DNA from: Flavobacteriales bacterium
GTDB taxonomy: Bacteria > Bacteroidota > Bacteroidia > NS11-12g > UBA955
DNA length: 39,868 bases
Assembly (NCBI GenBank): GCA_947463095.1
Contig: CANHRE010000016.1
Coordinates: 1-39,868, forward strand
Direction: 5' to 3'
Of this stretch, positions 1 through 39,868 are shown in pieces (within the stretch, counting starts at the first letter, position 1; each line of letters opens with the position of its first letter). A model generated the notes under the pieces. It worked only from the letters and a program-made list of their open reading frames with translations, was not told the origin of the DNA and searched no databases. Position numbers and translations under genes: made by a program.

Positions 1-1757
1 AAATCGGCACTGTCTTTTACCACGAGGTTATAGCTTGCCGAGGAGAGCAGTTTCAGGGTATAAATGGTATCTCTGCTGAAGCTACCTCCCAGACTGATGC
101 CATAGCGGCTGCCCGACAGGCCTCTGATGATTACCCGGGTTTCCAGGCCCTGGCAAATGGAGTCTGCATGTTCTACCGTAATAACACGCCCCCCACATCC
201 CGGTGTAGTAGCTTTCAGCATGGTATCTGAAGTTGTGCAGGGCGAGGCGTTCAGGGTTCTGAAATAAAAACGATAATCGGAAGCCGGCTTGAGCCCTGTG
301 AAAACGTGGGCCGTGTCGGTATCGGCACGTTTCCAGGTTTTCCCGGAATCAGCGCTGATCTCCACTTTTACCGAACCCGGTAAGGCTGCCCAAACAAAGC
401 CAAGCCTGTCAGATTTTTGAAGCTTTACCTTAGGCGCAGGCGGCTGGATACGCTGCCGCACAAACAAGATACGTTCCGAGGACCATGGGCCTGCACAACC
501 ATTGACCGACTTCGCCCGGGCGGTGTAGCGTGCGCCGTTCAAAGGCCTGGCATCAGTGTACTTGTTACTTTTTTGCACCGCAAGCAAGGTTCCGTTTCTG
601 TAAAATATAAAGGAATCCGCAGCGCTGGCTGAAGCCGTCAGGGTGAGTGCCTGGTCGGAACACAATGAATCAACAGATAGAGTTAAGCTGGTTTGCGACA
701 CCGGATGCCATTGCACCTTCACAGGTTGTGAAATAGCGATGCATGAATTTGTCGCCGTAACCCTGACAGTGTAGCTTCCACTGTCCTTAACAAATGCGGA
801 AATACCGGCCCTGTTCAGTCCCGGCCAGAAATAAGTTGCTCCTGATACAGTGTTGGCTGTAAGCCTCAGGCTGTCACCAGGACAGATGCTCACCGTATTG
901 GGGCCGCCAATGACGGCAGAAGGCGATTGCAGCACTGTGATACGCACAGTATCGGGTTTACTTGTACCCTTACTGTTTTTCACGGTCAGAATTCCCAGCT
1001 TGACGCCTGTGGATGTATAGGATACTTGAGGGTTTTGTGTTGTTGAACTTATGGGATTGCCCGTTGGAAAAGACCAGGAATAAGCATTGGGGCTATTGGT
1101 TCCTGTGCCTTTGTACTGAACTTTATAACCCGTGCAGGAAGTACTCACATCTGCTGCAGCGGTGGCCACCGGCAGGAGGCTGCTTGGTGCCAGGGTGAAG
1201 TTCTTGGTGTAGATGCTATCGCCGTTGGACTGACCATTGTTGTTGGCCGCATTCAGGGAAACGTAGAACTTCAGGTTTCCGAGGTTGGCGGAAGGAGCCT
1301 TCCAGCTGAAACTCCAGGAAACGCTATCAGAAACCACAGGACTGGATCCCGTTGAGGTATGCTGAATATACTCACGGGTTTTACCCGATACAGTGGTAGT
1401 CACACGCTGTACCCTGGTATTTGTTGCGGTGAAGGTTCCTGCCGGATCATTGGCCGAGGTTAGACAAGTTATCTGAAAACCATACCTCGCCCTTCCCGAT
1501 TCGCGATATGTAACTGTAATCGTATAAGTTGAATCAGGGATGTAACCGTTACCGGTGAAGCCCCCCAAAAATTTAATTTTACCCCACTTTGTTCCGGCTG
1601 TAACCAGCGTTCCCGTGTGACAACCGGATGTATTACAAGTATTTTCGCCAGGTGCACCGCTGTAACCTCCACCCGGCCCATTGGCATTGGTAAAGGCTTG
1701 ATATGACAATACGCAGACCATTACCGGCACTGCCAGAAGGAATAGTTTTTTATTCAT
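1..1757 (-). CDS. Secreted multidomain cell-surface protein, choice-of-anchor V / Reeler-like N-terminus (partial)
   Basis: The frame is open from an ATG at 1757 to the left edge, giving about 585 residues of a longer protein; the C-terminus is outside the window. Residues 1-24 are a typical Sec signal peptide (MNKK followed by a hydrophobic stretch). Residues 35-49 carry a PGENTC...SGCHTG motif (C41, C46, H47), which resembles the choice-of-anchor V or Reeler-like domain common in Bacteroidota surface proteins. Further on are Ig/PKD-like segments and a fibronectin-III-like segment encoded around 250-430. A T9SS sorting domain would be expected beyond the edge, but this cannot be seen. The role is inferred to be extracellular or surface-attached; the ligand is unknown. 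Confidence 0.75.
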   Translation of the reverse strand, partial: MNKKLFLLAVPVMVCVLSYQAFTNANGPGGGYSGAPGENTCNTSGCHTGTLVTAGTKWGKIKFLGGFTGNGYIPDSTYTITVTYRESGRARYGFQITCLTSANDPAGTFTATNTRVQRVTTTVSGKTREYIQHTSTGSSPVVSDSVSWSFSWKAPSANLGNLKFYVSLNAANNNGQSNGDSIYTKNFTLAPSSLLPVATAAADVSTSCTGYKVQYKGTGTNSPNAYSWSFPTGNPISSTTQNPQVSYTSTGVKLGILTVKNSKGTSKPDTVRITVLQSPSAVIGGPNTVSICPGDSLRLTANTVSGATYFWPGLNRAGISAFVKDSGSYTVRVTATNSCIAISQPVKVQWHPVSQTSLTLSVDSLCSDQALTLTASASAADSFIFYRNGTLLAVQKSNKYTDARPLNGARYTARAKSVNGCAGPWSSERILFVRQRIQPPAPKVKLQKSDRLGFVWAALPGSVKVEISADSGKTWKRADTDTAHVFTGLKPASDYRFYFRTLNASPCTTSDTMLKATTPGCGGRVITVEHADSICQGLETRVIIRGLSGSRYGISLGGSFSRDTIYTLKLLSSASYNLVVKDSAD

Positions 1758-1876
1758 GATGTAATTTATCTAAAAAAACACTTGGAAGTGCTTATATAGG
1801 AAACATCTGCATGATTAAAATTGTTCTGCACAAGTAACCTGTCCCCGGGTTTTACACTTTCTTTTGCAGCGCAGGC

Positions 1877-2605
1877 ATGACCCGGAAAGCCCAAGGTTTC
1901 ATCATTCGTAAATTACCCTATGGCGATAACAGCGCCATCCTGAAAGTATTCACTTCGGAGGAGGGCCTAATGACCTTTATGGTCCATGGGATGCAGCGAA
2001 AGAAAGGCAGCAATGCACCGCTCAGTCAGCTGATGAATTATGTGGAACTGGTATATTATCCCTCGGCCAGTTCTGATATAAATAAGGTGAAGGAACTTCA
2101 GCCTGTATCGGGCCATGCAGGGTTACTGCAACACCCTGTGAAGATACAGGTGCTGCTGTTCTGCGCAGAGCTCTTGCATTATGTGCTCCAGGAAAAAGCT
2201 CCAGACCCGGAACTATTTCGATTAATAGAACACTTTTTCCATTCGCTGAGTAAGGAAGATGTGTACGTACATCACCCCTTATGGTTTCTATTGAAGTTGT
2301 TGAAAATCCAAGGTGTTGAGCCGCACCTTTATATCCAGGAACATTTGCTGGGATTCAGTCCAGAAACCGGCTCCATGGTTGCAAAAGATTCACTGATACG
2401 CACAGAAACCTATTTACCTATGGAAGGCTGTCTTTTGGCGATAGAACTTCTGCAAGCAACGCTGGACGAGTTAGCTAAGCTGCAATCAACTGCGTCATTG
2501 CGCCATGAAACCATGGACCGGTTGGTTGTGTTCTGCGAACTTCATTTGCTTCAGGGCAAGAAGCTGCGCAGTGTTGACATCATCCGGGAAGTGCTCAGGA
2601 GCTAA
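1877..2605 (+). CDS. recO: DNA repair protein RecO
   Basis: This 242-residue protein has the RecO N-terminal OB-fold signature: a basic start ([17 protein letters not shown]), then a [18 protein letters not shown] segment, followed by the helical C-terminal domain. RecO works with RecR to load RecA on SSB-coated single-stranded DNA in gap repair. Length matches the family. The zinc-finger cysteine cluster of some RecO proteins is not evident. It starts at ATG 1877, 119 bp from the divergent surface-protein gene. Its stop overlaps the convergent fbp stop by 11 bp, so no intrinsic terminator lies between them. Confidence 0.93.
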
Positions 2606-3605
2606 GCGTCTGATTCAGGAACGCCAGCGCCTGGTCAACCATGTTGGCCGACCCTATGAACAAGGGAACACGCTGATGTAATTCAGCCGGTTGAACATCC
2701 ATCACCCGTTGGCTGCCTGTTGATGCCTTTCCCCCTGCCTGTTCTACAATAAATGCCATGGCATTGCATTCATAAACCAGGCGCAGTTTCCCATTTGGCG
2801 CTTTGGAGGTAGGCGGATAGATGAAGATTCCGCCCTTCAATAAATTGCGGTGAAAATCGGCAATCAGGCTGCCAATATACCGCGCACCATAAGGCCTGTT
2901 GCTGGCTTTATCGCTTTCTTTACAATAATTGATGTAGGCCTTAACGCCTTCAGGAAAATCTGTGTAATTGCCTTCATTCACAGAAAATATCTTCCCTTGC
3001 TCGGGGATTCGGATAGCTGCATGAGAAAGACAAAATTCCTGAATGCCGTCATCAAGGGTAAAACCATTCACGCCAACACCGGTAGTATAGACCAGCATGG
3101 TTGAGCTACCGTATATAAAATATCCGGATGCTACCTGGTTTTTCCCCAGTTGAAGGCAGTCTTCTAATACCGGCGTTTTGCTGCTGTCGTTGCGCCGATA
3201 TACCGAAAAGATGGTACCAATACTCGCGTTCACATCAATATTGCTGCTGCCATCCAATGGATCTATGGCCACAATATATTTTTGATCAGCAGCATTTGGA
3301 ATCCATGTTACATCATCATCTTCTTCGCTCACTACTGCGCATACTTCACCACACCGGGCCAATGCATTGATGAACACTTCGTTGGCAATAACATCCAGCT
3401 TTTTTTGTTCTTCACCCTGGATATTGCTGGTGCCATTATTCCCGAGAATATCTACCAGACCTGCTTTGCGTACATCGCGATTGACAATTTTTGCAGCCAA
3501 CTCAAGGGCTCTGAAAATTTTACTCAATGACCCTTTCGCATCTTTATATAATGCTTGCTGGTCCACGATAAATTGCTCAAGGGTGGTAATGCCGGAATGT
3601 TTCAT
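2595..3605 (-). CDS. fbp: Fructose-1,6-bisphosphatase class I
   Basis: This protein of 336 residues hydrolyses fructose 1,6-bisphosphate to fructose 6-phosphate in gluconeogenesis. Direct evidence is the metal-binding motif [12 protein letters not shown], the acidic SEEDDD stretch, and the substrate-binding region [18 protein letters not shown]. Length fits class I enzymes. The open frame extends upstream to 3791, but that extension runs through the start of aspartate kinase and looks non-coding; the ATG at 3605 ([12 protein letters not shown]) matches family N-termini. It is divergent from the aspartate kinase with only 55 bp between start codons, so both promoters must lie in or beside that gap. 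Confidence 0.95.
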
Positions 3606-3660
3606 TTGGGATCGATGAAGGTTTATTTTGCAGCTGCAAAGGTACAAAACCCTAATCTTG

Positions 3661-4926
3661 ATGAAGATATTCAAATTTGGAGGGGCTTCAGTGCGCCATG
3701 CCGAAGGAATTCGCAACATGGCAGCCATTCTCAGCCGCCACCAAAATGACAACATGCTCACCGTTGTAAGTGCAATGGGGAAAACTACCAATCACCTGGA
3801 AGCCTTTACCCATGCCGTGTTTTGTAAAGATTTAGCTGCTGCCAAGCTGCTCGATGAAATCAAGGATGAACATTTCAACATCATCAGTGAGTTATTTACA
3901 GACCTGCAGCATCCTGTTTACAGCGACATCGGAAATTATTTTCTTGAGTTGGAATGTTTGATGGAAACCATCAATCCCGCCCAGGAATATGATCATTTGT
4001 ATGATCAGATAGTCAGCTATGGGGAGTTAATGTCAACCAAAATCATCAGCCATTACCTGCAACTCACCGGTTTCAGGAATCACTGGGTTGATGCACGGAA
4101 CTTTATTGTAACCGACCAGCTGCATAGGGAGGCGAAGGTATTATGGGAAGAAACACGGAACCTGATGGAACACAGGTTGAAACCACTGGCTTTGAAAAAT
4201 CCTATCATCACTCAGGGTTTCATTGCACGCGACCAGTTAAACAACACTACCACACTAGGTCGGGAAGGGAGTGATTACTCCGCCGCGCTGTTTGCCTGGG
4301 GACTCTATGCCGAGGCTGTTACCATCTGGAAGGATGTAGCCGGCGTGATGAACGCAGACCCCAAGAAGTTCCCTTTCGCTGAAAAATTAGACTGTCTAAC
4401 CTACAATGATGCCATTGAGCTCGCGTATTATGGTGCTTCAGTCATTCATCCAAAAACCATTCAGCCACTGCAGAGTGCGCAAATCCCCCTCTACGTAAAG
4501 TCATTTTTGGATCCGGAAGCACCGGGGACTGAAATCAGCAATCAGGCCAAACCTATTTCCTGTCCCTGTTATATTTTGAAAGAGTCACAATGCCTGGTGC
4601 GCATCAAAAGCCCTGACTTCAACTTTATTGCCGAGGAGCATTTAAGCCAAATTTTCTCGTTGATGGCTGCGCACCGGATACGCGCGAACATGATGCAACA
4701 AAGCGCCATCAGTTTTTCACTTTGCACAGATGACAACGGCAAGCGCTTTAATACTTTTCTGGATGCTTTAATGGAGCACGGATTTGAAGTTACCGCACAA
4801 AGAAATCTAAAGCTCCTCACCGTATACCTTGCTAAAAATGGATTTAGAAAAGAGTCCATCATACAGGATAAAGAAGTGTTGCTCGAGCAGTTGATGGGCG
4901 GGACCGCCCAATACGTTTTGGACTAA
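3661..4926 (+). CDS. lysC: Aspartate kinase (monofunctional)
   Basis: It phosphorylates L-aspartate, the first step towards lysine, threonine and methionine. The 421-residue protein begins with the nucleotide-binding motif KFGGASV and carries [14 protein letters not shown], typical of amino-acid kinases. A regulatory region with ACT-like sequence occupies about residues 310-421. No homoserine dehydrogenase domain is fused. The frame is open from 3628, but ATG 3661 places the KFGG motif at the usual position. Two terminator hairpins follow. Which allosteric effector acts cannot be told. The symbol is assigned by function; Bacteroidota carry several aspartate kinase paralogues. Confidence 0.9.
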
Positions 4927-4951
4927 TGCACTGAACTCATTGAGTATTGAG

Positions 4952-4975
4952 AACACCCTCAGGGGTGTTTTTTTT
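4952..4975 (+). terminator. Rho-independent terminator after aspartate kinase
   Basis: A perfect 7-bp stem (AACACCC, loop TCAG, GGGTGTT at 4952-4969) runs into a tract of eight T on the plus strand. It lies 26 bp after the lysC stop codon, in the right orientation to end that transcript. Confidence 0.85.
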
Positions 4976-4991
4976 GGGATTACACCTACAT

Positions 4992-5023
4992 AAAAAAAGC
5001 CCCGCATGTGCGGGGCTTTTTTT
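4992..5023. terminator. Bidirectional terminator between lysC and the 1373-residue surface protein
   Basis: A 7-bp GC stem (GCCCCGC, loop ATGT, GCGGGGC) is flanked by seven A on the left and seven T on the right, so it works as a terminator on either strand. It sits between the convergent lysC and the minus-strand gene ending at 5048, and probably terminates the latter while backing up the lysC terminator. Confidence 0.88.
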
Positions 5024-5047
5024 ATAGGCTGAAAACCCTGTTCAGAA

Positions 5048-8000
5048 TTAGTGTTTAACCACTACTTTCTGGGTGGTAGTCTGTCCGTTGTTGCTCAGGC
5101 GTACGAGGTAGATACCTTCGCTTGCGCCAGAGAGGTCAACAGTGCTGGTAGCCATACCAGTAGCCGCGTTTCCTACTTCAGCAACTTTAACACCTGTAGC
5201 GTTGTAAACTTCAATGCTTACTGGGTTAGCGTTGTTCAACTTGTAGCTGATGCTCAGCTTGCCGTTGGTTGGGTTCGGGAACACATTTACTGCTGCGTCC
5301 AGGTTGAATTCATTCACACCGGTTGCCAGGTTCCAGCTGTTCAGGGTGTTCTGGCAATTCGGGGGATATCCTACGAATACTGGGCGAGAAACTACAGCGC
5401 TGGTGTTTCCGCTAGGATCAGTTACACGATAGTTAGCGTAATACACACCAGCTTCCCAGCTGTTGATGTTGTGGTTGATCAATACAACCGCGGGCAACAA
5501 GGTTGCTGGAGCATAGTAGTTGTCAGTGATTTGCAGACCATCCATCACATTGAAGCCATAGCCAATGCACACATTCACTACTGGAGCAATGATTTGTGGA
5601 GCCTTGGTATCGCGAACACGGATATAACGGGTGCGCACTGCGCTGTTACCGCTTGCGTCGGTAGCAGTGTAAGTCTCACTGTACAGACCCAAGGTATAAG
5701 GATCTACTGAACCGGTCTTCACCACGCTCACTTGAGATGCGCTGTAGAAGTTATCGGTTACAGTTACAGCCTTGCTGGTATAGGGAGAGTTCACTTCCAG
5801 ATAAACGGTATCTTCAGTATTCAATACAATCACAGGTGCAATGAAGTCATCCACTTTGTAATTGATTACGGCACCGTTGTTGGTGGCTACGTTACTTGAA
5901 GCGTCAACTGAAGTGTAAGTGATAGGATAGGTAGCACGCTGTGTAGTGTTTACCGGACCATTGAAACCAGGAGTTTTGGTGGTAGCGATAATACCTGTGC
6001 ATGGGTCATCAGAATATACACCGTCAACAAATACGCTGTTGATCTGAACATTGATGGTCATACCGTTGGTGATGGCTACTGCATTCATCATCATCGTAGG
6101 CTTCTTGGTATCAACCACGTTCACAGTGCGATTCATGGTGGCAGTGTTGCCCTGAGCATCGCGAACAGTGTAGGTGATAACATAGCTGCCCAACTTGTTG
6201 GTGTTTACAGTACCGCTTGCAACGATTGCGCTGGTGAGGTCTTTATTTACCAGATCGAATGCTGTTGCACCCGGATCGGTGAACGTACCACACTGTTCAA
6301 CACTCATTGGAGAAGTTCCGTTCAACGTAAGAACCGGAGGTGTGCGGTCTTCAACTACAATCACTACGCGGCGCTTAGGAGCTGCTTTGTTACCGGAGGC
6401 ATCTTCTACGTTGTACACGTAAGTGTAGATACCGGTATTGCACTGATCGAAATCGGTGGTAGTTACAATGCGGCTGGTGATATCGCCTTCAGTAGGATCA
6501 ATCGCTTTAGCACCTGCGTCTACGTAGGTAGTGGTACCGCAGTTTTTCTCTACACGAACGGTATCAGTACCATTCAGGGTGATCACTGGTGGCAATTGGT
6601 CGTTAGCCAGGATGATTCCGTAGTCTTCGAATTCACCTACGATGTTAGCGCCGCAGGGAGTATTGGCATAAGTGCTGTAAGAAACACCTACACGCATACG
6701 GGTTTTTCCTTCAAAGCTGTTTTTCAGGAATGGTACATTGAACTTAGCACTGGCGCTGGCAGTAGTAGCTGCAGACTCAGTCAACACTTCTTCGCCGACA
6801 TCAGTGAAGTCACCGTCAATGTTGAAGTCGATCCAAACCTTGCGGTTCATGGGGTTCACAGTAGTAGTCCTTGCAACTTCAACACCGTATTCAGCGCCGA
6901 AGGTGAGGGTAGCAACCTGTGTTTCAGCATAATCGGTGTACTGGTCAACACCTGAAGTGCTGGCATTGTCAATCAGCGATGTTGCGCCTTTGGTAACTTT
7001 CACGTTGTTGATTCCCACATCAGCACTTACCAGATTCACTACAGGAGTGCAGTAGTCAAGAACCACTACATATTTATCCTTCACTACAGTGTTCTGTGTA
7101 ACGGTTTGTGCTGAGCTGTTCCATCCCTTCAGGGTGAAGGTATAAGGACCACCACTGTTGAGTTTCAGCTTCAATATTTTATTGCTGCTGGTTGCGATGC
7201 TACCTGAAGTTACAGTATAGGTAGTTGGGAAAATATTCCAGTTGAACTGATTGGCATTATCTGCATCGATGGTGAGCGTGATTTCTTCCGCAATCTTGGG
7301 ACGACGGTTGCTTGCTGTAAAGTCGAGGATGGTCTTCTTATTAGGAGTGATTACCTCGATAGAGTCACAGTATTGGTCAATACCGGCACAGGAAGAAGCG
7401 CCCAGACAAACCTTATATTTTCCATCTGTGAAGAAGGTATGGCTCGCATTTTCAGAAAAATACTGAGTGAGGCTTCCTCCTTCATCAATATCCCACTGGT
7501 AGGCCATCAAACCATATTTTCCTGTGGTGGTATTTGCAAAGTCAACCTGTGTTGAGTTGTAGGCCGGTTTGTATTTCACACTCCAAGCAGCTGTAGGAGG
7601 CGTTTGTGGACCAAGTTTGCTGATGAATGTGCCTATGAAACCGGAATCCTGACCTGATGCGTTAGACTGGAAGGTGATGTACATCGCCCCAGATTTAGCA
7701 GTGAAGGTGGTTTTGAGGGCACCAGCCTGTGAAGCTGAATTGATACCGGAGCCGGGATGCAAAGCTTTTCCTGATTCGTCTGTGCCATCATAAATTTTGA
7801 TGAAGTCGTTAACGTCAGACAATTTGATTTGGGAAAATTTCAAATTGATTTCAGTAGCGTTACAAGGCTGAATCAGCAGACGGTCAACGAAGTTACTGCG
7901 GTTGGTACCGTAGTTGGCATTCGGGCCGGCGTGGTCATAGATACGACCGGTGGAAACCTGTGTGCTCAAGGCACCATTACCCAAAGGATAGTCGCTGGGA

Positions 8001-9169
8001 GGATTTACCTTGATGTGGGCCTTTTTAACAAATACAGGTGACCATCCGTTGTCGTTATAGGCGGTCAGGGTAACGGTATACGTACCGGGGATGTCCATGA
8101 AGAAAATTGGATTCTTCTTGCCATCGGGATCGGCAGGAGGATTCACACGGCTGGTTTCGTCGTAATAAATGGCAGGAACCTGAGTGGAATCATATACTTC
8201 CCAATGCCAATCGTAAGGTCCGTATTGGCTCAGGTCAAACAGTTGAACCAGATCGTATTGTTCACAAACGTTCTTGCTGGCAATGAAGTCCGCAACGGGA
8301 ACAACAGATGGCGCCTTGATGGTGATATTCTTGGAGATACTGTCACGGCCTAAGCAATTCGTGGAGCGCAGTTTTACAGAATACGTGCCGGCTGTAGCAA
8401 ATGCTTTAGCCCAGTTTGTACCGGTGAAATCGTATCCCGAACCATTATCCGAACCATCCCATTCGTGGCTGATATATCCCTTCTGGTTCTTGTTGATGAA
8501 GGACAACCTGGTTTTCACCCAAGTGGTATTGGGATCGGGCAGGAAGAAATCAGCGGCTAATGAAGTTGGCAGACCGAGGTTAATGTCATAGTCTTCTACC
8601 TCACCGTAGTTCATGTTTCCGCAACCATTACCTGGGCCCATGGCGTAGAAATAAATCTCGGAACGAACGCGAAGGCGAGTTCTTCCGGGGCTTACGTTGG
8701 TGCAGGGAATGGTGAAATTCTTCGAGGTCAGTGAACCAGCGGCATAAGTACCCCAACCATTCGACATATACTCTGCATTGGCAAAGTTACCGTCGCGGTT
8801 CAGGTCAATCCAGACGCCGATGTACGCTGCATAACCCCATGAAGAGTTTTGTGCAATGTTGGAGGTGTAGGTACCGCCGGCAGTCAGGTCGAAAGGCTTA
8901 CCGCTATTCACCACGAAGTTGGTGGTTGAAGAGCCTGCAGTTACTGCAGAGCAGCCGTCATCCGCCTTGTTGTAGATGACTTTGCCGTCCTGAACAAACT
9001 GCACCTGCCCGATGGGCGCGTAGTAGTAGTTGGGCGTTCCCACCCAGCAACCCCACTGGTTACCTGCCGCACACCAGGTCTGCGCCGAGGCGCTGGACCC
9101 GAATCCCAGCGCAGCAATCAGCGCCGGAATACGCAGCAATTTGATGGTTTGAGTAATTAGTGATCTCAT
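5048..9169 (-). CDS. Large T9SS-secreted multidomain surface protein (GEVED, PKD, CUB, DUF5011 repeats)
   Basis: The 1373-residue protein has a Sec signal peptide ending near ASAQ (residue 30). Domains read in order: a GEVED-type domain (about 40-200, motif GEVEDYDINLG), PKD-like domains (200-390), a CUB-like domain (about 395-517, with FIKIYDGTDESG), further PKD-like domains (525-700), a second GEVED domain (705-855, GEFEDYGI), then five Ig-like DUF5011-type repeats (858-1266; the third is degenerate) recognised by the recurring D-G-D/N-x-A pattern. Residues 1292-1373 are a T9SS type A sorting domain (VFPNPTNGKLSI ... GIYLVRL ... QKVVVKH). It is therefore exported by Sec and then T9SS to the cell surface or medium. 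No catalytic domain was recognised; adhesion or matrix function is inferred. ATG 9169 gives a good signal peptide. Confidence 0.88.
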   Translation of the reverse strand: MRSLITQTIKLLRIPALIAALGFGSSASAQTWCAAGNQWGCWVGTPNYYYAPIGQVQFVQDGKVIYNKADDGCSAVTAGSSTTNFVVNSGKPFDLTAGGTYTSNIAQNSSWGYAAYIGVWIDLNRDGNFANAEYMSNGWGTYAAGSLTSKNFTIPCTNVSPGRTRLRVRSEIYFYAMGPGNGCGNMNYGEVEDYDINLGLPTSLAADFFLPDPNTTWVKTRLSFINKNQKGYISHEWDGSDNGSGYDFTGTNWAKAFATAGTYSVKLRSTNCLGRDSISKNITIKAPSVVPVADFIASKNVCEQYDLVQLFDLSQYGPYDWHWEVYDSTQVPAIYYDETSRVNPPADPDGKKNPIFFMDIPGTYTVTLTAYNDNGWSPVFVKKAHIKVNPPSDYPLGNGALSTQVSTGRIYDHAGPNANYGTNRSNFVDRLLIQPCNATEINLKFSQIKLSDVNDFIKIYDGTDESGKALHPGSGINSASQAGALKTTFTAKSGAMYITFQSNASGQDSGFIGTFISKLGPQTPPTAAWSVKYKPAYNSTQVDFANTTTGKYGLMAYQWDIDEGGSLTQYFSENASHTFFTDGKYKVCLGASSCAGIDQYCDSIEVITPNKKTILDFTASNRRPKIAEEITLTIDADNANQFNWNIFPTTYTVTSGSIATSSNKILKLKLNSGGPYTFTLKGWNSSAQTVTQNTVVKDKYVVVLDYCTPVVNLVSADVGINNVKVTKGATSLIDNASTSGVDQYTDYAETQVATLTFGAEYGVEVARTTTVNPMNRKVWIDFNIDGDFTDVGEEVLTESAATTASASAKFNVPFLKNSFEGKTRMRVGVSYSTYANTPCGANIVGEFEDYGIILANDQLPPVITLNGTDTVRVEKNCGTTTYVDAGAKAIDPTEGDITSRIVTTTDFDQCNTGIYTYVYNVEDASGNKAAPKRRVVIVVEDRTPPVLTLNGTSPMSVEQCGTFTDPGATAFDLVNKDLTSAIVASGTVNTNKLGSYVITYTVRDAQGNTATMNRTVNVVDTKKPTMMMNAVAITNGMTINVQINSVFVDGVYSDDPCTGIIATTKTPGFNGPVNTTQRATYPITYTSVDASSNVATNNGAVINYKVDDFIAPVIVLNTEDTVYLEVNSPYTSKAVTVTDNFYSASQVSVVKTGSVDPYTLGLYSETYTATDASGNSAVRTRYIRVRDTKAPQIIAPVVNVCIGYGFNVMDGLQITDNYYAPATLLPAVVLINHNINSWEAGVYYANYRVTDPSGNTSAVVSRPVFVGYPPNCQNTLNSWNLATGVNEFNLDAAVNVFPNPTNGKLSISYKLNNANPVSIEVYNATGVKVAEVGNAATGMATSTVDLSGASEGIYLVRLSNNGQTTTQKVVVKH

Positions 9170-9475
9170 ATGGTTTTGTGTGATTTGTTTTTTCTGTTTG
9201 GTCTAATTTGGTGGTTCTACACTCGGTATTTAGGCTACAAGTATATGAAGTTTTCCAATAAATGACGCAATGTGTCGAAAAGGTTGCAGCGTTGAACAAA
9301 AAAAACTTTGGACCACCCCCTGAAAGACTGGACATAATTATGTACTTAATTTATTGACTATCAAACGTTTAAATACACGTGAAGACTGCTGTTCAGCCGC
9401 TCAGAATGATGTTATCCGTAACATGATTCGCAGCAGAAGGCTGACAATTACCTGACAATTCGCCCAATGAGAAAA
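9170..9475. other. 306-bp intergenic region: leader of the surface-protein gene and a palindrome
   Basis: No gene is supported here. On the minus strand, TATACTTG (9238-9245) with ATTG (9268-9271) 22 bp upstream weakly resembles the Bacteroidota -7/-33 promoter (TAnnTTTG / TTTG) and would serve the large surface-protein gene; this is a guess. At 9405-9428 there is a near-perfect dyad, AATGATGTTA-TCCG-TAACATGATT, with a single G/G mismatch, but no T tract follows on either strand. A 9-bp direct repeat CTGACAATT occurs twice at about 9440-9460. Confidence 0.4.
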
Positions 9476-10975
9476 TTAGCGCACCCGCAACCTCATGCCC
9501 GGTTGGAGCTGGAAATCCGAAAGTTGGTTTTTCAGGCGCAGTTCGTCCAGGCTGATGCCGAACTTTCGGGCTATGGAAAACGCTGTATCACCGGGCTGTA
9601 CAACGTAAACCTGGCTATCGCCCTCAGACGCAGCTGCCGGCACTATTGCAGCCACACGAAGTTGTTGCCCGCTTTGCAAGGTCATGGTCTTCAGGTTGTT
9701 CCAGGTTTTCAGCGAATCAACGGCAACCAGATATAGTTTTCCTATAGAATACAGGGTTTCACCAGGCATCACAAAGTGAACACCCTTTTTGCTTTCTGTT
9801 GCGGCGCCAAGCGGTTCTGTGGCAACCACCCCTGCTGGTTTCAAATTGTAGCGAAGTACCAGCAGTTGTCCTGCTTTAAGTACCGTTTGCTGCGGCAGGC
9901 CGTTGATGGCCGCCAGTGTACCCGGATCCATGCCCCAGCGCTTGGCCAGTCCATACATCGTTTCTCCCGACTTAACGCTGTATAACCCTCCGGAGGTATC
10001 CTGTTCAGGGCCGGGCGCCCTTACTTCTGAATTACCGGAGAGGGGTTCTGAAAACACCGGCAGTCCTTGGACCGGCTTTTTTCTATTCTGAAGCTGAAGT
10101 ACTTCACCTTCCTTGGGCAGGGTTCCAGGTTCAAGTCCGTTCAGCTGATACACCCTTTTTAACTTGATGCCGTATTTCTGAGAAACATCGCGGAGGCTTT
10201 CACCCTGGTGATAAATGTGCTGCGGAACTGCAGCCTGTCTCTTCTTAGGTTTCAGGTAAACCACTTCTCCTGCGCGCAGGGTATCTCCTTTGTTTAAATC
10301 GTTGTACCGGTATATCTGCCATACACCCATCTGATGCGCAGAGGCAATATCACCGGGGGTAGATCCGGCCGGGGCATAAACCGAAGGAATACCGTTTTCA
10401 ACAACCTTTACCGATTCCTTGGGTTCCAGGTATTCCTCACCCATAATGACCATCGTGTCGTATTTCCCAAGACGGTATTTGGAAATTATTCCATTCAGGA
10501 TCACTGCGTATTGAGGATTTGTTGCATAACCGGCCGATTTAAGTCCCTGTGACCAGGCCTGATAATTCATGATGTCTAGTGTGAATAGGGTCTTGTATCT
10601 TGGACTGCTGCTGAGGAAGAGGCTGTGGTCGCGGTAAGATTCCATGGCATTGGGGTAGGCGCGAAAGCACTCATTGGCCGCGTCATCGTCTTCAATACAG
10701 TTGGCACCCTGCCACTCTTTGCGGCACTTTATACCAAAATGGTTGTTGCATTCAGCCGCCAACCTGCTGTTTCCGCAGGAAGATTCCAACAATCCCTGAC
10801 CCAGCGTTATGGATGCCGGAATTTTGTACAGGCGCATCTCCTGCATGGCTGCGTAGCGAAACTCCTCTATATATTGTTCAGCGGTCTTGCGTTGCCTGGC
10901 CTGGCCATCTGCATCCAAAGGCCTCCAGAAAATCAGAAGCAACAACAAAGCGATTGCCGGGTACTTGGACATCAT
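9476..10975 (-). CDS. Glucosaminidase (GH73-like) with C-terminal LysM repeats
   Basis: This is a predicted secreted peptidoglycan hydrolase of 499 residues. An N-terminal signal sequence (MMSKYPAIALLLLLIFW) precedes a mannosyl-glycoprotein endo-beta-N-acetylglucosaminidase domain, about residues 30-170, with the GLLES motif (probable catalytic E64), HFGIKC, and AWSQGLKSAGYAT. Four clear LysM modules follow (around YHQGESLRDVS, YSVKSGETMYGLA, FVMPGETLYSIG, YVVQPGDTAFSIA) plus a degenerate one near residue 210. LysM binds the glycan chain and keeps the enzyme on the wall. The frame extends to a TTG at 10993, but the double ATG at 10975 places the signal peptide correctly. It stands divergent from dsbD. 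A role in cell-wall remodelling or daughter-cell separation is inferred. Confidence 0.88.
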   Translation of the reverse strand: MMSKYPAIALLLLLIFWRPLDADGQARQRKTAEQYIEEFRYAAMQEMRLYKIPASITLGQGLLESSCGNSRLAAECNNHFGIKCRKEWQGANCIEDDDAANECFRAYPNAMESYRDHSLFLSSSPRYKTLFTLDIMNYQAWSQGLKSAGYATNPQYAVILNGIISKYRLGKYDTMVIMGEEYLEPKESVKVVENGIPSVYAPAGSTPGDIASAHQMGVWQIYRYNDLNKGDTLRAGEVVYLKPKKRQAAVPQHIYHQGESLRDVSQKYGIKLKRVYQLNGLEPGTLPKEGEVLQLQNRKKPVQGLPVFSEPLSGNSEVRAPGPEQDTSGGLYSVKSGETMYGLAKRWGMDPGTLAAINGLPQQTVLKAGQLLVLRYNLKPAGVVATEPLGAATESKKGVHFVMPGETLYSIGKLYLVAVDSLKTWNNLKTMTLQSGQQLRVAAIVPAAASEGDSQVYVVQPGDTAFSIARKFGISLDELRLKNQLSDFQLQPGMRLRVR

Positions 10976-11086
10976 CTTTCTCACGAAGCACAAAAAAATA
11001 AAACATCTTTTTGCTTTCTCCGTTCAGATTTGCACAACCTGTGTTTTGAACGCAGGTGTTGAAAGGCTTTTTTTGTAACCATAAAG

Positions 11087-13237
11087 ATGCATCGTCCATT
11101 GAAACAATTTCTATCGATACTCACCCTGGCGCTCAGCCTAAGCCTGAACGGGCAAATAATCAAGTACCCGGATTTCACGTACCACCTGAGCAAAAGCACG
11201 GTAAAAACGGGAGAAACCATTGAACTGATTCTTACTACCTCAAATATCCCTCCAACTTGGCACCTGTTTAGTGAGGAAACCGATTGTCCACCAGAAGAAG
11301 GTCCGGTAGAAGCCAGTCTTGAGTTCACCCCCCATACCAGCTATCAATTGGTAGGTAAGCTCAGCAGCGTTGGCGACCATATGGTGCGCGACGACATTTT
11401 TGGCTGCAGCACCGGACAGTTTGAAGGCAAGGCGGAGTTTCGTCAGAAAATTAAAATACTGGCGCCCAATCCTGTGATTCAGCTGCGCTTTCTCGGCCAG
11501 ATGTGCACCGACGTTACCGGCATGTGCGTACCGGTGAAGTCGCCGATCATCGAAATCAAAAGCCTCAAGGTGGAAGGTACTGCTTTAGAAGCACCGGCTG
11601 TGGCACCATCAGGCCCGGCTTCCCTGCCGGATACCCCGGTGATCCATCCGACACCCGCTCTTGCTCCAACAACTGCAGCTGTGGCACCGGCGGGAATTCC
11701 CGGCTATCGCGCCTCAGGACCCAACGAAGCCGGCACCTGTAAACCTAAAAGTTTTGGAGGCAGCATCCCTGTGCAAAGTCAGGGTTTAGGGACCCTATTC
11801 CTGCTGGCCTTTGTTTCCGGACTCCTGGGCTTGATTACACCGTGTGTGTTTCCCATGATTCCTATGACGGTAAGCTTCTTTATGAAGAAAAAAAGCAGGG
11901 CTGTAGCCATCAGGGAAGCCCTCATCTTCGCCTTTTCCATTATTGCTATTTACACCGTGCTGGGCACGTTGGTGGCTTTCGCATTCGGCGCGGAAGCAGG
12001 CAATTGGGTTAGCACACACTGGATACCGAACCTGTTTTTCTTTGTGATATTCTTGGTTTTTGCCGCTTCGTTTTTTGGTGCTTTCGAATTGGTGCTACCT
12101 GCCGCACTGGTGAATAAAGTGGACAGACAGGCCGACAAGGGCGGAATCCTTGGCCCGGTATTCATGGCCCTGACCATTGCCCTGGTTTCATTTAGCTGCA
12201 CCGGCCCTATTGTTGGAACGGTGTTGGCACAATCCATCACCGGTAATTTTCTGACTCCTGTGGTGGGCATGCTGGGCTTTTCATTGGCATTTGCCCTCCC
12301 CTTCGGACTTTTCGCCCTGTTTCCATCGTGGCTGAGTAGCCTGCCCAAGTCGGGTGGCTGGCTGAACAGTGTAAAAGTGGTACTGGGTTTCCTGGAAGCA
12401 GCCTTCGCCCTAAAATTCCTGAGCATAGCGGACCAGACTTACCACTGGCGTCTGTTGGACCGCGAAGTTTATTTGGCACTGTGGATTGCCATCTTCATAC
12501 TCATGGGATTGTATTTGCTTGGAAAAATCCGCTTTGCGCATGACAGCGAGGTTGGGCATTTGGGTATTGGGCGTCTGGGCCTTGTTATTGCCACCTTCAG
12601 TTTTGTGGTATACCTGATTCCCGGGATGTGGGGTGCGCCGTTGAAGTTTCTGGCCGGATACCTGCCCCCGATGCATACCCAGGATTTCGATATCAACCGC
12701 AGCATACGTGAAGCCGCCGGCCTAAGCGGCAATGTAATCGGAAAACCGCGTTATTCAGACCAATTACATCTTCCCCATGGCCTGGTTGGCTATTTTGACT
12801 ACGATGAAGCGCTGGCCGCATCAAAGGAGTTGAAAAAACCTTTGTTCATCGACTTCACCGGCCACGGCTGTGTTAATTGCCGCAAAATGGAAGAGATGGT
12901 TTGGAGCCATCCTACTGTACTTAAACTACTGCGGGAAGAGTTTGTGATTGCCTCACTGTATGTTGACGACCACAAGATAAAGTTGCCGGTGGAGGAGCAA
13001 TTTTACAGCCGCTGGAGCGGTGAAAAAATCACCGAGCTGGGTGCCAAGAATGCGGACATCGAATTGTGTTACTTCGCAGCCAATGCGCAGCCATTGTACA
13101 TCCTGCTTGACGGCAAGGAGCAGATGTTGCAGGCCGCCGGTTCTGCAGAATCCTTCAATTATAAGCCTGAAGCCTTCGCAGCCTTTCTGGAAGCCGGCTT
13201 GAAGAATTTCAAACAACAAACAACCACCAACCCATGA
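11087..13237 (+). CDS. dsbD: Thiol:disulfide interchange protein DsbD family
   Basis: This 716-residue inner-membrane protein carries reducing power from cytoplasmic thioredoxin to the periplasm. A signal peptide is followed by an N-terminal DsbD-alpha-like domain (to about residue 150) with a cysteine pair in CTDVTGMC. After a proline/alanine-rich linker come about eight membrane segments with the two conserved membrane cysteines, C253 (TPCVFPM) and C371 (SCTGP). The C-terminal thioredoxin-like domain carries CVNC at 595-598. All three redox centres are thus present. Its stop overlaps the gmhA start in ATGA, indicating translational coupling. An imperfect 7-bp hairpin lies upstream at 11037-11057; its meaning is unclear. 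Confidence 0.92.
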
Positions 13238-13818
13238 GCACACAACGTATCCTGCATCATTTTCAGGAAGCAGCCCAGGTGCTGCAGGCATTTTTGTCTG
13301 AGCCCCACAACATGGATGCCATCCATAAGGCAGGAACCCTGTGCGTAGAAAGCCTGCAAAACGGAGGGAAAATCATTTCCTGCGGCAATGGAGGCAGCCA
13401 CTGTGATGCCATGCACTTTGCCGAAGAACTCAGCGGACGTTATCGAAAAGACCGTCCGGCACTGGCGGCTATGGCCATCAGTGACCCTAGCCATCTGAGC
13501 TGTGTAGGCAACGATTACGGCTTCGAATATGTTTTTTCTCGTTCCATAGAAGCGCTGGGTCGCCCAGGCGATGTGCTGCTGGCCATCAGCACCAGCGGCA
13601 ATTCACCCAACATAATACAGGCCATTACAGCCGCACGTAACAAGGGGATGAAGGTAATCAGCCTCACCGGAAAAGACGGAGGACAGGTTGGACCGATCAG
13701 CGATGTGGAAATACGGGCACCGAAAAGCGATTATGCAGACCGGGCCCAGGAAATCCACATCAAGGTTATCCATGCCCTGATTGACTTCATTGAACACAAT
13801 ACCGGATTGTCGTTTTAA
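13234..13818 (+). CDS. gmhA: Sedoheptulose 7-phosphate isomerase GmhA
   Basis: This 194-residue SIS-domain enzyme converts D-sedoheptulose 7-phosphate to D-glycero-manno-heptose 7-phosphate, the first step to ADP-heptose for LPS core. Signature motifs are complete: [18 protein letters not shown] (metal and catalytic residues), [21 protein letters not shown], and the C-terminal [12 protein letters not shown] with the active-site histidine. From memory these segments are very close to E. coli GmhA. It begins in the ATGA overlap with dsbD and ends sharing TTAA with the convergent SGNH-protein gene. No other heptose gene is in the window. Confidence 0.95.
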
Positions 13819-14960
13819 AATTCCGCGAAAGGCGTTTGTGAAATCAGGTGGTCCAGGTTGCTTTCCACCACCATCAGAATTACCGCATCTGGTTTAAAGT
13901 CATGCACCTGCTTCAGGTTCATGCCATACTGCCATTGGTCAAACAACGCAACTGTTTCACCAAAAGCCTCTGACAGGTATGGCACTACATCGCTTCCGAA
14001 AGAATCCCGGATGAAGAGCACCTTGGGGTGCTTCTGTTCATTCTTCACCTTGCGTATCTGATATTCCCATGAATTGGAAAAGGTCAAAACAGGCCATTGG
14101 AACAGGGTGGTGTCATGGGCATGGTGTTCCCTGAGCACTGCCACCAAATCAGGTTCAACGGCGATGCCGGATAAAGCCATCATTCCGGCAATATTTCCGG
14201 AAACATTGGCACTGCTGTCCACCGTGGCCCTAAACAAATGATCTGCCTGTATTTCCGGAAAATCTTTTTGCAAACGCTTCACCATGGAAACCGCAGCCAC
14301 CCAGGCACCATAGCGGTTCCAGTGGTTGTCTGTTTTGTGGAACATCCTGGGGGCGGAGGTGTTTTTGGCCTGATGCAGCGCTTCCCTTAAATCAATCACC
14401 TGGATGCGCGTATTCCTTCGCAAGTAGTCTATCAGCTGGTCGCTGCGGTTGGATGCTGCCAAACGTTGGATAAATTCAGGCTGATGCTCCGGATATACCG
14501 ATTGCTTCACCGGCGCGATGGCCAGATAAAATCGGCAGTCACGGTTTCTGAGGTAACTTTCACGGCGCAGCAATTTCACCGCTATTGTATCCAGTGCGCC
14601 TTTGCTGAAACGCATGCTCCCGTCAAAAGTTGCCAGCTCTTTACGCGTGATATACATCCACCCCTGGTCACCCAGATAGGCCATGGTGGGGATGGGCGAC
14701 TTGTGAAACAGGTTCAGGTTGGCCGTTCCATACAGCCGCATTAACGCGCTGCGCAGGCTAAACCGGTCGGAGAAGGCGGTATCAAAACGACCGGGCATAC
14801 TGGAAAGCGGTGTTTTTAGGTCAGGGAATGCGGTCGGGGTTCTGTTTTCTGTATTTGCCTTTGAAATCCAATGGGTATAAGAATTGATCCATGGAAACAA
14901 CAGCGACAGCGCAAAGGCGGCGGGCAGAAGTTGTTTCGTTATGTTGGGCCTGTTCGTCAA
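13815..14960 (-). CDS. SGNH/AlgX-AlgJ-like O-acyltransferase partner protein
   Basis: About 381 residues. One N-terminal membrane segment ([15 protein letters not shown]) is followed by an extracytoplasmic SGNH-hydrolase-like domain related to AlgJ/AlgX. Motifs seen are [20 protein letters not shown] (Asp/His at about 211 and 213) and FIRDSFGSD (Ser about 320), the likely catalytic triad. In such systems the MBOAT protein passes the acyl group across the membrane and the SGNH protein transfers it to the sugar. The longest frame begins at a GTG at 15017, inside the MBOAT gene; I prefer TTG 14960, which overlaps the MBOAT stop in TTGA, the spacing of a coupled start. Start uncertain, family assignment good. 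Confidence 0.82.
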
Positions 14961-16393
14961 AACCGGAAATAGATAAATGGACTGTAAGTTCCGGCCATAA
15001 TCAGGGCCACACTCCACCAGAAGATGAGCAGATAGCCGGCTAAGGAAAAAGACTGTAAGGCCGTTGCCGCCATACCGCCCATACGTTCCAGATGCCTGAA
15101 GGCAAAGCGAAAAAAGCCGGCACTCCCCAAAATAGCTAGGAGCAATACCAGCAGCAGCTCCCTGTTCATCAGTGAAGCCTGAAGATACTCGTTGTACTTA
15201 TGGGCTTGAAAGGGCGTGAAATCAAACAAGCGCCTATAGAAATGAAGCGTTGATTGTATATCTGGGGCGCGGAAGGGCACCCAGCTCAGGATGATGATAA
15301 TCAGGGTATAAGCATGCCTTAGCCACAAGGGCAGACGCTGCAGCAGGTTTCCTACTTTCCCGCGTTCCAGCATAAGAAAGACGCCATGGAATAAGCCCCA
15401 GAACAGGAAATTCCAGCTTGAGCCGTGCCAGAAGCCGGTGAGGATAAACACCAGCAGCAGGTTTCGGTAGGTTTTCCCCACCCCGGAGCGATTGCCTCCC
15501 AGCGGGATGTACACATAATCGCGGAACCAGGTGGACAGAGAAATATGCCAGCGGGACCAGAAATCTTTCATGCCCACCGACGTGTAGGGGAAGTTGAAGT
15601 TTTCCGGAAACTCAAATCCAAACAGCGCAGCAAGGCCAATGGCCATATCGCTGTACGCCGAAAAATCGGTGTATATCTGTAAGGTATAGCAAATGATGGC
15701 CAGCCAAGCTGTGCCACAGGACATATCGCCAAATTCCACGCCCCACAGGGTATCGGCGGCCAAGGCCAGGTTATTGGCAATGATGACCTTTTTGCCTAAT
15801 CCGATCAGGAAACGCTGCAGACCGCTTACCCACAAATCGTAGGAGCGCCTTCGCCGTTCCAGTTGTTCGGCAATTTGGCGGTATCGGATAATTGGACCGG
15901 CAATCAGCTGCGGAAACAGACTAATATACAATGCCATACGCACTGGACTTTTTTGAACGGGTGTAAGCTTGCGGTATACATCACATACATAGCTGATGCC
16001 ATGGAAGGTATAGAAAGAGATACCTACGGGCAGTGCTATTTGGGGAACATTCAGCGCAGAAAATCCCGCGGTGGCCAGCAGCGCGTTCATGTTGAGCACC
16101 AGAAAGCCGGCATATTTGAACCATACCAGGAGGCCGAGGTTCAGGATGAGCGTAAGCACCAGGAAGTATTTGCGCATTCGCTCATCTTTTCCTGCATGAA
16201 TGAGCAGCGCTCCTCCATAGTTCAGCGCGATGCTGGCCAGGAGCAACAGGGTATAGCCTACTCCGCCCCAGGCAAAAAACACCAGACTGAAGCATAATAA
16301 AACGGCATTATTAAACCTTTGGGGTACCAGGTAATAGGCCAGCAAACACAGCGGCAGAAAGAGAAACAAGAAAGTCAGTGAGTTGAACAGCAT
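14957..16393 (-). CDS. MBOAT family O-acyltransferase (AlgI-like)
   Basis: This 478-residue polytopic inner-membrane protein has the AlgI/DltB pattern: an N-terminal block starting MLFNSLTFLFLFLP, LPVGISFYTFHGISYV, a QIYTDFSAYSDMAIG segment, FWSRWHISLSTWFRDYVYIPLGG (H283), and GFWHGSSWNF with the conserved active-site histidine (H323). Such proteins move acyl, usually acetyl, groups to the periplasm to modify a polysaccharide. It lies 18 bp after the sugar-phosphate transferase gene and is coupled to the SGNH protein gene, so the target is inferred to be a glycan made through that transferase. The exact acyl group and acceptor cannot be read from sequence. Confidence 0.92.
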   Translation of the reverse strand: MLFNSLTFLFLFLPLCLLAYYLVPQRFNNAVLLCFSLVFFAWGGVGYTLLLLASIALNYGGALLIHAGKDERMRKYFLVLTLILNLGLLVWFKYAGFLVLNMNALLATAGFSALNVPQIALPVGISFYTFHGISYVCDVYRKLTPVQKSPVRMALYISLFPQLIAGPIIRYRQIAEQLERRRRSYDLWVSGLQRFLIGLGKKVIIANNLALAADTLWGVEFGDMSCGTAWLAIICYTLQIYTDFSAYSDMAIGLAALFGFEFPENFNFPYTSVGMKDFWSRWHISLSTWFRDYVYIPLGGNRSGVGKTYRNLLLVFILTGFWHGSSWNFLFWGLFHGVFLMLERGKVGNLLQRLPLWLRHAYTLIIIILSWVPFRAPDIQSTLHFYRRLFDFTPFQAHKYNEYLQASLMNRELLLVLLLAILGSAGFFRFAFRHLERMGGMAATALQSFSLAGYLLIFWWSVALIMAGTYSPFIYFRF

Positions 16394-16411
16394 CCCTGTC
16401 CCAGTGCGGTT

Positions 16412-17413
16412 TTACTTTCTGCGGACCATGCTGTTCCGCAGCAGCACATACGTTACCACCTGCACCGTTATACCGATAAACAGGAGCGACAGCTGTTGCG
16501 CGTACTTCATGGATGCCGGCAGCATGAGCACCAGAGCATTGATGAATAACTGAACAAGGGCGTAGCCAATACTCACTTTCAGGTGAGGAAAACGGGCGAT
16601 ATGTACCAGGCGTTTGAACAGAAAGTCGCGATGGGGCACAAAGATGTTCTGGCGCAATATCAACTTGTAGCCAACGGTGAGGCCCGCATCGATGCCGAAG
16701 ATGGAGAACAGCAGCAGATAAATGTAGTTTCCTGTTGCCAACAAGAGGCTGTACATCAGGTACAGAATGATGATGCTGATGGTCATGCTGCCCACATCAC
16801 CCATAAATGCCACAGCCTTGTTGCGCACGTTCAGGAAGGCCATAATGGCCACAGCAATCATCATGGATAAGATAAAATTGCTGTCTGTGAAATTCAGGGG
16901 GTTACCGGCGGCATCCTCAACAAATTCATTGAGGTAGAAGAAACTGCCAAGGATGACAAAACAGTTGAGCAGCAGCATCCCATTAATTCCATCCATAAAG
17001 TTAAAGGCATTGATGACTCCTATTCCAAAAATGAGCCCGGCGCAGGCCAGCACCAGCAGTTCCTGATTTTGGGAGGTGATGGGCAATTGCCAGAGCATCA
17101 GCAGCAAGGCCACTATCTGAAACAGGAACCTCAGGGAATGCTTTAGAAAGATCAAATCATCAATAAAGCTTACGGTAGCCAGCATCAACACGCCTATGAC
17201 AAAATAGTCAGGCAGGGTAAATCCCGTTGAGAAGCCATAAAACATGAAGGCGCAAACCAAAACCAAACCCATCCCGGTCATGGTGGGCGAAGCATGCGAA
17301 CTTCGACCATTGGGGTGGTCGTAAAGGCCAAACCTTCTTCCAAGCAATATGTACAGCGCCGTAAAAACGGAAGTCGAGGCGGCTGATAGCAACAGGGACC
17401 AGTAATTCAGCAA
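16412..17413 (-). CDS. Polyprenyl-phosphate sugar-1-phosphate transferase (WecA/MraY superfamily)
   Basis: A 333-residue membrane protein with about ten hydrophobic segments. Motifs of the family are visible: GLYDHPNGRSSH near the N-terminus, the DD pair at 85-86 (FIDD), NFMDGINGM around 138-146, MGDVGSM, and PHRDFLFKRLVH (260-271). These proteins transfer a HexNAc-1-phosphate to undecaprenyl phosphate to begin a lipid-linked glycan (O-antigen, capsule or exopolysaccharide). The nucleotide sugar is unknown. The start is TTG at 17413; no in-frame ATG gives the full first helix. In the 61-bp gap upstream an 8-bp inverted repeat GATTAATT/AATTAATC (17424-17431, 17452-17459) could be an operator or promoter element. 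Confidence 0.88.
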   Translation of the reverse strand: MLNYWSLLLSAASTSVFTALYILLGRRFGLYDHPNGRSSHASPTMTGMGLVLVCAFMFYGFSTGFTLPDYFVIGVLMLATVSFIDDLIFLKHSLRFLFQIVALLLMLWQLPITSQNQELLVLACAGLIFGIGVINAFNFMDGINGMLLLNCFVILGSFFYLNEFVEDAAGNPLNFTDSNFILSMMIAVAIMAFLNVRNKAVAFMGDVGSMTISIIILYLMYSLLLATGNYIYLLLFSIFGIDAGLTVGYKLILRQNIFVPHRDFLFKRLVHIARFPHLKVSIGYALVQLFINALVLMLPASMKYAQQLSLLFIGITVQVVTYVLLRNSMVRRK

Positions 17414-17474
17414 GGAGGGATCAGATTAATTTTTCGTCTTCAAATCTAGCTAATTAATCGGAAACATACGTTTA

Positions 17475-19352
17475 TCAATACATTAACTCAATGGCTTCGT
17501 GATAATTCTGCATGATTACCTTCCGTTTTGCCTTGAGGGTAATGGTCAGTTCGCCGCTCTCCACGGTAAATTGATGTCTTTTTACCTTGAAGTCTCTGAT
17601 TCGGGCATACTTAGCAAGTTCTTCGCCCAAAACCTTAAGATCAGCTTCAATCCATTGGTGTACCTCTGGCGTATCAATAAACACTTCCGAACTGCTGAAG
17701 TACTCATCGTTCAACCCAAATTGTTTTTTCATTTCCTCCATAGCGGGAACAATGAGTGCCGTTACATATTCCTTTTTATCGGCAATGATGAACACCTGTT
17801 CTATTTTGGGGCTGCGCAGATAGGCATTCTCCACAGGGGTAGGGTAAATATTCTTCCCCATAGAAGTAACAAGCATGTTCTTCAGGCGGTCGGTTATTTT
17901 CAGGTAGCCCTGATCAAAACGACCAATATCACCGGTATGGAACCAGCCATCGGCATCAAAAACATGAGCGGTTTCATCGGCCCTGTTCCAATATCCCAGC
18001 ATGATGTTCGGACCTTTGGCCAGAATTTCTCCTTCTTCAGAAAAAAAGTTTGGGTTGAAGCTATCATAGTCTTGTACGGTAATAATTTTACCGTTTTCGA
18101 TGTCCTGAATGGCTACTTGCTGGCTGGGTGCCACGCGGCCTACGGTACCGTAAATCTGACGGTGAAATTCATTCACGGTGATGAAGGGCGATGTTTCTGT
18201 TAAACCGTATCCCTCCTGCACCTTCAGTCCGATATTACCGAAAAACTCACCAACATGCTGAGGCAATGCGCCACCGCCGGAAATCATCATGCGCATGCGT
18301 CCGCCAAGGCGATTTTTAATTTTACTGAATACCAGCTTATCTGCCAGCTTATACTTCAGGTTCAGCAGTGGGCCCGGGTTTCCACCTTGCTCTCTTACCT
18401 TACGTGCCTGGGCGCCGATACCAATGCTCCAGGTGAATATGGATGCGCTGATGCCCCCTTTCTGGGTAGCCGTGCTCATCACCCGGTCGTGTACACGTTC
18501 CAAAACTCGCGGTACGCAGGCCATCACAGTTGGCCGAATTTCACCAATATTCTGCGGCACTTTCTCAACGCTTTCGGCAAAAGCAACCCTGGCGCCGGCA
18601 TACGAAGAAAGGAAATAGGTAGCCATACGCTCATATACATGGCTCAGGGGAAGAAAAGAAAGGTATAGATCGTCTTCGGTGAGGGCCGGACACAATTCAA
18701 GCGCATCGTAGCAATTGCTCATGAAGTTGTAATGAGACAACATAGCCCCCTTGGGGGTGCCTGTGGTACCGGAGGTATAGATGAAGGTGCTGAGGTCATC
18801 TGGTCCTACAGATTGAAAAGCCTGCTCCAGTGCATCTTTCTTCAGGGGCCGCAACGCAGCACCATTGGCCAACATCGTGGTGTAGCGCAGGTATAGATCG
18901 TCTTCCGCCGCATCAAGATTCATAATAACCTTGCGCACGGCAGGACATTCAGCCGCTATCTTCCTGAATTTACGCAGCAGGAAGTTGTTGCCCAGCACCA
19001 GCATAACACTTCCTGAATCATTCAATACAAAAGCCGTTTCCTCCGCCGTAAGGGTTGGATAAATCGACACATTCACGGCGCCGATTTTTTGCATGGCCTG
19101 GTCCAGGTAGTAATAATCAGGACCGTTGTCAAGGATGAGCGCTATGCGGTCACCCTTCTGAATACCTTCATGCAACAGGAAGGAGGCAATTTCGTCAATA
19201 CGGTCAAGGGCGTATCGATAGGTAATCTCTTTCCAGGTTCCATTTACCTTTTCAATCAGGTAGGGATGATCGGGATGGTGAATGTTGTAGGCTGCGTTCA
19301 GCAAGAAATGGTGAAGGCTTTTAAAACCCGGGTCTTTAACTGGTCGTGGCAT
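17475..19352 (-). CDS. Long-chain fatty-acid-CoA ligase (AMP-dependent synthetase)
   Basis: This 625-residue ANL-family enzyme activates a fatty acid to acyl-AMP and then acyl-CoA. The P-loop motif YTSGTTGTPKG lies at 192-202, followed by LSFLPLSHVYER, GYGLTETSP, GWFHTGDIG and the C-terminal DRLKNMLVTSMGKNIYP hinge region. The length and the long LSHVYER helix region match bacterial long-chain ligases (FadD15-like). It starts at ATG 19352, four bases after the ridA stop, so the two are probably co-transcribed. Chain length specificity is not determinable. Confidence 0.92.
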   Translation of the reverse strand: MPRPVKDPGFKSLHHFLLNAAYNIHHPDHPYLIEKVNGTWKEITYRYALDRIDEIASFLLHEGIQKGDRIALILDNGPDYYYLDQAMQKIGAVNVSIYPTLTAEETAFVLNDSGSVMLVLGNNFLLRKFRKIAAECPAVRKVIMNLDAAEDDLYLRYTTMLANGAALRPLKKDALEQAFQSVGPDDLSTFIYTSGTTGTPKGAMLSHYNFMSNCYDALELCPALTEDDLYLSFLPLSHVYERMATYFLSSYAGARVAFAESVEKVPQNIGEIRPTVMACVPRVLERVHDRVMSTATQKGGISASIFTWSIGIGAQARKVREQGGNPGPLLNLKYKLADKLVFSKIKNRLGGRMRMMISGGGALPQHVGEFFGNIGLKVQEGYGLTETSPFITVNEFHRQIYGTVGRVAPSQQVAIQDIENGKIITVQDYDSFNPNFFSEEGEILAKGPNIMLGYWNRADETAHVFDADGWFHTGDIGRFDQGYLKITDRLKNMLVTSMGKNIYPTPVENAYLRSPKIEQVFIIADKKEYVTALIVPAMEEMKKQFGLNDEYFSSSEVFIDTPEVHQWIEADLKVLGEELAKYARIRDFKVKRHQFTVESGELTITLKAKRKVIMQNYHEAIELMY

Positions 19353-19356
19353 AAGT

Positions 19357-19737
19357 TTATCGGATGGCAGTTACACTGATTTCTACGTTTACATCTTTCG
19401 GCAGCATGGAAACCTGAACGGTTTCTCTGGCAGGGAAAGCATCCTTAAAATAAGAACCATAAACGGCATTCACCGCAGCAAAATCATTCATATCCTTGAG
19501 GAAGATGCTTGTTTTAACAATAGCACTGTAATCAAGGCCCGCTGCGCGCAGAATGCCGCCAATATTTTCCATCACTCTTTTGGTTTCGGTGCTGATGTCT
19601 GCAGTATCGAGGTTACCATTTTCTGGGTTTATGGCTATCTGGCCGCTGCAGAACAGCATATTTCCCGCCCATACAGCCTGGCTGTAAGGCCCAATCGGTG
19701 CCGGAGCCTCTGTGGTGTTTATCGTTTGTTTATTCAT
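19357..19737 (-). CDS. ridA: RidA family enamine/imine deaminase
   Basis: RidA proteins hydrolyse reactive 2-aminoacrylate and related enamines. The 126-residue product from ATG 19737 begins NTTEAPAPIGPYSQAV, has FCSGQIAINPENG and ends with AFPARETVQVSMLPKDVNVEISVTA, all diagnostic, including the Arg that binds the substrate carboxylate. The frame extends upstream to 19821 and would add a hydrophobic, lipoprotein-like segment; I reject it because it overlaps the divergent gene and the short form has the normal family length. Divergent from the 19761 gene with a 23-bp gap; likely first gene of the transcript into the acyl-CoA ligase. Confidence 0.9.
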   Translation of the reverse strand: MNKQTINTTEAPAPIGPYSQAVWAGNMLFCSGQIAINPENGNLDTADISTETKRVMENIGGILRAAGLDYSAIVKTSIFLKDMNDFAAVNAVYGSYFKDAFPARETVQVSMLPKDVNVEISVTAIR

Positions 19738-19760
19738 GCTTGCCGTACCTTTGCCCTGCG

Positions 19761-20432
19761 ATGCACATTGCCATAACAGGAAAGGAATCATCCATAGCAG
19801 CGCTCGTTGCAGGGTTGTCATCAGGGGTCAATATTACCAAAATTGACGCAAATCATATCCCACAATCTTCCCTCAATCATTTTGATGCGGTATTCGATGT
19901 GGATTTCGAAGCACACCCTGCCCTGCTCAGCCATTATGCCAGCCAAAACGGCCCCCTGTATTTCCTGGGATGCTGCTATACACAGCTGGAAGCCTTGTTT
20001 AAGCAACAGGGCAATCCTCCACACAACGGTTTTATCGGCATGTGTAACTTCCCGGGCATGCTTGATCGGAATGTTCTGGAACTGACCGATCCGTATGGCG
20101 CTGACCGGGCACTGGCCTCTGAAGTGGTTAGAAACCTGGGATTTGACCATGCTGAATGGGTACACAGCCGTGTAGGTTTTGTAAGCCCTAGAATCATATG
20201 CATGATCATCAACGAGGCTTACTATACCGTTCAGGAAGGAACCGCCAGCCGCGATGACGTGGATCAGGCAATGAAGCTTGGAACCAATTACCCCAAAGGC
20301 CCATTTGAGTGGTGCCGCGAGGCGGGCATCCATTCAGTATATCGCCTGTTGGAGGCTATGTATGAAGATACAAAAGAGGAGCGCTATAAAATATGCCCCT
20401 TGCTAAAAAGCGAGTTTCTGAGGAGTATTTAG
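19761..20432 (+). CDS. 3-hydroxyacyl-CoA dehydrogenase-like protein with degenerate N-terminal domain
   Basis: 223 residues. The C-terminal half (about 125-215) is a clear 3-hydroxyacyl-CoA dehydrogenase C-terminal domain: VGFVSPRIICMIINEAYYTV, EGTASRDDVDQAMKLGTNYPKGPFEW. The N-terminal part is only about 115 residues instead of the usual 185 or so. It begins MHIAITGKESSIA, without the GxGxxG NAD-binding loop. Where the family has GMHFFNP with the catalytic histidine, this protein reads GMCNFPGM. A normal dehydrogenase reaction is therefore doubtful; a binding or regulatory role, or a changed activity, is possible. ATG 19761 is preferred over the longer frame from 19698, which overlaps ridA. 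The stop shares TTAG with the convergent peroxiredoxin gene. Confidence 0.8.
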   Translation: MHIAITGKESSIAALVAGLSSGVNITKIDANHIPQSSLNHFDAVFDVDFEAHPALLSHYASQNGPLYFLGCCYTQLEALFKQQGNPPHNGFIGMCNFPGMLDRNVLELTDPYGADRALASEVVRNLGFDHAEWVHSRVGFVSPRIICMIINEAYYTVQEGTASRDDVDQAMKLGTNYPKGPFEWCREAGIHSVYRLLEAMYEDTKEERYKICPLLKSEFLRSI

Positions 20433-20923
20433 TTGCTCCCCTGAGTACCTTGTATTGATTCCAGTGCGCCGCGAATAGCGTCGAAATCTGGTATATCACC
20501 TGCACTTTCCAATACCTCGGCATAGCGAATAATGCCTTCTGCATCTACCACAAAGGCTGAACGCTTAGCAACACCGTGCATATTAAACACAAAGGTGTCA
20601 TAGTAAGATCCGTATGCCTGGCAAACATTCTTGTTGAAGTCGGATAACATATCAAAGTTGAACTGCTGGGCGTCCTTGAATGCGGCAAGCGTAAACGGGC
20701 TGTCAACGGAAATGGCTACAACGGAAGCGTTTAGGCTTTGATACTCAGAAAGTCCATCGCGCACGGAACATAGTTCTGTGGTACAAACACCGGTGAATGC
20801 CTGGGGGAAGAACAGGATGACCAGGTTCTTTCCATGGAAATCTGATAGGCTCACTTCTTTTTTATCGCTGTTGAACAGGGTGAATTGTGGCGCAGCATCG
20901 CCAGGTTTGAGTTGAATAGTCAT
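20429..20923 (-). CDS. Peroxiredoxin (AhpC/TSA superfamily, AhpE-like)
   Basis: A 164-residue thiol peroxidase that reduces hydroperoxides. The N-terminal LKPGDAAPQFTLFN and the active-site block FFPQAFTGVCTTELCSVRD (peroxidatic C47; another Cys at 52) are typical, as is VVDAEGIIRYAEV. The order and length resemble the AhpE group rather than BCP or Tpx. C52, five residues later, and another Cys near 100 are candidates for resolving thiols; whether it is 1-Cys or 2-Cys is not decidable. No signal peptide is seen, so it is cytoplasmic. The start is ATG 20923. Confidence 0.9.
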   Translation of the reverse strand: MTIQLKPGDAAPQFTLFNSDKKEVSLSDFHGKNLVILFFPQAFTGVCTTELCSVRDGLSEYQSLNASVVAISVDSPFTLAAFKDAQQFNFDMLSDFNKNVCQAYGSYYDTFVFNMHGVAKRSAFVVDAEGIIRYAEVLESAGDIPDFDAIRGALESIQGTQGSN

Positions 20924-21177
20924 GACTCTTGTAACAAGATATCAATGTTTTTTGTTCAGGAAAACCTCAGGAATGTTGCCGAAATGAATAATTTGCGGCT
21001 GCTTTGTTCAGGCGAGGCACAGGTTTTGACCTTAATGTAGCGGATAACTACTGTTTTTTCAAGCATTGACAGGGGCTTCAGCGTTTTTTTCTTCCGAAAA
21101 AAACCATTTTCGGCCTCGCGGCGAGACAACAAACAGCACAAGTGTCCACTTTTTTAAACAAAACCAAAAATACTTGT
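20924..21177. other. 254-bp intergenic region between divergent genes
   Basis: It must hold promoters for the peroxiredoxin gene (-) and the large barrel gene (+). I see no convincing TAnnTTTG match. CTTGTAACAAG at 20928-20938 is an 11-bp palindrome just before the peroxiredoxin start. A minus-strand frame of 61 codons (20956-21141) has no recognisable features and is not called. Confidence 0.35.
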
Positions 21178-24100
21178 ATGAAAAGACTCCTTACCACCAC
21201 ATTGTTGATCGCCATGCTATGCAGCGGTCAGTTGCTACGCGGGCAACAGTTCCTTGGAAATGTACAGGGAAATTACAACACCACGCAGGCCATGTTGCAG
21301 AATCCGGCGCAGGTTTATCCTGACAGGAACCGGGTGTACATCCACTGGTGGAGCTACGGCGCAGAGTTTAACAATAACTACTTGCGCTATGCGGCTCCTT
21401 TCAGCTTATGGAAATGGAGTGCGGGCAACATTCCAACAGCGCAGCAGAACCGCTTTGGCCGGGTCAACTGGAACGATAACTGGTTGGAGTCTTTCGGCAA
21501 CAGCAATCAGAAATTCTTCAATTATATAAGCACCTCTCAGGGGCCATCATTTGCCTTTAGGGTGAACAGGAATTTCGCCTTTGGGTTCAGCACCAGAACG
21601 GTACAGGGCATCAGTATTACAGGGATTCAGGAACCGCTGGCGCAAATCGCCCGTTACGGTATACAAACTGCTCCGGGACGCTTCCCCGGCAATGGCCTGC
21701 TGCGGAATACCAATTACAGCAACGGGGCCTTCTCCACCAATACCGACAACTATCAGGAATTCAACTTCACCTTTGGCAGGGCGCGAGGAAAAAACTCAGC
21801 GCACCTCTGGAAAACAGGATTCACCGGTCGCTTCATGCTGGGCTTCGGCGCAGCTTATGTGGGCGGCTCTGATTTAAATTATCGTTTCGAAGGGCGCGAC
21901 AGCCTGTTTTTTGAGCAAGCTAATTTCCGCACAGCCCACAGCGGAACAAACTCAGTACTCAATGCCATGAATAGTCCTCTGGGCTTGTGGTTTCAGGAAG
22001 TGAACGGCGTTGGATTCGGGTTTGATTACGGATTTGTTTACGAATACCGTCCGGAACGAGCCCGCCTGAACACCCGACACCGCACCGACTGCTGGTATGA
22101 AAAAGACCGCGACTACCGTCTGCGCCTTGGCGCCTCCTTGCGCGACGTGGGTATGATTGCCTACTTCAACGGCACTGCGCGCAACGCTGAAGTAAGCAAC
22201 CAATACTGGAAAGTGAACCGCAACCTGGTCAATAATTACAATCCTTTCGGGGGCGACATCTTTGAGCACTTGGACAGCGGCTTTACCGACCGGCTGGGAA
22301 CCAATGTTAACAAGTCTGACGCTTTTGCCACCTTCACTCCTGCCTCATTGAATGTTCAGTTCGATTATCATATGGGTTCCGGCTGGTACCTTGGCGCAAA
22401 CCTTAACCAGAACCTACGAGGAAAAAGTGGCCCCGGATTGCGCAGTATGTCGCAGCTTTCATTGATTCCACGCTATGAACATGAAGACGTGGAACTAGGC
22501 ATGCCGCTCTCCCTTACCGGTAACTACCAGCGATTTGCTATGGGACTTTACGGCCGACTGGGGCCCTTCATGCTGGGTACCGATAACCTGCCGGGACTTT
22601 TCGCCATGAGCACCGGTGGCAAGATGGCCGGAGCCAGTCTATACGGTGGATTCCGCTTCAAAATCAACCCCTGTCCATGGTGGGTAAATACCAAAACAGA
22701 TTTGGTTGCACCCATCACCGATAGCATGGTAAAACCTGGCGACACCATCAAAACCATTCAGAAGGATACCATTATTATTCGCGATACCGTTAGCATAGAA
22801 AAAAAGATTCGCGACACGGTATATGTTACCCGCAACAGCAGTACTGTTGGTGCAGAAGTGAATAAAAAAGAACAGGATTTACTGAAAAAAGAAGAAGACC
22901 TGAAGCGCCGGGAAGCAGCAGTACTGGCCAAAGAAATCCAACAAAGCAAAAACACCGGCAACTGCTGCGAAGATCTGTCGATAATGAGCGGAAAACTACA
23001 GCAGGAACAGGACCGCAGCGCGCGGCTCCAGGCTCAGGTGAATGCACTTCAGCAGGACAAAACAAGCCTGAACAACCAGTTGAACCAATGCAAAACAGGA
23101 AGCACAGTTACTGCGGAAGTGAATCGCCTCAAGACAGAAAATGAAACCCTGAAAAGCGCCAATACGAAGCTGCAGCAGGACCTGACCAAGTGCGGTGAAA
23201 ATGCCTCCGTGCTCAGTGCCGAGGTAAATACCCTAAAAAGCAAAGTATCCAGCCTGGAAAGCCAGTTGGCGCAATGCAAAGCAGGCAGCACCATAACTGC
23301 TGATGTGAATAAAACAAAGACAGAGAATGATAATCTGAAAACTGAGGTTGCCACGTTAAAGGCCCGTATAAGCGCGCTGGAAGGGCAATTGGCCCAGTGC
23401 AAGGCAGGAAGCGGGGGCAGCAGCACCATTACTGCGGATGTAAACAAACTGAAATCCGACAATGATGCCCTCCGCGCACGCAATACCCAACTGGAAAATG
23501 ACCTCACAAAGGAAAAAGCCTCCAATGCCACCATCACCGCTGAAATCAATGGCTTGAAGAAGCAGGTTGCTGAGCAGCAGGGCAAGATTGCGGCTTTAGA
23601 AGCAGAGCTTCAAAAATGCAAGAGCGAAGGCGCTTCGGCTGCCATTACCGCCGAAGTAAACCGCCTGAAGAAAGACGTAGATGACTTCAAGGCCAAGATT
23701 GCCGTTCTGGAATCAGACCTGTCAAAGGAAAAGGCTGCCAACGCGACCATCACTGCCGAGGTGAACCGCCTGAAGAAAGAAAACGAAGATCAAAAAACCC
23801 GTATTGCCTCACTGGAAGCAGAGCTTCAGAAGTGCAAATCCACCGACGCAACGTCCACCCTTACTGCGGAAATCAACAAGCTGAAGAAGGACAATACCGA
23901 CCAGGTAAATAAGATTTCCGCGCTGGAAGCCGAATTGCAGAAGTGTAAATCCACCGATGCCTCTTCCACCCTCACGGCCGAAATCAACAAGTTGAAATCA
24001 GAAAACAGCACCCTGAAGGCTCAGGTGAGCACGTTGGAACAAAAAGTTTCTGAAACCAAAAACTGCAGTGATGAGTTAGCCGCGCTGAAGCAAAAGAACG

Positions 24101-24870
24101 CGGAACTGGAAAGCCAAATCAAGGCGGTGAAGGCGGAGTACCAATACGCGGTTTCAGAGAACAGTAAACTCAAGGCCCAGGTAGCCGATTTGGAAGCGAA
24201 GCTGAAAAATTGCGACGGAGAAGCGGCCTCAAAACTCGAGGCTGAGGTTGCCCAACTGAAAAAAACCAATGCGGAACTGACGGCAAAAACAGCACAACTG
24301 GAAAGTGAGAATGCCCGCCTCAAGCAGACCAACAGTGAATTGGACGCCAAGGTAAAAGCTGCGGAAAACAACAACGCCCAGGAACAGCTCACCCTGTTGA
24401 AGCAGGAATATGACGCCTTAAGGCTTCAGAACAACAACAACCGCGATAAGGTACGCGAACTGGAAGCTCAGACCAGCGCACTGAAAGAGCGTATCAATCA
24501 GCTGGAAGCGCAGCTTGAGGCCTGTAAGAGCAATCAGAACGGCGGTGGCGGTCAAGGCATGATACGCCCTCAAACACCGGAGCAGCGCATAGGCCAGGCC
24601 GCTGAATTCCTGCGCAGGGTTGGTCAGGACGCTTCGGGAAATGGTAATACAGGCAGAAGCGGATCAGGCAGCAGCGTGCGCCAGCCCAGCCCTGCATCCT
24701 CCAACTCCGGACAGAGCCGCCCTGCTTCGGGCAGTTCAGGTATGAGCACTGGTAATGCCGCCGAAACAACACCAGCTCAAAGGAAACCGGCGCAACCGGC
24801 ATCCAATACCCCAGCAGAAAATCGCACTGCACAGCCACAGCCGGGAATAAACGGCCAGGACGGTCAGTAA
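21178..24870 (+). CDS. DUF5723-like outer-membrane barrel fused to a long cysteine-patterned coiled coil
   Basis: 1230 residues from ATG 21178. A signal peptide (MKRLLTTTLLIAMLCSGQLLRGQ) precedes about 500 residues rich in aromatic beta-strand sequence; the opening (QFLGNVQGNYNTTQAMLQNPAQVYPDRNR...) resembles the DUF5723 family of Bacteroidota outer-membrane proteins. From about residue 555 to 1120 the protein is a nearly continuous coiled coil. Within it a 27-45-residue unit, mostly 35-37, built around (I/L)TAE(V/I)NxLK recurs about nine times (642-935). Most units carry a single Cys in an LxxCK context. The last 110 residues are Ser/Gly/Pro/Gln-rich low complexity. The barrel would sit in the outer membrane and the coil would most simply project into the periplasm; orientation and function are inferred. 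The start at 21142 would add residues before the signal peptide and is less likely. A terminator follows. Confidence 0.82.
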   Translation: MKRLLTTTLLIAMLCSGQLLRGQQFLGNVQGNYNTTQAMLQNPAQVYPDRNRVYIHWWSYGAEFNNNYLRYAAPFSLWKWSAGNIPTAQQNRFGRVNWNDNWLESFGNSNQKFFNYISTSQGPSFAFRVNRNFAFGFSTRTVQGISITGIQEPLAQIARYGIQTAPGRFPGNGLLRNTNYSNGAFSTNTDNYQEFNFTFGRARGKNSAHLWKTGFTGRFMLGFGAAYVGGSDLNYRFEGRDSLFFEQANFRTAHSGTNSVLNAMNSPLGLWFQEVNGVGFGFDYGFVYEYRPERARLNTRHRTDCWYEKDRDYRLRLGASLRDVGMIAYFNGTARNAEVSNQYWKVNRNLVNNYNPFGGDIFEHLDSGFTDRLGTNVNKSDAFATFTPASLNVQFDYHMGSGWYLGANLNQNLRGKSGPGLRSMSQLSLIPRYEHEDVELGMPLSLTGNYQRFAMGLYGRLGPFMLGTDNLPGLFAMSTGGKMAGASLYGGFRFKINPCPWWVNTKTDLVAPITDSMVKPGDTIKTIQKDTIIIRDTVSIEKKIRDTVYVTRNSSTVGAEVNKKEQDLLKKEEDLKRREAAVLAKEIQQSKNTGNCCEDLSIMSGKLQQEQDRSARLQAQVNALQQDKTSLNNQLNQCKTGSTVTAEVNRLKTENETLKSANTKLQQDLTKCGENASVLSAEVNTLKSKVSSLESQLAQCKAGSTITADVNKTKTENDNLKTEVATLKARISALEGQLAQCKAGSGGSSTITADVNKLKSDNDALRARNTQLENDLTKEKASNATITAEINGLKKQVAEQQGKIAALEAELQKCKSEGASAAITAEVNRLKKDVDDFKAKIAVLESDLSKEKAANATITAEVNRLKKENEDQKTRIASLEAELQKCKSTDATSTLTAEINKLKKDNTDQVNKISALEAELQKCKSTDASSTLTAEINKLKSENSTLKAQVSTLEQKVSETKNCSDELAALKQKNAELESQIKAVKAEYQYAVSENSKLKAQVADLEAKLKNCDGEAASKLEAEVAQLKKTNAELTAKTAQLESENARLKQTNSELDAKVKAAENNNAQEQLTLLKQEYDALRLQNNNNRDKVRELEAQTSALKERINQLEAQLEACKSNQNGGGGQGMIRPQTPEQRIGQAAEFLRRVGQDASGNGNTGRSGSGSSVRQPSPASSNSGQSRPASGSSGMSTGNAAETTPAQRKPAQPASNTPAENRTAQPQPGINGQDGQ
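23080..24006 (+). repeat. Tandem coding repeats (about 105-111 bp) in the coiled-coil region
   Basis: Units share the encoded motif TxTAE(V/I)NxLK and mostly end in LxxCK. Spacings between successive motifs are 35, 27, 45, 35, 37, 35, 37 and 37 codons. The last two complete units are nearly the same in protein but differ at many third positions, so they are older than a recent slippage event. Explained by repeated protein structure, not by CRISPR. Confidence 0.85.
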
Positions 24871-24891
24871 AAGTTTCTGCACCTTCATAAT

Positions 24892-24925
24892 AAAGCCCTT
24901 TGGATTTCTGAAGGGCTTTGTTATT
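24892..24925 (+). terminator. Rho-independent terminator after the barrel/coiled-coil gene
   Basis: A perfect 9-bp stem AAAGCCCTT / AAGGGCTTT with a 10-base loop (24892-24919) is followed by a T-rich stretch (GTTATTATTGT). It lies 21 bp after the stop codon. Confidence 0.8.
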
Positions 24926-24975
24926 ATTGTATTGAGCTGATTATTTAACCTTCACTTTTTTATGATATACTTCTT

Positions 24976-25335
24976 ATGGAACCTGTTTTTAAACGTACTT
25001 GTAAAGAATGTGGTCGCGCATTTCATGGCCGTTCCGACAAAATGTTCTGCGATGACGGCTGCCGCAACCAGTTTCACAACAAACTCAACTCAGATGCAAA
25101 CAATTACGTTCGCAACGTAAACAACATCCTCCGGAGAAACCGAAGGATATTGGAACACCATTACCGGCGCGGTCAAACCAATATAGAGCGGGGGGTATTG
25201 CAGGCCTCCGGCTTTGATTTCGCCTACCACACCAGGGTGGACAACCGTGTTGAAGACCAAAAGGTTTACTATTGTTACGACTACACTTATTCCATCTCAA
25301 ATTCGGATGTAGTAGCCATCAATGGAAAACCCTGA
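24976..25335 (+). CDS. Small zinc-ribbon protein of unknown function
   Basis: 119 residues. The N-terminus has C9-x2-C12 ... C25-x3-C29 (motif CKECGRAF ... MFCDDGCRNQFHNK), a likely treble-clef or zinc-ribbon site. The next stretch is very basic and Asn/Arg-rich (NNILRRNRRILEHHYRRG), suggesting nucleic-acid contact. The C-terminal half (about 70-115) is rich in Tyr and Asp and may be a small beta domain. I recognise the type as a conserved Bacteroidota hypothetical but not its function. It is probably transcribed alone; a terminator precedes it. Confidence 0.75.
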   Translation: MEPVFKRTCKECGRAFHGRSDKMFCDDGCRNQFHNKLNSDANNYVRNVNNILRRNRRILEHHYRRGQTNIERGVLQASGFDFAYHTRVDNRVEDQKVYYCYDYTYSISNSDVVAINGKP

Positions 25336-25348
25336 ATGGCTGTAGCAG

Positions 25349-25741
25349 TTAATTCAGCAAAAAGGGGACTTCCAGCCTGAAGTCAGGGATTTTCACCTCA
25401 AAGCAAGAGGAATGGTCCTTACTTTCAAAAATGTAAAAGCCGCCCATGAGCCCGTAGGCAGAGGACAACTTGCATCCCGACACGTACTGGTAGGATTCTC
25501 CCGGAGCAAGCATAGGCTGTTTCCCCACCACGCCATCTCCGATGACGATGCGGGTATGACCATTCCATTCGCGGATTTCCCACTTGCGGCTCAACAACTG
25601 CACGGTTTCAGCGCTGCGGTTTTGGATGGTTACCTCATAAGCCCAGATGTACTGGTCAGCAAAAGGAGTGCTTTCCAATTCCCGATAAATAACCCTAACG
25701 GCCACCGATATGTCCCTGGTAAGGGCGTAATCCACCCTCAA
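25349..25741 (-). CDS. apaG: ApaG domain protein
   Basis: A 130-residue single-domain ApaG with the expected sequence: YIWAYEVTIQNRSAETVQLLSRKWEI, GDGVVGKQPMLAPGESYQYVSG, LMGGFYIF, and IPDFRLEVPFLL. ApaG has a fibronectin-III-like fold; it was linked to cobalt/magnesium resistance in enterobacteria, but its biochemical role is not settled. The start is TTG 25741; no in-frame ATG exists upstream before a stop codon, and a GTG two codons on (25735) is the alternative. It is the last gene of a probable mscS-25776-apaG unit. Confidence 0.92.
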   Translation of the reverse strand: MRVDYALTRDISVAVRVIYRELESTPFADQYIWAYEVTIQNRSAETVQLLSRKWEIREWNGHTRIVIGDGVVGKQPMLAPGESYQYVSGCKLSSAYGLMGGFYIFESKDHSSCFEVKIPDFRLEVPFLLN

Positions 25742-25775
25742 ATAACAAATTCGGACGCTAAGGGTTTTTCCTTAT

Positions 25776-26108
25776 TTATTCTTCTTCTGAATCGGTATTT
25801 CTTGAACCGTTGTCCGATTCTTCTTCATCGTTGCTTTCTTCCTCCTCCAGTTCCTTCTCATCCGGCTTGATCATTTCATCCATTTCAGCCTCTGTAAGGA
25901 TTTGCTTCATATGAGCACTGATTTTCACCAGGTAAATGGTGTCATCTGTTTCCAAACGAACGGCGGAAATGATCTCTCCTTTGGAATTGGGGAACTTGGT
26001 GTAGTGACCATTGAATCCGGTTGGGTACTGCTCATCCAATAGGGCAAGCATCTCATCCGTGAGATTCTTGTAGTCAATCACCATCCTTTTCTTCTCCTGT
26101 TTCGACAT
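25776..26108 (-). CDS. Small protein with highly acidic C-terminal tail, unknown function
   Basis: 110 residues, ATG 26108. The first 75 residues look folded (VIDYKNLTDEMLALLDEQYP ... FPNSKGEIISAVRLETDDTIYLVKIS). From about residue 77 the chain is almost wholly Glu/Asp/Ser/Asn (for example DEKELEEEESNDEEESD). No signal peptide or membrane segment. It lies 34 bp before apaG and 53 bp after mscS on the same strand. An acidic tail can mimic nucleic acid or bind basic partners, but nothing here decides it. Confidence 0.75.
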   Translation of the reverse strand: MSKQEKKRMVIDYKNLTDEMLALLDEQYPTGFNGHYTKFPNSKGEIISAVRLETDDTIYLVKISAHMKQILTEAEMDEMIKPDEKELEEEESNDEEESDNGSRNTDSEEE

Positions 26109-26161
26109 GTAGCGCGTAGGCTAATTATGCTGTCAAAATTATTGCGTTATCCTGTGGGTTG

Positions 26162-26938
26162 TCAAGTGTTTTTTTTGGAAAAACGCTGACTTGTGCATTC
26201 ACTGATTTGCAACCATATCCGTTGCTTGATTCTGCGTTCAGCGGTTTTATCGTATCGCAACATTTCAAAGCGAAAGCGCAACAGCATATTCCCTTTGATG
26301 AACTCTTCGGCACGAAGCTGTGCGCTCCCGTCTTTAATCAGATCGTTTTCATGACTGATGGCGTCTATCAGACGTTTTTCAAGGTCATCAAGAGGGATAA
26401 TCTGTGTATTGTGCAACTCAAATTCCAGGCTTACAAAGCGCCCTGGGTTCTTGCTGTAGTTCACCGTAGTCATCTGCAAGACGATGTTGTTGGGGATGAT
26501 AACCAGGTCGTCGTCGTCATCCAGCAGCTGCAGGTTCAGCAGGTTGATGTTTTCAATCTTGCCCTTATGCTGCCCGATGCGCACCCTGTCGCCAATGCTG
26601 TAGGTATCACTGAACATCAGAATCATGCCGTTCAGGGCGTTGCTCACGTAATCTTTAAAGATGAGCGCCAGGGCTGCCGCGAAGATGGTCAGAGAGGTAA
26701 AAAACTCCCTAATGCTGATGTGCATTAGCTTGAGCACCCCGAAAAACAACAAGAGCCCACCTACAATCAGGCTGAGCTGGTTGATGGTTACCACGAAATT
26801 GTCTCGCTTCTTGTTGCCCTTGCGGCGGTAATATAGATGGAGAATGCCCCTGCGGGCAATCAATACCAGCAACACCGAGGACATCAGGAAGCCAAACTCG
26901 ATGGCCCTTTGTGGTATCTGGAAGAGTTCTAAGCCCAC
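26162..26938 (-). CDS. Small-conductance mechanosensitive channel (MscS family)
   Basis: 258 residues. Three hydrophobic segments (about 12-30, 50-68, 75-105) are followed by the MscS beta domain: ALIFKDYVSNALNGMILMFSD, YSIGDRVRIGQHKGKIENINL, and the hydrophobic/acidic LVIIPNNIVLQ region. It opens under membrane tension to release solutes on osmotic downshock. It is close to minimal MscS length. The start is GTG 26938; the divergent pdeM begins at 26978, only 39 bp away. Confidence 0.9.
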   Translation of the reverse strand: MGLELFQIPQRAIEFGFLMSSVLLVLIARRGILHLYYRRKGNKKRDNFVVTINQLSLIVGGLLLFFGVLKLMHISIREFFTSLTIFAAALALIFKDYVSNALNGMILMFSDTYSIGDRVRIGQHKGKIENINLLNLQLLDDDDDLVIIPNNIVLQMTTVNYSKNPGRFVSLEFELHNTQIIPLDDLEKRLIDAISHENDLIKDGSAQLRAEEFIKGNMLLRFRFEMLRYDKTAERRIKQRIWLQISECTSQRFSKKNT

Positions 26939-26977
26939 GATGCGAATTTATAAGGAAGTGGTTGCAATTTTGCGCAC

Positions 26978-27637
26978 ATGCAGCAGGACATCTTGGAACT
27001 AAACCTGGGAGGAACTGAGTTGTTGCTTTCTTCCATGAAATGTGCCTACCTGCCATCTTCAAAGGTGTTGCTTCTGGCCGACCTGCACCTGGGCAAAGCA
27101 AACCACTTCCGCAAAAACGCCTTGCCCCTTCCCCCTCAAGCCCACCTGCGCGATTACGACAACCTGCAACGCGCGCTCCAGCGTTTTTGTCCCAAGTCAG
27201 TGGTGTTTCTGGGCGATTTGTTCCACAGCAGCTACAACAGCGCCTGGGAAGAAACCGCGCAATTGTTCTCCTCCTACCCTGATGTACGCTGGCAACTGGT
27301 GATGGGCAACCACGATATCTTGGACCGCGCGCATTACCTCAGGGCCAACATTGAATGTATGGATGAAGGCAGCATGCTTGATGGACTAGGCCTCTACCAT
27401 CATCCCCCGGAAACGGAAGAAGCCATGCGTAGCCCGCATGTATGTGGCCATGTTCATCCTGGCTTCGTCTTAAGCAGCAAATCCCGCGATCGGCTGGTTT
27501 TACCCTGCTTTTATCTGAAAGGGCAACAGCTCATATTGCCTGCCTTCGGCGCGCTGACAGGTTTATTCCGATGCCGAAAGGAACATGACAACGAGCGGAT
27601 GTTTGGCATCAGCGGAGCATCTCTGCTGGAGCTGTAA
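26978..27637 (+). CDS. pdeM: Ligase-associated DNA damage response endonuclease PdeM
   Basis: A 219-residue metallophosphoesterase. The metal-binding blocks are LLADLHLGKANHFRKNALPLP (the hallmark of PdeM), FLGDLFHSS, VMGNHD and CGHVHPG. In many bacteria pdeM sits with an Lhr-type helicase, an ATP-dependent DNA ligase and an exonuclease in a DNA damage response cluster; none of those is in this window. Its last 29 bp overlap the 3' end of the convergent amidohydrolase gene. Confidence 0.9.
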   Translation: MQQDILELNLGGTELLLSSMKCAYLPSSKVLLLADLHLGKANHFRKNALPLPPQAHLRDYDNLQRALQRFCPKSVVFLGDLFHSSYNSAWEETAQLFSSYPDVRWQLVMGNHDILDRAHYLRANIECMDEGSMLDGLGLYHHPPETEEAMRSPHVCGHVHPGFVLSSKSRDRLVLPCFYLKGQQLILPAFGALTGLFRCRKEHDNERMFGISGASLLEL

Positions 27638-29279
27638 TTTCTTCAAAGTGAACAGTTCTTATTACCCCTGCTGTCATGGCATCCAGCACTTTGGTTTGGA
27701 GCACTTCCTGTTCTTTGAGGCGAACCAGGTTTTTATCCAGGAAGATTAAATCTGCCTGATAACCTCTTGCAATCTTAGCGCCGCGTACCTTCAGGTCGGA
27801 CGCATTCCAGGCCCATTCCGTCATGCCTTTCAAGCATTCCTCCGGACCCAGCGCTTCTTCGCTGCGGAAGTGCTTCACGCTGCCATCTGCACTGTTTCTG
27901 TACACCGCCGCCAGGTAGGTTGCCAGCGGGTTAACCTGTTCTACGGGGAAATCGGTTCCCAGGGCAATGGTTCCTGCGGTGTTCAGCAGTGTTTTGTAGG
28001 CGTAGGCACCCTGCATCCGATGTGCACACAACCGCTCGCCGGCCCAGGGCGCATCGCTGGTGGCGTGGGTTGGCTGCACCGACGGGATGATGCCGGTATT
28101 GCGGAACAATTCAAGGTCATGCGGATCAACCACCTGCGCATGTTCTACCCGCCAGCGCCCTCCGGCAGGCATATGCTTCGCCATGGTGTGCAGCGCCAGC
28201 TTATTGGCAGAATCGCCGATGGCGTGCACGCAGATGCGGATGCCAAGGGATGCCGCACGGCGGCAAGCCGTTTCGAACGAGTCCGGACGTATCAGCAACA
28301 AGCCTTTGAATCCATTTCGGTCGCAGTAATCCTCTTTCAGGCAGGCCCCTCTGGAGCCCAGCGCCCCGTCGAGGTAATACTTCATGGAGCCGGCAGCCAG
28401 CCATTGACTTTGGAAGCCACCCTGCCTGAAGTGCCTGAAATTAGCCTCTTCAGGAGCCATCATCGCGTCTATTCGAATGGGCAGTCGGCCCAGTTGCTGC
28501 AGGGAATCTATCAGATGGATGATGTCATACGGCAAGCCTGCATCAGACAACGCCGTAACACCTTGAGCCAGGCAATTGGCCGCAGCAAGCTCCAAAGCCA
28601 AAATCTGACGCTGGCGCGAAGGCGCGGGTATCGCTTCCGATACGGCGGCACTGGCCTGATCTATCAACACCCCCGTATAGCGACCATCTTTTTTCAGCAC
28701 CTCGCCGCCGGCAACAGCCTGCTCAGGATTAAATCCCGAAGCACGGCGGGCCGCATCGTTGATGAGTATGGCATGACCATCTACCCGCTTCAGCACCACC
28801 GGCCGATCCGGAAAAATGGAATCCAGCAGTTGCCGATCCGGGAACTCCTTGTCACTCCAGTCGTTCTGATCCCAGCCCCGGCCTATGATCCAGCCATCAG
28901 GATGCAGCCGGGCATAAAAGGCCACACGGTCGCAAACCTCGCGGAAGCTGGCCGTTCCACGAAGATCGCACTCCGTCAGGCCCAGCCCATAATAATAGAA
29001 ATGTGCGTGGGCATCCATAAAACCGGGATAAATCCAGGTGTTTTTGCGGTGTTCGGTGCGGGCCTGCGGAAATAATTTCCTGGCCTCGCCATAGTTCCCC
29101 ACAAAGGCAATGGTATCGGCTTGAACCACTACACTGTTTCCACCACCGTAAACACCACTTACTTTATAGAGGGTGGCCTGTGCCCACAGCGAATGAGCGC
29201 TAATCATAAGGAAGCACAGCATAAATCTGAACACAGTCAGACAGCGACTTTGGACAGCACTTAGGATCATTTCCTTCAT
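27609..29279 (-). CDS. Secreted amidohydrolase (YtcJ-like, amidohydrolase 3 family)
   Basis: 556 residues, ATG 29279. A signal peptide (hydrophobic 15-34, ending SLWAQ) indicates export to the periplasm. The TIM-barrel metal ligands are visible: DAHAH (H91, H93), GVLID region with an LDGALGSRG loop near 304, H352 (VHAIGDSAN), H380 (RVEHAQ) and D443 (GTDFPVE). Members hydrolyse diverse amides or cyclic amides; the substrate is unknown. The gene is divergent from the OB-fold protein with a 44-bp gap, and its 3' end overlaps pdeM. Confidence 0.88.
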   Translation of the reverse strand: MKEMILSAVQSRCLTVFRFMLCFLMISAHSLWAQATLYKVSGVYGGGNSVVVQADTIAFVGNYGEARKLFPQARTEHRKNTWIYPGFMDAHAHFYYYGLGLTECDLRGTASFREVCDRVAFYARLHPDGWIIGRGWDQNDWSDKEFPDRQLLDSIFPDRPVVLKRVDGHAILINDAARRASGFNPEQAVAGGEVLKKDGRYTGVLIDQASAAVSEAIPAPSRQRQILALELAAANCLAQGVTALSDAGLPYDIIHLIDSLQQLGRLPIRIDAMMAPEEANFRHFRQGGFQSQWLAAGSMKYYLDGALGSRGACLKEDYCDRNGFKGLLLIRPDSFETACRRAASLGIRICVHAIGDSANKLALHTMAKHMPAGGRWRVEHAQVVDPHDLELFRNTGIIPSVQPTHATSDAPWAGERLCAHRMQGAYAYKTLLNTAGTIALGTDFPVEQVNPLATYLAAVYRNSADGSVKHFRSEEALGPEECLKGMTEWAWNASDLKVRGAKIARGYQADLIFLDKNLVRLKEQEVLQTKVLDAMTAGVIRTVHFEEITAPAEMLR

Positions 29280-29323
29280 ATTCCGGACAAATTTCAGAAT
29301 TTAGCAGTCTTATTCACTACCCT

Positions 29324-29737
29324 ATGAAACGAAAGATATGGATTGGCATCGGCATTGTGCTGCTGGCAGGCGCCGGTTACGGTGCTTATATGTACTTCAA
29401 AAAGGCCGAGCGCGTGATGAGTGGCCAGGCTGCATTCATCATGACCACCTCGCAACTGTTGTCGGAATTTGAACAAAATGAAGACAGTGCAAACAAGAAA
29501 TACCTCAACCAAATCATACAAGTTGCCGGAACCATTGAATCCATAAGCCCGGACAGCACCGGAACGAATGTTCTTTTGGGAACAGATAATCCAATGGCCG
29601 GGGTGAATTGCCGATTTGATAAAGAGGTTGAATCTAAGATCAAGAACCTGAAAGTAAACGACAGCATTAAGGTAAAAGGCCAGTGTTCGGGCTATGTGAT
29701 GGATGCCTTGCTGTCGCGATGTGATTTGGTGAAGTAG
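29324..29737 (+). CDS. Membrane-anchored OB-fold protein (tRNA_anti-like)
   Basis: 137 residues. An N-terminal membrane anchor (MKRKIWIGIGIVLLAGAGYGAYMYF) is followed by a domain of about 90 residues, FIMTTSQLLSEFEQNED ... YLNQIIQVAGTIESI ... VNCRFDKE ... VKVKGQCSG-type strands, that resembles the OB-fold tRNA_anti-like family of Bacteroidota. It probably sits on the periplasmic side. No ligand can be assigned. A 222-bp gap separates it from the YceI gene. Confidence 0.78.
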   Translation: MKRKIWIGIGIVLLAGAGYGAYMYFKKAERVMSGQAAFIMTTSQLLSEFEQNEDSANKKYLNQIIQVAGTIESISPDSTGTNVLLGTDNPMAGVNCRFDKEVESKIKNLKVNDSIKVKGQCSGYVMDALLSRCDLVK

Positions 29738-29959
29738 TCATCACAGTGGTGGTTGCCTTCGCTTCGACGGCGCCCCCCTGCTATTGTGGAGCGGCGGTCC
29801 TTTAACAGGCTCAAGATGACAGGGTTCAATGCCATGATGAGCCTGCCATGGTGTTTATCGCGAACCATAGTGGGCGCAGGCGGGAACCAAGCCTGTCGAA
29901 CTATGCTCTCACAATGTGATCAACTGATTTTGGCAAACTTTTTGCCCTATTTTTCCCAT
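29738..29959. repeat. Intergenic region with degenerate dispersed-repeat sequence
   Basis: No gene is supported. AACAGGCTCAAGATGACAGGG at 29804-29824 and AAGCCTGTCGAACTATGCT at 29889-29907 are in opposite orientation and resemble the GACAGGCTCAGGATGACAGGG-type intergenic repeat seen in many bacterial genomes. The 9-mer ATGACAGGG recurs at 31479-31487. An open frame crosses this region into YceI, but its composition does not look coding. The YceI promoter is presumably near 29930-29955. Confidence 0.5.
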
Positions 29960-30526
29960 ATGAAAAAATCCCTCGTTAACCTAACCACCCTGGGCATTGG
30001 AGCAGCCTTACTCATGGCCCTGGCGCCTTCAGGCAATATTTACATCTCCCGCAACGGGCATGTGAGTTTTCTGAGCAGCACCCCGCTTGAGGACATTAAA
30101 GGCGACAACAATCAGGTAGGTTCTGTGCTTGATATCACCAGCGGTGGCATTGATTTTACCATTGCCATCACGGCCTTCCAGTTCGACAAGGCCAAACTGC
30201 AGGAGCACTTCAATGAGAACTACATGGAGAGCACCAAGTTTCCCAAAGCCATTTATAAAGGAACCATCAGCAACCTGTCAGAAATCAAATTCGGCACCGC
30301 CGGAACTTATAAAGCCAAGGTGAACGGGAAGATGACCATGCATGGTGTAACCAAAGACCTGGCCGCCGATGGAACCATTGAAGTAAAGGGCACCCAGGTC
30401 ATTGTGAAGAGCACTTTCAATATTGACCCTGCCGATTATCAGATTAAAATCCCCGAGGCCGTTAAAGACAAGATTGCCAAATCCATCAAGGTTTCAGTAG
30501 ATTGCGTACTGAATCCAAAACCATGA
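29960..30526 (+). CDS. YceI family protein
   Basis: 188 residues from ATG 29960 with a signal peptide (MKKSLVNLTTLGIGAALLMALAPSG). The lipocalin-like YceI fold is indicated by GHVSFLSSTPLEDIKGDN, FTIAITAFQFDKAKLQEHFNENYMES, FPKAIYKGTISN, GKMTMHGVTKDL, and a final IKVSVDCVL strand. YceI proteins bind isoprenoid or similar lipids in the periplasm. Its stop overlaps the next start in ATGA (30523-30526), so it is translationally coupled to the DUF5777 barrel. Confidence 0.92.
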   Translation: MKKSLVNLTTLGIGAALLMALAPSGNIYISRNGHVSFLSSTPLEDIKGDNNQVGSVLDITSGGIDFTIAITAFQFDKAKLQEHFNENYMESTKFPKAIYKGTISNLSEIKFGTAGTYKAKVNGKMTMHGVTKDLAADGTIEVKGTQVIVKSTFNIDPADYQIKIPEAVKDKIAKSIKVSVDCVLNPKP

Positions 30527-31410
30527 ACCGCATTCAGGCATTCATAAAAAAGGCAGGTGCAACAGCACTTGCCTTTTTCTTTTGTACGCTGTCGCTGAGC
30601 GCGCAAGAAGATTTACTCAGCCTGCTGGATTCTGCAGAGGGCCCTGCTTCCGGCGTTCCGGTAAGCGCCAGCTTCAAATCTACCCGCATCATCAACTGCC
30701 AGAGCCTGGAGATTACCGATGCCGGCACCATGGACATTAAAATTCAGCACCGCTTTGGCACCTTCAACTCGGGCGCCTATAATTTCTGGGGACTGGATGC
30801 AGCTACCATCCGCATTGGCGCGGAAGTAGGCACTGGCCACGGCACCATGATTGGTTTCGGGCGCAGTTCCGTGGGCAAAACCATCGATGCCTATGCCAAG
30901 TGGAAGTTCATGGCGCAAACCACAGATAACAAAAAACCTTTCAGCGCCCTGTTGTTTGTATCGGCGGCCCGTCGCGGCGACCAGTTTCCAGGCCTGACTA
31001 TAAGCCCACAGGAGCGGATTTCCTACGTAGGGCAAATCATCCTGGGTCGGAAGTTTTCCGATGCCTTCAGCCTGCAAATCATGCCCACCTGGGTGCAGCA
31101 CGGACGCAGCTTTGAAGGCGGAGCCACTACCCTAACCGGACTCGGAGTGGGCTTCCGGCAGAAAATCACTCCACGCACCAGCCTCAATGCGGAATACGTG
31201 TATTTCCCCGCCTCGCAATTAGCTCCAGGCAACAGCAATCCCCTTTCCATCGGCCTGGACATAGAAACAGGAGGTCACGTATTTCAGATACACATAACCA
31301 ACAGCCTGGGCATGACCGACAAGAGCTTCCTCACCGAAACCAGCGGCAATATGTTCCGCGGCGATATCCGCCCCGGGTTTAACATTACCAGGGTATTCAA
31401 TATTTATTGA
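30523..31410 (+). CDS. DUF5777 family outer-membrane beta-barrel protein
   Basis: 295 residues from ATG 30523. A signal peptide (ending SLSAQ) is followed by regularly alternating beta-strands. Recognisable DUF5777 segments are STRIINCQSLEITDAGTMD, IQHRFGTFNSG, FWGLDAATIRIGAEVG, and the C-terminal FRGDIRPGFNITRVF. The last residues (IY) fit a barrel end. Coupling to YceI suggests a shared task, perhaps passing a lipid or quinone-like ligand between YceI and the outer membrane; that is inference. Confidence 0.88.
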   Translation: MNRIQAFIKKAGATALAFFFCTLSLSAQEDLLSLLDSAEGPASGVPVSASFKSTRIINCQSLEITDAGTMDIKIQHRFGTFNSGAYNFWGLDAATIRIGAEVGTGHGTMIGFGRSSVGKTIDAYAKWKFMAQTTDNKKPFSALLFVSAARRGDQFPGLTISPQERISYVGQIILGRKFSDAFSLQIMPTWVQHGRSFEGGATTLTGLGVGFRQKITPRTSLNAEYVYFPASQLAPGNSNPLSIGLDIETGGHVFQIHITNSLGMTDKSFLTETSGNMFRGDIRPGFNITRVFNIY

Positions 31411-31425
31411 GTACGAATACAACCG

Positions 31426-31484
31426 TGTCATGGTGTCCTTCCAGTTCCCCTGTCGCTGCGCTTACTGGAGCTGAGCGAATGACA
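31426..31484. repeat. Imperfect inverted repeat between convergent genes
   Basis: The ends are TGTCAT (31426-31431) and ATGACA (31479-31484); inside, TCCAGT and ACTGGA pair as a second arm around an 18-base loop. It lies in the 80-bp gap between the DUF5777 and lptF/G genes. It has no T tract, so termination is uncertain. It shares ATGACAGGG with the 29804-29824 repeat fragment. Confidence 0.5.
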
Positions 31485-31490
31485 GGGATG

Positions 31491-32585
31491 TTACTTCTGC
31501 GCGAAGCGGTAAAACACCAGACCGATGAGCAGGAACACCAGATTGGGCATCCAAACGGCGAGTAAGGGATGCATCAGGTTGGTAGCGCCCATGGAAATGA
31601 AGTATTTACTGAGGAACAGGTAGAAAATCAACACGAAGATGCCAATGGCCAGGTGCAAACCCAGTCCACCGCGAACACGTCTTCCGGCCACGCAAACCCC
31701 GATAAACGCCAAGATGAAGGTGGAGAAGGGGGTGGCGTAGCGCCGGTACAGTTCGGTTTCAAAAAAGGCAATACCTTCGGCGCCGCGGGTACGCTCTGCC
31801 GTGATGAAGTTGCGTAATTCCTGCATGTCCAGCGACTGCACATCTTCAGGTCGGAAGAAAAAATCTTTGGGATTAAACACCAGCGCCGTATCTAAAGTGG
31901 GGATGATGCGCACTGTCTGGCTGCCGTCGGCCCTGAATTCCCGCACCTTCACACGGTCCAGGGTCCATTTCCCTATCAGTTTGTTAAATCGGATGTTCTG
32001 GGCAAAGGTGATACTCTTCAGGTTCACGCCTTCAAACTGTTCTAGGGAAACGCCGCCGCCCGAGCTGTCGTTGTTGTTGAAGTATTCCATATAGAGCAGC
32101 AAGCCCGGCTTCAGCTGCCGGTAAATAGTGCCCTTGAAGTTGCTCCAGTATCCGCGGGTATAGCGGTTTTCAAAGGCCACACGCTGCTTGTCGGCACGGG
32201 GTATCACCCAGGCGTTCAGGTAATAGCTCATAAAGGCGAGCAGGGCTGCCGCCAGCATGTAGGGATATAATATTCTGCGGAAGCTGATACCGGCTGCGAG
32301 CATGGAGATAAACTCGCTGCGCATGGCCAGCCTGCTGGTGAAGTAAATCACCGCCACGAAGATGAAAACCGGAGAAAAAGTATTCAGGAAGTACGGGATG
32401 TAGTTCAGGTAATAGTCGAAGATGATGGCCCGCACGGGGGCATTCTTCTCCAGGAAATCATCCAGCTTTTCGCCAATGTCGAACAGCATGATGATGACCA
32501 CGAACAGGAACAGGGTTACCAGAAAGGTAGCCAGGAACTTTCTGATGATGTAAAGGTCGAGCTTCTTCAGCAGGCGGCGGTTCAT
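31491..32585 (-). CDS. LptF/LptG family permease
   Basis: 364 residues. An N-terminal membrane block (LDLYIIRKFLATFLVTLFLFVVI), the cytoplasmic-coupling region SEFISMLAAGISFRRILYPY, a periplasmic beta-jellyroll middle (about 130-265) and three C-terminal helices give the YjgP/YjgQ arrangement. It is part of the ABC transporter that extracts LPS from the inner membrane. Whether it is LptF or LptG is not clear; Bacteroidota often carry several. Its ATG overlaps the tgt stop in ATGA, so it is the coupled last gene of ubiE-porT-tgt-lptF/G. Confidence 0.9.
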   Translation of the reverse strand: MNRRLLKKLDLYIIRKFLATFLVTLFLFVVIIMLFDIGEKLDDFLEKNAPVRAIIFDYYLNYIPYFLNTFSPVFIFVAVIYFTSRLAMRSEFISMLAAGISFRRILYPYMLAAALLAFMSYYLNAWVIPRADKQRVAFENRYTRGYWSNFKGTIYRQLKPGLLLYMEYFNNNDSSGGGVSLEQFEGVNLKSITFAQNIRFNKLIGKWTLDRVKVREFRADGSQTVRIIPTLDTALVFNPKDFFFRPEDVQSLDMQELRNFITAERTRGAEGIAFFETELYRRYATPFSTFILAFIGVCVAGRRVRGGLGLHLAIGIFVLIFYLFLSKYFISMGATNLMHPLLAVWMPNLVFLLIGLVFYRFAQK

Positions 32586-33700
32586 AGCTTTTGCATCAGG
32601 TGTTGCACCATCTGGTTCTTCCAGGTGGGGAAAGTCCCGGACAGGATCTGCACGCGCGCCTGACGCATCAGCCAGAGGTATAGCCGCAGATTTTGCAGGC
32701 TGGCCACGATGGGCCCGAGCATTTCACCGGAAACAAACAGATGCCGTACATAAGCTTTTGTGTACTCGGGGCTAAGCCAGGAGTCCAGCGGACTGAAATC
32801 GTTCTCCCATTTTTTGTTGCGGATGTTGATGATGCCCGCGCTGGTGAACACCATGCCATTACGTCCGTTGCGGGTGGGCATCACGCAGTCAAACATATCT
32901 ATGCCGCGGGCTACGCCTTCGAGCAGGTTTGCCGGCGTTCCCACACCCATCAGGTATCGGGGCTTGTCATAGGGCAGGATGCTGCACACCTCTTCGGTCA
33001 TGGCATACATCTCTTCTGCCGGTTCGCCTACACTCAGTCCGCCAATGGCGTATAAGGGCGCTTCAAACTCCTGCACCCTGGCGGCGCTTTCTTTGCGCAG
33101 GTCGTGGTAGGTGCTGCCCTGCACGATGGGAATCAAAGCTTGTTCTACCCCGTACAGCGGTTCGGTTTCGCTCATGCGCTGCATGCAGCGGGCCAGCCAG
33201 CGATGTGTAAGCTCCATCGAGTTTTTCGCATAGCGATAGTCGCAGGGATAGGGCGTACATTCATCGAAGGCCATAATGAAATCCGCACCGATGGTCCTTT
33301 GGATGTCCACCACACCTTCCGGGGTGAACCAATGGGTCGAACCATCAATATGGCTTCGGAAACGCACGCCTTCTTCGGTGAGCTTGCGCATAGCACCCAG
33401 TGAATACACTTGATAGCCGCCGCTGTCCGTTAGCACAGGTCGATCCCAGTTCATGAAGCGGTGCAGCCCACCGGCCTGTTTCAACACTTCCGTGCCGGGT
33501 CTCAGGTACAGATGGTAGGTGTTGGCAAGCACAATGGGCGCATTGAGGTCTTCCGTGAGAAAATGGCGATGCAGTCCTTTCACAGTAGCCGCCGTACCTA
33601 CAGGCATGAATACCGGCGTGGGGATTTCTCCGCGTTGGGTGCGGATGACGCCCGCGCGGGCATGGGTAACAGGGTCTTTATGTTGAAGAGTGAATTGCAA
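32582..33700 (-). CDS. tgt: tRNA-guanine transglycosylase (queuine tRNA-ribosyltransferase), zinc site absent
   Basis: 372 residues, exchanging guanine 34 of GUN-anticodon tRNAs for a queuosine precursor. Present are the catalytic aspartate block LTDSGGYQVYS (D92), MAFDECTPYPCDY, IGGLSVGEP, MGVGTPANLLEGVARGIDMFDCVMPTRNGRNG. Where most bacterial Tgt enzymes have PLDPxCxCxxC...H, this one reads SPLDSWLSPEYTKAYVRHLF (303-322) and then SLQNLRLY instead of (T/S)IHNLRYY, so none of the three Cys and not the His ligand is retained. The rest of the fold is full length. The start is TTG 33700; no in-frame ATG precedes it and the N-terminus FTLQHKDPVTHARAG matches the family. Confidence 0.93.
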   Translation of the reverse strand: MQFTLQHKDPVTHARAGVIRTQRGEIPTPVFMPVGTAATVKGLHRHFLTEDLNAPIVLANTYHLYLRPGTEVLKQAGGLHRFMNWDRPVLTDSGGYQVYSLGAMRKLTEEGVRFRSHIDGSTHWFTPEGVVDIQRTIGADFIMAFDECTPYPCDYRYAKNSMELTHRWLARCMQRMSETEPLYGVEQALIPIVQGSTYHDLRKESAARVQEFEAPLYAIGGLSVGEPAEEMYAMTEEVCSILPYDKPRYLMGVGTPANLLEGVARGIDMFDCVMPTRNGRNGMVFTSAGIINIRNKKWENDFSPLDSWLSPEYTKAYVRHLFVSGEMLGPIVASLQNLRLYLWLMRQARVQILSGTFPTWKNQMVQHLMQKL

Positions 33701-33709
33701 AGCGTAGAC

Positions 33710-34393
33710 TCAGTATTCGAACAGCAGGGAGAGTTGGAAGATCCTGGGGTTCATGGAGTTCAGCGAGCCGGAGTAAATGCTGCCGGGAACCTTTACCAAG
33801 GCGTTGTTCAGGGCATTGCTCATCTTCAGCTCCAGACCGAACATTACATACTCCAGATGAAACTCCACCCCTGAGCCAAACTCATAGAAATATACGTTTT
33901 TCTTACTGGCCACGATGGGTTTCACCGGGTTCAGGTCGGCATCTTCGTTTGACTGGAAGTCGTGGGTCCAGCGTCCTCCGCCCAGCACATAGAACCGGGT
34001 ATTCTTATGTCGGTCGCTCTTGTATTTGAAGCTGAGCGGGATATCGAAACTCACGGTTTCCATCTTGATATCGTCCTTGCGGTCTTTGAATTGAAACTGC
34101 ATGTTGCGTTGAAGCAGGTGCAGCATAGCCAGGGTTCGGAATTCCAGGTGTTCGCTCATGCGGAAGGCCAGCACACCGCCAAAGCCTATGCCGGGAAAGC
34201 CTTGGTTTGTGATGGAATACAGCGAATCTGTGGTTTGATAAAATGAGGGTGAGAAGGTTGTTTTCATCTTGGCCTGGCACATGGCTATAGAAATGCCAAA
34301 GTGCATGGGTTTGTATTCCCTTGTGGGGTCCACTTCCTGCGCGGAAGCAGCATGTCCGATGGTCAGGGCGATGATAAAAATGAAAAACCTCAC
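33710..34393 (-). CDS. porT: PorT, type IX secretion outer-membrane protein
   Basis: 227 residues. A signal peptide (RFFIFIIALTIGHAASAQ) is followed by an eight-strand-type barrel; motifs YKPMHFGISIAM, GFPGIGFGGVLAFRMSEHLEFRT, SFDIPLSFKYKSDR and a C-terminal LSLLFEY fit PorT, a protein needed for T9SS function in Porphyromonas and Flavobacterium. Placement directly after ubiE is common for porT in Bacteroidota. The longer frame from 34417 overlaps ubiE by 28 bp; GTG 34393 gives a standard GTGA coupling with the ubiE stop and a better signal peptide. Confidence 0.85.
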   Translation of the reverse strand: MRFFIFIIALTIGHAASAQEVDPTREYKPMHFGISIAMCQAKMKTTFSPSFYQTTDSLYSITNQGFPGIGFGGVLAFRMSEHLEFRTLAMLHLLQRNMQFQFKDRKDDIKMETVSFDIPLSFKYKSDRHKNTRFYVLGGGRWTHDFQSNEDADLNPVKPIVASKKNVYFYEFGSGVEFHLEYVMFGLELKMSNALNNALVKVPGSIYSGSLNSMNPRIFQLSLLFEY

Positions 34394-35118
34394 CGTGTTC
34401 CGCTGTAAAGGGTGCAAATTCCAAAGGTTAACGCACGGGCATGGGCATTGCGTATGCCGGCCTCATTCATGATGCGGGTAAAATCGCTTCCATCGGGAAA
34501 CACCTTTACCGATTCGGGCAGGTAGCGATAGGCATTGTTGCTTCCTGAGATCAAACGGCCCAGGGCGGGAAGGATTTTCCCGAAATAGAACCAGTACAAG
34601 GCTTTGATAACGGGGTTGCGGGGACGGGAAAACTCCAGCACCAGCAGTGTGCCGCCGGGCTTCAGCACCCTGGCCATTTCGGCAATTCCTTTCGACAGAT
34701 GCTCGAAATTTCGCACACCGAAACACACGGTGCAGGCATCGAAGCTCGCGTTGGGGAAAGGCAATTGCTCAGAATCCGCCTGCTGCAGGGTAATCTTTTG
34801 CGACAGTTCCCTGCGCTGTATTTTTTGTTGACCGAAGGAAAGCATACCTGCGGAAATATCCACTCCGGTGATGTGTTTCACCTTGGCAAGCGAAGCCAGC
34901 TCGATGGCCATATCGGCGGTACCGGTAGCCACATCCAGCACCTGTTCGGCCCCGGCATCGGCGATGGCTTTTTTAACCTTTTTCCGCCAGCGGATGTCTA
35001 TGCCGAAAGAGAGCAACCTGTTGAGCAGGTCATAGCGACCGGAAATGGCATCGAACATATGTTCAACCTGCACTTTCTTGGAGGCTTCGGCTTGGGGATT
35101 GGGTTTTACGGTTCGCAA
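34390..35118 (-). CDS. ubiE: Menaquinone/ubiquinone biosynthesis methyltransferase UbiE/MenG
   Basis: 242 residues. It C-methylates demethylmenaquinone using S-adenosylmethionine. Motifs: EHMFDAISGRYDLLNRLLSFGIDIRWRK at the N-terminus, the SAM loop LDVATGTADMAIELA, GVDISAGML, DACTVCFGVRNFEH and PGGTLLVLEFSRP. The frame extends upstream to 35400 across the divergent engB start and is not credible there. The first plausible start is TTG 35118 (then RTVKPNPQAEASKK), matching the TVKP-type N-terminus of homologues; no in-frame ATG lies nearer. In Bacteroidota the expected product is menaquinone. Confidence 0.93.
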   Translation of the reverse strand: MRTVKPNPQAEASKKVQVEHMFDAISGRYDLLNRLLSFGIDIRWRKKVKKAIADAGAEQVLDVATGTADMAIELASLAKVKHITGVDISAGMLSFGQQKIQRRELSQKITLQQADSEQLPFPNASFDACTVCFGVRNFEHLSKGIAEMARVLKPGGTLLVLEFSRPRNPVIKALYWFYFGKILPALGRLISGSNNAYRYLPESVKVFPDGSDFTRIMNEAGIRNAHARALTFGICTLYSGTR

Positions 35119-35185
35119 AATCAGGCGCAAATATAAGTAGGCCTGCGCCTGTAAATAATTGAAGCGGCTATCGGAACTTTGCAGC

Positions 35186-35788
35186 ATGTCCGGAACTACC
35201 CTGCATGCGCGCTTTATTGGATCCTGGCCCGAGGTGGGCATGATGCCTGCGGGCGTGCTGCCGGAATTCGCGTTCATAGGAAGAAGTAATGTGGGCAAGT
35301 CCTCGCTTATCAACATGTTGTGTGGCAGGAAAAATCTGGCCCATACCTCGGCCAACCCGGGTAAAACACAAACCATCAACCTGTTTGATATCAACAGCAC
35401 ATGGAACCTGGCCGATTTGCCCGGCTATGGCTATGCCCGTGTTTCGAAAGAAAAGCGCGGCGCTTTTGAGGCCATGATCAGCAACTACTTCTTGAAAAGA
35501 AGCAACCTGTATTGTGCCTTTGTGCTGGTGGACAGCCGCATTCCCCCGCAGCCCATAGACCTGGAATTTATTCGATGGTTGGGTTCTGAGGGCATCCCGC
35601 TGGCCATCATCTACACCAAGGCCGATAAAAAACGGAAACAAGAGCTGGAAACAAACCTACAGGCCATTCGCGAAGCGCTTCAGGCAGACTGGGAAGAGCT
35701 GCCCATGCAGTTCGTCACCTCGGCAGAAGACGGCATAGGCCGCGAAGAGTTGGTTGCCTTTATGAATGCCGCCGGAAGGAAATCTTAA
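35186..35788 (+). CDS. engB: Ribosome biogenesis GTPase EngB/YsxC
   Basis: 200 residues. It is an essential GTPase in large-subunit assembly in many bacteria. G-motifs are complete: G1 GRSNVGKSSLIN, G2 TSANPGKTQ, G3 DLPGYGYA, G4 YTKADK and G5 VTSAEDG. The N-terminus (ARFIGSWPEVGMMP.. PEFAFIGRSNVGKS) fits. ATG 35186 is preferred to an earlier in-frame position at 35159. It is divergent from ubiE and convergent with hemW, sharing TTAA. Confidence 0.95.
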   Translation: MSGTTLHARFIGSWPEVGMMPAGVLPEFAFIGRSNVGKSSLINMLCGRKNLAHTSANPGKTQTINLFDINSTWNLADLPGYGYARVSKEKRGAFEAMISNYFLKRSNLYCAFVLVDSRIPPQPIDLEFIRWLGSEGIPLAIIYTKADKKRKQELETNLQAIREALQADWEELPMQFVTSAEDGIGREELVAFMNAAGRKS

Positions 35789-36918
35789 CCTTCTTCCACC
35801 TGCATCAGGGCTGCCGCAACGGCATCGGCAAAATGACGCCCCTGCGCTGTGAGCCGGAATGCGCCCCCTTCAAGCACGGCCCACCCGCGCTGCTGGAATG
35901 CCTGCAACTCCGTGTTATGCCGGGCTGAGAAGCCGGGCTGCAGCTGTTCGGCCTCTTCCAGAACTAATCCTTCTGCCAGCCTGATTCGGGTCATCACCAG
36001 TTCGTTCAGCCTGGTGGGCAAATCCAGAACTTCATCCATACGACTCCAAACTCCTTGCCTTGCCTGTTCCATATACAACTTGTTGTCGGCAACATTCCAC
36101 ATGCGGCGCCTCCCGTCATAGCTGTGCGCAGAAGGGCCAAGTCCCAGGTATGGCAAATGATACCAGTACGCGCTGTTGTGCCTTGCCCTGAATCCAGGTT
36201 TGCACAGGTTACTGATTTCGTAATGCTCCCAGCCCGCAGCAGCGGCTTCGGCCATAAGTATATCAAACTGCCGCGCCTGGAGGTCTTCATCCGGCGCCGG
36301 ATATTTACCCTGCTGCACCAACTTTTTATAAGGTGTTTCCGTTTCCAGTGTTAGGGCATACGCGCTGAGGTGGTCTGCGCCGCTGTGAAACACCCTGCGC
36401 AGAGAATCGGTCCAGGCCCGGTCACTCAGCAATGGGCTGCCGTATATCAAATCAACATTCACGGAATGTATTCCAGAGTCCAGCAACGTGTTGAGTGCGG
36501 CTTCCGATTGTTCAGCCGTGTGTGCCCTGTTCATCCAGCGCAATTCCTCTTCAGAAAAACTCTGTATGCCCAGGCTTATCCTGTTGATACCAGAGGCCAG
36601 CCAGGCGGAGGCCAGCTCCTTTGTTACATCGTCAGGATTGGCCTCCAAGGTAAATTCCCCTTGAGCAGCAAAGTTCAATCTGCTCCTGATGGCATCGAGA
36701 AACTGGCTTAGCACATCCGGAGGGATGAGCGAAGGTGTTCCACCTCCCAGATACAGGGAGCTAAATTCCTGAGCCGACCAGACATCCGCTTCAGCCTCTG
36801 CTTCCAACAGGATGCCTTCAAGCATGTCAGACAAACCCTGTTGGTTTACGCTAAAGTGGAAGTTGCAATAGAAGCAGGCCTTGCGGCAAAATGGAATATG
36901 AATATAGAGGCCCGCCAT
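35785..36918 (-). CDS. hemW: Radical SAM heme chaperone HemW
   Basis: 377 residues from ATG 36918 (MAGLYIHIPFCRKACFYC). The radical-SAM cluster motif C-x3-C-x2-C is at 11, 15 and 18, followed by SLYLGGGTPSLIP, LEANPDDVT, GINRISLGIQSFSE and the HemW C-terminal domain with NSAYWYHLPYLGLGPSAHSYDG. HemW resembles oxygen-independent coproporphyrinogen oxidase but acts in heme delivery. The frame extends to 37011 but the extra residues overlap the divergent gene and are not like the family. Another heme gene, hemD, lies 2.7 kb away. Confidence 0.92.
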   Translation of the reverse strand: MAGLYIHIPFCRKACFYCNFHFSVNQQGLSDMLEGILLEAEAEADVWSAQEFSSLYLGGGTPSLIPPDVLSQFLDAIRSRLNFAAQGEFTLEANPDDVTKELASAWLASGINRISLGIQSFSEEELRWMNRAHTAEQSEAALNTLLDSGIHSVNVDLIYGSPLLSDRAWTDSLRRVFHSGADHLSAYALTLETETPYKKLVQQGKYPAPDEDLQARQFDILMAEAAAAGWEHYEISNLCKPGFRARHNSAYWYHLPYLGLGPSAHSYDGRRRMWNVADNKLYMEQARQGVWSRMDEVLDLPTRLNELVMTRIRLAEGLVLEEAEQLQPGFSARHNTELQAFQQRGWAVLEGGAFRLTAQGRHFADAVAAALMQVEEG

Positions 36919-36959
36919 CGCGCTTTCAAAATTGCAGCGCCTGATTGACATTTGTGCAC

Positions 36960-38654
36960 ATGGGCCGAATGCTTTTGCCGCTGATGTTTCTGGTATCAGG
37001 ATGTCTGACACCGGAGCGAAACGGCAGGGTGTTTTTCCTGCAACAGGACAACCAGGGCCAAACCTTGTCGCGCTGGCATCGACAGGGTTTTTTAGAAGCC
37101 GCCTGCATCGACTCCGGACGCAGCAAAGGCCGGCTGGAGTACCGCTGTATCAGAGGGCCCTTATACCGTTCCGACAGCGTAATCATTGGCAGCGACTCTG
37201 CGTATCGTTTCTGGGGCGAAAGCCTGCAAGAGGTGCATATCGGACAACTGTTGCCTGAAACCGATGCCTTGTGTTTGCGTGCTGTAAGGCAGGCGCAGCA
37301 GGCGGGATTTCCGTTTGCCAGGATAGAGCGCACCCTGGTGAAACCCCATCTTGGAACCTATACCTTGCGGCTTCAGGCCTCTGCCGGCGAACAGTTTTTT
37401 TGGGACAGCCTGCTGTTCAGCGGCACACCAGCGCCGGATACACGCTGGCTGATGCGCGCGCTGGGGGCAGTTCCCGGGACTTCCTGGAGGCCTCTGGAAA
37501 CTTCCGTGCTCAAAGCAAGAATCAACCTGATGGGACCTTTTCGCTGGCAGGGCGAGCCTTTTTTGGTGTATTCGGGAAACAAAGCCGGCATATTTATTCC
37601 TGCTGAACAAGTTCCGGCAAACCAACTGATGCTTCTGGCGGGCGCAGGGAATCGGGAAGGAAATCAAAAACCGGTGCTTACGGGCGAGGCCCGTTTGCAT
37701 CTGGAACACCTTTTTAGCAGGGAATGGATGATTCACGCCGCCTGGAGAAGCTTCAACGGCTTGTCGCAGGACCTTCAGCTGAGGATGCGGGCACCATTCC
37801 CCGGAGGCTTACCCCTGATTGCCGCCGGTTCCTTACAAGCTGTTCGCGTAGACAGCAGCTTTGCCAGCATCAACCCTACCCTTTCGGCATCCTGGCTGTG
37901 GCATAAACTGGAACTAACTACTGAGCTGGAACAACAAAACCACATCCAGCAAAGCGTGGATACCGCCGCAATCATCCGCAACAGATCTCTGCCCGCCAAC
38001 CTGGGATGCCGGGTGAACTTTTACACACTGGGGCTGCATCTTCGCAATATGGACCACCCGTTCAATCCTTCGAGCGGACTGGAAGCCCGATTTGATGTAG
38101 CTGCAGGAAGCAAGGTTATCAAAAGAAATCCCGTGATAGAAAACCTGTCGCTGACACATCCCGGGTTGCGCCTTTATGATTCCCTTCAGGGGGCGGGGAA
38201 AATGCAAAGCACCCCTTTTAGAATCCGGGCTAACATTTTGGCAGCGATAAAAATCAAAGGACATTTTACCGCTTTGATGGGCCTTCAGGGCCAGTTGTTG
38301 CGCGATGAATTGAGTTCGGTGGCACAAGCCGAACGGCTGGGAGGATTTTCAAACCTCCGGGGATTCAACGAACAGAGTATTTTTGCAAACTCTTGGCTGA
38401 TGAGCACCATTGAATTGCGATACCTGATGACTGAGCGCACCCATGCGAGTGTGTTCTGGAACGGCGCTCAAACCCAATTGCGCACAGCAGAGGCAAGCAG
38501 CACAAACCGGCGCTTTCAGGGATTCGGGCTGAGTGCGGGATTTGAAACAAGGCCCGGCATCCTGCAAATCACCTGGGCTATGGGACAAGAGCAGGGGCGT
38601 GCCTTGTCTTGGAGGGATGCCAAAATCCACGCAGGCCTGGTCAGTCTATTTTAG
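36960..38654 (+). CDS. Lipidated Omp85/BamA-superfamily protein, TamL-like
   Basis: 564 residues from ATG 36960. The N-terminus MGRMLLPLMFLVSGC is a lipoprotein signal with the lipobox VSGC, so Cys15 should be lipidated. Residues of about 60-230 could hold one or more POTRA-type domains (for example ALCLRAVRQAQQAGFPFARIE). The C-terminal 320 residues are barrel strands with the Omp85 motif GGFSNLRGFNEQSI and a final AKIHAGLVSLF. A lipidated Omp85 is the mark of TamL, which works with TamB in Bacteroidota; TamL is usually longer and next to tamB, which is not seen here. The DUF4271 gene starts 2 bp after its stop codon. Confidence 0.78.
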   Translation: MGRMLLPLMFLVSGCLTPERNGRVFFLQQDNQGQTLSRWHRQGFLEAACIDSGRSKGRLEYRCIRGPLYRSDSVIIGSDSAYRFWGESLQEVHIGQLLPETDALCLRAVRQAQQAGFPFARIERTLVKPHLGTYTLRLQASAGEQFFWDSLLFSGTPAPDTRWLMRALGAVPGTSWRPLETSVLKARINLMGPFRWQGEPFLVYSGNKAGIFIPAEQVPANQLMLLAGAGNREGNQKPVLTGEARLHLEHLFSREWMIHAAWRSFNGLSQDLQLRMRAPFPGGLPLIAAGSLQAVRVDSSFASINPTLSASWLWHKLELTTELEQQNHIQQSVDTAAIIRNRSLPANLGCRVNFYTLGLHLRNMDHPFNPSSGLEARFDVAAGSKVIKRNPVIENLSLTHPGLRLYDSLQGAGKMQSTPFRIRANILAAIKIKGHFTALMGLQGQLLRDELSSVAQAERLGGFSNLRGFNEQSIFANSWLMSTIELRYLMTERTHASVFWNGAQTQLRTAEASSTNRRFQGFGLSAGFETRPGILQITWAMGQEQGRALSWRDAKIHAGLVSLF

Positions 38655-38656
38655 TC

Positions 38657-39571
38657 ATGCGGAACATCCTGCTGCTGTTCATCACCTTTTGCTCCTGCCT
38701 GAACCTTTCAGGACAGGAAATGACGCTACCCACAGTTCCCTCAGACAGCTTCATCCAGCGCAGTTTCATCTGGAAGACACACCCCTTCAGCGATAGCATG
38801 CGCACGGACAGCACAAGAAAAATGCTTCGCGCTTTGTATGCTCCGGCCTTCAACAAAACACCGCTGCCGAGAAACGAAGATCCCTTGTCGCCATTCCTCA
38901 ATTTGGTATACAAGAAAAACACCCTGACCAAAACCTGGTTCTTTTTCATCAGCCTGCTGATCATCCTATTAATCATTGCCAACAGGAGTTTCTTTCAAAC
39001 CCTATTCTACGCGCGTTATCATGCCCTGTACAGTCGTTCCAGATTCAATGATTTGCTGCTGAACATGAAAAACAATATAGGACCCAGCAGCATCATGTCC
39101 GTGCTTACGGCACAGGCGGTATTTGCCCAGTTGATTGTAGTTTGGTTTATTGCATCGGGCTACGCACAACTGGCCAACAACCCCTTGTTCTATCTTGCGT
39201 TGCTGGTTCTGTTGCTGTTCTGGCGCCTGGCACTCTTCCTCACCCAAAGCCTGCATTGTTTCATTCTGGATCTTACCCCAATGCACCGCATCATCACCCT
39301 GTTCAAAACCAACTTGGAGCTGTTTGCCGGTATCATGCTGCTGCCGCTTGCCCTGGTTTTGTACTTCAACATAGAACCTTTGGAGCATCAATGGGTGGCT
39401 CCTTTGCTGCTGTACCTGCTGATAATCATGCTGTTGATGCGCATTGCCATTAGTGTGTTCATGCAAATTCGTCACGGGTACTTTAATTTCTTCGGTATGT
39501 TGTATTTTTGCGCCCTCGAAATTCTTCCCCACCTCCTATTGTACTCATTCATTCGCCAGTCGCTTACTTAA
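38657..39571 (+). CDS. DUF4271 family membrane protein
   Basis: 304 residues from ATG 38657. A signal-like first segment (RNILLLFITFCSCLNLSGQ) is followed by an extracytoplasmic stretch of about 75 residues and then seven or so membrane helices from residue 94 (TWFFFISLLIILLIIANRSF) to the C-terminus (FNFFGMLYFCALEILPHLLLYSF). This matches DUF4271, a Bacteroidota family of unknown function normally next to hemD, as here (the stop overlaps nothing, hemD starts 1 bp later). It begins 2 bp after the TamL-like gene. The frame from 38609 is longer but runs into that gene. Confidence 0.88.
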   Translation: MRNILLLFITFCSCLNLSGQEMTLPTVPSDSFIQRSFIWKTHPFSDSMRTDSTRKMLRALYAPAFNKTPLPRNEDPLSPFLNLVYKKNTLTKTWFFFISLLIILLIIANRSFFQTLFYARYHALYSRSRFNDLLLNMKNNIGPSSIMSVLTAQAVFAQLIVVWFIASGYAQLANNPLFYLALLVLLLFWRLALFLTQSLHCFILDLTPMHRIITLFKTNLELFAGIMLLPLALVLYFNIEPLEHQWVAPLLLYLLIIMLLMRIAISVFMQIRHGYFNFFGMLYFCALEILPHLLLYSFIRQSLT

Positions 39572-39572
39572 C

Positions 39573-39868
39573 ATGAGCAGAGAGAACAAAGTCAAAAGCA
39601 TCCTGATCACGCAACCTACTCCGGAGGCTGGCAAGAACGTTTACGAAGAACTTGCAAAAAAATACAAACTGAAGATTGACTTCAGGTCTTTCATTCATAT
39701 AGAGCCCCTTTCGGCCCGGGAAATCCGGCAACAAAGGGTAAACATTCTGGAACATACGGCCATCATCTTCAACTCAAAAAACGCCGTTGACAACTTCTTC
39801 AAGGTATGCGAAACCCTGAAAGTTGAAATGCCACCGGACATGAAGTATTTCAGCCTCAGCGAGAACAT
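39573..39868 (+). CDS. hemD: Uroporphyrinogen-III synthase (partial, 5' end)
   Basis: About 98 residues are visible before the window ends. The start MSRENKVKSILITQPTPEAG, the segment IDFRSFIHIEPLSAREIRQQR and HTAIIFNSKNAVDNFFKVCE match the N-terminal lobe of HemD in Bacteroidota. HemD cyclises hydroxymethylbilane to uroporphyrinogen III in heme synthesis. It follows DUF4271 by one base, forming a probable operon with it and perhaps with the TamL-like gene. Confidence 0.88.
   Translation, partial: MSRENKVKSILITQPTPEAGKNVYEELAKKYKLKIDFRSFIHIEPLSAREIRQQRVNILEHTAIIFNSKNAVDNFFKVCETLKVEMPPDMKYFSLSEN

Follow-up and report, generated by a model that had tools for sequence, protein, structure and literature searches.

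Outer-membrane barrels that carry a long periplasmic rod are known from Deinococcus radiodurans (SlpA) and from diderm Firmicutes (OmpM). SlpA forms a trimer whose order is N-terminal SLH domain, coiled coil, C-terminal barrel, and its coil is ~28 nm long (PMC9388160). OmpM is described as an outer-membrane tether (PMC10628300). The lambda spanins Rz/Rz1 form a periplasm-bridging complex with a coiled coil and disulfides (PMC5295617), but they are phage lysis proteins and not barrel-anchored rods. Among eukaryotes, the crystal structure of the PLVAP extracellular domain revealed an extended parallel dimeric coil in which five symmetric interchain disulfides, all within one 89-residue segment, offset non-canonical heptads (PMC10083539). 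Also close to the protein described here are the Bacteroidota proteins in which a DUF5723 barrel is followed by TSP3 repeats and an OmpA or SPOR domain. DUF5723 itself received no mention in the literature searched.

We analysed a window of 39,868 nucleotides (the whole stretch of DNA) from the genome of an uncultured Flavobacteriales bacterium, which encodes a DUF5723 protein of a different design. The main features of the gene are as follows.

21178..24870, + strand: whole gene, 1230 residues, DUF5723 barrel fused to a Cys-rich coiled coil (ORF and homologues)
21178..21246, + strand: predicted signal peptide, ~residues 1-23, MKRLLTTTLLIAMLCSGQLLRGQ, cleavage site approximate (by eye and simple script)
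21328..22584, + strand: DUF5723 outer-membrane barrel, residues 51-469 (Pfam PF18990 and alignment)
22090..22092, + strand: barrel Cys305 (alignment)
22672..22674, + strand: Cys499, directly past the last barrel strand, co-occurring with Cys305 (alignment)
22735..22824, + strand: DT-rich linker KTIQKDTIIIRDTVSIEKKIRDTVY joining the barrel to the coil, alike in homologues (sequence)
22825..24534, + strand: coiled coil, residues 550-1119, ~570 residues (heptad fit and single-sequence AlphaFold2)
23107..24069, + strand: region of the nine units, opening with the first (I/L/V)(T/S)A(E/D)(V/I)N motif (residue 644) and closing shortly past Cys963
24535..24867, + strand: tail rich in Gly, Ser, Pro and Asn, no known domain (Pfam)

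Barrel and coil are fused in one open reading frame, as a preliminary description of this DNA had proposed. Residues 51-469 match PF18990 (E 1.3e-30; 107.7 bits against a curated cut-off of 26.8), and the barrel probably extends to about residue 497. A profile search of the PDB with the barrel alignment returned no match, and the predicted barrel structure, built from two sequences, had a pLDDT of 24. The source genome encodes three DUF5723 proteins, the other two without the coil.

We compared this architecture to that of relatives across the class, where the DUF5723 barrel is present in 186 of 395 genomes. Of 17 class relatives inspected, two have nothing beyond the barrel; the other 15 all have TSP3 repeats, and a motif scan showed an OmpA-like pattern in 14 of them. 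One additional OmpA case was confirmed by Pfam (7e-24), and the sister family joins the barrel to TSP3 and SPOR (9e-6). These proteins share with ours a homologous barrel, followed at the same point by a long periplasmic extension that is likewise Cys-rich. Their extension consists of TSP3 and a recognised peptidoglycan-binding domain, whereas that of the source protein is a coiled coil. Of the 50 Pfam families found for the source protein, the 25 listed include no TSP_3, OmpA, SPOR or SLH domain; the tail matched no Pfam family, barrel and tail gave no SLH match, and no peptidoglycan-binding domain was recognised in coil or tail. By domain order, then, the coil occupies the place of the TSP3-OmpA or TSP3-SPOR peptidoglycan tether. 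Since TSP3 and OmpA or SPOR lie at this place in the relatives, the C-terminal side is periplasmic, which supports the earlier suggestion of a periplasmic rod. Relative to SlpA the order is reversed, and no SLH domain was detected. A search of the class with the coil on its own was discarded as too insensitive, having missed a known homologue.

Closer to the source genome, the barrel is widespread among the 57 relatives searched, and 30 of the 35 genomes belonging to its family have the coil-bearing version (a hand count, with some copies cut by contig ends). Each complete coil carries 7-23 cysteines, and no coil-bearing homologue lacking Cys, the case that the preliminary description had named as refuting, was found among the family homologues examined. 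Cys305 and Cys499 occur together in the aligned coil-bearing members, and none of the coil-less or TSP3 relatives of this alignment has them. The pair is a putative barrel disulfide, and its distribution could also be explained by shared descent. We conclude that the feature is genuine, conserved and out of the ordinary, a variant of the barrel-plus-rod envelope proteins.

The coil contains nine (I/L/V)(T/S)A(E/D)(V/I)N units at residues 644-932, spaced by 35, 27, 45, 35, 37, 35, 37 and 37 residues, and the following 12 cysteines, given with their fitted heptad positions.

22963..22968, + strand: Cys596-Cys597, a pair that opens the main coil; many homologues have CxxC or CC here
23089..23091, + strand: Cys638, d (weak fit), adjoining a predicted helix break
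23191..23193, + strand: Cys672, d
23275..23277, + strand: Cys700, d, adjoining a predicted helix break
23398..23400, + strand: Cys741, d, adjoining a predicted helix break
23617..23619, + strand: Cys814, d, at a predicted helix break
23833..23835, + strand: Cys886, d, adjoining a predicted helix break
23944..23946, + strand: Cys923, d (weak fit), at a predicted helix break
24064..24066, + strand: Cys963, d (weak fit)
24211..24213, + strand: Cys1012, d, at a predicted helix break
24523..24525, + strand: Cys1116, d, at the coil end

Our recount agrees with the preliminary description in the number of cysteines and in the presence of about nine units of 27-45 residues. The thiols are not evenly spaced as it had stated, the gaps ranging from 1 to 104 residues, and its picture of cysteines that mostly fall one per unit in an LxxCK context is correct in part: seven of the 12 cysteines lie in this context, and two of the nine units have Glu at the equivalent place. 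The notable regularity is the heptad position of the cysteines, not even spacing. A tandem repeat finder run on the DNA detected no recent tandem array, so the repeats are old, and a codon comparison between units gave modest evidence of constraint.

Heptad positions were assigned by a simple home-made method that masks Cys and fits the register over a window surrounding each Cys. We took 15 representative homologues, roughly one per genus, to limit relatedness; as the homologues are related, the Cys counts are not fully independent. Among the cysteines with a clear register in these representatives (n = 158), 73% were at d and 21% at a, placing 94% in the hydrophobic core, while non-Cys residues were evenly spread at ~14% per heptad position. 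With all 27 coils included, the d share of Cys was 64-85%, whichever of four thresholds and four window widths was applied. The source protein has all nine of its coil cysteines with clear register at d, or 11 of 12 when weak fits are counted. Leu at -7, -3, +4 and +7 from the Cys independently fits a d position. Neighbouring cysteines in the 15 representatives were separated by a multiple of seven residues in 74 of 203 cases, against 25 ± 5 after shuffling (maximum 42 over 2000 shuffles), which is well beyond chance.

The core of these coils (Ile 56% and Val 39% at a, Asn 23% at a, Leu 51% at d) resembles that of a dimer and, together with the Cys content, sets the source coil apart from SlpA in sequence. 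Ile, Val and Asn at a with Leu at d make the parallel-dimer core of GCN4-like coils. We calculated Cb-Cb distances for ideal parallel two-stranded coils and obtained 2.9-4.1 Å at d and 5.6-7.1 Å at a over the parameter range tried. Pairs suited to disulfides are d-d' in parallel coils and a-d' in antiparallel ones, and one natural d-d' case has been shown (PMC6146289). Interchain disulfides at d can form free of strain in parallel two-stranded coils. Odd numbers of coil cysteines are about as frequent as even ones, as expected where each Cys pairs with its own twin. Single-sequence AlphaFold2 predicted the coil as all helix with breaks (mean pLDDT 72). The main coil model has nine helix breaks, and a Cys lies within three residues of eight of them, against 1.7 expected; across the homologues as a group the association of Cys with helix breakers is weaker.

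We propose that the protein probably forms a dimeric rod of two parallel chains, zipped together by symmetric disulfides at d, and acts as an outer-membrane spacer, tether or scaffold. The DUF5723 barrel would sit in the outer membrane, with its C-terminus passing into the periplasm as the ~570-residue coil. Two copies of the coil would pair in parallel and in register, and matching d cysteines of the two chains would form symmetric interchain disulfides, about one per 40 residues. These would lie mostly at the C-terminal end of helical segments, where the heptad pattern breaks. The covalently zipped rod could thereby keep its register over the breaks and link two barrels into a dimer. Most likely, such a rod would serve as an envelope spacer, tether or scaffold in place of the peptidoglycan tether of the relatives, and its far end may itself be tethered. 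A straight coil of ~570 residues would measure ~85 nm (0.15 nm per residue), which exceeds a typical periplasm, so the rod must kink at the breaks or run along the membrane. PLVAP shares this principle by mechanism only: it is a type II membrane protein of vertebrate endothelial diaphragms, matured in an oxidising secretory pathway and without homology to the source protein, whose disulfides are predicted from Cys placement. Apart from this eukaryotic precedent, no description of a disulfide-zipped coil rod on a bacterial outer-membrane protein was found in the literature searched.

Next, we searched for the machinery that might oxidise the coil. DsbB was found in none of the 57 relatives searched and VKOR in two. 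A search of the source genome for DsbB, VKOR and exported DsbA found none, Thioredoxin_4 is absent from it, and its single DsbA-fold match appears cytoplasmic. We also counted cysteines in a 400-kb sample of the genome (20 stretches of 20 kb, with genes and signal peptides called by a simple script). Even and odd numbers occurred in 26 and 32 exported proteins, respectively; the lack of an even excess indicates that general oxidative folding may be weak. These absences speak against oxidation of the coil and are the chief objection to the zipped rod. The interchain disulfides raised in the preliminary description are strongly favoured by the d-position rule, the parallel-dimer core and the published pairing geometry (PMC6146289). 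We infer that the coil cysteines are oxidised, and thiols held face to face in the core may oxidise without an enzyme.

With the usual disulfide-forming enzymes missing, a metal-binding coil remains a real rival, albeit an unlikely one. The cysteines would then be reduced and bind Cu(I) or Zn(II) as layers of core thiolates, making the coil a periplasmic metal store or buffer. The source genome has no known disulfide oxidase, and the CxxC or CC pairs, seen repeatedly close to the coil start and again in later segments, could supply four-thiol sites in a dimer, for which the Rad50 zinc hook is a precedent. Most cysteines, however, are single d positions, where one Cys per chain gives a dimer only two ligands. 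Nor did we observe any His enrichment or metal-handling neighbour, in a neighbourhood that is not conserved, and the barrel pair Cys305/Cys499 suggests that disulfides do form in these proteins.

Cysteine is hydrophobic enough for a core position and single sites drift between species, as would be seen if it were merely a tolerated core residue whose pattern had no chemical function. We consider this quite improbable. Cys occupies 12.7% of d positions and 3.8% of a positions, the opposite of what is expected for an unselective core residue. The target coils contain 2.1-4.5% Cys, compared with 0.94% for exported and 1.21% for cytosolic proteins in the 400-kb sample. Control coils from 20 related genomes (matches to an SMC profile, with L129 removed as a piece of an orthologue) are almost free of Cys, with six in ~2500 residues, all from one protein. 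Furthermore, the coil ends with a Cys, in an LxxxLxxC-like context, in most homologues with a complete C-terminus.

The preliminary description had also suggested a strain or redox sensor and had pointed to the DsbD gene nearby. In such a sensor, redox state or tension would make and break the thiol links and so alter the stiffness or signalling of the rod, with DsbD as the reductase. A DsbD-like protein is encoded at 11087-13234, 7.9 kb from the barrel-coil gene, and the divergent neighbour of that gene is a peroxiredoxin of the AhpC/TSA family. We rejected this neighbourhood as evidence and see no support for DsbD as a partner, because no synteny was found around the gene outside the genus other than one weak AhpC match (L045). 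The nearest relative keeps all ten comparable coil cysteines, weak evidence against an identity of 74-84% elsewhere, and in the next relative the sites have shifted while the density is kept. Across genera, the alignments indicate that the rule of Cys at d is better conserved than any individual site. Turnover of sites with persistence of density and register suits redundant staples, and 12-23 redundant sites fit these better than a switch. With no signalling domain found either, we regard a sensor as very improbable.

The predicted helix breaks, which occur every 30-100 residues next to Cys, would also suit a coil folded back on itself in antiparallel hairpins whose turns are closed by intrachain disulfides, but this is very doubtful. 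Antiparallel a-d' pairing (PMC6146289) predicts about equal use of a and d, whereas d is used more than three times as often as a, L042/L043 with nearly equal use being the exception, and coil Cys counts are often odd.

Returning to the disulfide-zipped dimer, we tentatively suggest a broader scenario, in which this family swapped the peptidoglycan tether for the zipped rod. Oxidation of the rod would need neither DsbB nor, in nearly all cases, VKOR, and the source organism would manage it with no recognised exported DsbA; the thiols would pair spontaneously in the coil core, or an oxidant not yet described would act on them. If the zipped rod is correct, it represents a new design of envelope spacer, which would draw its strength from covalent staples set by heptad phase and not from a cell-wall-binding domain. 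It also prompts one to ask by what means exported proteins become oxidised in a lineage that lacks the usual disulfide-forming enzymes. A search of genome contigs for related loci gave one close relative, REEB481, a metagenome-assembled Bacteroidetes bacterium and the nearest named record. Because the Cys-at-d rule is simple and is kept where sequence is not, it lends itself to direct testing and to searches in other proteins.

Two cysteines in the barrel of the barrel-coil protein, identified in a barrel alignment of family members and relatives, co-occur in the coil-bearing members and were not found in the coil-less relatives or in those carrying TSP3 repeats in place of the coil. Their codons are:

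22090-22092, + strand, barrel Cys305
22672-22674, + strand, barrel Cys499

Judged from sequence, Cys305 and Cys499 may form a disulfide within the barrel.

We searched all 57 related genomes for oxidation enzymes. DsbB was found in none (0/57), and VKOR in only two of the 57. Despite this, the group exports both Cys-rich TSP3 proteins and Cys-rich coil proteins. The barrel-coil gene also has a divergent neighbour:

20432-20923, - strand, AhpC/TSA-family peroxiredoxin

This arrangement is conserved within the genus only; outside it, a single weak peroxiredoxin match lies close to a barrel-coil gene, at locus L045.

Several further coils were observed. The family member L050, from one of the two VKOR-bearing genomes (G012), ends its coil in ~200 Cys-free residues rich in Ala, Lys, Glu and Arg, a predicted helix that resembles a single stable helix. 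L127, on contig 189 of related genome G004, is a 312-residue coil with a series of cysteines at exact seven-residue intervals (NCTDLKNECSTLKDDCETLKSDC); a signal peptide was not obvious and, as far as we could see, it is unrelated to the barrel family. Two very long coil proteins of related genomes, L136 and L138 (open frames of 2382 and 2450 residues, respectively), have coil stretches that are nearly Cys-free, and L138 appears to be exported.

Further genes within the window are:

5051-9169, - strand, 1373-residue protein carrying PKD, GEVED and Ig-like domains plus a sorting tail for type IX secretion
29324-31407, three neighbouring genes: tRNA_anti-like, YceI-like and DUF5777 barrel

The latter trio looks like an operon.
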